From positions 1 through 58,155 of the forward strand of contig BJFW01000003.1 in the NCBI GenBank assembly GCA_014190095.1: a stretch of DNA of 58,155 bases, written 5' to 3'. The position numbers and the translations under genes are program-made. This DNA comes from Actinomycetes bacterium. GTDB taxonomy: Bacteria; Actinomycetota; Acidimicrobiia; Acidimicrobiales; Ilumatobacteraceae. Below the pieces are notes generated by a model. It had not been told where the DNA came from. It saw nothing but the letters and a program-made list of their open reading frames with translations, and searched no databases. Each line of letters opens with the position of its first letter. The first letter of the stretch is position 1. This document shows, piece by piece, positions 1 to 58,155 of this stretch.

Positions 1-230
1 GCAAACGCTGCAAGCGCAATCGCGAAGACAAGAAAACCGTAGTTAACCAAACCTGACGATTGATCGCTGATGAGCCAGATCAAGAAACTCAATGTTGAAA
101 TTCCCAAATACAAGTATGCGGGAATGCGTCGGCGACTGTTGTCGGGAAACTGATATGGACCAACAAAAGCAGAAACGTCTAAGTCGCTTGGCAGCTGATC
201 TCGAACTTCATTGCTGTTCTCATCATTCAC
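1..230 (-). CDS. Membrane protein of unknown function, N-terminal part (runs off the left edge)
   Basis: The frame reads from a GTG at 228-230, whose bases overlap the TGA of the HIT gene (GTGA), so it is probably translationally coupled to it. The first 76 residues are visible: about 45 polar residues, then two hydrophobic stretches (AYLYLGISTLSFLIWLI and a second beginning VNYGFLVF) that look like membrane helices. In many actinobacteria the gene after thrS and the HIT gene is pgsA, but I see no CDP-alcohol phosphatidyltransferase motif in the visible part and do not assign it. No function is claimed. Confidence 0.6.
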   Translation of the reverse strand, partial: MNDENSNEVRDQLPSDLDVSAFVGPYQFPDNSRRRIPAYLYLGISTLSFLIWLISDQSSGLVNYGFLVFAIALAAF

Positions 231-730
231 GGCATGTCCTTCCATCGATTTCGAATTCGCTGTGCAGTTGTGTCTAGCGCTTCCGGCAAAATTTTTGCCG
301 TCGCCACCGCAACCATAAAGTTTGAATCGCCACCCCAGCGTGGAACGATGTGAATGTGCAAATGCTGCGCCACGCTTCCACCTGCGGCGTGACCCAAATT
401 AATTCCAACATTCATTCCCTGCGGCTTGTACTCAGCCTTCAGAACTTGAACCGCCTTAGTGACCGTTGCCCAGATCTCGCTTGTCTCTTGCGGAGTGAGC
501 AACTCCAAATCCGGCACTTCGCGATATGGGATGACCAGCACATGCCCAGATGAATATGGGAATGCGTTCATGATCACAAAGCAAGTTTCACCACGGTGCA
601 CGATGAATGTTTCTTCATCTGGACGATTTGATTTCAATATCTCCGTAAACACGGACTCATCTGAATGTATTCCATGAGCTTCGCCTTGCACGTACTGTGC
701 ACGCCATCCATTCCACAATCGATCCAACAT
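227..730 (-). CDS. HIT-family hydrolase/phosphorylase, Ap4A phosphorylase-like
   Basis: This 167-residue protein has the histidine triad HLHIHIVP (H123, H125, H127) followed by RWGGDSNF, the pattern of the mycobacterial Rv2613c family (diadenosine tetraphosphate phosphorylase). Family knowledge predicts phosphorolysis or hydrolysis of Ap4A-type nucleotides, using the middle His as nucleophile. It starts 5 nt after thrS stops. That order is conserved in actinobacteria and fits removal of dinucleotide by-products of aminoacyl-tRNA synthetases. The exact substrate is inferred. Confidence 0.85.
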   Translation of the reverse strand: MLDRLWNGWRAQYVQGEAHGIHSDESVFTEILKSNRPDEETFIVHRGETCFVIMNAFPYSSGHVLVIPYREVPDLELLTPQETSEIWATVTKAVQVLKAEYKPQGMNVGINLGHAAGGSVAQHLHIHIVPRWGGDSNFMVAVATAKILPEALDTTAQRIRNRWKDMP

Positions 731-735
731 GCTGA

Positions 736-2721
736 CTACAGAGTTCCTGCTGCGGCCTCAGTACGGGTTTCATCATGCAACTGTGCGATGAACGCACCAA
801 CCTGTACATCGCGAATGACATCACCACCTCGCGGGTTAACGCCAACGGTGCCGTTCTTCACGTCGTCGTCGCCCACCACTAACACGAAAGGAATTCGTTC
901 AAGCTTGGCGGTGCGAATTCGCTTGCCAAGCTGCTCATCTGCTTCAGCAGTGTCAACTCGGAATCCTTCTGCACGCATACGCTTCACAAGCGACTGTGCA
1001 TACTCTTCATGCTGTGAAGTAACGGCCAGTACGCGCACCTGCACAGGGGCAAGCCACGCTGGGAAAGCTCCGCCGTAGTGCTCTAACAACACACCGAAGA
1101 ATCGCTCCACGGAGCCAAATAGTGCACGGTGCAACATAATTGGCCTATGGCGACTGTTGTCGTTTCCGATGTACTCCAAGCCAAAGCGTTCCGGCAAGTT
1201 GAAATCACATTGAATAGTGCTGAGCTGCCACTTGCGGCCGATCGCATCACGTACATCGATATCGATCTTTGGTCCGTAGAACGCAGCGTCGCCCTCCTTT
1301 ACGGAATATTCAACGCCGTGACGATTCAGCGCCTCTCGTAGCGCAGTCGTTGACTTATCCCAAATTTCATCTGATCCAACCGATTTCTCCAAGTCGCGGG
1401 TAGACAACTTGAACTCAAAGTCATCAAATCCGAATTGACGAAGCACCGACAAAACGAAATCAAGCAATGACGTAATCTCATCGGCCATTTGATCTTCGGT
1501 GCAAAAAATATGGCTATCGTCCTGTGTGAATCCGCGAATACGCAGCAAGCCATGCAATGTTCCTGCACGTTCGTAGCGATACACCGTTCCCAATTCGAAC
1601 AGACGGAGTGGGAGCTCACGGTAGCTGCGCTGACGATCACGGTAGATCAAACAATGCATGGGGCAGTTCATCGGCTTCGGGTAGTACGTGCCGTTGTCCA
1701 TTTCCATCGGCGGATACATTCCATCTTTATAAAAGTGAAGGTGACCAGAAGTTTCAAACAACTGAGCATTGGCTATGTGTGGAGTAAACACGAACTGATA
1801 GCCACCGTTTTGATGGCGATACCGGCTGTAGTCCTCCATGATTTTTCGCACGATCGCACCCTTCGGATGCCACACCGCAAGGCCACCACCGAGCTCGGAC
1901 GGAAATGACAGCAGGTCCATTTCCGTTGCAAGTCGACGATGATCGCGTTTCTCAGCTTCCGCGAGTCGCGTGATGTGTTCCTCAAGTGCAGACTTCGACT
2001 CCCATGCAGTGCCGTAGATTCGCTGCAGCATCGGACCCTTTTCATTTCCGCGCCAATACGCACCGGCTACTTTCATTAATGCAAAGTGACCGAGACGCGC
2101 GGTGCTTGGCACATGGGGACCGCGGCACAAGTCAACAAAACTTTCTGTGTTGCGATACACACTGACTGAACCATCGCCAGATACCTCGCTTGCATCAGAA
2201 CCATCTGCGGCTCCTGTGGTTACACGCTCAATAATTTCACGTTTGTACGGCTGGTCGGCAAACAGGGCAAGTGCCTCTGCTGCGCTCATCTCTGCGCGAA
2301 CAAATGGTTGGTCCGCCTTAACGATTGCGCGCATGCGTTCAGTGATCGCTTCAAGGTCATTGTCGCTAAAGGTCTTGTTATCGGGAAGTTCAAAGTCGTA
2401 GTAGAAGCCATCTTCAATTGCAGGACCAATTGTGAATTTGGCACCTGGAAAGTGTTGCAACACTGCTTGAGCCAACACATGGGCAGTTGAATGGCGCAAC
2501 ACGTGACGCCCTTCATCTGAGTCTTCAGTGATGATTGCTACTTGTGCCCCATTGCTCAACGGCACCGAGATGTCAACCTCGTTACCATCAACAACGGCGG
2601 CAAGTGCCGCCTTAGCTAGCCGTGACCCAATGGACTTGGCGAGATCGAGGGCTGTAGACCCTGCCGGCAATGTTCGAACAGAACCATCGGGCAGGGTGAC
2701 ATCAAGAGTGGCTGCATTCAT
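736..2721 (-). CDS. thrS: Threonyl-tRNA synthetase
   Basis: This 661-residue class II synthetase charges tRNA-Thr. An N-terminal TGS domain covers about residues 1-65. The editing domain has an HSTAH motif (H77, H81) and the C199/H203 pair. The catalytic core has NCPMHC (Cys353 as zinc ligand), a motif 2 region ending GFTQDDSHIF, and a motif 3 region HRALFGSVERFFG. The anticodon-binding domain is C-terminal. It is full length. The start ATG at 2719-2721 lacks a Shine-Dalgarno sequence and lies 9 nt after a TAGACT box. It is followed closely by the HIT gene, probably in one operon. No T-box leader fits in the 41 nt upstream. Confidence 0.97.
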   Translation of the reverse strand: MNAATLDVTLPDGSVRTLPAGSTALDLAKSIGSRLAKAALAAVVDGNEVDISVPLSNGAQVAIITEDSDEGRHVLRHSTAHVLAQAVLQHFPGAKFTIGPAIEDGFYYDFELPDNKTFSDNDLEAITERMRAIVKADQPFVRAEMSAAEALALFADQPYKREIIERVTTGAADGSDASEVSGDGSVSVYRNTESFVDLCRGPHVPSTARLGHFALMKVAGAYWRGNEKGPMLQRIYGTAWESKSALEEHITRLAEAEKRDHRRLATEMDLLSFPSELGGGLAVWHPKGAIVRKIMEDYSRYRHQNGGYQFVFTPHIANAQLFETSGHLHFYKDGMYPPMEMDNGTYYPKPMNCPMHCLIYRDRQRSYRELPLRLFELGTVYRYERAGTLHGLLRIRGFTQDDSHIFCTEDQMADEITSLLDFVLSVLRQFGFDDFEFKLSTRDLEKSVGSDEIWDKSTTALREALNRHGVEYSVKEGDAAFYGPKIDIDVRDAIGRKWQLSTIQCDFNLPERFGLEYIGNDNSRHRPIMLHRALFGSVERFFGVLLEHYGGAFPAWLAPVQVRVLAVTSQHEEYAQSLVKRMRAEGFRVDTAEADEQLGKRIRTAKLERIPFVLVVGDDDVKNGTVGVNPRGGDVIRDVQVGAFIAQLHDETRTEAAAGTL

Positions 2722-2730
2722 CGCGAGACC

Positions 2731-2736
2731 AGTCTA
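2731..2736 (-). promoter_or_regulatory. Candidate -10 box of thrS (TAGACT)
   Basis: On the minus strand TAGACT ends 9 nt before the thrS ATG. This matches the TANNNT pattern seen before several other genes here. Transcription would begin only 2-3 nt before the start codon, giving a nearly leaderless mRNA. Confidence 0.4.
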
Positions 2737-2762
2737 GGTTCGCAGGCCTTACGTAGACCGCC

Positions 2763-3506
2763 CTATTTAGCCGTTCCAACTGAGTTAATGTGCGCTTCGC
2801 CCTTTGCCGTCTGCTCCTCGTGTTTCTTACCGGCATAGACATTTCGATATTGCTGACCAGTCATGGACTGGATTTCAAACATCACTTCGTCGGTCATTTC
2901 TCGTAGCACCAAGTGATCATCACTTCGGTGAGAATATCGCGCAGGCAATATCGGCTTACCAATCGTGATCTTGACGCGACCGCCAACGCGCGGCAGCTTC
3001 GCATCTGGTGGCTGAATTTCACGCGTTCCAATAATGCCTACCGGAAATATTGGACAATCGAGCTTCATTGCTAGTCGAGCTGCACCAGTCTTACCTTTGT
3101 ACAACATTCCGTCACGACTCCGAGTTCCCTCTGGGAAAATGCCAAACAACTCTCCCCGCTGCAATACCTTCTCCGCAGCATTAAGTGCCGTTTGCGCCTT
3201 TTCGCCACCTTCGCGATCAATAGGAATCATTCCGAGCGCAGGAAACAATCGCCGAGTTTTCCACGAATCGAGATACTCGCTCTTTCCTACAAAGGAAATG
3301 TTGCGTGGCGCTTGAATGATGAGAAATGCCGAATCGAGAAAACTGACGTGGTTAGCACACAAAATTGCGGGACCTGTTTCAGGAAGCCGTTCAAATCCTT
3401 GCAATTCAAAACGCCACAAACGATTCGCTATCAATCGCACTGCAGGTCGGATTCGCGCTTGTAACTCGGTTGCTCCCGAATACAAGGCATCGACCCGATT
3501 GGACAT
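2763..3506 (-). CDS. plsC: 1-acyl-sn-glycerol-3-phosphate acyltransferase (PlsC family)
   Basis: This 247-residue protein has the acyltransferase block NHVSFLD (N52, H53, D58; the HX4D catalytic motif) and the substrate-binding block FPEGTRS (124-130). These identify the family that converts lysophosphatidic acid to phosphatidic acid at the inner membrane face. The ATG overlaps the mshC stop by one base (TAATG), so translation is probably coupled. The third gene of the npdG-mshC-plsC operon, it has no obvious functional link to mycothiol. A different acyl acceptor cannot be excluded. Confidence 0.85.
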   Translation of the reverse strand: MSNRVDALYSGATELQARIRPAVRLIANRLWRFELQGFERLPETGPAILCANHVSFLDSAFLIIQAPRNISFVGKSEYLDSWKTRRLFPALGMIPIDREGGEKAQTALNAAEKVLQRGELFGIFPEGTRSRDGMLYKGKTGAARLAMKLDCPIFPVGIIGTREIQPPDAKLPRVGGRVKITIGKPILPARYSHRSDDHLVLREMTDEVMFEIQSMTGQQYRNVYAGKKHEEQTAKGEAHINSVGTAK

Positions 3507-4642
3507 TAAATAACGACACCTAAAAGACGGGCACTGTCTCCTACCGCAATACCTTTACTCGCTGCAGCATCTATTAGCGCAACTGCGGTTGGTGTGTCGA
3601 GATCATCATCTAACGAGGATCGCACTTCTGTGAGCAACCCTATGTCGCCGTGGGAATTACCGACCTGAGCAGCCGACTTCCATTTTGACAGTCGTGCTTC
3701 ATTACGCACCATGAGACCGTCATCCCATTCCCACTCGGTGCGGTAGTGATGTTCGATGAGGCCCAACCTAATCGCCATTGGATCGTGTTGGGTGCGCAGT
3801 TTGTCGACGAACACCAAGTTGCCGCGACTCTTCGACATCTTGTGACCATTCATGGAGACCATTGCGACGTGCATCCAATGCTTCACAAATGGCTGACCAG
3901 TGGCCGCCTCTGATTGAGCCCGTTCGCACTCATGATGCGGAAAGATCAGATCACTTCCGCCACCATGCAAATCGATGGTGGTGCCAAGTTCACGAAGTGC
4001 AAGTGCCGAACATTCAATGTGCCAACCAGGCCGACCAGCCCCCCACATAGTGTCCCATGACGGTTCATCCGATGCCGATGGATGCCACAACACAAAGTCG
4101 AGTGGATTGCGTTTGTGCGGATCATCAACATTGCCTCCGCGTTTACGGGCCAATGCGATCATGGTTTCACGGCTGTAATGCGAAACGCTGCCAAACTGCG
4201 GGAACTTCTCTACATCGAAGTACACCGAACCACCGGACTCGTAGGCGAACCCACGATCAATCACCATGCCGATGAATCCACGAATGTCGGGAATTGCCGA
4301 CGATGCGCGCGGCGTGCTGTGCACTGGTAATGCGTTCAGCGCTGTCATATCAGATTCGAAACGCGCTTCTTCTCCTGCTGCAAGGTCTAGATAATGCACA
4401 CCAAGTTCGCGCGCTTTGGCAAACAGTGGATCATCAACGTCGGTTACGTTGCGAACGCATTTCACAACATGTCCCATGTCAATGAGTCGACGCTGCAATA
4501 CGTCGTATGAAATGAACGTGAAAGCATGACCCAAGTGCGTTGCGTCGTACGGGGTAATCCCGCATGTGTACATCAACACTGTTGGGTTTGGCGCAAACTC
4601 AATGACTGCTTGCTTTGCAGTGTCATACAACTTCATTGACAC
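3506..4642 (-). CDS. mshC: Cysteine:GlcN-Ins ligase MshC (mycothiol biosynthesis)
   Basis: MshC joins cysteine to 1D-myo-inosityl-2-amino-2-deoxy-alpha-D-glucopyranoside in mycothiol synthesis. It resembles cysteinyl-tRNA synthetase, with an HLGH signature (36-39), KMSKS (268-272) and zinc ligands C27, C211, H236/H237. The 378-residue length, lack of a tRNA-binding C-terminal domain, TCGITPYDATHLGHA and the end DDDLDTPTAVALID match MshC rather than CysS. Mycothiol is restricted to actinobacteria, so this gene is strong lineage evidence. It follows npdG by 5 nt and overlaps plsC. Confidence 0.92.
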   Translation of the reverse strand: MSMKLYDTAKQAVIEFAPNPTVLMYTCGITPYDATHLGHAFTFISYDVLQRRLIDMGHVVKCVRNVTDVDDPLFAKARELGVHYLDLAAGEEARFESDMTALNALPVHSTPRASSAIPDIRGFIGMVIDRGFAYESGGSVYFDVEKFPQFGSVSHYSRETMIALARKRGGNVDDPHKRNPLDFVLWHPSASDEPSWDTMWGAGRPGWHIECSALALRELGTTIDLHGGGSDLIFPHHECERAQSEAATGQPFVKHWMHVAMVSMNGHKMSKSRGNLVFVDKLRTQHDPMAIRLGLIEHHYRTEWEWDDGLMVRNEARLSKWKSAAQVGNSHGDIGLLTEVRSSLDDDLDTPTAVALIDAAASKGIAVGDSARLLGVVI

Positions 4643-4647
4643 GCTGC

Positions 4648-5340
4648 TCAGTCCAATTTCATGTTACGACCACTTTTTGGATCAACATCAGGAATTCCTG
4701 TCAATCGCGGTGCAACTCGTGTTTTGTATCTCACATTGAGCTGCAACAACACAGCAGTGAACGCTTCAAGAGCGAGAGCATTCGATAAACGACCGGTACT
4801 CAGAGGTCTGCAACCCGGAATTTGCGCAACTAAATCGCTCACAATTTCAATTGCCTCTGGAAAGTCTGAACAAATCAACACATCAGAATCAACATGATGA
4901 TGTAGATTGCCAAGTTCTTTTGCAGGCAAGTGTTGCATTGCGGCGACAACGCGGCTATCTGGTATTTCAGCTTGCACGTGAGCGGCAATACTCCCCCGTG
5001 GTGGAACCAACGGTTGAAATTCTTTGCCGACTTTGACCAATGCGTTCGCCATGGTGATTACTACTTTGCCTCGCAATGCATCGGCATATTCTCCAACGAT
5101 GGTGGCAGTTGAATCCCATGGCGTAGCAACCACAATCAAGTCGCAGTGAGCAGCGTCTTCATTTGTGCCAGTTTCAATCTTTAGATTGTGGTCGGGCCAT
5201 TGTGCAATGAGTTCGGCGACCTTTTCCTCTGAGCGTTCTTTCGATCGCGACCCGATGAGCACCTGATGTCCAGCCACACTCATTCGCAGGGCCAGCCCGC
5301 TTCCCGCTGGTCCGGTACCGCCAATAATTCCAATCCGCAT
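4648..5340 (-). CDS. npdG: NADPH-dependent F420 reductase (F420H2:NADP oxidoreductase)
   Basis: The 230-residue protein starts with MRIGIIGGTGPAGSG, a Rossmann dinucleotide fold of the F420-dependent NADP reductase family, followed by the conserved middle and a C-terminal RNMKLD end. It transfers hydride between NADPH and cofactor F420. The frame stays open upstream to 5412, but that would cross the divergent fabI start, and the family N-terminus matches the ATG at 5338-5340. A TAAGGC sequence 7 nt upstream resembles the local leaderless promoters except for its last base. First gene of the npdG-mshC-plsC operon. Confidence 0.9.
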   Translation of the reverse strand: MRIGIIGGTGPAGSGLALRMSVAGHQVLIGSRSKERSEEKVAELIAQWPDHNLKIETGTNEDAAHCDLIVVATPWDSTATIVGEYADALRGKVVITMANALVKVGKEFQPLVPPRGSIAAHVQAEIPDSRVVAAMQHLPAKELGNLHHHVDSDVLICSDFPEAIEIVSDLVAQIPGCRPLSTGRLSNALALEAFTAVLLQLNVRYKTRVAPRLTGIPDVDPKSGRNMKLD

Positions 5341-5373
5341 AGGTGAAGCCTTACACAAACCATGCTCGGGAAC

Positions 5374-5379
5374 TACGGT
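5374..5379 (+). promoter_or_regulatory. -10 box of fabI (TACGGT), leaderless arrangement
   Basis: TACGGT fits TANNNT and is followed by exactly 7 nt and then the fabI ATG at 5387. No Shine-Dalgarno sequence is present. The transcript probably begins at or next to the A of the start codon. Confidence 0.5.
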
Positions 5380-5386
5380 CATAGGC

Positions 5387-6154
5387 ATGGGAATTTTGGA
5401 TGGGAAAAACATTGTCGTTACTGGCGTGCTGACCGACGCTTCACTCGCCTATGGGGTAGCAAAGCTCGCACTTGAACAAGGTGCCCAGGTCATGCTCACC
5501 GGAGCAGGTCGTGGCCTTTCCATAACCGAACGAACCGCACGAAAACTGAGCACTGATATCAAGGTTGTGGAATTTGATGTCACGGTTGATGAGCACATCA
5601 CATCCGCTCGCGATGCTGCGCAATCACACCTTGGACGCGTCGACGGCGTGCTGCATGCCATTGGTTTTGCACCAGCCGTATGCCTAGGTGATGACTTCAT
5701 GGCAGCCCAGTGGTCAGACGTATCGGTCGCCATGCAGATTTCTGCTTATTCGCTGAAAACACTCGCCGATGCATTCGTACCGCTCATGACAGATGGGGGC
5801 ACAATTGTCGGTCTGGACTTTGACAACACCGTTGCATGGCCCGCATACAACTGGATGGGTGTTGCCAAGGCTGCACTCGAATCAACCAATCGATACTTGG
5901 CAAAAGAACTCGGCAGCAAGCAGATTCGCTGCAACCTGGTAGCCGCTGGTCCCATCCGAACCATGGCAGCAAAATCAATTCCGGGTTTTCAAAAGTTTGA
6001 GGATGTCTGGGACGACCGCGCTCCACTTGGTTGGGATGTCAATGACTCAAGCGGGATAGCCCGCACGTGCGTCGTCATGCTCTCCGATTGGTTTCCGTGT
6101 ACCACTGCAGAAATTGTTCATGTTGATGGTGGCTTCCACGCCATGGGCGTGTAG
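5387..6154 (+). CDS. fabI: Enoyl-[acyl-carrier-protein] reductase, FabI/InhA type
   Basis: This 255-residue short-chain dehydrogenase has an InhA-like nucleotide motif (VLTDASLAYGVAKLA), the catalytic YNWMGVAK segment (Tyr with Lys six residues on, as InhA Y158/K165) and the downstream NLVAAGPIRTMA loop. It reduces trans-2-enoyl-ACP with NADH in the last step of fatty-acid elongation. It is full length and divergent from npdG with 46 bp between starts. The subtilase gene begins 11 nt downstream, possibly on the same transcript. Confidence 0.93.
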   Translation: MGILDGKNIVVTGVLTDASLAYGVAKLALEQGAQVMLTGAGRGLSITERTARKLSTDIKVVEFDVTVDEHITSARDAAQSHLGRVDGVLHAIGFAPAVCLGDDFMAAQWSDVSVAMQISAYSLKTLADAFVPLMTDGGTIVGLDFDNTVAWPAYNWMGVAKAALESTNRYLAKELGSKQIRCNLVAAGPIRTMAAKSIPGFQKFEDVWDDRAPLGWDVNDSSGIARTCVVMLSDWFPCTTAEIVHVDGGFHAMGV

Positions 6155-6165
6155 AACATTGTTAC

Positions 6166-7638
6166 TTGCGTAAATCTCTAGCTTCTCTCGCGATTTGTCT
6201 CGCCTCGCTTGCCTCAGGTTTGGCATTCTCTACACAAGTTGATGCTGCCGCTAACGACCCATTGCTCGCACAACAGTGGGGAATATTTGCTATTGGTGCA
6301 GACCGAGTCTGGTCAGTCACTACCGGCAAGGGTGTAACGGTTGCTGTCGTTGATAGCGGCAGTGGACCACATCCAGATCTTGCAGACAATCTCTTGCCTG
6401 GTCGCTCATTCTTTAGTTCTGTTGAGACACAAGACGGTAATGACATTGACACCAGTGGCCATGGTTCGCACGTTGCAGGAATCATTGCGGCCGCTGCCAA
6501 CAATGGCATTGGTGGATCTGGTGTTGCACCTAACGCGAAAATTCTTCCGATCAAAGTATTGGACCAAGTAGGCCAAGGTGACGCACGCGATGTCGCTGCA
6601 GGCGTTCGATTTGCGGCAGACAATGGTGCAAAAGTAATCAACCTGTCACTCGGTGGAACCACAGAAAGTCCAAGTTTGACTCAAGCCATTCAGTACGCCA
6701 CCGACAAGGGTGCGCTTGTTGTCGCCGCCGCGGGTAACGGTGGAGCAACAGATGCGCCAAAATGGCCTGCATCACTTGATCTCACTATTGCCGTGACTGC
6801 GGTTGATCCCTCAAAGAATGTGACCTCTTTTGACCAGCGTGGCGACTACATCGATATCGCCGCGCCAGGTACGGGAATTGCTTCAACCGCTAAGGGAGAC
6901 TACGTCGCGCTGAGCGGTACCAGCATGGCTGCTGGGTTCGTCGCCGGTGCTGCAGCATTGCTCTTTGCTGCTGAACCAAGAATTACCAATACTCAAGTAC
7001 GTGACATCTTGTTGCGCACAGCAACCGATATTGGTGAGCCAGGCCGTGACCAAACATTTGGATTCGGAGTCATCAACTTGGTTGCAGCCATGGCTGAACT
7101 TAAACGAATCTTTCCACCAATAGCCGCACCACAAATAGTGGCGATTGGTCGGATCGGCGAAAAACTCGTTGCAAGTCTAGAGAACATCTCGGAAGTGAAC
7201 AGTGTGAAATGGTTCCGCTGTGATTCAACCGGCCCCGTTGCATTTGAGGTGCCGGTCGACTGCACAGCAATTCCACGAGCAATAAATAGTTCATACACGA
7301 CAACGCAGGCCGATTCACGGCGCACTATTCGTGTCGGCATTGACTACATGCTCGCTGGAAATAAGCAGTTTGCAATCTCAACTGCTGTTGGCCCTTTCCT
7401 TCCAATTTGGCAGAACGGAAGTGAAGTCAAGCCAGCGAGCAGCACTCCGCTTGCAAAACTCTTTAACTCAGCTTCTTTGGGAAGACGAACATATAGAGTA
7501 CTCAGTGGTACGTGTCGGGTAACGGGAACCAGGCTGATTGCGCCTGCAGGACCTTCGGTCTGCCGTGTTCGCATGAATATCGCTGCGCGAGCCCCATTTC
7601 CAAAGCTCACGATTACTGGCGACATCTCCGTTCAATAA
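6166..7638 (+). CDS. Secreted subtilisin-like serine protease (S8 family)
   Basis: The 490-residue protein starts at a TTG followed by a signal peptide (MRKSLASLAICLASLASG, cleavage probably near VDAA). The S8 catalytic triad is complete: D63 in VVDSGSG, H99 in SGHGSH and S253 in LSGTSMAAG, with oxyanion N191 in AAAGN. The catalytic domain ends near residue 315. The remaining 175 residues are a beta-rich region with four cysteines and no recognisable anchor, so release outside the cell is likely. There is no long pro-domain after the signal. The TTG start lacks a clear ribosome site. Substrate unknown. Confidence 0.9.
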   Translation: MRKSLASLAICLASLASGLAFSTQVDAAANDPLLAQQWGIFAIGADRVWSVTTGKGVTVAVVDSGSGPHPDLADNLLPGRSFFSSVETQDGNDIDTSGHGSHVAGIIAAAANNGIGGSGVAPNAKILPIKVLDQVGQGDARDVAAGVRFAADNGAKVINLSLGGTTESPSLTQAIQYATDKGALVVAAAGNGGATDAPKWPASLDLTIAVTAVDPSKNVTSFDQRGDYIDIAAPGTGIASTAKGDYVALSGTSMAAGFVAGAAALLFAAEPRITNTQVRDILLRTATDIGEPGRDQTFGFGVINLVAAMAELKRIFPPIAAPQIVAIGRIGEKLVASLENISEVNSVKWFRCDSTGPVAFEVPVDCTAIPRAINSSYTTTQADSRRTIRVGIDYMLAGNKQFAISTAVGPFLPIWQNGSEVKPASSTPLAKLFNSASLGRRTYRVLSGTCRVTGTRLIAPAGPSVCRVRMNIAARAPFPKLTITGDISVQ

Positions 7639-7659
7639 CTGTCAACAAAAGGCGAACAC

Positions 7660-9654
7660 ATGCCCAATCGGTTAGCCGATCAAACAAGTCCTTACCTTCG
7701 TCAGCACGCCGATAATCCAGTCGATTGGTACCCATGGAGTGACGAGGCCTTTGCCCATGCACGCGAGCGCAATGTTCCCATTCTTCTCTCCGTGGGATAT
7801 TCCGCATGCCACTGGTGCCACGTGATGGCACATGAGTGTTTTGAAGACAACGAGACTGCCGATGTTATGAACACGATGTTCGTCAACATCAAAGTCGACC
7901 GAGAAGAGCGTCCCGACGTCGATGCCATTTATATGGACGCCGTGCAAGCAATGACCGGACGCGGTGGATGGCCGATGACCGTTTTCTTGGCACCAGATGG
8001 AAAACCATTCTTCGGCGGAACCTATTTCCCAAAACCTTCGTTTCTCCAATTAATGAGCGCGATCACCGATGCGTGGAACAACCGCCGAGACGACATCAAC
8101 AACAACATCGAAGCGTTAATGGAAGCGTTAGAACGCACTGCAAAAATTGAGCAACATTCTGAAATTGCTGATTTCTCCACGTTTGAGAGTGCCGTCAGCC
8201 AGTTACGTGAAAACTTTGACTCCTCATGGGGTGGTTTTGGAAAGGCCCCAAAATTCCCAAGCACGATGAACCTTGAGGTGTTGTTACGCCAACTGCTTGC
8301 GGGTGAAGACAGCGATCTAGAGAACATCGTCACCACTTCTCTCGATGCCATGGCCAGTGGTGGCATGTACGACCACATCGGTGGCGGCTTCTCTCGATAC
8401 AGCGTTGATGAAATGTGGCTCGTGCCCCACTTTGAAAAAATGCTCTACGACCAGGCGCTTCTTGCCCGCGTGTATCTGCACGCAGGAATGCTGTTCGGAA
8501 ATGAAACCTGGAAGCAAGTCGCTCGGGAAACTATTGAGTATGTGCTGCGCGATCTCACGCATCGAGAAGGTGGGTTCTTCAGTGCTGAAGACGCAGATTC
8601 TCTTGACGACAGTGGACATAGCCATGAAGGTCACTTCTACGTGTGGAGCCGTGACGAGTTCACACGCGTGCTACCCGAGCATCTTCACGAACCAGCACTT
8701 AAATGGTATGAAATAACAGAGCCTGGAAACTTTGAAGGCAAAAACATTCCAGCCCGACTGCACCACCGTGGCGAACTATCACGACCTACCGAAGTCGAAG
8801 AGGCCCGAGCCATTCTGTTTCAGCACAGAAATTCTCGCCAGCGCCCACTCCTCGACGACAAAGTACTCACTGAGTGGAACGCCATGATGCTTGCAACACT
8901 TTCGGAGGCGGCTTTCTATTTTGAGTCAGACGAGTGGCTGCAAGCTGCAATTCGTAATGGCGAATTTCTTGTGCGCGAACTTCGAACTGCTACAGGAAAC
9001 TGGCACAGGAGCTGGCAAGAATCGGGCTCTCCTCAAGCACGACACAGCGCTCTTGCTGCCGACCTCGCCCAACTGATTGATGCCTTCACTCGACTTGGTG
9101 AGGCAAGCGGTCAAGCGCGATGGATCACCTATGCGCAAGAGACAGCCGACGAACTGCTCGGTCAGTGCTGGGATGCAGTGAATGGCGGACTGTTCACCAC
9201 GCCCGACAATGGTGAACAACTCATCGTTCGTCAAAAAGATGTCATGGACAACGCAACACCATCGGCAAACTCAACCGCGGCGCTTGCGCTGTACCGGCTT
9301 GGCGCACTGACTGGCAATAGTCGATACATCGATCATGCCGATCAAATCTTGCGACTCCTTGCACGCATTACAACCAGTGCGCCGTCTGCATTTGGCAATC
9401 TGCTGGCCTCGGTTCATCTGCGTCACGCGGGAATTACCGAAGTTGCACTTCCTGGGGATCAACCCGAAATGTTGCGCGAACTCCGCAGACGCTGGTTGCC
9501 AACTGTCGTGCTGGCCTGGGGTGAACGCTATGACTCTCCCCTATGGACTGACCGCAACCAGAACTCTGCCTATGTGTGCAAAGAGTATTCATGCTTGAAG
9601 CCAGCCACTTCGCCGGAAGAGTTTGTGGAAACACTGCGCATCGCGCTTGCCTAA
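7660..9654 (+). CDS. Thioredoxin-domain protein of the YyaL/SSP411 (DUF255) family
   Basis: The 664-residue protein begins with the family signature SPYLRQHADNPVDWYPW, then a thioredoxin-like domain with CHWC (in SVGYSACHWCHVM), and a long C-terminal alpha/alpha-barrel region resembling glycosidase/epimerase folds. The family is widespread in bacteria and animals (SPATA20), but its biochemical role is not settled, so I give none. No signal peptide is seen, so it is cytoplasmic. It starts 21 nt after the protease stop and ends 4 bp from the convergent nitroreductase. Confidence 0.9.
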   Translation: MPNRLADQTSPYLRQHADNPVDWYPWSDEAFAHARERNVPILLSVGYSACHWCHVMAHECFEDNETADVMNTMFVNIKVDREERPDVDAIYMDAVQAMTGRGGWPMTVFLAPDGKPFFGGTYFPKPSFLQLMSAITDAWNNRRDDINNNIEALMEALERTAKIEQHSEIADFSTFESAVSQLRENFDSSWGGFGKAPKFPSTMNLEVLLRQLLAGEDSDLENIVTTSLDAMASGGMYDHIGGGFSRYSVDEMWLVPHFEKMLYDQALLARVYLHAGMLFGNETWKQVARETIEYVLRDLTHREGGFFSAEDADSLDDSGHSHEGHFYVWSRDEFTRVLPEHLHEPALKWYEITEPGNFEGKNIPARLHHRGELSRPTEVEEARAILFQHRNSRQRPLLDDKVLTEWNAMMLATLSEAAFYFESDEWLQAAIRNGEFLVRELRTATGNWHRSWQESGSPQARHSALAADLAQLIDAFTRLGEASGQARWITYAQETADELLGQCWDAVNGGLFTTPDNGEQLIVRQKDVMDNATPSANSTAALALYRLGALTGNSRYIDHADQILRLLARITTSAPSAFGNLLASVHLRHAGITEVALPGDQPEMLRELRRRWLPTVVLAWGERYDSPLWTDRNQNSAYVCKEYSCLKPATSPEEFVETLRIALA

Positions 9655-9658
9655 ACCG

Positions 9659-10258
9659 TTACCACCGAGATCGGTGTATCGCTTCTTCGATAGGCCTTCG
9701 TGGACGTGCAGCACTCCTACCTTTTTCATCGCTGCGCACAGCACGGCCTACCGCAATCGCACCAAGTAATTGCATGTGCTCGGGAATACCGAGACGATTA
9801 CGCAACTGTTGCTCTCCGTTAAACACCGCAAAAAACAGCGCGCCGAGATCCGCATCATGTGCTGCAAGTAGTAGTGACATCACCGCAAATGATCCGTCAA
9901 CGGTCCAATACGGAGTTGGCCATGCATGCACTCCCTCGCCCAACCCAGTCGCCTGCTTATCAGGCTCGGCATATCGAGCTACGTAAGCAAGCGGGTCAAC
10001 AAACGGAAGAATGATTACTGGAGCATCGAGCAGTTGCTTCCAACGAAAGGTCGCACGTTTTTCCACGGGAAGCGTGTCGTTCCAAAATTCGGCAACATCA
10101 TCGCCTGTAAGAACCACGAAGTGCGTACCCTGTGTCTTGCCTGCCGATGGAGCACGGAGTGCCGAGTCGATCAGAGCATGCAACGCATCATCACCGATTG
10201 GTTCAGGCAGAAATGCCCGCGTCATTCGACGGGTACGAACAAGGTCGGTGAACTTCAC
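9659..10258 (-). CDS. Nitroreductase-family protein
   Basis: About 199 residues with the FMN-binding nitroreductase pattern: RTRRMTRAF near the N-terminus, then RAPSAGKTQGTHFVVL, and a late GAIAVGR motif. Members use FMN and NAD(P)H (or F420 in some actinobacterial relatives) to reduce varied substrates; the substrate is not predictable here. The frame is open to 10321, but the GTG at 10256-10258 begins MKFTDLVRTRR, the normal N-terminus, and lies 11 nt after the preceding stop. The longer start would overlap that gene. Confidence 0.8.
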   Translation of the reverse strand: MKFTDLVRTRRMTRAFLPEPIGDDALHALIDSALRAPSAGKTQGTHFVVLTGDDVAEFWNDTLPVEKRATFRWKQLLDAPVIILPFVDPLAYVARYAEPDKQATGLGEGVHAWPTPYWTVDGSFAVMSLLLAAHDADLGALFFAVFNGEQQLRNRLGIPEHMQLLGAIAVGRAVRSDEKGRSAARPRRPIEEAIHRSRW

Positions 10259-10269
10259 CGCGAAAACCG

Positions 10270-10935
10270 TTAGTGCTTTTCGAGTTTGCCAAGTTTGGCG
10301 AGTGACTCTGCCATGGTCCAACCATGAACGATGAGTGCTCCACCCTTGGCTTTTGTTACACCCTTGAACTGCGCAGCAACATCTGGATTCACTTTTTCCG
10401 GCTTCGTTGACTCATGATCTAGAAAACCACTGTGCCCATTTGACTTCACAATGAAACTCTGTTCGTCATAGGTGGACTCAACGCCGAACCTACGTGCAAG
10501 CCGCTTGCCCCAAGCTCGCTCTTCGCCTACTGCGCGATGACCAGGGCGAGGAATCAACTCGGTCAGCGCTTTGAATGACTCAAGTCCGTCTGCGCTCAAA
10601 AAACGCGAGCCAACAACCACATCTTCATCAGGGAATGCCATGAGTGCTCGGTGATACGCCTCAGTCATGAGTCCCTTCAGTACGGCATCACGTTTTGGTG
10701 TGCGCTTCACGCTCATCATGCCAAGTAACACACAAGGCGTTCCACCAATGCGCTCAAGCGTTGAAAATGTGAATCCATGTACTTTGCCGCTGATCTTGGC
10801 AACCGTGAACAGCACCCAGTCTTCTTTGGCTTTGGTAATTGCCTCTAACTTGAAGTAACCACCCATGGCCGCCAATTCTTCAAGTTCAATATCGGTAAGG
10901 GACGCACAATCACGCGTTTCAACCTCAACTGACAT
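10270..10935 (-). CDS. Conserved hypothetical protein (possible GNAT-like fold)
   Basis: A 221-residue soluble protein I cannot assign firmly. The first 150 residues alternate strands and helices and contain HGFTFSTLERIGG and a run resembling acetyltransferases (MTEAYHRALMAFPDEDVVVGSRF), but no clear acetyl-CoA loop. It lies between dnaE and the nitroreductase. An ATGACA and TATACA pair with 17 nt spacing ends on the start codon, so either the gene is read from dnaE or translation begins at the internal ATG at 10864-10866. Confidence 0.6.
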   Translation of the reverse strand: MSVEVETRDCASLTDIELEELAAMGGYFKLEAITKAKEDWVLFTVAKISGKVHGFTFSTLERIGGTPCVLLGMMSVKRTPKRDAVLKGLMTEAYHRALMAFPDEDVVVGSRFLSADGLESFKALTELIPRPGHRAVGEERAWGKRLARRFGVESTYDEQSFIVKSNGHSGFLDHESTKPEKVNPDVAAQFKGVTKAKGGALIVHGWTMAESLAKLGKLEKH

Positions 10936-11008
10936 GTATACAGTCTGCCAGCAAAATTGTCATTTGAGACGGGCCAATACTGCACATGCCTCTGGGTTGG
11001 AATACTGC

Positions 11009-14000
11009 CTATTCGATATAGGCGTTTTCACCATACTCAGTGCGCAACACGCCGATAGCCCGATCAACATTGACATTGAATTCAGAACTCAGTCGCAATA
11101 CATTTTCTGGCCCAAGATGTAAATACACAGGGGACGTGCCTGGATACTCCAGCAAGGTGGCCTTCAGAGTTTCAATGGAGGACTCTGACAGCATCTGAGC
11201 TGCAATCTTGAGGTGTAGAGAGTCTTGGAAGGCACGCAAACCTTCTAAAACGGTGATGTCCATTGCCATAAAACCAACCCGATTGTCGTCTCGCTTGTCG
11301 AGTCGCCCACGCACTGACACCAAAATGTCGTCGGCAAGCTGGTGGCCAAATTTTTGCAAAGTCTTTGGAAACAAGGTGACTTCAACCGAACCCTGCAAGT
11401 CTTCCAATTGGAACGTTGCCATCTGATCACCTTTACGCGTGTATTTCCGCGCAAGTCCGTTGATAATTCCACCGACAACAATGAACGCGCCGTCGTCACG
11501 CTCCAACGCTTCAGGAATAGAACAGTCAACCCGCCGACGGAGCGCTCCCTCAATTCCCATGAGCGGATGATCCGAAACATACAGCCCTAGCATTTCTTTT
11601 TCAAACTTCAATTGCTCGGTCTTATCGAATTGCAGCTCAGGAATGTTTTGGCGTTCGGAGAACCCATCTGCTTCGTCACCCAAGTCACCGAACAAACTCA
11701 TCACGCCCTGATCTCGTTCGCGGCGCCGCACCATGGTGTTGTCAATGATTGATTCAAAAACCATTAGTAGTCCCTTACGTGGGTGCCCGAGTTTGTCGAA
11801 TGCCCCAGCCTTAATGAGCGACTCAATAGTGCGCTTATTTAATGCTTGCTCAGGTACGCGCTCCGCAAAGTCATAGAACGACTCAAAAACCCCATGTGCA
11901 TCACGGTGCTCAATAATCTGTCGAACAAGACCTTCGCCAACATTGCGTATAGCGCTGAGCCCGAACGTAATCTGCTGCTCATCACCATTGACTATTGGTT
12001 CAAAGTTGACACCCGAGCGATTGATGTCTGGAGTCAACACCGTGATTCCGCTCGTTCGCGCATCGGACAAATACACCGCAGCCTTTTCGTAATTCGCTTT
12101 AACACTGGTCAATAAGCAGGCCATGTATTCCACTGGATAGTGCGCTTTGAGATATGCGGTTTGATACGAAATAAGTCCGTACCCGTATGCGTGACTCTTG
12201 GCAAATGCGTAGTCGGCAAATTTCACGATGGTGTCAAAGAGTTCCTCGCCAAGCTCCACTCCATATCCAGTGCTTGCACATCCTGCGACGAAACTGCCTC
12301 GAGCTTCCTCCATTTTCTCTGGAATCTTCTTTCCACAAGCCTTGCGCAAGTTGTCTGCCTCGGCCATGGAAAATCCTGCGAACTTCTGCGATACGCGCAT
12401 GAGGCTTTCCTGATAGATCATGAGTCCGAAGGTGTCCCCCAAGACTTCTGCAGCGTCAGGGTGGAAATACTGAATCTTTTTTCGACTGTTTTTATAATCG
12501 GCAAAATCGTTGTGCATGTTTGCGCTCATTGGACCAGGGCGATACAACGCGAGCACGGCAGAGAGATCTTCAAAGCGCCCTGGAATGAGCGACTTCAGCA
12601 ACGCGCGCATCTGCGAGGACTCCAACTGGAAAACCCCAATGGTGTCTCCTCGCGACAACAACTGATATGTCAACTTATCGTCCATTGGGATTGCGTCAAT
12701 TGAGAATCGCTCATCACGAGTCTTGCGAATCATGGTGTTGGCATCTGAAATAACGTCCAAGTTGCGCAAACCAAGAATGTCCATCTTCAACAATCCAAGG
12801 TCTTCAACGGCATGCATTTCGTATTGCGTTACAACTGGCGCATCCTCTGGAGATTGGCCCTGTTCAGGCTTGCGCTGAATTGGCAAGTACTCGGTCAGTG
12901 GCTCTTTCGTAATCACTACCGCGGCAGCATGAATTCCGACCGATCGCTTTAAGCCCTCAAGCCCTCGAGCAACATGGACGATGCGCTTTACATCAGGATC
13001 AGACTCACACAGTGCTCGCAAGTCTGCTGCCGCTTGGAATCCGGCCTTGTGCTTACTGTCTTCTTCGAAGCAGTACTTCAGTGGCGTATCGCGACCCATC
13101 ACCAGCGGTGGCATGAGTTTGGCGATTTTGTCACCAAGTGGGTAGGGATACCCAAGCACGCGAGCAGCATCGCGAACAGCGTTGCGTGCCTTAATCGTTC
13201 CAAACGTAATGATTTGCGCAACGTGATCGCGGCCGTATTTGTCGGCCGCATAGCGAATCATTTGATCGCGATAGCGCGAGTCAAAGTCCATATCGATATC
13301 TGGCATTGATATTCGACTTGGGTTGAGGAATCGCTCAAAGATGAGGTCGTACTTAATTGGGTCAAGGTCGGTGATGCGCAAGCAATATGCAATGGCACAA
13401 CCTGCAGCAGAACCACGTCCAGGGCCAACACGAATATCCTGCTCGCGCGCATAGCGAATGAGATCCCACACAATTAAGAAGTACGAGCTAAAGCCCATGC
13501 CTCCGATGACTTCAAGTTCATAATCAAGTCGCTGCGTTACTGAATTTGGAAGCGTTTCTCCCCAACGTTCGTGCGCACCTTTGTATGCCAAATGGCGCAG
13601 ATAGTCACCATCATCAGAGAAGCCATCTGGAATTGGAAAGTGCGGCAACACCGAATTACCGAATGGAATGTCGATTTCTGCACGCTCTGCAATCCACAAC
13701 GTGTTGTCACAAGCGGCAGGAACTTCACGAAACAGGTAGCGCATTTCTTGTGCCGACTTCAAGTAGTGCTCGGTGCCTTCGAACTTGAAGCGGTTTGGAT
13801 CTGCAATCGTGCATCCAGTTTGCACACACAGCAATGCATCGTGTGCTTCGTGATCTTCACGATGCGTGTAGTGCGTGTCATTCGTTGCAAGCAGAGGCGC
13901 ACCAATTTTCTTTGCCAATTCAATCAGTTGCGGATTGGTTTGATGCTGCTCAGCGATTCCGTGATCTTGAATCTCAATAAAGAAATTGTCTTTGCCAAAA

Positions 14001-14536
14001 ATATCCTGCAATCGGCCAGCATCGCTCTCCGCACCCGAGATGTCGCCTTTCAACATCTTTTGCAACACGTGACCACCCAAGCATCCACTTGTTGCGATGA
14101 TGCCTTCACTGTGTCGTTGCAACAACTCCCAGTCCATTCGCGGCTGGTAGTAATAACCTTCAAGAAATGCAAGGCTCGACAGCTTGATGAGGTTCTTGTA
14201 ACCGATGTTGTTTTCTGCAAGCAAGGTGAGGTGGTAATACACCTTTCCCCCACTTTCGGTTTCACCGCCAGAGTCGTCAATGCGTCCTCGGCGTGATGGT
14301 CGCTCTGAGCGGTGCTCATGAGCCATGTACGCCTCGGTGCCGATAATCGGCTTAATACCTTTTTCTTTGCACTGTTTATAGAAATCAACGACGCCATACA
14401 TGTTGCCGTGATCAGTCATTCCGAGCGCAGGCATCCCTTCGGCAGCGGCTTTGCCTACTAATTCATCAAGCCGTGATGCTCCATCCAGCATCGAAAATTC
14501 GGTGTGGACATGTAAGTGGGTAAACGAATCTGCCAT
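11009..14536 (-). CDS. dnaE: DNA polymerase III alpha subunit (replicative polymerase)
   Basis: This 1175-residue replicative polymerase has an N-terminal PHP domain (HLHVH at 7-11, TDHG near 41-44, E68, H102, C152, and the NDTHY block near 219-223). The metal ligands look intact, so PHP proofreading as in mycobacterial DnaE1 is plausible. The polymerase active site PDIDMDFDS places D413 and D415. The fingers, a helix-hairpin-helix region and a C-terminal OB-fold follow. The ATG overlaps the bpa stop (TAATG). Same operon as bpa and the phosphodiesterase. Confidence 0.97.
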   Translation of the reverse strand: MADSFTHLHVHTEFSMLDGASRLDELVGKAAAEGMPALGMTDHGNMYGVVDFYKQCKEKGIKPIIGTEAYMAHEHRSERPSRRGRIDDSGGETESGGKVYYHLTLLAENNIGYKNLIKLSSLAFLEGYYYQPRMDWELLQRHSEGIIATSGCLGGHVLQKMLKGDISGAESDAGRLQDIFGKDNFFIEIQDHGIAEQHQTNPQLIELAKKIGAPLLATNDTHYTHREDHEAHDALLCVQTGCTIADPNRFKFEGTEHYLKSAQEMRYLFREVPAACDNTLWIAERAEIDIPFGNSVLPHFPIPDGFSDDGDYLRHLAYKGAHERWGETLPNSVTQRLDYELEVIGGMGFSSYFLIVWDLIRYAREQDIRVGPGRGSAAGCAIAYCLRITDLDPIKYDLIFERFLNPSRISMPDIDMDFDSRYRDQMIRYAADKYGRDHVAQIITFGTIKARNAVRDAARVLGYPYPLGDKIAKLMPPLVMGRDTPLKYCFEEDSKHKAGFQAAADLRALCESDPDVKRIVHVARGLEGLKRSVGIHAAAVVITKEPLTEYLPIQRKPEQGQSPEDAPVVTQYEMHAVEDLGLLKMDILGLRNLDVISDANTMIRKTRDERFSIDAIPMDDKLTYQLLSRGDTIGVFQLESSQMRALLKSLIPGRFEDLSAVLALYRPGPMSANMHNDFADYKNSRKKIQYFHPDAAEVLGDTFGLMIYQESLMRVSQKFAGFSMAEADNLRKACGKKIPEKMEEARGSFVAGCASTGYGVELGEELFDTIVKFADYAFAKSHAYGYGLISYQTAYLKAHYPVEYMACLLTSVKANYEKAAVYLSDARTSGITVLTPDINRSGVNFEPIVNGDEQQITFGLSAIRNVGEGLVRQIIEHRDAHGVFESFYDFAERVPEQALNKRTIESLIKAGAFDKLGHPRKGLLMVFESIIDNTMVRRRERDQGVMSLFGDLGDEADGFSERQNIPELQFDKTEQLKFEKEMLGLYVSDHPLMGIEGALRRRVDCSIPEALERDDGAFIVVGGIINGLARKYTRKGDQMATFQLEDLQGSVEVTLFPKTLQKFGHQLADDILVSVRGRLDKRDDNRVGFMAMDITVLEGLRAFQDSLHLKIAAQMLSESSIETLKATLLEYPGTSPVYLHLGPENVLRLSSEFNVNVDRAIGVLRTEYGENAYIE

Positions 14537-15027
14537 TACAGATACGTACCAGGACGATCATTGCCCATTCCTGGTTCGGCAGACCCTGGAAGCTGTCGCA
14601 TCTGTTCAAGTTGTTGACGGGCGGCAATTTGCTGCGCAAAGAGCGTCGCTTGAATGCCATGGAACAATCCTTCTAGCCAGCCAACAAGTTGCGCCTTGGC
14701 AACGCGGAGTTCACCTTCCGAAGGCACTACCCCGTCTCGAAATGGCAGGGCCAATGTGCGCAACTCATTCGCAAGGTCTGGAGACAACGCTTCGGTGAGT
14801 TCGACAATTGAGCGTTCGTAAATTTCTGCAAGACGTTCGCGACTCGGCGCATCAAGGTTCATCGAATGAACTTCATCAAGCAACTGCTTAATCATGGAAC
14901 CTATCCGCATCACTTTGGCGGGAGCAGTAACACCAACGGATTCATCAACTGGTGGCAATGGAGCACCTAGTCCCACCACTTCGGGACTGCCCTTTGGCTG
15001 TACTTTGGGCGTTTCGTTCGTAGACAT
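14536..15027 (-). CDS. bpa: Bacterial proteasome activator Bpa
   Basis: The 163-residue protein matches the Bpa family (Rv3780, DUF2587): AKVMRIGSMIKQLLDEV, then four-helix-bundle segments, AKAQLVGWLEGLFHGIQ, and a C-terminal GTYL that corresponds to the GQYL/HbYX-type tail that docks into the 20S proteasome. Family members form a ring that opens the proteasome gate without ATP and help degrade unfolded proteins. This implies a 20S proteasome elsewhere in the genome. The ATG at 15025-15027 is preferred over the TTG three codons upstream. It is tightly coupled to dnaE. Confidence 0.93.
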   Translation of the reverse strand: MSTNETPKVQPKGSPEVVGLGAPLPPVDESVGVTAPAKVMRIGSMIKQLLDEVHSMNLDAPSRERLAEIYERSIVELTEALSPDLANELRTLALPFRDGVVPSEGELRVAKAQLVGWLEGLFHGIQATLFAQQIAARQQLEQMRQLPGSAEPGMGNDRPGTYL

Positions 15028-15047
15028 GTCAGGCAAGTATGGCTTTC

Positions 15048-16151
15048 TCAGCGTGCAAATGCCAGTAACGGAACATCAATTTCCGCATCGGTGAGCGACC
15101 CATGACGACAGACCAATGAAAACGAGCCAGAATCAAGTGGTTCGTCAAAGCTGGTGCCGGTAAATGGCACCAGAGCAACATCACCCAGTCGTTTGCGCGC
15201 AACGTCAGTGACGCGTTTGCCAAACCACTGTTGCTCACAGGCTTCGTCTCGTGACACCACCCACGCGTCTTTTCCATGATGCTGCTTTGCGGCATCCAGT
15301 AAGTCCTGCTCTGCGCCGGACTTTGCATGCAACCAGCGAAAGCGTCCTTCTCCGGACTGATGAGTAACGCGCGACAACACATCGGAATGTGGTGACTGCG
15401 TGTTCTGACCCACATGCACCTGACCGTGGTCTGCAGTAACCAACAATACCGAGCCTGGCACTAATGCTTCTGCAACATCTGCAACTAAACGATCGGCGTT
15501 TCGCAACTCGGCGTTGTAGTACTCACCGAATCCGCGTTCGTGGGCAACTTTGTCAACACCGTCGTAATACGCGTAGATGAATTTCTGTCCGCTACGCAGC
15601 AATTGACCTACTTGCACAGCAATGCTTGAAGCTGCTCGCCAACCCATTGGTCGCGAACCGCGCAAATGCGCTTCCGTAAATGCCGATCCTTCAAGTTCTG
15701 CCTTACTCAACACCGGTACTGCCGCACCCATGAATGGTGGACATGGTTGCACCAAATCCGGTGGATACGTTGCGCGCAAGTCGCCTTTGTCGTCGCCCCA
15801 TCGCAGCATTTGTACAACGTGACCACCAAGGTCAATGCGATAGCCCATCATTCCGTGTTCGCCAGGTGTTAGACCTGTTGCAATTGAAGTCAACGCAGTG
15901 ACAGTTGTTGTTGGTGCAACGCTCGTAATTGAATTCCCCTGCATACTTGCAAGCATCGGTGCATGTTGCTGATGCTCGCGCAGCTGATGCCAGCCCAGGC
16001 CATCGAGAACCAAAAGCACCACTTGGTATGCACCCTGTACACATGCAGGCATCCACTGAGGCACTTCCTGAGTTCCTCGTGGCCCAAGAAGGGCCGGAAT
16101 CAGACCCGCGATTGAGCCACCTTGGTAGTCGGGGACTCGGGGCGTAGGCAC
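15048..16151 (-). CDS. Type I phosphodiesterase/nucleotide pyrophosphatase-family protein
   Basis: About 367 residues of the alkaline-phosphatase superfamily: metal ligand D50 in LLVLDGLGW, a nucleophile Thr in APTTTVTA (81-83), DGVDKVAHERG and TADHGQVHVG metal sites. Members cleave phosphodiester or pyrophosphate bonds; the substrate is unknown. No signal peptide is evident. The frame is open to 16241, but the GTG at 16149-16151 sits exactly 7 nt after a TAGTGT -10 box, so I take this as a leaderless start. It is divergent from the Rrf2 gene and heads the operon to bpa and dnaE. Confidence 0.85.
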   Translation of the reverse strand: MPTPRVPDYQGGSIAGLIPALLGPRGTQEVPQWMPACVQGAYQVVLLVLDGLGWHQLREHQQHAPMLASMQGNSITSVAPTTTVTALTSIATGLTPGEHGMMGYRIDLGGHVVQMLRWGDDKGDLRATYPPDLVQPCPPFMGAAVPVLSKAELEGSAFTEAHLRGSRPMGWRAASSIAVQVGQLLRSGQKFIYAYYDGVDKVAHERGFGEYYNAELRNADRLVADVAEALVPGSVLLVTADHGQVHVGQNTQSPHSDVLSRVTHQSGEGRFRWLHAKSGAEQDLLDAAKQHHGKDAWVVSRDEACEQQWFGKRVTDVARKRLGDVALVPFTGTSFDEPLDSGSFSLVCRHGSLTDAEIDVPLLAFAR

Positions 16152-16157
16152 CCGATC

Positions 16158-16164
16158 TACACTA
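16158..16164. promoter_or_regulatory. Shared bidirectional -10 element between the phosphodiesterase and Rrf2 genes
   Basis: The 7-bp stretch TACACTA contains TACACT on the plus strand (16158-16163) and TAGTGT on the minus strand (16164-16159), offset by one base. Plus: 6 nt then the GTG at 16170. Minus: 7 nt then the GTG at 16151. Neither gene has a Shine-Dalgarno site. Both transcripts would be leaderless and would compete for one RNA polymerase footprint. Confidence 0.55.
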
Positions 16165-16169
16165 CAAGA

Positions 16170-16616
16170 GTGCGTGTATCTACTCGGGGTGACTATGCGT
16201 GTCGAGCGCTGTTGTCGTTGGCCCTTCACGCCGACGATCAAGGGCCAACTTCAGTGCGCGACATCGCTACACGTACCGCGCTTCCCCAGCCTTACCTCGA
16301 GCAAATCTTGCTAGTTCTCAAAGGTGCAGGTCTGGTGAAATCAAAACGTGGCGTTGGAGGTGGATACGTTTTGGCTCGTCCCGCTGAAGAGATTCTGCTT
16401 TCTGAAATTATTGCTGCCGCCGATGGCCCGATCACGCTTGGCGATTTTGGTCAACCACACCAAGACGGCGCTTGCGATCATGAGGGCCATTGCGTGTTGC
16501 TTGCGATTTGGAACGTTGCAGGCGAACACATGCGCCATCACTTGGCTGATTACACGCTGGCAAAAATTGCGCAGGCCGCTCGTGGCACTGCACAGTGGCC
16601 TGAATTACACCACTAA
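16170..16616 (+). CDS. Rrf2-family transcriptional regulator
   Basis: This 148-residue winged-helix regulator has the Rrf2 N-terminus (VSTRGDYACRALLSLA), recognition helix region PQPYLEQIL and wing KSKRGVGGGYVLA. The usual Fe-S ligand trio is incomplete: C102 and C108 keep the C-X5-C spacing but no third cysteine follows, so a cluster would need non-Cys ligands as in RsrR-type proteins. The GTG start lies 6 nt after a TACACT box. The upstream ATG of the open frame is unlikely. It is divergent from, and may regulate, the neighbouring phosphodiesterase-bpa-dnaE operon. Confidence 0.88.
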   Translation: MRVSTRGDYACRALLSLALHADDQGPTSVRDIATRTALPQPYLEQILLVLKGAGLVKSKRGVGGGYVLARPAEEILLSEIIAAADGPITLGDFGQPHQDGACDHEGHCVLLAIWNVAGEHMRHHLADYTLAKIAQAARGTAQWPELHH

Positions 16617-16619
16617 GAC

Positions 16620-17534
16620 CTATTCGCAGCGGTTCACAACTGCTTGCATGTCTTCTGGAACAGGAGCCTCAAAGGTCATCTCTTCCCCTGTGGTCGGATG
16701 AGCAAAGCTGAGTTTTGCTGCATGCAACATTGGGCGTGGCGAAGACAATGAACTTCTTGCACCACCGTATGTCGAGTCGCCAACAACTGGATGCCCGATT
16801 GAATCGAGGTGCACGCGAATCTGATGGGTGCGTCCGGTTTCTAACTGACATTCGACGAGCGAGCACGGTTGAGGTTGTTCAAACTTTTTCAGCACGTCGT
16901 AATGAGTTCGCGCAAACTTTCCATCAATCACGACTGCCATTTTGGTCGGATCCCGCTGATCGCGACCGATCGGTGCATCAATAAGTCCAGTCGCAACTTC
17001 AGGATGCCCCCACACCAGCGCTACATACACGCGGGTTACATCGCGACGAGTAAGTGCATCAACGAGCGAATCATATGCAACTTGTGATCGAGCCACCACC
17101 ATCAAACCACTCGTACCAGCATCAAGTCGATGCACCACTCCCGGTCGCAGTTGATCTCCTACCAAAGCAACTTCTGGATACAGCGCCAAAATTCCATTCA
17201 CCAATGTTCCATTTGGATTTCCCGCGCCCGGATGCACCACTATTCCAGTCGCTTTGTTCACCACAATTACGTCGTCATCGGCATAGACCACATCCAACAC
17301 CACTGATGCATCGCCTTGGGGCAATTCCTTCTCAGGAATCATCGAGGTGTTGATGGCTACCTCTTGACCTTCTTTCACTTTCACCTTGCCGGCAACTCCG
17401 GCAACACCGTCTAGTGTGACCCCGCCTAACTCAATGAGCGTTGCAGTGCTGGCTCGACTGATGTCGGCAATTAGCGCAACCACGCGATCAAGACGCTGTT
17501 CGTGAAGTGCCGCTGGGATGGTTTCAATAAGCAC
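16620..17534 (-). CDS. rluD: RluA/RluD-family ribosomal large-subunit pseudouridine synthase
   Basis: 304 residues: an N-terminal S4-like RNA-binding domain (QRLDRVVALIADISRA) and the catalytic domain with HRLDAGTSGL, whose Asp attacks the target uridine. It isomerises uridines in rRNA (RluD type) although the target helix cannot be read from sequence. The GTG at 17532-17534 overlaps the lspA stop by one base (TAGTG); the longer frame would run into lspA. The lspA-rluD pairing is common. It ends 3 bp from the convergent Rrf2 gene. Confidence 0.9.
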   Translation of the reverse strand: MLIETIPAALHEQRLDRVVALIADISRASTATLIELGGVTLDGVAGVAGKVKVKEGQEVAINTSMIPEKELPQGDASVVLDVVYADDDVIVVNKATGIVVHPGAGNPNGTLVNGILALYPEVALVGDQLRPGVVHRLDAGTSGLMVVARSQVAYDSLVDALTRRDVTRVYVALVWGHPEVATGLIDAPIGRDQRDPTKMAVVIDGKFARTHYDVLKKFEQPQPCSLVECQLETGRTHQIRVHLDSIGHPVVGDSTYGGARSSLSSPRPMLHAAKLSFAHPTTGEEMTFEAPVPEDMQAVVNRCE

Positions 17535-18031
17535 TATTCGGAACCTTCTGATGTTTCTGGCTTTGTAGTGATCATGTTGTATGCCAAAGCGACTGCACCG
17601 CACACAATTCCGATGTCTGCCACATTGAATACTGGCCACCACTGAAGATCAATGAAATCAACGACAGCGCCACTCATGAATCCGTCGCCCCTAAACACAC
17701 GGTCTAGAACGTTCCCTGTTGCTCCCCCGATAATGCAGCCTGTCGCAACAAGCGAAAACAGATTGTTCTGCTTGCGCATGGTGAGTAACAAAACGCCAAT
17801 CACCACGATTGCAAGCATTCCAATAAAGGGACCAACGTCTGTGCCCGTAGAAAATGCCATGCCCTCGTTGTGTATTAGTGCAAAGTGCAGAGTCCAGATG
17901 ATGTGGATGTCACGTCCGTCAGACAATGCTGACACTGCCCAGCCCTTGGTGAGAATGTCAAGAACGAGAACCGCTAAAGCAGCACCTGCTCCAATCCAAC
18001 TCATGCGCACACGCGCAAATGCTGTGGTCAT
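17534..18031 (-). CDS. lspA: Lipoprotein signal peptidase (signal peptidase II)
   Basis: A 165-residue integral membrane aspartyl protease with four hydrophobic segments. The catalytic pair is D110 in GNVLDRVFRGDGF and D139 in FNVADIGI. It removes signal peptides of prolipoproteins such as the small lipoprotein at 46816-46962. The ATG at 18029-18031 overlaps the preceding stop (ATGA), while the longer open frame has no support. It lies in the ileS-dksA-like-lspA-rluD block common in actinobacteria. Confidence 0.93.
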   Translation of the reverse strand: MTTAFARVRMSWIGAGAALAVLVLDILTKGWAVSALSDGRDIHIIWTLHFALIHNEGMAFSTGTDVGPFIGMLAIVVIGVLLLTMRKQNNLFSLVATGCIIGGATGNVLDRVFRGDGFMSGAVVDFIDLQWWPVFNVADIGIVCGAVALAYNMITTKPETSEGSE

Positions 18032-19167
18032 CGACGACCGATGCCGCCAACCCGCTCCAACACCGACTCTGTTGTCCATGGAATCGCCTTCAAGCGTTCA
18101 CGTGGAATTGGCAATCCGCTATGCACGGAGTAGCCATATTCACCACTCCCAATACGAGCAAGCGCCGCATCAATCTCTTCCACTTCCTGGCGAGCCTGTG
18201 CCGACAACATGAGATCGCGTTCGCGCTCCACCACCATAGTGTCGCCTTCGCCACCCTCTTCGTCAAACTGCACATCACCCATTTCGACGTCTTCAATCAT
18301 GGCGTTGGCTTCATCTTCCAAACGCAAGGCCTGCTTGGTAAGTAGCGCACGTTTTTCCAACAATGCTTCGCGCTGACCAGTGAGGAACTTCAGGTCGAAT
18401 TCCTTCGTCGCCTGAATGCCATCTTGGAATTCGGTCTTGATTATCACCGGGCGTGGTGGTGGCTCAGGTTTGCGCTTTGCTCGCAGTGCAGCCTCTCGAG
18501 CGGCTTCCTTTTCTGCAATTGCCGCTAAACGTGCTGCTTCCTTCGCTTCACGTTGCGCTTGCTTTTCCTTCTCTTCAGCTTCACGTCGCGCTTGCTTTTC
18601 TGCTGCAAGCCTGGCTTTCTCTTTTGCTTTTTCTTTGTCGGCAAGAGCTTTGGCTTTTGCTTTCTCCGCAAGTTCTTTCTTTTTTGCGGCAGCGAGTCGC
18701 TTCTTTTCCATTTCGCGCTCACGCAATTGCTTTTTGCGCAAAGCTTCCGCTGCCTTTTTTGCATCTGCCTTCTTCTTCGCTTCTGCCTTCTTTAGAGCTT
18801 CAATCTTTTTCTTTGCTGCTGCCTTTTTCGCTAGCTCTGCCTTTTTACGATCAGCGGCCTTCTTCGCTTCGATCTTCTTCTTCGCTGCTGCCTTTTTCGC
18901 TAGCTCTGCCCTTTTACGATCAGCGGCCTTCTTCGCTTCGATCTTCTTCTTTGCTGCTGCCTTTTTCGCTAGCTCTGCCTTTTTCTTCGCAGCTGCCTTT
19001 TTCGCTAACTCTGCCTTTTTCTTTGCCGCCGCCTTCTTGGCTAGCTCGGCCTTCTTTTTGGCTGCCGCAGCTTTTTTCACTATGGGTTTTTTCTTGGACG
19101 CAGGCTTCTTCTTGGACGCAGGCTTCTTCTTGGAAACTGGCTTCTTCTTGGTTGGTTTTGATGGCAT
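18028..19167 (-). CDS. DksA/TraR-like protein with long Lys/Ala-rich N-terminal arm, zinc cysteines lost
   Basis: The 379-residue protein starts at an ATG with a strong GGGAGG site. Residues 1 to about 245 are almost entirely Lys, Ala, Glu and Arg, built from tandem 23- and 12-residue units such as AAAKKKIEAKKAADRKRAELAKK, and resemble histone-H1-like or HU tails. The last 130 residues are the DksA/TraR coiled coil and globular end (IGSGEYGYSVHSGLPIPRERL). Where the family has CxxC the protein reads SVHS, and the second Cys pair is absent. It lies at the usual traR position between ileS and lspA. Role in nucleoid or polymerase binding is inference. Confidence 0.8.
   Translation of the reverse strand: MPSKPTKKKPVSKKKPASKKKPASKKKPIVKKAAAAKKKAELAKKAAAKKKAELAKKAAAKKKAELAKKAAAKKKIEAKKAADRKRAELAKKAAAKKKIEAKKAADRKKAELAKKAAAKKKIEALKKAEAKKKADAKKAAEALRKKQLREREMEKKRLAAAKKKELAEKAKAKALADKEKAKEKARLAAEKQARREAEEKEKQAQREAKEAARLAAIAEKEAAREAALRAKRKPEPPPRPVIIKTEFQDGIQATKEFDLKFLTGQREALLEKRALLTKQALRLEDEANAMIEDVEMGDVQFDEEGGEGDTMVVERERDLMLSAQARQEVEEIDAALARIGSGEYGYSVHSGLPIPRERLKAIPWTTESVLERVGGIGRR
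18815..19060 (-). repeat. In-frame tandem repeats (69 bp and 36 bp units) in the Lys/Ala-rich arm
   Basis: Copies begin at 18815, 18884 and 18953, a period of 69 bp (23 codons); the first two are nearly identical in DNA. From 18953 the unit shortens to 36 bp (12 codons; 18953, 18989, 19025). Nucleotide identity beyond what the protein needs suggests recent duplication, so copy number may vary between strains. Confidence 0.85.
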
Positions 19168-19190
19168 AACTACCTCCCTAACTTGGCGCT

Positions 19191-22100
19191 TTACCGTAGT
19201 CGTTCCACGGCAACATAAATGGGAGTCCCATCCAGATCCGTGGTCCGCAACGCGTCCGTATTGTAGGACAGTCGCTCGGCAAGAGTTTCTGCACATATGT
19301 AGTCAATGAAGGGGGCTACCTGCTGGGTAACTTCATCGGGTAGACCGAGAATCAAATGAATCCGATCGGACACCCCAAGGTCAACCTCACGGCGTGTTTG
19401 CTGCACAATTCGCACGATGTCGCGCGCAGTTCCCTCCGCTAGGAGTTCTGGTGTGAGTGCTATGTCAAGCAGCACTACCCCCTCGCCATCTGGAAGAGCT
19501 GAACTTGCAGTCGTTTCAGCATCACCAACTGCAGCCAATAACTTCAGCTGAAATTCGTGAGGCTGAAGTTCGTAACCGCCAGCAACCACCACATCGCCCT
19601 GTTGCTTCCAGTCACCCTTTTTCACTGCGCCGATCACTTTTTGAGTATCGCTACCGAGGCGCGGACCAAGGGCTGCTGGAACAACCTGCAATTCATGTCG
19701 CGCAACTCCAGCAACATCGGCGGTCAACTTCACTTCACGTACGTTCACCTCTTCAGTGATGATTGACACGAATGGTTGGAGCCCAAGTGCCAACGGTGAA
19801 GCAACGGTAAGACTGGCAAGTGGAAGACGAACGCGGCGAGCATGCGACTTACGAAGCGACAGAGTTGTTGAACACACATCGCGAACTTGGTCCATCACGA
19901 TTACCAATTCCTTGTCAACAGGAATGTCTGCTGCAACCGGCCACTCGGTGAGATGCACGCTGCGGTTGCCCGTCAGACCGATGTACACCTGCTCAGTGAT
20001 CAATGGCAACAATGGTGCTGCTACACGAGTCAGAACATCAAGAACAGTATGCAATGTGTTGATCGCCTGTTGATCGCCAGACCAAAAACGATTGCGACTA
20101 CGGCGAATGTACCAATTTGTCAGTACATCGAGGAACGTGCGAACTTGCTGACACGCATTGAACAAATCATATGCGTCCATACTCACCGTGGTGTCGTTTA
20201 CCAGGTGATGCAACTTCGAGAATATGTAGGTGTCCAACACATTTTCGGACGAGAAGTCAACCTTGCCAGACTTGTCTTCGGCGTTTGCGTACAGCGACAA
20301 GAAATACCAGCTGTTCCACAACGGCAACATCACTTGACGCACCGTGTCGCGAATACCCTCTTCGGTCACTGCAAAGTCTGAACCACGCAAAATTGACGAG
20401 GAGAGCAAATACCAACGCATCGCATCTGCGCCGTAATTATCAAATACTCCCATCGGGTCTGGATAGTTGCGAAGACTCTTTGACATCTTTTGACCATCAG
20501 CGCCGAGCACAATGCCGTGACTCACACAAGTTGAAAATGCTGGACGATCAAATAGCGCCGTAGCCAGCACGTGCAAGGTGTAGAACCATCCTCGCGTTTG
20601 ACCAATGTATTCAACAATGAAATCGCCCGGATTGTGCTGTTCGAACCATTCTTGATTTTCGAATGGGTAGTGAACTTGCGCAAACGGCATTGATCCGCTT
20701 TCAAACCAGCAATCCAAAACCTCTGGTACTCGACGCATCATGGACTTACCCGATGGGTCATCGGGGTTTGGACGCACCAAGTCATCAACTACCGGGCGAT
20801 GTAATTCAGTGACTCGTACACCGAAGTCGCGCTCGAGGTCTGCAACGCTTCCATATACATCGATACGTGGAAACTCTGGATTATCACTGCGCCACACTGG
20901 AATTGGTGAGCCCCAGAAGCGATTGCGACTGATGTTCCAATCACGTGCGTTTTCTAGCCACTTTCCAAAGCTTCCATCTTTGAGGTGTTCAGGCACCCAG
21001 CGAATTTCTTGGTTCAACGCCACCATGCGATCCTTTACCGCTGTCACATTGACGAACCATGAACTCAATGCCATGTAGATGAGTGGCTTACCCGTGCGCC
21101 AACAATGCGGGTAAGAGTGATCGTAGGTTTCGTGACGTAGCACTACTCCACGCTCTTTGAGCGCACGAATAATAAGTGGGTTCGCTTCGAACACCTGAAG
21201 ACCCGCATAATCGGGAACTTCTTGGGTGAATTCGCCTCGGCTATTCACTGGCACGACGAGTTCAATGCCGTTCTCTTTGCACACCTGATAGTCGTCTTCA
21301 CCAAAACCCGGCGCCATATGCACAACACCAGTTCCGTCTTCGGTGGTTACAAACTCGCCTCCAAACACACGGAATGCACCTGGTCGACCGGCGAAATACG
21401 GGAAGAGTGGTGTGTAACTCTGACCAACTAATTCTGATCCACGAACAGTTCCCAGCACCTCTGCCCCATCTAGTTCTTTCGCGTAGGCAGACAAACGCGC
21501 TTCAGCCAGCACATACACCTTGTCGTTGTGCCGCATACGCACGTAATCAACTTCTGGAGCAACCGCCAATGCAAGATTGCTCGGCAGTGTCCAAGGCGTG
21601 GTCGTCCATGCCAATAGGTTGTCGCCCGACTCCAAAACAAAGGCAACGGTGAGCGCTGGGTCTTGCACCATTTTGTAGGCGTCGTCCATGCGCGTTTCGG
21701 TATTCGAAAGCGGAGTTTCGAGAGCCCATGAATACGGCAACACGCGAAAACCCTCGTAAATCAGGCCCTTGTCCCATAGTGCCTTAAACGCCCACATGAC
21801 ACTTTCCATATACGGTGTGTCGAGAGTTTTGTAGTCGTTGGCAAAGTCAACCCAACGGGCTTGACGCGTGACGTATCGCTCCCAATCAGCCGTGTACTGC
21901 AACACTGAAACCTTGCAATATTCATTGAACTTGTCTATGCCGTAGTCGGTAATAGCTTGCGTCCCAGAAATACCGAGTTGACGTTCTGCTTCAGCCTCTG
22001 CTGGCAAACCGTGACAGTCCCATCCGAAGCGACGCTCTACTCGCTTACCGCGCATGGTCTGATAGCGAGGTACAGCGTCCTTGACGAATCCAGTAAGCAA

Positions 22101-22289
22101 GTGCCCGTAGTGCGGAAGACCGTTTGCAAATGGCGGCCCGTCGTAAAACACAAACTCGTTTGAAGCATCGCCTGTTGCGGAGTGTTGCTCAACCGAGGCA
22201 GCAAAGGTGTTGTCCTGTTGCCAAAACTTCAGCGTTTCAGCTTCAATTGCCGGAAAGTTTGGCTGCGGATCAACTTGTGGATACGTCAC
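19191..22289 (-). CDS. ileS: Isoleucyl-tRNA synthetase
   Basis: The 1032-residue class I enzyme has the HIGH-type motif HYGHLL in [14 protein letters not shown], a CP1 editing domain, the KMSKS motif in [14 protein letters not shown] and a long C-terminal region, matching the long eukaryote-like (type 2) IleS of actinobacteria. The GTG start follows a TACACT box by 8 nt without a ribosome site. Only 42 nt separate it from yggT, so there is no T-box leader. In many actinobacteria divIVA lies between yggT and ileS; here it does not. Confidence 0.96.
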
Positions 22290-22297
22290 GGTGCGTA

Positions 22298-22303
22298 AGT
22301 GTA
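22298..22303 (-). promoter_or_regulatory. -10 box of ileS (TACACT), leaderless or near-leaderless
   Basis: On the minus strand TACACT is followed by 8 nt and then the GTG of ileS at 22287-22289. No Shine-Dalgarno sequence is present. This gives ileS its own promoter, separate from the division cluster. Confidence 0.45.
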
Positions 22304-22331
22304 TGACTTCGTTACTCTCGGTTCATTGCTA

Positions 22332-22571
22332 TCAGCAAATAACGCTTTGCAGAATCGAAAGTCCGATCACCACAACGATCGGCGACAAATCAAGCGGCCC
22401 CACGAGAGGAAGTGCACGCTGAACCGGCAATAACACCGGATCGGTGATTTGGTAAATGATTCGCGATATCTGCCCGAAAACGCCATTTGGGTTTGCTGGA
22501 AACCAGGACAAAATAACGCGCGCGTACACCATGAAGATAAAAATCCCGAGTGCACCGCAGACGATGAACAC
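22332..22571 (-). CDS. yggT: YggT-family membrane protein
   Basis: This 79-residue protein has two membrane helices, the first beginning VFIVCGALGIFIFMVYARVIL and the second near the C-terminus, with the family SWFPANP and ITDPVLLPVQ loop. YggT proteins accompany sepF in Gram-positive division clusters; their activity is not well defined. The GTG at 22569-22571 lies 1 nt after the sepF stop. The longer open frame would extend through sepF and is not used. Confidence 0.85.
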   Translation of the reverse strand: MFIVCGALGIFIFMVYARVILSWFPANPNGVFGQISRIIYQITDPVLLPVQRALPLVGPLDLSPIVVVIGLSILQSVIC

Positions 22572-22572
22572 G

Positions 22573-23127
22573 TCAGCCGCGCGGTGAACTTGCGCCGAAT
22601 GGCTTAATGAGGAACACACCTGGAGACACTTTTTCCATGGTGCCCTGCATTCCATAAATCAAACCGCTGGTGAAGTCAAGTAAGCGTCGTGCGACTTCGC
22701 TATCAGCCGAACCGATATTCAACAGCACAGAGTTCCCATTCTTAAACAAATCAGCAACTTCTTTTGCTTGGTCGTAGCGAGTTGGACGCACTTCAACCGG
22801 TTGTGCAGAGTTAGCAGAGAGCGGACGAACTGTTGGCTGAGCACGTTGTCCACTCATTGACGGACGAACCTGCACGCTGGAGTCATCGCGCTGCTGTGGC
22901 GCGCGGGTATTCACACCACGTGGTGCGCGAGGCGCTCGCTGGTCGACCATGTCGTCTTCGTACTCTTCGTAGTCGTCGTACTCTTCAATTTGGCGAGCCA
23001 TGCGTCCGCGCGGCTCTGGGCGGCGGCGCGGCAGCGGGCGTTCAACCGCAACCGAAGCGTCATAGTCGTCGTATGCGTCATCTGGACCAAGACCCAGGTA
23101 ATCCATGGCTCGTCTAAACATTGACAT
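22573..23127 (-). CDS. sepF: Cell division protein SepF
   Basis: About 184 residues: an N-terminal amphipathic membrane anchor (MSMFRRAMDYLGLG), a charged Arg/Pro/Asp-rich linker of about 80 residues, and the C-terminal SepF domain with EVRPTRYDQAKEVADLF, GNSVLLNIG and the FLIKP end. SepF anchors FtsZ to the membrane in bacteria without FtsA, which fits the absence of ftsA here. It lies 20 nt after yggS. The open frame extends further upstream without homology. Confidence 0.92.
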   Translation of the reverse strand: MSMFRRAMDYLGLGPDDAYDDYDASVAVERPLPRRRPEPRGRMARQIEEYDDYEEYEDDMVDQRAPRAPRGVNTRAPQQRDDSSVQVRPSMSGQRAQPTVRPLSANSAQPVEVRPTRYDQAKEVADLFKNGNSVLLNIGSADSEVARRLLDFTSGLIYGMQGTMEKVSPGVFLIKPFGASSPRG

Positions 23128-23147
23128 CAACGCAAGGTTACAACAAG

Positions 23148-23807
23148 TTACCTCGGCAGTGATGGACGGTTGCCAAACAGGGCCGACCCCACGCGAACCA
23201 TGGTGCTTCCTTCCTCGACCGCAATTTCGAGATCGCCAGTCATGCCCATGCTGCACTGTCGCAATCCGTGTTCATTGACCAACGCGCGAAGCGCACGAAA
23301 TGTGCTGCGGGTCTCGATGGGGTCTTCATTTGTCGGCCCAACTGCCATGAGTCCCAAAACGTCAATTCCCAAGTCCTGCGCAGCACCGATCAGTTGCCCC
23401 ACCTCTGAGGGCAAGCACCCTCCTTTACCCACTTCACTCGTCACGTTTACCTGAAGTAACACCTGTGCCGATTGCGGCGAGCGCTTGGCAATTTCCTTGA
23501 GGAGCAAAAGTCGGTCAACGGACTGCCAAACATCGACAATTCCGACCAATTGCCTGATTTTGTTTGACTGCAGTTGCCCGATGAAATGGACCGGTAATCG
23601 ATCGGACAATGACACCTCAGATGCTTTCGCGACGACCTCTTGGGCATAGTTTTCGCCAACCGCGTCACAACCGGCAACCTGGGCAAATCGCCAAGCCTCA
23701 GGGCCAAATGATTTTGTCACTCCAACGAGTGCAACACCGACTCCACCAGCGCTCGCTATACGTTTGCGCACGGAAGCAACAGCTTCACTAACGCTGCGTT
23801 GGTCCAA
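23148..23807 (-). CDS. yggS: YggS/PLPBP-family pyridoxal-phosphate homeostasis protein
   Basis: This 219-residue alanine-racemase-fold protein has the PLP lysine in ALVGVTKSFG and the family blocks GENYAQE, FIGQLQSNKI and LMAVGP and GMTGDLEIAV. Members bind PLP and influence amino-acid and vitamin B6 balance without a known catalytic reaction. It starts 8 nt after ftsZ, as in many actinobacteria, though pgeF, which often lies between the two, is absent. Confidence 0.9.
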   Translation of the reverse strand: MDQRSVSEAVASVRKRIASAGGVGVALVGVTKSFGPEAWRFAQVAGCDAVGENYAQEVVAKASEVSLSDRLPVHFIGQLQSNKIRQLVGIVDVWQSVDRLLLLKEIAKRSPQSAQVLLQVNVTSEVGKGGCLPSEVGQLIGAAQDLGIDVLGLMAVGPTNEDPIETRSTFRALRALVNEHGLRQCSMGMTGDLEIAVEEGSTMVRVGSALFGNRPSLPR

Positions 23808-23815
23808 CGTGAGAA

Positions 23816-24919
23816 TTACTTCAGGAACGAAGGAACGTCAAGTCCGTCATCGTCGTCGCGCAGTGGATCTTCACCAGCGCCGAACAATTCCTTCAAACGA
23901 CTTCCACGCTGTTCTGGAATGCGACCAGTATCAACCGAGCGTGATTCACGCTGACGCGAACTGGTGTTGTCAACACGATCAAAGCCGGCGGCGATCACCG
24001 TGATCTTTACTTCATCATCAAGTTCGTCGTCAATAACCGAACCAAAGATGATGTTTGCATCAGGGTGAGCAACTGCATGAATGATTTCAGAGGCGGTGTT
24101 CACTTCGAACAATCCGAGGTCTGAAGGACCAGCAATGTTCAACAGAATTCCGCGGGCACCTTCAACTGAGGACTCAAGCAGCGGTGAGTTGATGGCGGCG
24201 TTCGCTGCAACTGTTGCGCGATTGTCTCCAGTTCCTCGACCGATTCCCATCAGTGAAGTTCCTGCGTTCTTCAAAATCATCTTCACGTCAGCAAAGTCGG
24301 TGTTAATCAGGCCAGGAGTCATGATCAACCCGGTGATCCCCACTACTCCGTCCAACAACACCTGGTCTGCTGATGCAAATGCAGCCAACAAGCTGGTCTT
24401 GTCACTTGAGATGGCGAGCAAGCGCTCGTTTGGAATGACAATAAGCGTGTCAACTTTTTCGCGAAGTTTTGAAATTCCTGCTTCCGCCTGCAATGCACGA
24501 CGACGACCTTCGAAATTAAACGGTCGTGTCACGATGCCAACAGTGAGTGCACCTGCTGCGCGTGAGATTTCTGCGATAACTGGAGCTGCGCCAGTTCCTG
24601 TTCCGCCACCTTCGCCTGCGGTGATGAACACCATGTCGGCACCAGCAACGAGTTCTTCGATCTCTGCGCGACTCGACTCCGCTGCTTCACGACCAACTTC
24701 AGGATCGCTACCTGCACCAAGACCACGAGTGAACTCACGACCAATATCGATCTTCACTTCTGCGTCGCTCATCATGAGCGCCTGCGCATCGGTGTTTATG
24801 GCAATGAACTCAACACCTTTCATTCCAGAGTCAATCATGCGCTGCACAGCATTAATGCCGCCGCCGCCCACGCCAATCACCTTGATTACTGCAAGAAAGT
24901 TGTGCGGTGCTCCAGCCAT
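23816..24919 (-). CDS. ftsZ: Cell division protein FtsZ
   Basis: A 367-residue tubulin-like GTPase: [10 protein letters not shown] at the nucleotide site, the tubulin signature [11 protein letters not shown]7 loop region and a C-terminal peptide [11 protein letters not shown] that binds SepF. It forms the Z ring. Two ATGs are possible. GGAGG lies 1 nt before the first (24926-24928), which is too close, and 10 nt before the second (24917-24919), which gives [12 protein letters not shown] use the second. It has a 136-bp upstream gap after the murB-ftsQ fusion. Confidence 0.96.
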
Positions 24920-25055
24920 AATGTTCATGCCTCCGTTAGCGATTACTCGATTTATTCAATTTATGAGATCTATGTGAAACGCCTGTAATGACGTCGCTCA
25001 CGAGGCTAGTTGACCAAGAAGGCTTGCATTGGAAGCCTCAAATATTGGGTTGCAA
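24920..25055 (-). promoter_or_regulatory. Leader of ftsZ with possible promoter and small hairpin
   Basis: This is the only sizeable gap inside the mur/fts run. On the minus strand it holds a TAAATT box (24963-24958) about 40 nt before the ftsZ start, and a GGAGG ribosome site. Nearer the ftsQ end is an inverted repeat, AGGCTT at 25020-25025 with AAGCCT at 25033-25038. A separate ftsZ promoter is common in actinobacteria. No -35 match or U-run is evident. Confidence 0.35.
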
Positions 25056-27257
25056 CTACGGCGAAGACACCACAGGGGTTCCAGAGGACACATCGATGCC
25101 TGCGATCTGGTTGATGTCCTGGCGGCGCAGAATAACGACAACATTAACTAGCTTGTTTCGCAGGTCTACGGGCTCGCCAAACTTCACTACTGCCCCAGTC
25201 AACAGGGTCATCGTTACCTGATTCGGACCATTAACGCCCATGTTTTTGACTACCGGGCGAATCTCGTCTGGTAGCGACATCGCTAATTGTGCGGCGGCCT
25301 TATACGACTCTGATGCAATTGCACCTGCGATCAAATTGGGTCCAGTGCCATCAATGAGTATGTATTCAGTGGGCCGCCCATTGACCACAGCAAGAACGCG
25401 ACCGTCCTGATCGATCACTCTGCCCTGGTTGTCTACGCCTAAGAACCACGCAACTGGTGTTCGCTCATTAATTTCAATCACTGCTCTACTTGGAAGATAC
25501 GTCTTGATGCGAACCGACTCAATCCATGGATCTGTTTCAAGAAGTTTCTGTGCCGCATTTGTGTCGACGGTTAACACCGACTTGCCACGCAGACTCTTTG
25601 ACACGGTTTCAATCAATGTTGCGTTTGCATACTTTGCGCCTTCAACATCAATATTGCGCACTGCCACCAATGGAGACGCCAACACAATCAGCACAACAAC
25701 GACAGATGCAACAAATGAACCGCCAACCACTAACAACTGCTTGCGACGATTCACACCACGCATCGTGAACAACCGCTTTGTGCCATTGATAACTCGACGA
25801 CCAAACGAAAGCTCAGACCACGCGGTTCCATCAATAATTACAGCGCCCTCAGCACTGTCATCACCGCCACCTGGGAGTATCTCATCATCCAAAATTGCTA
25901 CGCGAGTTGAGGTTGGAGCGCGATGCACACTCTGCGACATGGTGTCAGCAGGAAAGTCATCGTCTGTCACGATTCTTAGGTCATCATCAACAATCACCAC
26001 TCGCTCTGCAGGTTGAATAGGAACGATGGTTGCGTCACGTGCGACACCACTTGTGATATCCCGTGTTGCATCACGACCGAAAGCATCTCTCAGTTCTTCA
26101 AGCACTTCATCGGACACATCGGAATCGACGATTCGAACCACTTCTCCATTGAGCACCGAGACCGGAATGGTTCCATCCGTGGTCTCATTTGCCGTAGTTG
26201 ATTTGTCAAAAACTTGTTCGAGCCGAATAGTAGAAACGCCAACATCAGAGTCTTTGTTAATGAGATCCACAATTGCTGGATCAGTTTCATCTTCGAACCC
26301 GACAAGTCGAATCTCGCTCCGCAACACATATCCTCGTTCGTCACGCACACGGCGTCGCACCTCTGCCATCAGCGCCACTACATCCTGCGCGCTTCCACCA
26401 ACATCAGCCTGAATAAAGTTGGCATGCTTTTCCGAAACCTGAGCGGAACCAACACGCAAACCACGCATACCCAGTTCATCGATTACTGCACCGGCTGAAA
26501 CCTTGCCGGGTTCTGGATTGACAAATACCGAACCTGCGTTTTGTCCACCTGGTTGGTTCTCTCGACGCCAACGAACCACTTCTTGCAATTCTGCTTCCGA
26601 AGCCTCGGGCGAATGTGTCCATTCCAAGTCAACAGTTGCGCTGAGAACCACATGATGATCATCTAAAGCCGAACCGCGGAATCGCAGCCCGAGATCAACC
26701 GCATTCACATGGGCTTCACGTCCTTTGCGCAAATGGAACATCCGCACCGAGGTAAGCGAAGACGCCATGTCGGAACCATGTCCACCTGCGTTCATTCGCA
26801 CCGCTCCGCCTATCGAACCGGGAACACCAACACCCCACTCAAAACCAGTGAGTCCACGTGCAACGCTTTGCCGTGCTGCAACAGGAAGCGCAACTGAACC
26901 GCCGAATAATGCAATTGGTTCCACTCCAGGCTCTTCGTCACGATTCGGCAAGTCGACGTAGTCGGCAAGTCCGTTCATGGTGATCGCCAAACCTTTAAAT
27001 CCTGTGTCGGAGATCAGCAAATTGCTTCCACGTCCAATCACCAAAATTGGTAATTCAACCTCGGCAAGGACAGCACTCACGAGGTACAGGTCATCAATCG
27101 ATGAAACCATCATGTGCAGCGCGGCAGTGCCACCAACTTTGTACGTGGTGAATTGTGCAAGGTCTACATTTCTCTTTGCTTTTGCACTGAACAGACCAAA
27201 AGCATGCTCAATTGCCTCAGGGGTCGCGGGGCGACGAAGTTGATGAGGAGTACTCAC
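25056..27257 (-). CDS. MurB-FtsQ fusion (UDP-MurNAc dehydrogenase joined to divisome protein FtsQ)
   Basis: One uninterrupted 733-residue frame. Residues 20-322 are a complete MurB: YKVGGTA (39-45), RGSN (76-79), GVPGSIGGAVRMNAG, catalytic Ser243 in GSVFVNP, and E315 in RSEIRLVG; MurB reduces UDP-GlcNAc-enolpyruvate to UDP-MurNAc using FAD. Residues 324-505 are an acidic linker of low complexity. A membrane helix follows at 507-532, then a POTRA domain from 533 (NIDVEGAKYANATLI) and the FtsQ beta domain. The topology is coherent: MurB cytoplasmic, FtsQ outside. murC overlaps its start (ATGA). Confidence 0.93.
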   Translation of the reverse strand: MSTPHQLRRPATPEAIEHAFGLFSAKAKRNVDLAQFTTYKVGGTAALHMMVSSIDDLYLVSAVLAEVELPILVIGRGSNLLISDTGFKGLAITMNGLADYVDLPNRDEEPGVEPIALFGGSVALPVAARQSVARGLTGFEWGVGVPGSIGGAVRMNAGGHGSDMASSLTSVRMFHLRKGREAHVNAVDLGLRFRGSALDDHHVVLSATVDLEWTHSPEASEAELQEVVRWRRENQPGGQNAGSVFVNPEPGKVSAGAVIDELGMRGLRVGSAQVSEKHANFIQADVGGSAQDVVALMAEVRRRVRDERGYVLRSEIRLVGFEDETDPAIVDLINKDSDVGVSTIRLEQVFDKSTTANETTDGTIPVSVLNGEVVRIVDSDVSDEVLEELRDAFGRDATRDITSGVARDATIVPIQPAERVVIVDDDLRIVTDDDFPADTMSQSVHRAPTSTRVAILDDEILPGGGDDSAEGAVIIDGTAWSELSFGRRVINGTKRLFTMRGVNRRKQLLVVGGSFVASVVVVLIVLASPLVAVRNIDVEGAKYANATLIETVSKSLRGKSVLTVDTNAAQKLLETDPWIESVRIKTYLPSRAVIEINERTPVAWFLGVDNQGRVIDQDGRVLAVVNGRPTEYILIDGTGPNLIAGAIASESYKAAAQLAMSLPDEIRPVVKNMGVNGPNQVTMTLLTGAVVKFGEPVDLRNKLVNVVVILRRQDINQIAGIDVSSGTPVVSSP

Positions 27258-28678
27258 GAACCTCCCCGCAATGCGCGACGCGCTGTTATCACTTCATCAG
27301 GCAACGTTTCGATGTCACCACAACCCATGGAAATGCACAGGTCACCTGAACGCAATTCAGTCGCAAGATGCTGAATCAACTCGGCACGCGTTGGCTTCCA
27401 CGCAATTGAAGTGTTGGGATGAGCTTGAGCAATTGCATCAACCACAAGTTTGCCAGTTACCCCTGCGATTGGCGTTGTGCCAGAGGAATAGATGTCGGTG
27501 ATAACCACATGATCTGCCGCAGCAAAACAGTCGGCATATGCATCCGACATGTATTGCATGCGATTGAAGCGGTTCGGCTGGAAAACTGCGACTACCCGTG
27601 TCCATGAATCTGTTTCGTCCGTGCAACTTGAAAGCACTGCTGAAATCTCCGTCGGCAAATGCGCGTAATCATCTACAAATGACACGCCATCGTCATTTCC
27701 TCGTAGGTCGAACCTGCGCGATACACCAGAAAATGTAGCGAGCGCAGGGGCAATCACATCAAAATGAATTCCCAGAAGAGTCGACATGGCAACCACTCCT
27801 AACGCATTAGCGACATTGTGTTCACCGCGCAACCGCAAAGTGACACGACCGAGTAACAGTCCGTTACCGCCAGGAACTTCTTGGCGAAATACATCAAATG
27901 TCGACCCGCCATCGTGAAACTGTACATTGCGCGCCGTGAACTGTGCTGGCGAATGAATCGCATAGGTGGTGACATTTTGCTTGAGTGCAATAGCCGATAG
28001 CGATGCATCATCAGCACAAATCACCTTTGGACCAGAGACTGCGTCAATAAATCGCTCAAAACTTTCGACCATGTTTTCAAAAGTAGAAAAGTGGTCAAGG
28101 TGGTCGATGTCAATATTGGTAACAATGACAGCGCCTAATGGAAGCTGCTCATGAGTGCCATCACTTTCATCAGCTTCAACCACCAAGTGGTCACCGCTAT
28201 CCCACGATGCCCCACTGCCCACTCCTCGAACCTCACCGCCAATAACGAAACTTGGATGTAACTGTGCTGCTCGAAGAACAGTCATGAGCATTGACGATGT
28301 GGTGGTCTTGCCATGAGTGCCGGCAATACCTATTGATAGTTTTTGTCCACAGATCAAAGCCAACATCTGAGCCCTACTCAGTATCGCAATACCAGAATTG
28401 AGTGCTTCAACCAATTCAGTGTTGTGTTTTGGAATTGCCGATGAAGCAGTCACTGCATCGCAGTGGTGAACGGACTCGGCGTCATGACCGATATTGATCG
28501 TCACACCAATTTCTCGCAGTCGTTGCACCGTCTCGGAATCTTTAATGTCGCTGCCCGAAACCACATGTCCCATTTCAACCAACACTTGCGCAATAGCGCT
28601 CATTCCAGGACCACCTACACCAACAACATGAATTCGTTTACACGTCGATAAGTCAAGTTGCAAGTTTGCTGACTTCAC
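27254..28678 (-). CDS. murC: UDP-N-acetylmuramate-L-alanine ligase
   Basis: The 474-residue Mur ligase adds L-Ala to UDP-MurNAc. It has the UDP-binding GVGGPGMSAIA motif (20-30), ATP-binding GTHGKTT (120-126), and late Mur domains including DDYAHLPTE and FQPNRFNR. Its stop overlaps the start of the murB-ftsQ fusion and its own ATG overlaps the murG stop (both ATGA), so the order MurC then MurB in translation is tightly coupled. Confidence 0.96.
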   Translation of the reverse strand: MKSANLQLDLSTCKRIHVVGVGGPGMSAIAQVLVEMGHVVSGSDIKDSETVQRLREIGVTINIGHDAESVHHCDAVTASSAIPKHNTELVEALNSGIAILSRAQMLALICGQKLSIGIAGTHGKTTTSSMLMTVLRAAQLHPSFVIGGEVRGVGSGASWDSGDHLVVEADESDGTHEQLPLGAVIVTNIDIDHLDHFSTFENMVESFERFIDAVSGPKVICADDASLSAIALKQNVTTYAIHSPAQFTARNVQFHDGGSTFDVFRQEVPGGNGLLLGRVTLRLRGEHNVANALGVVAMSTLLGIHFDVIAPALATFSGVSRRFDLRGNDDGVSFVDDYAHLPTEISAVLSSCTDETDSWTRVVAVFQPNRFNRMQYMSDAYADCFAAADHVVITDIYSSGTTPIAGVTGKLVVDAIAQAHPNTSIAWKPTRAELIQHLATELRSGDLCISMGCGDIETLPDEVITARRALRGGS

Positions 28679-29820
28679 GATTGCACCTTTGCTGCGGCTT
28701 CAATAACTCTCGCAATTGAACATTGGCGATGCACCGCACCCAAATCGCGAGCACGACTTGCGATTGCTGATCTGCGGTCATCGTCACGAAGCAGGTCCGT
28801 AACCAACTGTGAGAATTCGTGCACAGTTAAGGCACTCTCTTCAAGCAGAACTGCACCGCCACGATCAGTTAACCACTTTGCATTTACTAGCTGGTGGTTT
28901 TCGGCTGCATCCTTCCATGGAACGACCACAGCACAGACTCCCACCGTCGATATTTCCGCAATGGTGCTTGCGCCGGCTCTGCACACCACAACGTCAGCAG
29001 CGGAATATAGCGTGAGCATGTCCTGCGAATATGCAATTCGCGAATAGGCCAGTGTTCCGTTGCTGTGATGCATCGTGACCGGAAGTTTCACCGCGTCCAT
29101 GAATCGCTCTCCACAAATATGGATGATGCACGTGTGTTCAGTGCCTCGCAGACTCTGCACCAAGTGCTCTGTTGCGGAGTTCAGCACAGCAGATCCGAGT
29201 GATCCGCCCATTACTACTGCTACTCGCGCACTTGCAGAAATTCCTAGCGACTCCCGTGCACTAATCCGAAGCGCATGCACATCTGCCGAGCGCAAGTTGC
29301 GTCTAACGGGAGCTCCGGTCTCGACTGCATTTCGCAACTTACTTGGTACATACGCCACAGCCGACGCAGACGCATATCGCGACTGCAGTTTGGTAGCCAG
29401 ACCTGGCCGACGATCGTATGAACAGGTGATGACGGGAATGCTCAAACTTCGAGCGGCTCGACATGTGGGAATACTCGCATAGCCCCCTACAGAAATGACT
29501 ACTTGTGGTTTCAATAGTTCAAGCAAGGTTTTTGCGCTTCCGAGAGCACGCAGCATTGTCGGCACCATCAGCACATTGCGTTTTATTTTGGATAGCGAGA
29601 ATCCACGTTGCAAACCATCCACTGCAAGAAAAGTATGGGCCAAACCAAGCGGAGGAACCATGGTTACTTCTGCCCCGCGAGTCGAACCCACATAATGCAG
29701 CGACGAGAGGCTGTGCCCAGCATCTGCAAGTAGTTCTGCAATAGCAATTGCAGGTACTACGTGACCGCTGGTTCCGCCTCCAGTGATTACGGCAAAGGTG
29801 GTTGAAGCGGGCACGACCAT
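28675..29820 (-). CDS. murG: UDP-GlcNAc:lipid I GlcNAc transferase
   Basis: This 381-residue GT-B glycosyltransferase converts lipid I to lipid II at the cytoplasmic membrane face. It has the N-terminal GGGTSGHVVPA loop, a GGSLGSAVLN second glycine loop and the donor-site region CRAGASTIAEI. It starts 3 nt after ftsW and overlaps murC by ATGA. It is full length with no oddities. Confidence 0.95.
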   Translation of the reverse strand: MVVPASTTFAVITGGGTSGHVVPAIAIAELLADAGHSLSSLHYVGSTRGAEVTMVPPLGLAHTFLAVDGLQRGFSLSKIKRNVLMVPTMLRALGSAKTLLELLKPQVVISVGGYASIPTCRAARSLSIPVITCSYDRRPGLATKLQSRYASASAVAYVPSKLRNAVETGAPVRRNLRSADVHALRISARESLGISASARVAVVMGGSLGSAVLNSATEHLVQSLRGTEHTCIIHICGERFMDAVKLPVTMHHSNGTLAYSRIAYSQDMLTLYSAADVVVCRAGASTIAEISTVGVCAVVVPWKDAAENHQLVNAKWLTDRGGAVLLEESALTVHEFSQLVTDLLRDDDRRSAIASRARDLGAVHRQCSIARVIEAAAKVQS

Positions 29821-29823
29821 GAC

Positions 29824-31014
29824 CTACTTCATATTACGTGCAACGTTCAGCAACAGACCTACAGCCGCCATTGTCATGAACAGTGATGATCCACCGTATG
29901 ACAAGAGTGGCAGAGTGAGTCCTGTTACTGGCATTGCGCCGATAACGCCTCCGATATTGATGAGTGCTTGAACGCATAACCATGTTGTGATTCCACCAGC
30001 AAGCAGTGCTCCATAGTGGTCGCGCGCTCCCTTTGCAGCTTGCATACCAAGTGAGAGCAACACCATGAACCCACCGATAACACCAACAGTTCCGATGAGT
30101 CCGAACTCTTCAGCAATAATCGCAAAAATGAAGTCGCTATGTGCAAGTGGAACATAGCCCCACTTTCCAGTTCCCTGACCAACTCCAACACCCGTGATTC
30201 CACCATTAGCGATGCTCAACACTGACTGCCACACCTGATACGCCCAGTGACCCTTATTTCCTTCTAAGTCTGCAAACGCGAAGAATCGATTCTGCAATCG
30301 CGAACTCGTGGCAATTAGCCCGAGCGAAACAACCGTAAACACTCCAGTCAATGTTGCCATCCATCGAATTGGAGCACCAGAAATAAACAACGTAGCCATC
30401 ACGATGCATGTGAACACAATTGCTGCACCAAGATCTTTTTGGAAAGCAATGCACATCAAAACTGTGATTGCCCATGCTGTCATCACTGGTTTAAGCGTTC
30501 GCTCAACTATTGCAATATCGGCACGCCTCCGCGACAACACACTGGCGCAGTACAGCAACATAGTCACCTTCAATACTTCTGAAGGTTGAAATCGAATTGG
30601 ACCAAGCGCCACCCAAGCCCGCGCGCCGTTGATTTCCAAACCGACACCTGGAACCAGCGGCAGAACCATAAGACCATACGATGCCCACAGCGCGTACTTC
30701 GCAAACCGATGCCATTGGTGATACGGCATGCGATAGGTAGTGATTCCCGCAAACAAGCCAAAAATTGACCACATAAATTGCTTTTGAAACATTGCCCATG
30801 GCGAGCCACCACGGTTGACAGCTTCAATGGACGTTGCTGATAGCACCATCATCAAACCAAACACCGTCAGCAACGATGTGACCGCAAGAATTCCCCAAAA
30901 CACCTTGTTTGGTGCAGCAGTTGTTAAGCGACGTGAAGTGCCAACACCCTTTTTGTCAAGAATTGCGCGACGTCGCTGAGCCGGAGTGAGCGAGGTTGAA
31001 ATGTTTGTTGCCAC
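29824..31014 (-). CDS. ftsW: SEDS peptidoglycan polymerase FtsW
   Basis: A 396-residue protein with about ten membrane helices and the SEDS signatures QPSEVLK, FQKDLGAA and AHSDFIFAIIAEEFG, plus a late PLLSYGGSS. It polymerises lipid II in the septum with FtsI. The GTG start is supported by AGGAGG 5 nt upstream, and the murD stop TAG lies inside that site. The cytoplasmic N-terminus has about 37 residues. Confidence 0.95.
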   Translation of the reverse strand: MATNISTSLTPAQRRRAILDKKGVGTSRRLTTAAPNKVFWGILAVTSLLTVFGLMMVLSATSIEAVNRGGSPWAMFQKQFMWSIFGLFAGITTYRMPYHQWHRFAKYALWASYGLMVLPLVPGVGLEINGARAWVALGPIRFQPSEVLKVTMLLYCASVLSRRRADIAIVERTLKPVMTAWAITVLMCIAFQKDLGAAIVFTCIVMATLFISGAPIRWMATLTGVFTVVSLGLIATSSRLQNRFFAFADLEGNKGHWAYQVWQSVLSIANGGITGVGVGQGTGKWGYVPLAHSDFIFAIIAEEFGLIGTVGVIGGFMVLLSLGMQAAKGARDHYGALLAGGITTWLCVQALINIGGVIGAMPVTGLTLPLLSYGGSSLFMTMAAVGLLLNVARNMK

Positions 31015-31023
31015 GGTGTCCTC

Positions 31024-32373
31024 CTAGCGATGGTTTCCTGATAGTTCTCGAACGCAATTCATGAAATCGTCGCCCCGTTCACCGTAGTTTGAGTACCAGT
31101 CGTAACTGGTGCATCCCGGTGACAGAACCACAACATCTCCTGCTCGCGCAAGCACTCGCGCTTGAGCAACGGCATCACTCATGCTCTCTGCCTTAACAAC
31201 AGTGCACACACCACTGAAAGCACGTGCAATATCGTCTGCAGAGTCACCAATGGCAACGACTGCTCTCATGCGCTGAGGTTCGCATGCCATTTGCGAGAGA
31301 TCTAAACCCTTGTTCTTTCCCCCGGCAATTAACACAATGCTGTCGAATGCGCGCAACGCCACACTTGCAGCATGTGGACTTGTTGCCTTTGAATCGTTAA
31401 ACCAATTCACCCCGTCTAATTCTGTTACGAATTGAATGCGGTGCGGAGCGTTTTCAAACTGCTCCAAAGCCTGTGCCACATGTTCTGTACTTGCAAGCCC
31501 ACTCTCGATACATACTGCAGCTGCAGCAAGTGCGTTGGTGATGTCGTGAGGCAACGAGCGCTTCATTCTTGAAATACTGGTAATAGGACCAAACGGTCCA
31601 CACAATTCTTCGCCTACTACGCGGTAGTCGCCCTCTGTTGCGCCAAACGTAACCATGCGTGCAGCACTCGCACGCGCTACCGCCAAGATGTTCACGTCAT
31701 CACTCGGTGCAACAGCCACATCAGTTGGCAAGCAATTCGCCCACATCTTTGCCTTCGCATCAAAATACTGCTGGTAAGTACCGTGCCAATCCAGATGATC
31801 AGGTGCGATGTTCAACCACGCAGAAGCCTGCGCCCGAAACATCTCGGTATATTCCAACCGAAAACTTGAACATTCAACAGCAAAAACCTGTGCATCGGTA
31901 TCCAGAGATTCGATGAGCGGCACTTCGGTGTTACCTACTGCTTCCGTGCGTAAACCTGCGGCGCGAAGAATTGCAGTTATTAAAAATGTCGTTGTCGTTT
32001 TGCCGTCGGTTCCAGTGACAGCAACAGTTGGTCGCGGTCCATCGCTTCGAGTTTGTTCCATGCGATGAGAAATCTCGATTTCCGACTGGATGGAAATACC
32101 GTGTTCACGAGCGCTACGAATGACAGCGTGGTGTATCGGCACGCCTGGCGCAGGAGAAAGCACGTTTATCTCACTCATTACCCGCTGCAATTGCCCATCG
32201 CGAGCAATATCTACAACGCGAGCGCCAACGGACTGAGCAAATGAACGATGTTCGTTTGTCAAGTTGTCGTCACCGACTACAACCTCAATGCCCCGTTTAC
32301 GAAGCGATGTAGCAACCGCACGCCCTGCTACCGCCAGACCAAATACAAAGGTTGCGTCGCGGCTCTCGGTCAT
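31024..32373 (-). CDS. murD: UDP-MurNAc-L-Ala:D-Glu ligase
   Basis: About 449 residues with GLAVAGRAVA (12-21) for the UDP part, ATP-binding GTDGKTT (121-127), LNIAPDHLDWH and NDSKATSPHA motifs of the MurD family. It adds D-glutamate. The ATG at 32371-32373 overlaps the mraY stop (ATGA); the longer frame starting at 32430 would lie inside mraY and lacks support. Confidence 0.95.
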   Translation of the reverse strand: MTESRDATFVFGLAVAGRAVATSLRKRGIEVVVGDDNLTNEHRSFAQSVGARVVDIARDGQLQRVMSEINVLSPAPGVPIHHAVIRSAREHGISIQSEIEISHRMEQTRSDGPRPTVAVTGTDGKTTTTFLITAILRAAGLRTEAVGNTEVPLIESLDTDAQVFAVECSSFRLEYTEMFRAQASAWLNIAPDHLDWHGTYQQYFDAKAKMWANCLPTDVAVAPSDDVNILAVARASAARMVTFGATEGDYRVVGEELCGPFGPITSISRMKRSLPHDITNALAAAAVCIESGLASTEHVAQALEQFENAPHRIQFVTELDGVNWFNDSKATSPHAASVALRAFDSIVLIAGGKNKGLDLSQMACEPQRMRAVVAIGDSADDIARAFSGVCTVVKAESMSDAVAQARVLARAGDVVVLSPGCTSYDWYSNYGERGDDFMNCVRELSGNHR

Positions 32374-33416
32374 CGGGACACTTGATTGGTGAAGTCGGCA
32401 ATGAAGATTGCAACTGCAGTTGCAACACATATCCCAGAAATAATCCAGAATCGAATGATCACAGTCGTCTCAGGCCAACCACTGAGTTCAAAGTGGTGAT
32501 GAATCGGCGACATCTTAAATAGGCGCTTCTTTCGACCTGATGCCTTGAACACGCCCATCTGCACTGCGACCGAACCAGCTTCAATCACATTGATGCCACA
32601 AATGATCGGCAACATTAGGTGAGTATTCGTTGTTACAGCCAATGTTCCTAGTGCTGCCCCTAATCCGAGAGCACCAACATCACCCATAAAGATCTGGGCC
32701 GGCGCGGCGTTCCACCACAAGAAACCTCCGCACGCTCCTGCAAGTGCCGCAGAGAGCACCGCAAGATCAAGCGGGTTCACGATGTCGTAGATGCGCGGAT
32801 TACGAAATGCCCAGTACGCGATAATGGTAAACGCCAAAAATCCGAACAATGCTGAACCTGCTGCAAGACCGTCCAAACCGTCCGTCACATTTACTGCGTT
32901 GGTCGTGCTCCAGACCATTATTGCTGTCCACACAATGAACAGCGGCCCTGATAACTCCCAACTCGGGCTGAGTTCACGAGTAAATGAAATAGTTTGTGCA
33001 ACACCGGTGGTGGAAGCCAAAAAGAACATCAGCACTGCAGTGATGCCGAACGTGATCCATCCCTTTTTCTTCCAAAAAATTCCACGATTGTGCTGGCGCT
33101 TTACTTTGAGGTAGTCATCGAGAAATCCAATAGCAGCCAACACAAACACCGTGAGCCAAATGATTGCTGCTTGATCTGAAAAGGGAAGTCCATCTCGCAA
33201 GTGTGCAACTAGCCAGCCAACGAACCCCGCTGCCAAAATGGCGATTCCACCCATCGTCGGAGTTCCCTGCTTTGCCATCTGATGCGCTGGACCATGGTCT
33301 TCTGCTCCGAGAATGGGCTGACCTTTACCGAGGCGTTGAAAGAAAGATATGAGTGCACGAGTGCCGGCAAGTGATACCAGCATTCCTACAGCACCTGCAA
33401 TTAAAACGGCAATCAT
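32370..33416 (-). CDS. mraY: Phospho-MurNAc-pentapeptide transferase
   Basis: A 348-residue polytopic enzyme that makes lipid I from UDP-MurNAc-pentapeptide and undecaprenyl phosphate. It shows LGAEDHGPAHQMAKQGTPTMGG near the N-terminus, the catalytic NAVNVTDGLDGLAAG, FMGDVGALGLG and the HHHFELSGW loop. The ATG overlaps the murE stop (ATGA). murF, normally between murE and mraY, is not present. Confidence 0.96.
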   Translation of the reverse strand: MIAVLIAGAVGMLVSLAGTRALISFFQRLGKGQPILGAEDHGPAHQMAKQGTPTMGGIAILAAGFVGWLVAHLRDGLPFSDQAAIIWLTVFVLAAIGFLDDYLKVKRQHNRGIFWKKKGWITFGITAVLMFFLASTTGVAQTISFTRELSPSWELSGPLFIVWTAIMVWSTTNAVNVTDGLDGLAAGSALFGFLAFTIIAYWAFRNPRIYDIVNPLDLAVLSAALAGACGGFLWWNAAPAQIFMGDVGALGLGAALGTLAVTTNTHLMLPIICGINVIEAGSVAVQMGVFKASGRKKRLFKMSPIHHHFELSGWPETTVIIRFWIISGICVATAVAIFIADFTNQVSR

Positions 33417-34864
33417 GATTGAGCTCCTAGAAGTTCACGAGCGACTTGTGCATCGTTAAACGGAAAAATTTCAGTTCCAATGGTTTGAGTGTTTTCGTGA
33501 CCCTTTCCCGCAATCACAACAACATCTCCACGATGAGCAATAGAAAACGCCTTACCAATTGCGGCACGACGATCTAATTCAGTGCACAGCACTTTATGCG
33601 AATCAGACGCTGCAACTCCAGCATTGATTTGCGCTGCAATCGCAGCCCCAGACTCCGAACGAGGATTATCTGAAGTAATAATCACTACATCTGACTTTGC
33701 AGCAGCGATTTCCCCCATTGGCCCACGCTTCTCAGCGTCACGATCTCCACCACAGCCAAATACCACCACCAGTTTTCCAGACTCGCTCATCAGCGATCGC
33801 GCTGTGTCAAGCACACGCTCTAGAGCATCTGGTGTGTGCGCGTAATCCACAATTACATCGAATAGTTGCCCCGCGTCAATGGACTCAAATCGACCAGGTA
33901 CTGCAGTTGCGCGACTCAAGCCCTCTGCAATCTTTGCAAGTGGAATCTCAAGGGCTCTCGCAGTAGCGACTGCAGCAAGCGAATTCATCACGTTGAATTG
34001 ACCACCTAATTGTGCGCGCATCTGCACACCTTCAATTTCATACTCAATGTGGCGTGCATCCATGCGAACCTGAGAGATGTCACTCATTCCAAATGACTCC
34101 GCATCAATCGTCATGGTGTCGAGAAGAAGTTGGCCATGCACATCGTCGCGATTAATGATTCCGCACGCCGAATACTCTTTCGTGAAGAGTTTTGCCTTAG
34201 CGGCAAAGTACCTCTCCATGGTGAGGTGGAAGTCCAAATGATCTTGCGACAAATTCGTAAATACTGCAGCTTCAAACGTCGTACCCACTACGCGATGAAG
34301 CTCCAATGCATGTGAAGTCACTTCCATTACTACAGCTTCAACACCTTCGCGTTCCCACGCGCTGAGCATGCGCTGCAAATCAGTTGATTCTGGGGTTGTT
34401 CTCGTACTTGTCAACGTTCCGATGACTTCAGTTTTCCAACCGTGTGAACGCAGAATTTCTGCGAGCAAATGCGCAGTAGTCGTCTTTCCATTTGTTCCCG
34501 TTATACCGACAACGTGAAGCCGCGTACTCGGGAATTGACGCAGGGCGGCGGCCAATAATCCCATCGCCAGGCGTACATCACGAACCACAATTTGGGGTAC
34601 ATCAAAGGGCAAAGTACGTTCCACCAGCAATGCCGATGCCCCAGCGTCAATCGCCATCTGCGCGAAATCATGGCCGTCTTCATGTGCTCCACCTACGCAA
34701 CAGAACAAAGCGCCGGAGCTCACCTCACGTGAGTCATGTGCAACATCGGTGACCAAAGAGTCATCACCAACGATTTCAATGAGCAGACCGCGGGTGGCAA
34801 GCTGTGCTGTTTCCACAAGTTGACGCACTGCCATCCGGCCAGTCGGAGCCAGCGACGCACTCAT
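33413..34864 (-). CDS. murE: UDP-MurNAc-tripeptide synthetase (meso-DAP adding)
   Basis: A 483-residue Mur ligase with ATP-binding GTNGKTT (123-129), the carbamylated-lysine region, and DNPR at 399-402, the motif of meso-diaminopimelate-specific MurE. The wall is therefore predicted to be DAP type. It starts 2 nt after ftsI. It is directly followed by mraY with an ATGA overlap, so there is no room for murF. Confidence 0.95.
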   Translation of the reverse strand: MSASLAPTGRMAVRQLVETAQLATRGLLIEIVGDDSLVTDVAHDSREVSSGALFCCVGGAHEDGHDFAQMAIDAGASALLVERTLPFDVPQIVVRDVRLAMGLLAAALRQFPSTRLHVVGITGTNGKTTTAHLLAEILRSHGWKTEVIGTLTSTRTTPESTDLQRMLSAWEREGVEAVVMEVTSHALELHRVVGTTFEAAVFTNLSQDHLDFHLTMERYFAAKAKLFTKEYSACGIINRDDVHGQLLLDTMTIDAESFGMSDISQVRMDARHIEYEIEGVQMRAQLGGQFNVMNSLAAVATARALEIPLAKIAEGLSRATAVPGRFESIDAGQLFDVIVDYAHTPDALERVLDTARSLMSESGKLVVVFGCGGDRDAEKRGPMGEIAAAKSDVVIITSDNPRSESGAAIAAQINAGVAASDSHKVLCTELDRRAAIGKAFSIAHRGDVVVIAGKGHENTQTIGTEIFPFNDAQVARELLGAQS

Positions 34865-34866
34865 GA

Positions 34867-36738
34867 CTAGCGCTTTGGTCCGAGCTCTGCTGGACGCTCT
34901 TTTGGACAGCCAAGGTCGGCTGCATCTGGACGAATATCGAGTTCACTAATCAGCACCTGTGCAATGTTGGCGAACACTGGCGCTGCAGCCGTTCCACCAA
35001 ATCGATCCAAAGATGCAGCATTTGGTTCGTCAATCGAAACCAACACGGTGAACCGCGGCTGCTGAGCAGGGATGAATCCTACGAAACTCGCAAAGTACGA
35101 ACGCGAACCGTCGTCGGCGGAATACGTTCCGTTGTCCTGGCGCTTATAGGCCGTTCCCGTCTTTCCAGCAACCGTCATGCCTGGTACTTTTCCAAGTGTT
35201 GCAGTTCCGAAACAGACGACATCAGACATCAACGCACGCATAGTTGCAGCAGTCTCTGGAGTGATGACCGCATGCTGTTCTTTAGGCGGAATCGATTCGT
35301 TTATACCGTCTTTAGTTACTGTTGCCGTCACCAAACGAGGTGCAACATAATTTCCGTTGTTTGCCACCACGTTTACGCCAGCAATCAACTGCAAGGCCGT
35401 TGTTGAGTAACCGTAGCCATACGAAGTAGTGAATTTCTTCGCACCCTGCCACTTGTTTGCAGACTGCAGAATTCCTTTGGTTTCACCCGGGAAGCCAAGT
35501 GCCGACTGTGCACCAAAACCGAAAGACTTCAAATAGTCATACAGCTTGTTCGGTCCAATTGTTTGTCCGATCATCAGCGTTCCGACGTTCGATGAATCTA
35601 CGAATATTTTTCGCACCGACATATCTTCGAGACCGTGTGGATATGCGTCATTAAGTGGCTGTTCCCACTTCGTACCTTTGTTGGCAATGAATGTTGGCGG
35701 AACGCTGAATACGGTCTTTGAGTCAACCTGACCCTCATTAATTGCTGCAGCAATGCTGAACACCTTTGCAACCGAACCAGGCTCATTCGCTTCAACTGCT
35801 GCGATGTTTCCCGAATCAGCCGAGTACGTACCGTCTTCATTTAAACGAAGTGTTGACATTGCATAAATCTCGCCAGTGGCGGAATCCATCACGATTGCAG
35901 TTCCACTTCGCGCCTGAAGTCGTGCAATCTGCTGAGCCAAAATGCCATCAACCTGGAACTGAATGTTGCGATCGATGGTGGTGACCAATGTTTTGCCTGG
36001 AATTGCGGCAACGCTCTCATCCTGCGTTGCCGGAATGGATTGGCCCTTGGCGCTCACTTCACGAACCTGTCGGCCATTAACTCCAGCGAGCAACATGTCG
36101 AACTGCATTTCAAGTCCAGATGTACCAATTCCGTCAGGATCAGTGCGCCCAACTAACGCGCGCAATCCATCACTCGTTAGTTCGCGACCCGATTCCTTAT
36201 ACGAAGACACACCTGGCAATTGCAACGCAATGAGTAAGTCAGCTACTTCTTGCGTAGTTTGACGCGCAACGTAAGTGAAGCTCGAGGTCTTGTTTTGCAG
36301 TCTCTCTGCAAGCGCAAGTTCGGCCTCAGGTGACATTGCCAACACTGCTGCGATTGCACGGGCGGTGCCAACCGGATCAATCACTTCACGTGGGTCAGCG
36401 AAAACCGTGCGAAGCGGAATTGGTATTGCTAGTTCTAGGCCGTTACGGTCAAGAATGGATCCGCGTTCTGCCTTCACAACATTCACTCGAGTGCGCTGCG
36501 AAACACTTGCGTCGCGATATTGACCAGAACCGATTGTTTGCAAGTATCCCGTGCGCAACAACATCGCGCACAGCATCAAAGAGACACCAATGCGCACATA
36601 CGCCAGTCGGTGCGAGATCTTTCCTGGTTTGAGGTCTTCGGTCAGCGTACGAACGGTGTGTCGCGCTGCAGCACGTGCAATGTCGCTGGCGCGCTGTGGC
36701 TCGTGACGTCGTCCGCGTGATCCTGCAGCGATACTCAA
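34867..36738 (-). CDS. ftsI: Septal transpeptidase FtsI (class B penicillin-binding protein)
   Basis: 623 residues: a cytoplasmic tail of about 45 residues, one membrane helix (47-63), pedestal domain beginning VVKAERGSILDRNG, and a transpeptidase domain with the active-site SVAK (Ser322), SSN (382-384) and KTGT (526-529). It cross-links septal peptidoglycan. The C-terminus is proline/charge rich with no PASTA domain. It overlaps the ftsL stop by ATGA. Confidence 0.95.
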   Translation of the reverse strand: MSIAAGSRGRRHEPQRASDIARAAARHTVRTLTEDLKPGKISHRLAYVRIGVSLMLCAMLLRTGYLQTIGSGQYRDASVSQRTRVNVVKAERGSILDRNGLELAIPIPLRTVFADPREVIDPVGTARAIAAVLAMSPEAELALAERLQNKTSSFTYVARQTTQEVADLLIALQLPGVSSYKESGRELTSDGLRALVGRTDPDGIGTSGLEMQFDMLLAGVNGRQVREVSAKGQSIPATQDESVAAIPGKTLVTTIDRNIQFQVDGILAQQIARLQARSGTAIVMDSATGEIYAMSTLRLNEDGTYSADSGNIAAVEANEPGSVAKVFSIAAAINEGQVDSKTVFSVPPTFIANKGTKWEQPLNDAYPHGLEDMSVRKIFVDSSNVGTLMIGQTIGPNKLYDYLKSFGFGAQSALGFPGETKGILQSANKWQGAKKFTTSYGYGYSTTALQLIAGVNVVANNGNYVAPRLVTATVTKDGINESIPPKEQHAVITPETAATMRALMSDVVCFGTATLGKVPGMTVAGKTGTAYKRQDNGTYSADDGSRSYFASFVGFIPAQQPRFTVLVSIDEPNAASLDRFGGTAAAPVFANIAQVLISELDIRPDAADLGCPKERPAELGPKR

Positions 36739-37226
36739 GGCTGTGTCCCCTCGTTCTGTGCAATGCCCAAGTTCGCAAGTGGGTTAAGTGAGGTGATGTT
36801 CGATGGGTTAGCAAACGCAGGATCCATCTTCCCCGTCGAGATCACAACAGATGCAACAACATCTTGGGGGACTTCCACAAACTTCGAACCAAGACCCGGC
36901 GTCATCATCATGGCTTTCGCCTGTTCGCGCAGATATTCCGGCGCCAACAGGGTGACCCGCTGTTGACGGAGCTCATCGTGGTACTGCCGTGCGAGCGAAA
37001 TCTCGCTCGTGAGGCGATCCAACTTCAATTGCTGGCCAGCAATGTATGCCTGCAAGCCAATTACCGATGACACCACCACAAACAAACCGAGCACCATGGT
37101 GCTGAAAAACAAAATGGTTCGCTTTGATGTTCCAGGAATGACTGTGAGATGGCGTTCAGGGGGTATCGATTGTCCACCCCGTGGTTGCCGTTGCGGCACC
37201 CGTTGTGTGTTGATCGCTAACGCCAT
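36735..37226 (-). CDS. ftsL: FtsL-like divisome protein
   Basis: About 163 residues: a basic cytoplasmic N-terminus, one membrane helix (36-60), a coiled-coil stretch (62-95) and a short extracellular tail, the FtsL architecture. The position between rsmH and ftsI is the classical one. Sequence identity to other FtsL proteins is always low, so the call rests on position and topology. The ATG at 37224-37226 lies 1 nt after the rsmH stop; the longer frame would lie inside rsmH. Confidence 0.82.
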   Translation of the reverse strand: MALAINTQRVPQRQPRGGQSIPPERHLTVIPGTSKRTILFFSTMVLGLFVVVSSVIGLQAYIAGQQLKLDRLTSEISLARQYHDELRQQRVTLLAPEYLREQAKAMMMTPGLGSKFVEVPQDVVASVVISTGKMDPAFANPSNITSLNPLANLGIAQNEGTQP

Positions 37227-37227
37227 C

Positions 37228-38181
37228 TCAGCAGCCGACCTTTTCAATAACCCTGAGTCGCGCAGACGATGCGCGAGGGTTGCGTTCGATTTCCTCCGCA
37301 GATGCATGCTCCGCGACACGCACCTTCTTCACCAACTTGCCCGAGGACAAGTGGTGTTGGAATGGAGATGCGATCGTGGTTGCTCCTGGACGAGTTTGCG
37401 CATCACGGAACGCCTGCTTCACAATGCGGTCTTCGCCTGAGTGATACGACAACACAGCAATTCGGCCACCCACTTCCGTGGCGGCAATTGCATCCGAAAT
37501 TGCCTTGGGCAAGATTTCGAGCTCCTTGTTAACTTCAATGCGAATTGCTTGGAACGTGCGCTTCGCTGGATGCCCACCGGTTCGGCGAGCTGGAGCAGGT
37601 ATCGCGTTGGCGACAATCTCTGCAAGTGCTGATGTCGTCAAGACTGGTCGTGCTGCAACAATTGCCTTCGCAATGCGAAAAGCGAATCGCTCGTCTGCAT
37701 GCTCGCGCAAGACGTCGGCTAGCTGCTGAACTTCGTAACCATTCACCACATCAAGGGCACTGAAATCTTGTGAGGTGTTCATGCGCATATCAAGAGGTCC
37801 GTCATGGCGGTACGAAAAGCCACGCCCTGCTTCGTCGAACTGCGGCGAAGAAACTCCTAGGTCAAACAAAGCACCAGAAATTTTTGGTACGTGATGCAAC
37901 TGCAGGAATTCCGCAATGCCGTCAAAGCGACCTTGGTGAAACATCAGTCGGCCTTCGAATTGTGGCGACACCTTGCGTGCATGTTCAATGGCCATCGGGT
38001 CTTGATCAATTCCGAAAACACTCATCCACGAATACGTAGAGAGCAGTCGCATTGCGTGCCCAGCGCCTCCTAACGTTGCATCCACAACTACGCCGTGAGG
38101 AACCGCACCGAATAGTTCAGTTATTTCACTAGCCATTACCGGCTCGTGATTAAACGTTGAGTGAGTTGCAGGTGAGTTCAT
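37228..38181 (-). CDS. rsmH: 16S rRNA (cytosine1402-N4)-methyltransferase RsmH (MraW)
   Basis: The 317-residue SAM-dependent methyltransferase has HEPVMASEI, ATLGGAGHA (SAM loop), LFDLGVSSPQFDEAGRGFSYR and DGPLDMRM family blocks. It methylates C1402 of 16S rRNA at the P site. A structured RNA of the mraW type lies just upstream. It is followed by ftsL after 1 nt. Confidence 0.95.
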   Translation of the reverse strand: MNSPATHSTFNHEPVMASEITELFGAVPHGVVVDATLGGAGHAMRLLSTYSWMSVFGIDQDPMAIEHARKVSPQFEGRLMFHQGRFDGIAEFLQLHHVPKISGALFDLGVSSPQFDEAGRGFSYRHDGPLDMRMNTSQDFSALDVVNGYEVQQLADVLREHADERFAFRIAKAIVAARPVLTTSALAEIVANAIPAPARRTGGHPAKRTFQAIRIEVNKELEILPKAISDAIAATEVGGRIAVLSYHSGEDRIVKQAFRDAQTRPGATTIASPFQHHLSSGKLVKKVRVAEHASAEEIERNPRASSARLRVIEKVGC

Positions 38182-38220
38182 AAGAGGTTCTCGACGCTTC
38201 GTTGCGTGTTATCACTCGTG

Positions 38221-38350
38221 TAATGCCTCGCTGTACTGCAGCCCCCCGGCCGGCGTTGTCGTCGGGATGTCTCCCCGATTCGACGAAATGGAAGCGGGCG
38301 GAGTTGGGGCTGTCCATCGTGCTAACCGAAGGACTGCAGTACAGCGAAGC
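38221..38350 (-). ncRNA. Structured leader RNA upstream of rsmH, candidate mraW RNA motif
   Basis: The mraZ-rsmH gap is non-coding and highly structured. A 14-bp perfect long-range stem pairs 38228-38241 with 38334-38347. Inside it a hairpin pairs 38262-38266 with 38274-38278 and, below a 2-nt bulge, 38258-38261 with 38281-38284. The mraW RNA motif is known from actinobacteria at exactly this place as a probable cis-regulator of mraW and the downstream operon. The identification rests on position and folding, not on a covariance search. Confidence 0.65.
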
Positions 38351-38358
38351 GCTTAGAT

Positions 38359-38399
38359 GAGGAGCGCTCGCAAAAAGTGGTGTGGTCGATGCGCTCCTT
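38359..38399 (-). other. Hairpin just after the mraZ stop
   Basis: GGAGCGC (38361-38367) pairs with GCGCTCC (38391-38397), with extra A-T and G-T pairs outside and a 23-nt loop. In the minus-strand transcript it lies directly after the mraZ stop codon and before the structured leader. There is no U-run after it, so an attenuator or RNA-stability role is more likely than a simple terminator. Confidence 0.4.
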
Positions 38400-38404
38400 T
38401 CCCG

Positions 38405-38821
38405 CTATTCGCCTGATCCGGCGATTTGCTCAATACCCATTAGGACGACGCGTTCGTGGCGCTCTGGGTCCCAAATTTCAATACGGTTGTAGTTACCGCT
38501 AACAAGCACGCGCGAGTTCAGCGTGAGTCCCGCATATTCACGCAATTTTTCTTCAATGTTGATTCGACCTTGAGCGTCAATGGCAACTTCGAAGGTGTTG
38601 CTCGCCTGAGCACGCTGTTGGTTAAGAGACATTTCGCCTTTACGAACCTTTTCCATTGATTCTCGAGCGAACTCTTCAAAGTCGTCGGCCGTTAAGACAT
38701 CCACGCACTTGTCGCGCCCAATGGACAGGAAGCAACGGGGTTCTAAACGTGGGCGAAACGATGCAGGCAATGCCAAGCGACCCTTTGGGTCCAACTGCCG
38801 ATCGTGCACCCCTACGAACAA
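38405..38821 (-). CDS. mraZ: Transcriptional regulator MraZ
   Basis: A 138-residue AbrB-like protein with two repeats, each carrying a D..GR core (LDPKGRLALPASFR and IDAQGRINIEEKLR). MraZ binds repeated boxes upstream of its own gene and represses the dcw cluster. The start is a TTG supported by GGAGG 5 nt upstream and by the family N-terminus. It is the first gene of the cluster. Confidence 0.95.
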   Translation of the reverse strand: MFVGVHDRQLDPKGRLALPASFRPRLEPRCFLSIGRDKCVDVLTADDFEEFARESMEKVRKGEMSLNQQRAQASNTFEVAIDAQGRINIEEKLREYAGLTLNSRVLVSGNYNRIEIWDPERHERVVLMGIEQIAGSGE

Positions 38822-38916
38822 TGTGTCCTCCGCTGCCCTCGCAAACCCTTATGAGGCCTGCCTTCCCATGTATTGCTGCCGTTGAGTGGAGTCCGCACCC
38901 CAGATCAACGAGGAAC

Positions 38917-38922
38917 ACGATA
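38917..38922 (-). promoter_or_regulatory. Candidate -10 box of the mraZ promoter (TATCGT)
   Basis: On the minus strand TATCGT lies immediately downstream of the MraZ boxes, predicting a transcript start near 38910 and a leader of about 90 nt. MraZ bound at the boxes would cover the -35 and spacer region. Confidence 0.45.
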
Positions 38923-38973
38923 TCCCCACTTTCCCCCACTTTGGTGTTATTTCCCTCCACTTTTCCCCACTTT
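38922..38973 (-). promoter_or_regulatory. Four MraZ operator boxes (AAGTGGGG-type direct repeats)
   Basis: On the minus strand four AGTGG direct repeats occur at 38970, 38960, 38939 and 38929 (first G of each GTGG), with spacings of 10, 21 and 10 bp, all close to whole helical turns. Three read GTGGGG and one GTGGAG. MraZ operators in other bacteria are such (A)GTGGG repeats about 10 bp apart upstream of mraZ, which is their position here. Confidence 0.75.
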
Positions 38974-39068
38974 TTTCCAAACAGCAAAATGCCCGGAAAT
39001 GCCCGATTCCATTGGTGAATTAAGGGACCCGAGGCCAACAAGACCGAAACGTCGAAAAAAAACTTTTG

Positions 39069-39764
39069 CTAGACGGGCAGATGTGCCATGAAAGTGTCCA
39101 CAATCTTCTGCTGGCTTGTCTGAACAGTTGCGACTCGATGCGCAATCTCACTTAGGTTGCCTGGCGTATTCACTACATACATCTCCACGTCATGTGGATT
39201 CCACTTTGTATAGATGGTGCATTGGAAGCGCGCGTAATCACGTGTACGTCGCTGACTTATACCAACGAGTTTGCTCAGAGATTCATCATTTCGTTGAACC
39301 ACTTCTCCCGGTCCAACACCAGCAAAACACAACAAATCACCCCACGCATCACTGCTAAGAGATTCGTGATGAACCAAAACATTGTTCTTGCCTAGTGCGT
39401 TTAGCGTCTGCACCCATACGTCCCCCAACCACCACGAAGCTTGTGCAACGTCATCAGTCCACAACACATCACCTCGTGGAACAACGACATCAAGCCACAC
39501 GTGTTCGCCTGGTGCAAGAAACACAATTCCACCGCCACTGCGGCGACGCACCACTTCAATTCCGTCACGACTGCACAATTCCCTATTCAATAGTGCCTCG
39601 TTTTGTCGCGAGCCAAGCACGATGGCTGCTCGCGTTACGCGTACATCCCACACCGCGCGATCTGCAACTAGATCGCGACCATGTTGTTCACCCGCAGAAA
39701 CATGTTCGGTGTACCACTTCCACGATGAGTTAGGAAGCGTGGGCAAGATATTGCTTCCATGCAT
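39069..39764 (-). CDS. Lipoate-protein ligase / octanoyltransferase family protein
   Basis: About 231 residues of the biotin/lipoate A/B ligase fold: GSRQNEALLN, the lipoyl-AMP binding RRRSGGGIVFL loop, and a conserved Lys in SKLVGISQRR. It should attach lipoyl or octanoyl groups to carrier domains; ligase versus transferase cannot be separated by eye. The start is uncertain: the ATG at 39762-39764 overlaps the HNH gene by 35 nt, whereas a TTG at 39744-39746 has GGAAG 7 nt upstream. Confidence 0.75.
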   Translation of the reverse strand: MHGSNILPTLPNSSWKWYTEHVSAGEQHGRDLVADRAVWDVRVTRAAIVLGSRQNEALLNRELCSRDGIEVVRRRSGGGIVFLAPGEHVWLDVVVPRGDVLWTDDVAQASWWLGDVWVQTLNALGKNNVLVHHESLSSDAWGDLLCFAGVGPGEVVQRNDESLSKLVGISQRRTRDYARFQCTIYTKWNPHDVEMYVVNTPGNLSEIAHRVATVQTSQQKIVDTFMAHLPV

Positions 39765-40227
39765 CGGGCACTCGCCCAACAGAAACAGAAATCCATGCGA
39801 GCTCGCGTGGCGCATGCGGTTCGCTTGCAAGCCTCATACCCGCTTCTTCCGGTGTGCGATCACGTTTACGCAAATTGCACGGCCTGCATGCGGCAGTTAC
39901 GTTTTCCCATACGTTCATGCCTCCGCGCGAACGTGGCATGACGTGGTCAATGGAGTCCGCTACTCCTCCACAATATTGACAACGATGATCGTCGCGAGCA
40001 AATACTGCACGTCGAGATAGCGCAGTGCGACGGTGATACGGAACCTTCACCACATAACGAAGACGAATGACCAGCGGTCCTGGCATTGAGAAATTTTCTG
40101 CATGCACTTGCGTTCCGTCGTCTTCAACGATGTCTGCTTTGTCAGAGAGCACCAGACACACGGCGCGTCTCGCAGACACGACACTGAGCGGCTCGTACGT
40201 TGCATTGAGAACGAGCGCGCTACGCAT
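39730..40227 (-). CDS. HNH endonuclease-domain protein
   Basis: A 165-residue protein with an HNH zinc domain: CQYCG, then DHVMPRSRGG (the catalytic His within DH), NVTAACRPCNLRK. It belongs to a family common in actinobacterial chromosomes near housekeeping genes, usually without an associated mobile element. Substrate and role are unknown. It starts 2 nt after the preceding small gene and overlaps the lipoate-ligase start. Confidence 0.85.
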   Translation of the reverse strand: MRSALVLNATYEPLSVVSARRAVCLVLSDKADIVEDDGTQVHAENFSMPGPLVIRLRYVVKVPYHRRTALSRRAVFARDDHRCQYCGGVADSIDHVMPRSRGGMNVWENVTAACRPCNLRKRDRTPEEAGMRLASEPHAPRELAWISVSVGRVPDAWKQYLAHAS

Positions 40228-40229
40228 GA

Positions 40230-40514
40230 TTAGCCTCGCCGCCCTCGGCGACTCAACCTGGTCGTACTATGCCAATCGCGTGCCCATTCAAGATAATCAA
40301 TGATGTCGTGTATCTCTGGATCACGCTTTGTTCCACCGTATTGAGTTGTGGTGCGAAATTCAATATATGCGGGCGTAGGTAATGGCAAGAACGGCGGTTG
40401 TTTCCACCAACCAATTGGAGCGAGACGAACTGCCTGTCGAACCGCGGTAGCCCACAGCCATGGACGTGCCAGTAACGCGATAAACAGTTTGGCAAGAGTG
40501 GAAAAGCTCATCAT
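40230..40514 (-). CDS. Small conserved protein of unknown function
   Basis: 94 residues. The N-terminal 33 are hydrophobic (LAKLFIALLARPWLWATAVRQ), then PIGWWKQPPFLPLPTPAY, an EFR.TT..GG block and a helical DIIDYLEWARDW end. A similar arrangement occurs in actinobacterial proteins without known role. It probably associates with the membrane. It sits 15 nt after the acyl-CoA dehydrogenase and 2 nt before the HNH gene. Confidence 0.7.
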   Translation of the reverse strand: MMSFSTLAKLFIALLARPWLWATAVRQAVRLAPIGWWKQPPFLPLPTPAYIEFRTTTQYGGTKRDPEIHDIIDYLEWARDWHSTTRLSRRGRRG

Positions 40515-40529
40515 GATGTTGTGTTCAGA

Positions 40530-41750
40530 CTAATTGGGCTTTGGTTCCTTTGGCAGACCAAGCACCATTTCTCCGATGATGTTTCGCTGAACCTGCGAAG
40601 AACCTGCATAAATCGTTCCAGCGCGTGCATTGAGGAACGTCATCGCCCAACTCATGGAGTCATTCGGAGCGCCAGCATCATCTGTTTGAAATGCGCTTGA
40701 TGGCTTTCGACCCGACGGCACCAATGCGTCCATCCCCATGATGTCAATTCCGAGTTCAGTCACCACCTTGTGATATTCGCTCCAATACAACTTAAAGATG
40801 GCACCGTCTGGGCCCGGATGATGTCCTGCTAGGAACTGCGTCAGCGTGCGCATACCGAGGTATCGCATTACCTGTACGACCGAATAACACTTTGCGAGCC
40901 GCTGGCGAATGCGTGGGTCGGATGCAACACCTTTCTCACGTGCGAGTTCCATCAAGCGATCAATCTCGGCTTGAAAGCGAATTGGCGCAGTTGCTGCTGC
41001 TTCGCCGCGTTCAAACCCGAGCAGACCCATCGCCACTGCCCAACCATTGTTTACGCCACCAACAACATTTTCTTTCGGCACGCGAACGTCGGTGTAAAAC
41101 ACTTCGTTAAATTCGCTCTCACCTGAAATCATCTTGATTGGTCGAACTTCAATTCCTGGTTGGCGCATATCAACAAGCAAAAACGAAATGCCCTTGTGTT
41201 TAGGCGCATCAGAATCGGTCCGCGCAAGAGTGAAGATGTGGTCGGCCAAATGACCTGCCGAAGTCCAGATCTTTTGTCCGTTCAAAATCCATTCGTCACC
41301 GTCGAGCACTGCCTTCAAGCCAACATTGCTCAAGTCGCTGCCCGCGTTTGGTTCGCTGTAACCCTGACACCACACATCATCGCCAGAAATAATGCGCGGC
41401 AAGTAATGCTGTTTTTGCTCTTCGGTTCCAAACAACAACAATGTGTTACCCAACATTTGAATGCTGAACACGTCGTTTGGACCACCAGTTGGAACGCCCT
41501 TCCGTTCAAATTCTTCTGCCGCAATCACTTGCTCAAGAGCCGACAATCCTCCACCGCCATACTGCTTTGGCCAACCCATCGCCAGGAATCCGCCTTTAGC
41601 TAATACTTGTCGCCAATGCGTGACGAACTCTTCCAGCGGTTTGCCTTCGAGCATTCCAATTCCTTTCCAATCGCTTGGAAGGTTGTCCTTCAAGAATGCT
41701 TGAACTTTGAGACGGTACGCCTCGGCTTCTGGCGTGTACGAAGGTTTCAT
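40530..41750 (-). CDS. Acyl-CoA dehydrogenase
   Basis: A 406-residue FAD enzyme with GWPKQYGGGGLSALEQ, CQGYSEPNAGSDLSN (flavin/substrate site), NGQKIWTSAGHLADH and a C-terminal helix bundle with YAGSSQVQRNIIGE. It oxidises acyl-CoA to the enoyl-CoA; the GYSEPNAGSDL type resembles actinobacterial FadE proteins of the sterol/side-chain group, but the substrate is open. The ATG follows TAGCGT and 7 nt, a leaderless arrangement. First gene of the run to the lipoate ligase. Confidence 0.9.
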   Translation of the reverse strand: MKPSYTPEAEAYRLKVQAFLKDNLPSDWKGIGMLEGKPLEEFVTHWRQVLAKGGFLAMGWPKQYGGGGLSALEQVIAAEEFERKGVPTGGPNDVFSIQMLGNTLLLFGTEEQKQHYLPRIISGDDVWCQGYSEPNAGSDLSNVGLKAVLDGDEWILNGQKIWTSAGHLADHIFTLARTDSDAPKHKGISFLLVDMRQPGIEVRPIKMISGESEFNEVFYTDVRVPKENVVGGVNNGWAVAMGLLGFERGEAAATAPIRFQAEIDRLMELAREKGVASDPRIRQRLAKCYSVVQVMRYLGMRTLTQFLAGHHPGPDGAIFKLYWSEYHKVVTELGIDIMGMDALVPSGRKPSSAFQTDDAGAPNDSMSWAMTFLNARAGTIYAGSSQVQRNIIGEMVLGLPKEPKPN

Positions 41751-41757
41751 GGGCTAG

Positions 41758-41763
41758 ACGCTA
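41758..41763 (-). promoter_or_regulatory. -10 box of the acyl-CoA dehydrogenase operon (TAGCGT), leaderless
   Basis: On the minus strand TAGCGT is followed by CTAGCCC (7 nt) and the ATG at 41748-41750. There is no ribosome site, so the mRNA probably starts at the start codon. Confidence 0.5.
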
Positions 41764-41813
41764 GTCGGCAATGAGAAAAGCGAAATAACCGAACGACACG
41801 GATTTACTGGCGA

Positions 41814-42164
41814 CTAATCGCGGAACATGGAGCGCGCACGAAAGCCACCAACTTTGGCAGCAGAACGCAACGTATCGGCAACGTCCTTCATTCCTGCCTT
41901 GCTCATTGCCCGCAACTGATGCTCAATAACCAGAACACATGCAAGCATGCCTAGGAAACCAAGGAACGCGACCAAAAAGTGCACTTGCAAAGTGGCCACA
42001 GTGAAAACCAATGATGCAACGACGCCCAACGCAGCCCAACGCACTTTACGAATGGCATGGCTGTACAAACCTGACGACGAAACCGCCTGCGCGAATTTTT
42101 TGTCGGTGTGGAGCTGCTCTTCAAGCTGGCTCAGAATTCGTTGTTCGTCTTCAGAAAGTGGCAC
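41814..42164 (-). CDS. DUF3040 membrane protein
   Basis: About 116 residues. The N-terminus PLSEDEQRILSQLEEQL is the DUF3040 signature, followed by two adjacent membrane helices (ALGVVASLVFTVATLQV and FLVAFLGFLGMLACVLVI) and a basic tail. The family is actinobacterial, often near dinB or mraZ, and has no known role. The GTG at 42162-42164 gives the usual N-terminus; another GTG lies two codons upstream. It lies 46 nt after dinB. Confidence 0.85.
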   Translation of the reverse strand: MPLSEDEQRILSQLEEQLHTDKKFAQAVSSSGLYSHAIRKVRWAALGVVASLVFTVATLQVHFLVAFLGFLGMLACVLVIEHQLRAMSKAGMKDVADTLRSAAKVGGFRARSMFRD

Positions 42165-42210
42165 GAGCACATTGTTCCACGAATTTGGCTCAGACTCAAC
42201 GCAGGGAGTG

Positions 42211-43503
42211 TTATTCCTCGGAACTCAGCGTTTCCCCACTGTCGTTAGGACCCCATTTGGACGCCCCAGGCTTACGCCCAGACCGCAAGGTACTGGCTGG
42301 ACGGATAGCCGAGTCACCAAAGCGACTGCGAATGTCGTCGATTGCCCTCGTTGCAGGAGCCCATACTTCATCCAATGCCGCTACGTCTGTCGTCAGTGAA
42401 CCATCATCGAACAGACTGAGTTGAGGTTCGTGCTCTTCAAAATTGCGCGTGCTCAGACCAATGAGACGCACGCCTCGAGAAACATCGAGCCCGTTGAGTA
42501 ACGGCTCAATCATTTGCACCATTGCTTGCGCGGACGTCACAGAAGTTGCCTGTGTGCTCGAGCGAGTGATCGTTTGAAAGTCCGAGAACTTCACTTTTAA
42601 GGTCACGGTTCGAGGAACCAACTGATCTTCCCTGCAGCGTCGCGCAACCGCATCGGCAAGACGAACTAAGTGAGTTCGCAACATAGTTTTGTCAAAAATG
42701 TCATAAGAAAACGTCTCTTCATGCCCGATTGATTTTGTCTCGCGATCGGAAACCACGGGTGATCGGTCTATCCCATTTGCCAACTGCACCAGATGTATGG
42801 CATGTGCTTCACCAATTGAATGTTTCAACGCAGAAACTTCTGCAACAGCAAGGTCTGACACTTTGGTAATTCCGATTCGTTCCAGTTTTTCCAACGTCGC
42901 TGGGCCAACACCCCACAGTGACTTCACAGGCATCGGCAGGATGAAATCCAGTTCGGAACCGCTCGGCACTTCAACAACTCCAAGTCCTGGAGTCACACCT
43001 TTTTCATTTGCAATTGGCTTGGCTCGCTTTGAAGCTAACTTGGCGATGAACTTGCTCGGTCCAATACCAACACTGCAAACCAGCCCAACTTCATCAAGCA
43101 CGCGTGAACGAATTGATTGGGCAATGGACACTGCACTGCCAAACAATCGCAATGCACCAGTCACATCGAGAAATGCTTCATCGAGCGAGAGGCCTTCAAC
43201 AAGTGGTGTGTAGTCGCGAAAAATGTCAAATACTTGCGAACTCACCTCCACGTATGAACTCATGTCACCAGGCAAAAAAATGGCATGAGGACATAGCCGT
43301 TTCGCACGTGATGACGGCATGGCAGAAAACACGCCGAAGCGTCGTGCCTCATATGAAGCAGCTGCCACTACCCCACGGTTTCCGTCGCCACCAACCACCA
43401 CCGGCTTACCAACTAATTCTGGGCGTCGAAGCAGTTCGACTGCCACGAAAAACATATCCATGTCCACATGCGCAATGGTGCGCGATGATTCACCAGTATT
43501 CAT
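42211..43503 (-). CDS. dinB: DNA polymerase IV (Y family)
   Basis: About 430 residues: HVDMDMFFVAVE (first catalytic Asp), SLDEAFLDVTG (second acidic pair), a thumb with helix-hairpin-helix (SLWGVGPATLEKLERIGI) and a little-finger domain. It performs translesion synthesis. The frame also contains GTGs at 43518 and 43509; the ATG at 43501-43503 is taken. The C-terminus after the little finger has about 70 mostly polar residues and no obvious beta-clamp peptide. A TATCGT box lies at 43525-43520. Confidence 0.93.
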   Translation of the reverse strand: MNTGESSRTIAHVDMDMFFVAVELLRRPELVGKPVVVGGDGNRGVVAAASYEARRFGVFSAMPSSRAKRLCPHAIFLPGDMSSYVEVSSQVFDIFRDYTPLVEGLSLDEAFLDVTGALRLFGSAVSIAQSIRSRVLDEVGLVCSVGIGPSKFIAKLASKRAKPIANEKGVTPGLGVVEVPSGSELDFILPMPVKSLWGVGPATLEKLERIGITKVSDLAVAEVSALKHSIGEAHAIHLVQLANGIDRSPVVSDRETKSIGHEETFSYDIFDKTMLRTHLVRLADAVARRCREDQLVPRTVTLKVKFSDFQTITRSSTQATSVTSAQAMVQMIEPLLNGLDVSRGVRLIGLSTRNFEEHEPQLSLFDDGSLTTDVAALDEVWAPATRAIDDIRSRFGDSAIRPASTLRSGRKPGASKWGPNDSGETLSSEE

Positions 43504-43532
43504 CTCCACTATGTGCACAACGATACGACAAC

Positions 43533-43538
43533 TACGCT
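43533..43538 (+). promoter_or_regulatory. -10 box (TACGCT) of the plus-strand operon from 43545, leaderless
   Basis: TACGCT is followed by 6 nt and the ATG at 43545, with no ribosome site. This would be the main promoter for the six-gene run to glpK. Confidence 0.5.
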
Positions 43539-43544
43539 GTTGCG

Positions 43545-43829
43545 ATGTCCACTACCCCTAGTTCAGAACGCCCTCTTTCAGCATTGCCTTCCATTCGCGC
43601 CCGAGCAATTGCATTTGCTGGCATCCTCATCTCAGGAATCGCCGGCGCAATCATGGGTTACCTCATAGTGGATGTGCAGTGCTCAGGATCATGCGCGATT
43701 CCCACCGGAATAGGAATGTTCATTGGATCCTTGATTGGTGCATCAGGTATGAGCGTTGTTGCCGTACTTGCATTGCGTGCAATCGGAGAATGGCGTGAGC
43801 TTGCAGACAAGGAAACCCGCACCTCGTGA
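43545..43829 (+). CDS. Small two-helix membrane protein of unknown function
   Basis: 94 residues with two glycine-rich membrane helices (ARAIAFAGILISGIAGAIMG and TGIGMFIGSLIGASGMSVV) linked by a short loop with two cysteines (QCSGSC). The open frame extends far upstream, but that part is antisense to dinB; the ATG at 43545 lies 6 nt after a TACGCT box. Its stop overlaps the next gene's GTG (GTGA). No family recognised. Confidence 0.7.
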   Translation: MSTTPSSERPLSALPSIRARAIAFAGILISGIAGAIMGYLIVDVQCSGSCAIPTGIGMFIGSLIGASGMSVVAVLALRAIGEWRELADKETRTS

Positions 43830-44620
43830 ACCTTGCGAATGAACTACTTCTCGTTGCAAGTGACCTCGCTCGTGCAGCGGGCGACATGGCACTTGCTGGT
43901 CGCAGGGCTGGACTGCAAAATGTGCAAACAAAATCAACAGCCACCGACATGGTCACCGAATTTGATCGCGCCTCAGAGAAGCTCATCGTGGAGGGCATGC
44001 GCGATCGTCGTCCACTCGATGCCATTGTTGGCGAAGAGGGTGCATCAGTTGCAGGAACGAGCGGCATCACCTGGTACATCGACCCAATTGATGGCACGAC
44101 GAACTTTCTGTACGACCTGCCATCTTGGGCAGTGTCAATCGGAGCGGAAGACAACAATGGCCCGCTCGCTGGAGTCGTATATATACCTGCGCTTGGCGAA
44201 ATGTTTTCTGCAACGCGTGGCGGTGGTGCGTTCTTAAACGGCTCACCAATTCGTTCAAACATCATCTCCGACGTATCCCAAGCATTGGTCTGTACCGGGT
44301 TCAGCTACTCGGCAGAGCAACGCACCATTCAGGCACAACGGGTTTCCAAGTTCATCCACCAGATTCGTGATATTCGTCGCGCAGGTGCCGCGGCAATTGA
44401 CCTGTGCTTTGTTGCATGCGGACGCATCGATGCGTATTTTGAAGAGAACCTCCACCAGTGGGACATCGCTGCTGGCATCCTGATTGCTCATGAGGCAGGC
44501 TGCCGAAGTGGCGATTTTGCGGGCAATGCCCCAAGACCTGCCGAAATACTCACCACTGCCCCAGCCATATTTGACCAGCTCTCAGGTCTGATCATGGCTG
44601 CAAGCGCAGAGAGAGAGTAA
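43826..44620 (+). CDS. Inositol monophosphatase-family phosphatase
   Basis: 264 residues with the family metal motifs GEEG (69-72), DPIDGTTNF (86-94) and WDIAAGILIAHEAG near the C-terminus. It is a Mg-dependent, Li-sensitive phosphatase; substrates in actinobacteria include inositol phosphate, histidinol phosphate and fructose bisphosphate, so the name is kept broad. Inositol phosphatase would supply mycothiol and phosphatidylinositol synthesis, which fits MshC in this genome. GTG start overlaps the preceding stop. Confidence 0.88.
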   Translation: MNLANELLLVASDLARAAGDMALAGRRAGLQNVQTKSTATDMVTEFDRASEKLIVEGMRDRRPLDAIVGEEGASVAGTSGITWYIDPIDGTTNFLYDLPSWAVSIGAEDNNGPLAGVVYIPALGEMFSATRGGGAFLNGSPIRSNIISDVSQALVCTGFSYSAEQRTIQAQRVSKFIHQIRDIRRAGAAAIDLCFVACGRIDAYFEENLHQWDIAAGILIAHEAGCRSGDFAGNAPRPAEILTTAPAIFDQLSGLIMAASAERE

Positions 44621-44625
44621 ACATT

Positions 44626-45312
44626 GTGACTGTGGGTATTCGCGTATTAGCCGTTGAAGACGACGAGCGAATTCGCGCCTCCGTCAAGCTCGCACTTGAA
44701 GACGAAGGTTGGATTGTTGACGAAGCTGCAAGCGGCGAAGACGCAATTGCCATCTTCTCCAAACACCCAGCCGATGTAGTGCTGATCGACATCATGCTTC
44801 CTGGCATCGACGGCTTTGAATTGTGTCGCAATATTCGCAAATCAAGCGACGTCCCAATTGTCATGGTGACTGCGCGCGCAGATACTCACGACGTCGTTGC
44901 TGGTCTTGAAGCAGGAGCCGACGACTACCTCACTAAGCCATTTGCGCCTAAAGAACTTGCTGCTCGCATCCGTGCATTGTTGCGGCGAGTTCGCCCGTCT
45001 AAGCCAGGCCACTCTAAGTTGGTGTTTGGCAACCTGGAAATCATTCCCGATGAAGGAAAAGTACTTCTCGATAACGCAGAAGTCGAACTCACAAAAACTG
45101 AATTCCGATTGCTCTGCGAACTTGCCAACGATCCGGGTGGAGTGTTCAGTCGCGAATTACTGCTTGACAAAGTGTGGGGATACGGATACTTCGGAGACGG
45201 TCGCTTAGTGGACGTTCATATCCGACGTTTACGCATGAAGGTCGAGACCGATCCAGCTAACCCCACACATGTGGTTACGGTTCGCGGGCTTGGCTATCGC
45301 TTGCAATCGTGA
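44626..45312 (+). CDS. OmpR-family response regulator, MtrA-like
   Basis: A 228-residue regulator: receiver domain with acidic pocket EDDE (11-14), phosphoacceptor D55 in LIDIMLPG, T82 and K104, and a winged-helix DNA-binding domain (LTKTEFRLLCELA to RGLGYRLQS). It pairs with the adjacent kinase. The order regulator, kinase, small lipoprotein mirrors mtrA-mtrB-lpqB, which controls wall and division genes in actinobacteria. GTG start at 44626, or at 44632. Confidence 0.9.
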   Translation: MTVGIRVLAVEDDERIRASVKLALEDEGWIVDEAASGEDAIAIFSKHPADVVLIDIMLPGIDGFELCRNIRKSSDVPIVMVTARADTHDVVAGLEAGADDYLTKPFAPKELAARIRALLRRVRPSKPGHSKLVFGNLEIIPDEGKVLLDNAEVELTKTEFRLLCELANDPGGVFSRELLLDKVWGYGYFGDGRLVDVHIRRLRMKVETDPANPTHVVTVRGLGYRLQS

Positions 45313-46823
45313 CCGATATCTTCTCTGACGAATCCAACACCCGGTACCGCCTTAACCGCACGCGCAAACTTATTCGAACTTTGGTACATCGATTACGGCC
45401 GCGAAGAATTGGCTTGCGAAATCGAATATTACTGATCTTCGTTATTGGGGCACTATTGCTCTCTAGCGTTCTTGCAATAGTGACATATTCATTTACACGA
45501 TCAAATCTTGTTGAACAGCGTGTATCAACGGAGACCAACCAAGCCGTCACGAACGCTCGGCGAACTCAAAATGATCTCATTCGATCATCCACTGAAGTTT
45601 TACTTGCACTTGATCAGGGAGGGATCGCCCATCGAATGATCTACTTTGATAACACGTGGACAAGTAGTAGCCCACTGTTTTCCCCTCAGATGATTCCTCC
45701 GGCTCTCTTGCAGCGAGTGCAACGCGATCAAAAAGCAGCAACCATGATCGTGGACAGCCTGAAAGGTCAGGCACTCGTTGTTGGAATTCCACTTCCTCGT
45801 ATTAACGCAATGTATTTCGAATATGACAACTTGCGAGAAGTACGTGATGCATTGCAAAGTGTTCGATTGGCACTTGCACTTGCAGCAATTACCACCACAT
45901 TCGTAGGTATTGCCCTTGGCGTGTTTGCTTCCCGACGCGCGGTGCGACCTCTAGCTAATGCCGCACAAGCGGCACGCGCGATAGCCGATGGAAGACTAGA
46001 AACTCGTCTTGAGCCTACGGATGACCCAGATATGCAGGCTCTCACTTCGGCATTCAACGACATGGTGACAACCCTGCAAGAACGGGTTGAACGCGACGCT
46101 CGCTTCACTTCAGATGTCAGCCACGAATTGCGAAGTCCTCTCATGACGCTGGCCGCGTCTGTACAGGTACTTGAATCCCGACGTGACGATCTTCCAGAAC
46201 GGTCACAGGCTGCACTCGACTTACTGTCGAGCGATGTTGCCCGATTCCAGGGCCTTGTTGAGGATTTGCTTGAAATTTCGCGGTTTGATGCAGGTGCTAT
46301 TCGACTCGTGCTCGAGCCCCTATCACTCTTTGAATTCATCAAGCAAGCGGTTTCGGTTAGCAGCCTTCCTCGGACCGAAATTCGCTGCGATGATGTAGCG
46401 GCCCTTGTTGCCATTCGTGGAGATAAGCGACGGTTAGCACGCGTCATCGCAAACCTCATTGACAATGCACGAATTCACAGTAGCGGTAAACCAAAAATTG
46501 TCATTCAACTTGCCGACGAAGAGCCACCGACAACCAACGTGTGGATCATTGTTGAAGATGACGGCGACGGCTTAATTGAAGGAGAGTTCAATAAAATTTT
46601 TGAGCGCTTCTCGCGTGGTGGTGCTGCCGGAAGACGTGCCGGAACTGAAGGTGCTGGCCTAGGGCTTGCTTTGGCCCGGGAACACGTGACACTGCATCGT
46701 GGCAGAATTTGGGCAGAGAACCGCGCAGATGGAATTCGAGGCGCGCGTTTTATTGTTGAATTACCAATCGACACCGCATATATGATCGACGAGCACGCTA
46801 ATGATGAGCACCCACATGAGTAA
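45309..46823 (+). CDS. Sensor histidine kinase, MtrB-like
   Basis: 504 residues: membrane helices at about 39-62 and 186-208 enclosing an extracellular sensor region of about 120 residues, HAMP (209-262), HisKA with phospho-His272 in SDVSHELRSP, and HATPase with N box NLIDNARIHS, DDGDGL and GAGLGLALA. The GTG overlaps the regulator stop (GTGA). The last residues are acidic and histidine rich (DEHANDEHPHE). The lipoprotein gene overlaps its 3' end. Confidence 0.92.
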   Translation: MTDIFSDESNTRYRLNRTRKLIRTLVHRLRPRRIGLRNRILLIFVIGALLLSSVLAIVTYSFTRSNLVEQRVSTETNQAVTNARRTQNDLIRSSTEVLLALDQGGIAHRMIYFDNTWTSSSPLFSPQMIPPALLQRVQRDQKAATMIVDSLKGQALVVGIPLPRINAMYFEYDNLREVRDALQSVRLALALAAITTTFVGIALGVFASRRAVRPLANAAQAARAIADGRLETRLEPTDDPDMQALTSAFNDMVTTLQERVERDARFTSDVSHELRSPLMTLAASVQVLESRRDDLPERSQAALDLLSSDVARFQGLVEDLLEISRFDAGAIRLVLEPLSLFEFIKQAVSVSSLPRTEIRCDDVAALVAIRGDKRRLARVIANLIDNARIHSSGKPKIVIQLADEEPPTTNVWIIVEDDGDGLIEGEFNKIFERFSRGGAAGRRAGTEGAGLGLALAREHVTLHRGRIWAENRADGIRGARFIVELPIDTAYMIDEHANDEHPHE

Positions 46824-46962
46824 TACTTCGCTTCGCTTGCGAACCATGCTGCTCGCTGCATTGATCATTGCATTTCCCCTTCTTGGCTCGTGTGGCATTC
46901 CGACCGATGACCGACCTCGTGATATTGACCCATCGCAGCAGAGCAACTTGAATAAGCCATGA
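46816..46962 (+). CDS. Very small lipoprotein (48 residues) at the lpqB position
   Basis: The ATG at 46816 lies inside the end of the kinase gene and the TGA overlaps the glpK ATG (ATGA). The product has a basic start, a hydrophobic core (MLLAALIIAFPLLGSC) with lipobox LGSC, and a mature part of only about 23 residues starting CGIPTDDRPRDIDPSQQ. That start resembles the N-terminus of LpqB/GerMN lipoproteins, which normally follow mtrB and have several hundred residues. Either LpqB has shrunk to its anchor here, or this is a separate micro-lipoprotein. Confidence 0.75.
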   Translation: MSNTSLRLRTMLLAALIIAFPLLGSCGIPTDDRPRDIDPSQQSNLNKP

Positions 46963-48434
46963 GCACATCTGCTGTCGTCATTGCGATTGATGCAGGAACA
47001 ACCGGAATCCGATCACGTGCTGTATTCGCAGATGGCAGGCCATCGGTTTCGGCATATCAAGAATTCACTCAGTACTTTCCTACTCCGGGCTGGGTGGAAC
47101 ACGACGCAAACGAAATTTGGAATGCTGTACACGAAACGTTAAGCACCGTCATTGCCCAAGTCAATCTGCCAATTTCTGCCATTGGTATCACCAATCAACG
47201 TGAAACTGTTGTCGCATGGGACAAGCTGACAGGTAAGCCGTACGGCAAAGCGATCGTATGGCAAGACCGACGTACCGCAGATCGCTGTGCCGAACTTGCT
47301 TCAGAGCTTCCACTCGTGCGGACAAAATCTGGTCTCGTTCTCGATCCGTACTTTTCTGGCTCAAAAATGGAATGGCTGTTGGTACATGGCAACGTACCTG
47401 TCACTTCGAACCTTGCACTCGGCACCATTGACAGCTGGATCGTCTGGAATCTCACGCAGGGTGCTTCGTTTGTTACCGACGCTTCAAATGCAAGCCGCAC
47501 CATGCTGTTCGATATCACCACAATGCAATGGAGCACAGAACTCTGTTCATTGTTTGGTGTTCCGATGCATGCATTACCTACAGTTGTTCCATCAAGTGGC
47601 CGCGCAGGTGTAACCACCGCGACTGCTGGTATTCCTGCTGGAATTCCTATTTCAGGAATTGCAGGCGACCAACAGGCCGCTTTATTTGGCCAGGCATGCT
47701 TCCAAACAGGAAGCAGCAAGAACACCTATGGCACGGGGAGTTTCGTGCTCATGAACGTAGGCACCACTTGCCCTCCGCCCACAGAAGGAATGCTCACCAC
47801 CGTTGCTTGGGATTTGGGCACTGGCGAAACCACATACGCACTTGAAGGCGCAATCTTTGTGACTGGTAGCGCTATTCAATGGCTTCGTGATGGCATCAAC
47901 ATCATTGATCACGCTTCACAAATTGGTCCACTTGCAGAATCCGTACCAAACTCTGGCGGAGTTGTGGTTGTTCCAGCATTCACCGGACTGGGAAGCCCGT
48001 GGTGGGACCCATACGCCCGTGGCGCAATTCTTGGCATTACGCGTGGAACGACGAGTGCACACATTGCACGCGCTGTTGTTGAATCGATTGCATATCAAAC
48101 ACGTGATGTCGTGGATGCCATGTCCAGTGCTGCTGGCGTATCTGTTACCGATATGCGGGTCGATGGTGGTGCGGCAGTGATGAACATTCTGTTGCAACTG
48201 CAAGCCAATCAACTTGGAGTCAACGTGCTTCGTCCACGCGAATTGGAAACCACGGCGATGGGTGCTGCATATCTTGCAGGACTTGCTGAAGGAGTGTGGC
48301 CGTCTCTGCAGTCAGTTACCGATGCATGGCAACTTGATCAGCAGTTTGCACCTGCCCTTTGCGGATCTGAGTCAAACGATTACGAGCTGTGGAAGCGCGC
48401 TGTGAGCCGTTCGCTGCAGTGGGCTCGCGACTAA
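46959..48434 (+). CDS. glpK: Glycerol kinase
   Basis: A 491-residue FGGY-family kinase: IDAGTTGIRSRAV at the ATP site, ITNQRETVVAWD, IVWQDRRTADRC, GIAGDQQAALFGQ and GTGSFVLMNVG, with the late FGGY region DMRVDGGAAVM. It phosphorylates glycerol to glycerol-3-phosphate for lipid synthesis or catabolism. It is translationally coupled to the small lipoprotein, an unusual place outside a glp operon. It ends with a 4-nt convergent overlap with the GMC gene. Confidence 0.93.
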   Translation: MSTSAVVIAIDAGTTGIRSRAVFADGRPSVSAYQEFTQYFPTPGWVEHDANEIWNAVHETLSTVIAQVNLPISAIGITNQRETVVAWDKLTGKPYGKAIVWQDRRTADRCAELASELPLVRTKSGLVLDPYFSGSKMEWLLVHGNVPVTSNLALGTIDSWIVWNLTQGASFVTDASNASRTMLFDITTMQWSTELCSLFGVPMHALPTVVPSSGRAGVTTATAGIPAGIPISGIAGDQQAALFGQACFQTGSSKNTYGTGSFVLMNVGTTCPPPTEGMLTTVAWDLGTGETTYALEGAIFVTGSAIQWLRDGINIIDHASQIGPLAESVPNSGGVVVVPAFTGLGSPWWDPYARGAILGITRGTTSAHIARAVVESIAYQTRDVVDAMSSAAGVSVTDMRVDGGAAVMNILLQLQANQLGVNVLRPRELETTAMGAAYLAGLAEGVWPSLQSVTDAWQLDQQFAPALCGSESNDYELWKRAVSRSLQWARD

Positions 48435-49735
48435 CTCGATTCGCTCAGCGTTTCAAGCAACATTTCACTCACCCGATTGGCAACCATCACCACAGGTAAG
48501 TGCGTGTTTGCACGTGGCAAGGTTGGCAAAATCGACGCGTCGCACAGCCACAAGTTTTGACACTCAATTACTTCTGCTCGTGCGTTGACTACGGCCATGT
48601 CGTCGCTACTGTTACCCATTGCGCACGAACATGCAGCATGTGAATAAGCGCCGACTTGCCGCAACACCCAATTATCAATTTCGTTGTCTGTTGCATCGCT
48701 TAACCACTGCGCAGGTGTTCCATCGGTGTCGCTCAATACTGCACCCGCAATTCGGCTCACTGAATTGGAACTTGCCAATTTGTATGTAAACCGCGCAGCG
48801 TCGCGCATGGCTTCTCGGTCGCGCTCATCGCTGAGTTGGTTGAACATCGCGACCCCAGTGCCAGATGCCAAGTCGTACTTCACTTCGCCACGTGAATACA
48901 CGCGCATCACACCCGCAATTAATGCTCCGAACATTCCTGACTCGTCTGTTTCATTCAACGACAACACATGAATATCTGCATTGCCCTTCTGAGACGAAGT
49001 TCGAACGTTTGCGCCAATTCGTATTGCCGACTGCTGTTGTTGCCGCAATGCCATAGTCATTGCAAATGATGGGTGGTCTTGAAGACCAACACCAATACCT
49101 GGTCGATCAATGCCGCTGCGGCGCAGCAGTACCGGCGTTGCGAGAGCGCCCGCACACACCACGACACCTCGCGCTTCTATGTACTCCCCGCCTGCAAGTC
49201 GCACACCAACAGCACGCGCTGCCTCCATAACTACAGAGTCGACGACTGCATTAACACGAACCGACATATTGGTTTGATTTCCCAGTGGCGCTAAATAAGT
49301 TTCCAGCACGCTGTGACGCACACCATTTCTCATGGTGAGAGAGCAGAAGCCTGCTCCCTGATTGCTGTACGAATCACGTGCCACGTGTTCACCTCGCGGA
49401 ATTCCTGCAGCAACCGCAGCCTCAACAAGCGCTACATCAACTTGACCCGCTTCGCTTGGTTGAACTGCGTGCAAGATATCGGGCATCGCAGCAAACGTTT
49501 TGCGCGCGGCATCCCAGTTCCAACCAGTACATCGAAAGTCACGCTCCCATTCGTAGTCATCGTGCATTCCCGTCATGCCAACCATGTAATTGCGCAACGA
49601 ACTTCCACCAAGCGCACTACGCGACTCCAGTAACAACACTGAAATTGAAGGATCCGCGGCCAATCGGGACGCCACAACCACTCCACCCGAACCTGCACCC
49701 ACCACCACTATTGGTAGTTGGTTACGTGCCGACAT
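48431..49735 (-). CDS. GMC-family FAD oxidoreductase
   Basis: 434 residues with an N-terminal FAD loop VVVGAGSGGVVVASRL (10-25) and a late CDASILPTLPRANTHLPVVM typical of the GMC (choline/glucose dehydrogenase) family. At 434 residues it is about 100 shorter than usual members, with a reduced substrate domain. The His of the active-site HxxG..N region (SHAACSCAMG) is present. Substrate unknown. Last gene of the moxR operon, 5 nt after the phosphatase. Confidence 0.85.
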   Translation of the reverse strand: MSARNQLPIVVVGAGSGGVVVASRLAADPSISVLLLESRSALGGSSLRNYMVGMTGMHDDYEWERDFRCTGWNWDAARKTFAAMPDILHAVQPSEAGQVDVALVEAAVAAGIPRGEHVARDSYSNQGAGFCSLTMRNGVRHSVLETYLAPLGNQTNMSVRVNAVVDSVVMEAARAVGVRLAGGEYIEARGVVVCAGALATPVLLRRSGIDRPGIGVGLQDHPSFAMTMALRQQQQSAIRIGANVRTSSQKGNADIHVLSLNETDESGMFGALIAGVMRVYSRGEVKYDLASGTGVAMFNQLSDERDREAMRDAARFTYKLASSNSVSRIAGAVLSDTDGTPAQWLSDATDNEIDNWVLRQVGAYSHAACSCAMGNSSDDMAVVNARAEVIECQNLWLCDASILPTLPRANTHLPVVMVANRVSEMLLETLSESS

Positions 49736-49740
49736 TGCGC

Positions 49741-50394
49741 TTACGAGTTGTTGGTTGCCAAAGGCAAACCATGCAGGTGAGCATGGTCGTTATATCGAAT
49801 CAGTGCAAAATGTCCTGCACGAACCTCTACCAATTCGGTGATTGAGCAATTCTTGGTGTGCACCTCAAATGCGCCAGTGGCTGGTGTTTGCATGGTCAGT
49901 CTCAATACAGCATCAACCACGCCACCATGACATGCGACCAGCACTGACTTACCGGGATACTTGCGCAACAGAGTTGACAACGAACCCGACACTCGTGAAT
50001 GAAACTGGGCAATGGTCTCTCCGCCCGGGAAGAACTCTGCATGCGGATCTGCGCTCCAGTCGGGCGGACCATGACGACGTACGAATTCATCAAAGGTCAA
50101 TCCGTCACATTCTGGACCTGGATCATGCTCACCGAAACCTGTGTCGATGTTGATGGGAAGGCTAGACAGCGCAGGAGCAATGATCTCAGCTGTCTCACGT
50201 GCGCGTGGAAAACCACTTGACATCAAAACATCAATCGAAAGTTCTTGTGTATGTGCCAGTCGATCACGCAGTCGTGCTGCTTGTAGTTTTCCCAATTCGG
50301 AAAGTCCATTACATGTGCGCGGTCCGCCAAGAATTCGATTGACCGTTACGTTCGACTCGCCGTGCCGCACCAGCACGATGCGGGTTTTACTCAT
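49741..50394 (-). CDS. Histidine phosphatase (phosphoglycerate-mutase-like) protein
   Basis: 217 residues with the RHGES motif (R10, H11, G12) giving the phospho-His nucleophile, SGFPRARETAEI with the second Arg, and VACHGGVV with the second His. Members range from cofactor-dependent mutases to general phosphatases; the extra loop before HGPPDW argues for a phosphatase. The start overlaps the stop of the VWA gene (ATGA). The context does not identify a substrate. Confidence 0.88.
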   Translation of the reverse strand: MSKTRIVLVRHGESNVTVNRILGGPRTCNGLSELGKLQAARLRDRLAHTQELSIDVLMSSGFPRARETAEIIAPALSSLPINIDTGFGEHDPGPECDGLTFDEFVRRHGPPDWSADPHAEFFPGGETIAQFHSRVSGSLSTLLRKYPGKSVLVACHGGVVDAVLRLTMQTPATGAFEVHTKNCSITELVEVRAGHFALIRYNDHAHLHGLPLATNNS

Positions 50395-51833
50395 ACCAAT
50401 TTTTCGACAAAGCCTTCAAGCTGTCGAAGATTGCGACACTCGTAGACGCCATCGGTGAAGCTGCCGTACTCACCCACTACCGAGTCACCAGTGTTCCAGT
50501 AACTCTTTGGTTCAGGATTCAGCCAGTACACGTGGCGTCCACGCTTTTGCATTTCTTTCACCACCCACGAACCAGTTGCGTGGTAGTTGTTCCGCGCATC
50601 ACCCAGCAACAAAATCGTGGTCTTCGAATTGATGTCTTTGCCGTAACGCTCCCAGAACACCTCGAAGGCGTGACCGTAGTCGGAGTGTCCATCCACCCAC
50701 ACCACATCGGCTTCGGTGTTCACGCGATGAATTGCGTCAGAAATGTCTTCAGTATTTTTGAAGTAGCTCGTCACTTCATCAATTCCGTCGATGAATACGA
50801 ACGAACGCACCTTTGAGAACTGTCCTTGAATGGCGTACACCAACATGAGTGTGAAGCGTGCAAATGCAGCGACGCTTCCCGAAATGTCTGCAACTACCAT
50901 CAACTCAGGTTTCGCTGGACGTGGGTACTTAAACTTCGGATCTGCAGGAACTCCGCCATAGCTGAGGGAGTGACGAACTGTATTACGAAAATCAAGTGGA
51001 CCTTTGCGTCCATGGCGGCGTTTACGGGCAAGTCGTGCAGCAAGCTTGCGCGTAAGTGGTTGCAGCGCCTTCTTTAGGCTTTGCATCTCGTCGCGGCTTG
51101 CGTGCATGAATTCGACATCTTCAGGCAATGGTTTGCGCAGTGTTTTTGCCATTGCTTCTGCGCCTCTGTCAGCAACAAGCTTGCGACGAATTTCTGCCTC
51201 TACTTCTTGCTTGAACTGCTCAATGCGACTTTCAAATTCATCTTTTTCGAGACGCAGCTCAAGATTGGTTAACTCTTCTGCAGCCTGTTGCTTATTCGCT
51301 TCCATCAACTTGTCAAGCATGTTGTCAAGGTCGAGGTTGCGCAGTGTGCGGTACAAGTAATAGGTGCCACCAACCGGACGACCGGGCTCCATACCGGCAA
51401 AACGTTGCACCGATTGCTTGGCCAATGCCTTCATCATCGCCTGATCGCCGTTCATCAACGCGTTCATCAACATTTGAGCAATTTCTTCGGGAGTAAGGCC
51501 GTCCATGCTCCCGCCGCTTTGGCCTTTGCCTTCGCCTTGCATCTGCAGGTCCTGCTGCTCGCGCCACAACTCGTCGTTTTCTTTACCGTCCTGCATAATG
51601 CTGTATTCAGGACCGCGCAGCGAAAAGTACACCTCAAAAATGGTTTCAAACGCGCGCCAATGGTTCTGGCTCTTCACCAACGTTGCGGCTAATGCGTATT
51701 TAAATGCGTCACGATCTTCTAGCGGAATTTCTTTGACCGCTTCCATCGCATCCAAGTTTTCGGTGAGGCTTACTGGCAAACCTGCATTGCGAAGTTCGAC
51801 AATAAAGCCCGACATCAAGTCGAGAACTGGCAT
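50391..51833 (-). CDS. VWA-domain protein (CoxE-like), partner of MoxR
   Basis: 480 residues. The N-terminal half is helical and charged with a Gln/Gly/Lys-rich stretch (near 90-110). The C-terminal half is a von Willebrand A domain with the metal-site motif DISGS in VVADISGSVAAFARF and a later GDARNNYH. Such proteins pair with MoxR AAA ATPases in metal insertion or complex assembly, as CoxD/CoxE do. No target enzyme genes adjoin, so the role is open. Confidence 0.9.
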   Translation of the reverse strand: MPVLDLMSGFIVELRNAGLPVSLTENLDAMEAVKEIPLEDRDAFKYALAATLVKSQNHWRAFETIFEVYFSLRGPEYSIMQDGKENDELWREQQDLQMQGEGKGQSGGSMDGLTPEEIAQMLMNALMNGDQAMMKALAKQSVQRFAGMEPGRPVGGTYYLYRTLRNLDLDNMLDKLMEANKQQAAEELTNLELRLEKDEFESRIEQFKQEVEAEIRRKLVADRGAEAMAKTLRKPLPEDVEFMHASRDEMQSLKKALQPLTRKLAARLARKRRHGRKGPLDFRNTVRHSLSYGGVPADPKFKYPRPAKPELMVVADISGSVAAFARFTLMLVYAIQGQFSKVRSFVFIDGIDEVTSYFKNTEDISDAIHRVNTEADVVWVDGHSDYGHAFEVFWERYGKDINSKTTILLLGDARNNYHATGSWVVKEMQKRGRHVYWLNPEPKSYWNTGDSVVGEYGSFTDGVYECRNLRQLEGFVEKLV

Positions 51834-51842
51834 CTCATCAAC

Positions 51843-52709
51843 TCACTTGTCAACCGACAGTTCCTTCGCCGCTTTGGCAATGTCCGTCTGGTACTTGAGA
51901 AGAATGTGCAATGTGTCTTTTGCTTCTTGAGCATCGATGTGATCGATGCCGAGCAAGATCAAGGTGCGTGCCCAGTCAAGTGTTTCACTCACTGAAGGCG
52001 CCTTCTTTAAATCGAGCTGACGGATACTGCGAACGATGCGGGCAATTTGGTCGGCGAGGTTCTCGGTAATTCCTTCAACCTTGGTAAGTACAATCTCTTT
52101 TTCACGGTCCATGTCTGGGTAGTCAATGTGCAAGAACAGACAACGGCGCTTCAACGCTTCAGACAATTCACGTGTGTTGTTTGAGGTGAGGAACACCATT
52201 GGAATTTGCTTTGCCGTAATGGTTCCAAGCTCTGGAATTGATACTTGATACTCAGACAAAATTTCGAGCAACAGTGCTTCAGTTTCAATTTCCACACGGT
52301 CTACTTCGTCTATCAACAACACCACTGGGTCGGTGCTGCTAATTGCTTCAAGCAATGGACGAGTAAGCAAGAACTCATCGCTGAAAATGTCGTCATGGAC
52401 TTCGCTCCATGAATCGCTTGACTTGTCAGCCTGAATGCGCAACAACTGCTTCTTGTAGTTCCACTCGTACAACGCCTTCGACTCATCGAGACCCTCGTAG
52501 CACTGCAAGCGAATCAAGCGAGCGTTCAGCATTTCAGACACGCTCTTTGCCAACTGGGTTTTACCCGTACCGGCTGGTCCTTCAACAAGGATTGGCTTGC
52601 CTAAACGCTGGGCCAAATAGACCACGCTGGCAATTCCGTCATCGGCCAAGTAGTTGACCTTCTTTAATCCGTCGCGGACTTCTTGCACTGATTCAAAGCT
52701 CTTGCCCAT
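51843..52709 (-). CDS. MoxR-family AAA+ ATPase
   Basis: About 288 residues: Walker A GPAGTGKT (44-51), Walker B VLLIDEVD (130-137), sensor FLTSNNTRELSEALKRRC and the MoxR C-terminal lid. It acts as a chaperone with the VWA partner, 9 nt downstream. The frame remains open to 52913 but the ATG at 52707-52709 follows TAGGGT and 7 nt, again a leaderless arrangement. It is divergent from murJ. Confidence 0.92.
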   Translation of the reverse strand: MGKSFESVQEVRDGLKKVNYLADDGIASVVYLAQRLGKPILVEGPAGTGKTQLAKSVSEMLNARLIRLQCYEGLDESKALYEWNYKKQLLRIQADKSSDSWSEVHDDIFSDEFLLTRPLLEAISSTDPVVLLIDEVDRVEIETEALLLEILSEYQVSIPELGTITAKQIPMVFLTSNNTRELSEALKRRCLFLHIDYPDMDREKEIVLTKVEGITENLADQIARIVRSIRQLDLKKAPSVSETLDWARTLILLGIDHIDAQEAKDTLHILLKYQTDIAKAAKELSVDK

Positions 52710-52716
52710 CCGAGCA

Positions 52717-52726
52717 ACCCTAGCGT
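52717..52726. promoter_or_regulatory. Bidirectional promoter core between moxR and murJ (ACCCTAGCGT)
   Basis: The minus strand reads TAGGGT (52722-52717), 7 nt before the moxR ATG. The plus strand reads TAGCGT (52721-52726), predicting a murJ transcript from about 52733. The two -10 boxes share the central TA (ANNNTANNNT). moxR would be leaderless, while murJ has a short leader with GGAG. Confidence 0.5.
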
Positions 52727-52758
52727 TTAGGGCCCTTACGCCTACGATGGAGATGCTC

Positions 52759-54354
52759 ATGACCGGTCTTGCTCGATCGAACCTTGTAGTTGCCTCGGGA
52801 ACAGCAGTTTCCCGTCTTACAGGTCTCATCCGAATTGTCATTTTCGGCATCATCGTTGGACAAACGTCACTCGCTGATGCCTTCGATAGCGCGAACAACT
52901 CTCCAAATGCCATCTACGAGCTACTGATCGGTGGCGTACTTTCGGCAAGCCTTGTTGCATTGTTTGCCCAATTTGTCGAGCGCGATGACTTCGAATTCAA
53001 TGGCGTCAAAAGCCAAGATGCAATCATCAGCGTCTCAGCCATTGTCTTAATCGCAGTTACTGCACTTGCCATTTTGTTTGCTCCAGCAATTTTCCACATC
53101 TTCTCACTACGCCCTGCAGACGGCGTTGATGTCGAGGTGTTCCGCAGTGTCGGCACTTCACTCACTCGTATTTTCTTAGTGCAGATTTTCTTCTACGGTT
53201 TAAGCGCAGTCACCTCAGCGCTACTCAATGCTCGTAAATTGTTTTTTGCTGCAGCATGGTCGCCGGCACTCGCCAACATCGTAACCATCGGAATCTTTTG
53301 TCTCCTGCCGCTCACAAATTCTGGCGACAACCCGTCCATCGATTCGGTACAAAACGATCAGGCTGCAATCTGGGTTCTCGGTCTTGGCACCACTCTTGGC
53401 ATAGCCGTGATGGCCTTTGTTCAAGGCGCAGCGGTGCTTCGGCACGGCATGAGATTTACGTTTGCCCCGCAGTTCACACACCCAGCCGTGAAAAAACTTG
53501 TCCAACTTTCACTTTGGACACTTGGCTATGTTGCCGCCAATCAAATTGCGCTGGTAGTCATAAAAAACCTTGCATCGCCGGGCAGTGGTGGTGTGGATGC
53601 TTATTCCAAAGCGTTCGTATTACTGCAACTGCCACACGGTCTGCTCGCGGTTTCCATCGCCACTACTTTCGTTCCCGACCTTGCTCGAATGTTCCACCGA
53701 GGAGACCACCAACAGTTTTCACAATCCATGGCGTCTGGTATCCGACTTACCGCGCTACTTACAATTCCGGCGTCGTGCGCACTGTGGGTCATGTCGAAGC
53801 CCATCATCGGATTGCTCTTTCAGCATGGCAACTTCTCGGCAGCAGCAACGGAAAACACGGCACGCGCGCTTTCAGGTCTTGCAATCGGGCTGGCCGGGTT
53901 TTCGATTTACCTGTTTGTGCTTCGCGGCTTTTATGCGCGAAATGACACACGAACACCGTTCTTCATCAACGTTGGCGAAAATGCCATCAACATCGTGCTG
54001 GCAATTGTGCTGGTGGATAGGCACGGAGTGTTTGGATTGGGTCTGGCTTTCTCTATCGCCTATCTCGTGTCTGCACTTATTGCTCTACTCGTGCTAGAGA
54101 GCACTGAAGTTGACATCAAGCTGTCTGAACTGGCATTCAACATTGCGCGCATTGCTTTGGCCGCAGGGGCCATGACATGTGCAGTGTGGTTTACTAGCCA
54201 GTACATCGGTAGCGACGCCGGACTTGGTGCACTTACCCGCGTAATCTCAGGCACATTGATTGGCGTTGCAACGTATGGTGTTGCACTCAGCACACTTGGC
54301 GAGAAGACAATGCGCGATTACTTGTCGAGCAAGATAACTAAATCGTCGCGATGA
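52759..54354 (+). CDS. murJ: Lipid II flippase MurJ (MviN family)
   Basis: About 531 residues with 14 predicted membrane helices and the family start LARSNLVVASGTAVSRLTGLIR. It moves lipid II across the membrane for the wall enzymes encoded at 22-39 kb. GGAG 6 nt upstream supports the ATG at 52759. It lacks the pseudokinase and extracellular domain of mycobacterial MurJ (MviN). Its last 37 bp overlap the convergent proB gene. Confidence 0.92.
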   Translation: MTGLARSNLVVASGTAVSRLTGLIRIVIFGIIVGQTSLADAFDSANNSPNAIYELLIGGVLSASLVALFAQFVERDDFEFNGVKSQDAIISVSAIVLIAVTALAILFAPAIFHIFSLRPADGVDVEVFRSVGTSLTRIFLVQIFFYGLSAVTSALLNARKLFFAAAWSPALANIVTIGIFCLLPLTNSGDNPSIDSVQNDQAAIWVLGLGTTLGIAVMAFVQGAAVLRHGMRFTFAPQFTHPAVKKLVQLSLWTLGYVAANQIALVVIKNLASPGSGGVDAYSKAFVLLQLPHGLLAVSIATTFVPDLARMFHRGDHQQFSQSMASGIRLTALLTIPASCALWVMSKPIIGLLFQHGNFSAAATENTARALSGLAIGLAGFSIYLFVLRGFYARNDTRTPFFINVGENAINIVLAIVLVDRHGVFGLGLAFSIAYLVSALIALLVLESTEVDIKLSELAFNIARIALAAGAMTCAVWFTSQYIGSDAGLGALTRVISGTLIGVATYGVALSTLGEKTMRDYLSSKITKSSR

Positions 54355-55415
54355 ACGAGTTCTGGGTCTACCCCTTCAGGTAGATCACTACTTTGCAAAC
54401 CAGCTGCCGCTCCAGCCTGCACCGCGTCGATTCCCACCATGCCACGAGCGAATGAAACGCCACGAACATCGACAATCTCTACTGTGTCGCCTGCAGTAAA
54501 GTCACCACTCACCTCCACAACTCCAGCATGCAGCAGCGAAGTATTACGCGTAATCAGCGCATTTTTTGCACCTTCGTCAACGACTACAGAACCAACGTGC
54601 TGAGCAGCAAAAGCAATCCACAGTTTTCGCGCAGAGAGGTTTCGGTTGTGTGGCAAAAACTGTGTTCCAACACCAGCCTTTTGGTCAATGGCATCCTGCA
54701 ATACATTGGCCCTACTTGCGCTGGCAATCACCGTGCGCACACCGGACCACGAGGCAATCCGTGCGGCGGAGAGCTTTGATGCCATTCCACCACTTCCGCG
54801 CGATGTTCCTGCAGTACCTGCATGCACCGACAACAGCGGATCGTCTGCTCCGACTTGCTCAACAAGTGTTGCCGAAGCATCGGTGCGTGGGTCTGCTGTG
54901 TACAAACCACCAATGTCGGTAAGCAATATCAGCGCATCGGCGCCAACACTGTGCGCAACAAGCGCTGCGATCCGGTCATTGTCTCCGAAGCGAATCTCAT
55001 CGCTCGCAATCGCGTCATTTTCGTTAATTATCGGCACGCACCCAAGTTCAAGTAATCGGCCAAGGGTTTGACGTGCATGCAGGTACTGCGTGCGGTCAAT
55101 AAAGTCGTTTGGCACCAACAACACCTGCGCGCCAATGAGCCCGCGCGCTGACAAAAACTCGTTGTACCGATTCATCAGTTGACTCTGACCTACTGCTGCA
55201 AGCGCTTGCAACGTTTGGGTATCGGTTGGGCGCTGACTCATTCCGAGGGCTGCAACGCCGCCAGCAACTGCGCCTGAGGTCACTACCAGCACCTCATGTG
55301 ACTGTTCACGCAACTGCGCAACTTGATTGCACAGGGTTTCAATTGCGTGGCTGTTGATTGCGCCGTGCTCGTCGGTTACCGACGATGTTCCAATTTTGAC
55401 AACGATTCGCATCAT
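54318..55415 (-). CDS. proB: Glutamate 5-kinase
   Basis: 365 residues: amino-acid kinase domain (VVKIGTSSVT, VTSGAVAGGVAALG, INENDAIAS, LLTDIGGLYTADPR, SRGSGGMASKLSAA) and a C-terminal PUA domain from about 275. It makes glutamyl-5-phosphate for proline synthesis. The ATG overlaps the obgE stop (TAATG). proA is not adjacent; the gene ends in a tail-to-tail overlap with murJ. Confidence 0.95.
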   Translation of the reverse strand: MMRIVVKIGTSSVTDEHGAINSHAIETLCNQVAQLREQSHEVLVVTSGAVAGGVAALGMSQRPTDTQTLQALAAVGQSQLMNRYNEFLSARGLIGAQVLLVPNDFIDRTQYLHARQTLGRLLELGCVPIINENDAIASDEIRFGDNDRIAALVAHSVGADALILLTDIGGLYTADPRTDASATLVEQVGADDPLLSVHAGTAGTSRGSGGMASKLSAARIASWSGVRTVIASASRANVLQDAIDQKAGVGTQFLPHNRNLSARKLWIAFAAQHVGSVVVDEGAKNALITRNTSLLHAGVVEVSGDFTAGDTVEIVDVRGVSFARGMVGIDAVQAGAAAGLQSSDLPEGVDPELVHRDDLVILLDK

Positions 55416-56665
55416 TAACTCTCTGGTGTGTATTCGAAACTAAACGTGCCAATGTGTACAACGGTTCCTTCAATAGCGCCAGCACGCGCAAGCAAACGGT
55501 GCACGCCCAGGCTCTTCAATCGCTCATCAATGTAATTCATTGCATCGGGAGTTGTGACGTCGTTTAACGCAACAGCGCGCTCTACTTCGCGACCATGAAT
55601 ACGGAATTCCAATTCGCCGAGCTTTTCAATGCGTGATCCCTCGGCTTTTGGCTTAATCACGACCGCGCCTTGCTTAGGTGGCTCCAGCGTGCGCGCGTGC
55701 TTCACCAAGTCAGCGAGATCGCCCAACACTTTGCGAACACCGTCACGAGTTACCGCAGACATTTTTGAGCCCTTCCACGCATCTAACGTGGAAGCCTCTG
55801 CCGCATCGGTCTTCGTAGCAACCACCAACCGCGGACGCTCGAGGAGGTCTGGTCGATACTCACCCAACTCGTGCAACAAAATTCGTTCTTGCTCTAGTGC
55901 AGGCATGCCATCCATTGGTGCGAGGTCGACGAGTACACACAACACACGTGCGCGCTCAATGTGTCGGAGAAATTGATGACCAAGACCTTTACCTTGACTC
56001 GCTCCTTCAATAATTCCTGGAATGTCGGCAATGATGAATTCGGTTTCAGCATCCAGGCGAACGACGCCAAGGTGGGGTTCAAGTGTGGTGAACGGATAGT
56101 TCGCGATTTTTGGCTTTGCAGCCGACACCGAACTGATGAACGTGCTCTTTCCCGCATTTGGAAAACCAACCAACGCAACATCGGCCATCAGTTTCAATTC
56201 AAGTTTCAACCAACGGTCGATTCCGTGCTCACCTTGCTCGGCAAACTTTGGTGCGCGTCGACGGTTTGACAAGAAACGCGCGTTACCGCGACCGCCCTGT
56301 CCGCCACGCGATGCGCACCACTTTGAACCGTGCACTGGCAAGTCGGCCAGAATCTCACCGGTATACAGATCCTTCACCACGGTTCCCTCAGGAACATTCA
56401 CAATGAGGTCTGCTCCACGGCGACCGTGTAAATCCTTGCCCATGCCGTTCACGCCATCTCCAGCCCTCCGGTGTGGGTGATCGCGAAACGCCAACAGCGA
56501 AGCAACGTTGTGATCGGCCACTAGCCACACGGACCCGCCGTCGCCACCGTCGCCACCGTTAGGACCACCAAAAGCAACAGGTCCTTCTCGACGGAAACTA
56601 ACGCAACCAAAGCCGCCGTCGCCACCGCGAACGTTGAGTTGGGCTTCATCGACAAATGCACTCAT
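55415..56665 (-). CDS. obgE: Obg-family GTPase
   Basis: 416 residues: the glycine-rich Obg fold (1-158, with GGDGGDGG), G domain with P-loop GFPNAGKST (167-175), DIPGIIEGAS (G3) and ATKTDA (G4), and a C-terminal OCT domain. It binds the 50S subunit and links ribosome maturation to growth. The start lies 11 nt after TAGCCT. The usual rplU-rpmA-obgE order is interrupted here by the plus-strand HD gene. Confidence 0.95.
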   Translation of the reverse strand: MSAFVDEAQLNVRGGDGGFGCVSFRREGPVAFGGPNGGDGGDGGSVWLVADHNVASLLAFRDHPHRRAGDGVNGMGKDLHGRRGADLIVNVPEGTVVKDLYTGEILADLPVHGSKWCASRGGQGGRGNARFLSNRRRAPKFAEQGEHGIDRWLKLELKLMADVALVGFPNAGKSTFISSVSAAKPKIANYPFTTLEPHLGVVRLDAETEFIIADIPGIIEGASQGKGLGHQFLRHIERARVLCVLVDLAPMDGMPALEQERILLHELGEYRPDLLERPRLVVATKTDAAEASTLDAWKGSKMSAVTRDGVRKVLGDLADLVKHARTLEPPKQGAVVIKPKAEGSRIEKLGELEFRIHGREVERAVALNDVTTPDAMNYIDERLKSLGVHRLLARAGAIEGTVVHIGTFSFEYTPES

Positions 56666-56676
56666 AGGGGGTTTCT

Positions 56677-56682
56677 AGGCTA
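56677..56682 (-). promoter_or_regulatory. Candidate -10 box of obgE (TAGCCT)
   Basis: On the minus strand TAGCCT is followed by 11 nt and the obgE ATG, giving a leader of only about 4-5 nt. It would let obgE-proB be transcribed separately from rpmA, from which they are separated by an opposite-strand gene. Confidence 0.35.
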
Positions 56683-56729
56683 CTGCTGCTACACCCCGTA
56701 TCTATCGTGGTGGTAGATCATGAGTGACA

Positions 56730-56735
56730 TATCGT
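56730..56735 (+). promoter_or_regulatory. -10 box of the dGTPase gene (TATCGT), leaderless if GTG 56743 is used
   Basis: TATCGT is followed by GAATGCA (7 nt) and a GTG at 56743. This spacing matches the other leaderless starts and is the reason for preferring that GTG over the one at 56734, which overlaps the box. Confidence 0.45.
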
Positions 56736-56742
56736 GAATGCA

Positions 56743-57909
56743 GTGAATACACCAGCCGATAGCCCCGCCGAAAGTGTTGACCCGCGCGAATCTCACAGCA
56801 GAGCTATTGCCTGGGCCAAGACCATGCATGGTTTCGATAGCGACGGCATTCGCTTTGCCCATGCCGATTCGTGGGCTGGCGCAGGCAGCACCCACATTGT
56901 CGACCGTCGAGAGCGCGAAGCACGCGAACACGATCTTCTCGCTCCACTTGCGACACGTTCATTTGGTGCTGGTAACCGTGCAATAGCCGAAGAAGAAGAC
57001 CAATTTCGTACATGTTTCGAACGCGATCGTGATCGTATTCTTCATGCATCTGCATTTCGCCGACTTGCTGGAAAAACTCAAGTGTTCGTATTCCCGCAAG
57101 ACCACCAACGCACTCGCCTCACGCATGCACTCGAAGTTGCCCAAGTTGCAACTGCAGTTTCGCGTGCACTCGGACTCAACGTTGCACTGACCGAAGCCAT
57201 CGCGCTCGGCCACGACTGTGGTCACGGCCCAGGTGGTCACGCCAGCGAAGATGCACTCAGCCCGTTCATTCCCGAAGGTTTCGATCATGCAGTATGGGGC
57301 GCCGACGTCACGTTGGTGCCTCTTAACTTGTGCACCGAGACGCTCGACGGAATTCGCAATCACTCGTGGTCACGTCCTGCACCGCAAACACCAGAAGGCG
57401 AAGTGGTGTCGTGGGCAGACCGCATTGCTTATGTCTGTCACGACTTTGAAGATGCGGTTGCAACAGGAATTGTTTCGCCGAGTCAGTTGCCCGACATCGT
57501 GCGCACATACTGCGGCGAAACGCGCTCAAGCCAACTGCGCGCATTCATCTCTTCCATGATTGGTGCAAGTTTGCACAATGGCCGCGTTGGCATGAAGTCA
57601 AACGAAGCGGATGCGCTTGCAGCATTTCGCAAGTTCAATTACGACAACATTTATATGCGTGAGGCTTCGCGCAATCAAGCCAAGACGGTGATCGATCTTT
57701 TGCGCGCTCTAGTTGAGCATTACGTTGCGCATCCACACCTCATGGCAATCCAGCCACACCAAGAAATCTCGCCATCACATAGCGAGCAAGCGTTGCGCGA
57801 TGCAGTTGCCTACGTAGGCGGAATGACCGATCGATTCGCATGCCGACAAGGCGCTGCCCTACTTGGTTGGGAACAGAGCAGACTCCCGCAGGGAATCGAT
57901 ACGCACTAA
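56743..57909 (+). CDS. dgt: HD-domain deoxyguanosinetriphosphate triphosphohydrolase-like protein
   Basis: About 388 residues with RDRDRILHASAFRRLAGKTQVF, THALEVAQVA, the HD pair in LGHDCGHGPGGH, and WADRIAYVCHDFEDA, the dGTPase arrangement of metal ligands. It would split dNTPs into nucleoside and triphosphate and so affect the dNTP pool. The N-terminal 45 residues are not part of the domain. The start is either GTG 56734 or GTG 56743; the second fits the promoter. It lies between obgE and rpmA on the opposite strand. Confidence 0.88.
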   Translation: MNTPADSPAESVDPRESHSRAIAWAKTMHGFDSDGIRFAHADSWAGAGSTHIVDRREREAREHDLLAPLATRSFGAGNRAIAEEEDQFRTCFERDRDRILHASAFRRLAGKTQVFVFPQDHQRTRLTHALEVAQVATAVSRALGLNVALTEAIALGHDCGHGPGGHASEDALSPFIPEGFDHAVWGADVTLVPLNLCTETLDGIRNHSWSRPAPQTPEGEVVSWADRIAYVCHDFEDAVATGIVSPSQLPDIVRTYCGETRSSQLRAFISSMIGASLHNGRVGMKSNEADALAAFRKFNYDNIYMREASRNQAKTVIDLLRALVEHYVAHPHLMAIQPHQEISPSHSEQALRDAVAYVGGMTDRFACRQGAALLGWEQSRLPQGIDTH

Positions 57910-57924
57910 AACGCGAGAAGCGTT
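57910..57924 (-). terminator. Weak terminator-like hairpin after rpmA
   Basis: AACGC (57910-57914) and GCGTT (57920-57924) form a 5-bp stem with a 5-nt loop in the 13-bp convergent gap. In the minus-strand transcript it overlaps the rpmA stop codon and is followed by a short T run (GCGTTTTAG). The stem is short, so this is tentative. Confidence 0.3.
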
Positions 57925-58155
57925 AGGCAGTTGGAAGAACGTCAACAACCTTGCGGCCACGGCGTTCGCCAAACTTCACGCTGCCGTGTGCAAGAGCGAA
58001 CAAGGTGTCGTCTTTGCCAATGCCAACGTTTTTGCCAGGGTGCACTTTGGTGCCACGCTGACGAATGAGAATTGTTCCAGCGGTGATCTTGGTGCCGTCA
58101 AACACTTTGACACCGAGTCGTTGTGCGTTTGAATCGCGACCGTTACGTGTAGAAC
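57923..58155 (-). CDS. rpmA: 50S ribosomal protein L27 (5' end beyond the window)
   Basis: The visible 77 codons encode [16 protein letters not shown], then [18 protein letters not shown] and [20 protein letters not shown], the L27 family sequence. L27 reaches the peptidyl-transferase centre. Reading continues past the right edge; about 8-9 N-terminal residues are missing. An internal GTG at 58103-58105 is not the start. rplU is expected further right. Confidence 0.95.

Follow-up and report, generated by a model that had tools for sequence, protein, structure and literature searches.

A probably ancient fusion of murB and ftsQ in the dcw cluster of three genera of Acidimicrobiales

The dcw cluster of an actinobacterium of the family Ilumatobacteraceae very probably harbors a genuine, ancient fusion of murB and ftsQ, in which a cytosolic MurB, an old FtsQ tail, a membrane helix and an external POTRA/FtsQ region would be united in one protein. 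The fusion was found in the stretch of 58,155 nucleotides of contig BJFW01000003.1 that was analyzed here, termed the window. A forward-strand reading of 25056-27257 was rejected, as its translation is not open. The gene and the parts recognized in it are listed below.

25056..27257, minus strand: murB::ftsQ fusion gene, GTG start, 733 aa, single open frame
27261..27267, minus strand: Shine-Dalgarno-like GGGGAGG before the GTG start of the fusion, from reading of the sequence
26292..27188, minus strand: predicted MurB enzyme, residues 24-322 (Pfam, TIGR00179, Foldseek)
25749..26282, minus strand: predicted cytoplasmic linker, residues 326-503, acidic and largely disordered (pLDDT, composition)
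26196..26240, minus strand: motif 1, predicted helix 340-354 (STIRLEQVF) just after MurB, seen in fused linkers
26079..26111, minus strand: motif 2, DEVLEELRDAF, residues 383-393, with E388, L389 and F393 invariant, common to unfused FtsQ tails
25974..26003, minus strand: motif 3, RVVIVDDDLR (RVVI.DD-like), in 45/65 fused and 30/80 unfused sequences (0.3 expected)
25677..25748, minus strand: predicted single transmembrane helix, residues 504-527 (model helix; hydropathy peak 2.9)
25461..25664, minus strand: POTRA domain of FtsQ type, residues 532-599 (PF08478, POTRA_1, 42.2 bits, cut-off 23)
25089..25430, minus strand: FtsQ/DivIB C-terminal domain, residues 610-723 (PF03799, FtsQ_DivIB_C, 26.6 bits, cut-off 21)

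The first-pass annotation of this DNA had placed MurB and FtsQ in one 733-residue frame, and this was borne out by the ORF and by all four Pfam domains, which scored over their cut-offs. In the MurB part, FAD_binding_4 (PF01565, residues 50-180) and MurB_C (PF02873, residues 222-319) exceeded their gathering cut-offs, and the TIGR00179 murB model was passed with a score of 161.5 against a cut-off of 144.5. The NCBIfam ftsQ model NF004039 also matched the fusion, with a score under its cut-off. The catalytic residues Ser243 and E315 were located at the positions given in the annotation and were invariant in 33/33 fused proteins. Sequence relatives of known structure were MurBs (e.g., 4pyt, 3tx1, and 1hsk), and Foldseek aligned this part with MurB 4pyt (E 9.6e-25). 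By its domains, fold and catalytic residues, this half can be assigned as a predicted MurB reductase. The computed mass of the whole protein is about 78.4 kDa, and its GTG start overlaps the murC stop (GTGA, 4 nt).

The acidic linker, earlier put at about 180 residues, comprises 178 residues (326-503) with 35 D/E vs 17 K/R, and it is followed, as had been described, by one membrane helix (about 504-527) and the Pfam-matched POTRA and FtsQ domains. Seven K/R residues lie in the 25 residues preceding the helix and two following it, which constitutes a positive-inside signal; with MurB and the K/R-rich flank before the helix and POTRA/FtsQ after it, the proposed topology is upheld. The FtsQ half is thus predicted to be bitopic with the POTRA and FtsQ C-terminal domains outside. 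The structure prediction suggested by the annotation was carried out with AlphaFold2 (33 sequences; mean pLDDT 71, pTM 0.49), and the model showed a MurB fold and a POTRA/FtsQ fold joined by a linker predicted to be disordered at 393-487 (pLDDT <50) and by helix 504-527, the relative placement of the MurB and FtsQ domains being of low confidence. Foldseek matched the FtsQ part to FtsQ of the FtsQ-FtsB structure 6h9o (E 7.9e-10) and also to 5z2w and 8hhf. Owing to this domain and helix anatomy, MurB is expected to be tethered: it would be held at the membrane and would concentrate where FtsQ does, including the division site during septation.

The source genome is a draft of 1.77 Mb in 146 contigs and is 94% complete. 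A profile search of this genome found one MurB_C and one POTRA_1 match over cut-off, both in the fusion ORF; separate murB and ftsQ genes elsewhere, named earlier as evidence against the fusion, were hence not detected over cut-off, which makes the fusion the sole MurB of the genome and its sole clear FtsQ. A second POTRA candidate on contig C1 was discarded (12 bits, with a stop inside), and an FtsB candidate scored 19.4 bits, under its cut-off. Apart from the fusion, the dcw cluster is ordinary, with the minus-strand order rsmH, FtsL-like ORF, transpeptidase in the ftsI position, murE, mraY, Mur ligase in the murD position, ftsW, murG, murC, murB::ftsQ, ftsZ, an ORF in the ylmE position, and sepF. 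The overlaps of murG with murC and of murC with murB are 4 nt each.

37228-38181, minus strand: rsmH, dcw context
36735-37319, minus strand: FtsL-like ORF (E 3.9e-6, score under cut-off)
34867-36738, minus strand: transpeptidase in the ftsI position, dcw context
33413-34864, minus strand: murE, in the dcw cluster
32370-33416, minus strand: mraY, dcw context
31024-32430, minus strand: Mur ligase in the murD position, dcw context
28675..29820, minus strand: murG, separate here, joined to murC in relatives
27254..28678, minus strand: murC, upstream neighbor, separate here, joined to murB or murG in relatives
23816..24928, minus strand: ftsZ, downstream neighbor, dcw context

The murF gene lies outside the cluster (contig C6:39304-40524). 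Genes of RodA type (a second FtsW/RodA), a PBP2-type transpeptidase and an MreB-like protein are clustered on contig C43:948-6930, and a second strong MreB match (contig C33:9811-10779) brings the strong MreB matches in the genome to two. With MreB, a second FtsW/RodA and PBP2-type genes present, the only MurB must also serve elongation.

A whole-protein scan of bacterial genomes returned 80 loci belonging to Ilumatobacteraceae and Acidimicrobiaceae (order Acidimicrobiales), and 39 of these (L004-L034, L037-L044) contained MurB and FtsQ in one stop-free frame; the loci from L045 on had separate genes or genes that the contig covered only in part. In a 150-genome sample of the family, single-frame matches occurred in genera g1, g12, and g204, so that the search for this architecture in Acidimicrobiia, advised in the annotation, located the fusion in genomes of several genera. 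In a 395-genome class-wide sample, g1 and g12 were the only genera with full-length matches among the best matches listed, and a 159-genome phylum-wide POTRA_1 sample, confined to Actinomycetota and with the long frames fetched and read, yielded no further fusion. Across the genomes sampled, the fusion was restricted to three genera in a single family of Acidimicrobiales, the bearers being a group of aquatic actinobacteria with small genomes. Several candidates were set aside: the long POTRA frames of other actinobacteria (G822, G871, G893, G864, and G861) were merely long stop-free frames with no joint MurB+FtsQ frame, the spanning matches G413 and G484 (g9 and g11) had stops inside and represented separate genes, and several long MurB frames of high-GC relatives (e.g., L045 and L055) were without a second domain. 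G475 and G509 are contig fragments only.

After more regions were fetched, the fusion was present in 65 loci (the window and some duplicates of one genome included), which derive from many separate assemblies and are mostly metagenome-assembled; the frame was open in all of them, with none of the stops or frameshifts in relatives that the annotation had named as counter-evidence. The fused proteins were 47-93% identical to that of the window. An independent tree was built with FastTree from FtsW, MurG, MurC and FtsZ (98 rows, 1544 columns), with MurB and FtsQ left out. The 41 distinct fused rows formed one exact clade with local support of 1.0, and murB::ftsQ required one change and no reversal, every sampled member of the clade retaining it. 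As the fused rows make up exactly one clade, the fusion arose once.

The linker, which includes the peptide SDEVLEELRDAF, is the least conserved portion of the fusion. Its pN/pS was 0.18-0.37 in four subclades (0.25 in that of the window), as compared to 0.10-0.16 for MurB and 0.05-0.21 for the transmembrane and FtsQ part, and its closest-pair dN/dS was 0.02-0.09. The low pN/pS indicates that the linker is translated in the fusion frame and is constrained by purifying selection. A long flexible cytoplasmic tail is already present in the unfused FtsQ of relatives, and the motif [AED]EL..[AVLE]F occurs in 62/65 fused linkers as well as in 49/80 unfused FtsQ tails, against 0.1 expected. Retention of FtsQ-tail motifs in the fused linkers suggests that the linker is largely the old FtsQ cytoplasmic tail, and the motif itself is possibly a candidate binding site for another division protein. 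No in-frame start with a Shine-Dalgarno-like motif upstream was found in the linker of the window. An internal start yielding a separate FtsQ was rejected, since SD-preceded starts were few in the relatives and not aligned.

Fusions were also found at neighboring junctions, and their domains were confirmed by Pfam. The minimum number of changes on the tree was four for murG::murC, two for murC::murB and one for murB::ftsQ. Wherever the contig of a g204 locus covered both murG and murC, the two were fused, directly before murB::ftsQ, and thus four genes are carried there as two polyproteins; this arrangement was seen in L020, L021, L023-L026, L028-L030, L032, L033, L037, L039, L040, L042, L044, and L093. 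The murC::murB fusion was present in g11 loci, relatives of the window, and murC::murB with a separate ftsQ was noted in L066, L070, L074, L076, L080, and L136-L141. A murG::murC::murB triple of 1164-1212 aa with no stops was present in four loci, at two separate places in the tree (L090 vs L089, L091, and L092).

L089 4152-7703, minus strand: murG::murC::murB triple fusion
L090 1987-5622, plus strand: murG::murC::murB triple fusion
L091 5201-8692, minus strand: murG::murC::murB triple fusion
L092 4180-7734, minus strand: murG::murC::murB triple fusion

In L091, a single in-frame stop lies between the triple fusion and ftsQ. Neither ftsW::murG nor ftsQ::ftsZ was encountered in the surveyed loci.

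The first-pass annotation had supposed that loss of a stop could have fused the two genes. The fusion proved genuine, but stop loss alone would not suffice, because the frames of murB and ftsQ differ in 74/80 unfused relatives and agree in 6/80; a frame-changing indel or rearrangement would also be needed. The unfused murB/ftsQ junction is often a 4-nt ATGA/GTGA overlap. The likely route starts from the overlapping, tightly packed genes murG-murC-murB-ftsQ, in which indels would have removed the frame boundary, and the same kind of event would have recurred at adjoining junctions in sister genera. The product would be made and kept as one polypeptide doing both jobs.

Compatible with this is a neutral collapse of the operon, to which we give an even chance: overlapping, co-translated dcw genes of small genomes would fuse by chance indels, and the fusions would persist as a long flexible linker lets both domains go on working and as several mutations would be required for reversal. 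Consistent with it are the changes counted in the family (at least four for murG::murC, two for murC::murB, one for murB::ftsQ), the abutting or 4-nt overlapping genes, the flexible tail already borne by unfused FtsQ, and the genome sizes, which are mostly 1.2-2.3 Mb in fusion-bearing genera and 2-6 Mb in many others. The association with genome size is, however, confounded by shared ancestry, some small-genome genera carry no fusion, and neither ftsW-murG nor ftsQ-ftsZ was among the junctions found fused. Uniform retention fits neutral and adaptive accounts alike.

It is possible, but rather doubtful, that the fusion was selected because UDP-MurNAc made at the divisome renders septal peptidoglycan synthesis more efficient or because division state controls precursor flux. 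The retention in all sampled members of the three-genus clade and the suitable topology are in agreement with such selection, and Mur enzymes have been reported to associate, with other Mur fusions described (PMC6420597, PMC4929429). Against it, the MurB step is early, and its product has still to pass MurC, MurD, MurE, MurF and MraY. UDP-MurNAc itself is soluble and free to diffuse. The link between its supply and septal synthesis that the annotation proposed is conjectural and is weakened by the elongation genes, as the single MurB must also serve the MreB, RodA and PBP2-type system. Recurrent fusions at other junctions, including that of the non-successive MurG and MurC, favor a more general cause, namely a tendency of overlapping genes to fuse. 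A bolder proposal is that FtsQ is a metabolically active divisome hub, with all UDP-MurNAc synthesis of the cell on the FtsQ complex and division state controlling supply, and with murG::murC and the triple fusion as further steps to one precursor-to-septum assembly line; this is considered unlikely.

Proteolysis within the disordered linker could cut the two halves apart, and residues 393-487 together with the low conservation of the linker would suit a polyprotein from which soluble MurB and an ordinary FtsQ are freed. Such processing appears improbable: a conserved protease site was not recognized in the linker, the conserved linker positions include motifs also present in unfused FtsQ tails, which accounts for them without cleavage, and the MurB/C of Verrucomicrobium spinosum was judged by its authors to be probably active as a fusion (PMC4803751). 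An assembly artefact or a sequencing error deleting a stop, conceivable in a 146-contig draft, is rejected with near certainty, as the frame is conserved in 65 loci at 47-93% identity with purifying selection across the junction.

As in other dcw gene fusions, the genes joined here are adjacent, are separate in relatives, and form one stop-free frame conserved across species. The MurB/C fusion gene of V. spinosum complements E. coli murB and murC mutants (PMC4803751), and it likewise joins MurB to another dcw enzyme in one lineage-restricted ORF. Its partner, however, is the soluble next-step ligase, whereas the partner in the present fusion is a division protein of the membrane that has no enzymatic role, and murC is a separate ORF in the window, which sets the present fusion apart from the MurB/C type. 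Other fusions of adjacent cell-wall or division genes include murE/murF (Bordetella), murG/murC (C. gilvus), ftsW/murG (K. flavida), MraY/MurG, and MurC/Ddl (PMC4929429, PMC6420597); ftsW/murG also combines a divisome membrane protein with a precursor enzyme, but no fusion listed in PMC4929429 and PMC6420597 includes FtsQ or pairs MurB with a division protein. Like ordinary bitopic FtsQ/DivIB (6h9o, 5z2w, and 8hhf), the fusion has one helix, POTRA, the FtsQ C-terminal domain and a position before ftsZ; it differs in that its cytoplasmic tail bears a complete MurB. No report of MurB-FtsQ or MurG-MurC-MurB was found in the literature searched, many subscription papers lying beyond its reach. With a precursor enzyme attached to the FtsQ hub, the fusion is a new combination among known dcw gene fusions.

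The finding touches two old questions, namely whether the divisome physically organizes cytoplasmic precursor synthesis and what keeps the order of dcw genes so conserved. The conserved FtsQ-tail motif suggests a hitherto undescribed contact of the tail in these organisms. An apparently obligate MurB-FtsQ tether, together with sister lineages bearing other or no fusions, provides natural variants for testing these questions, and would allow a natural test of whether the supply of precursors is physically linked to cell division.
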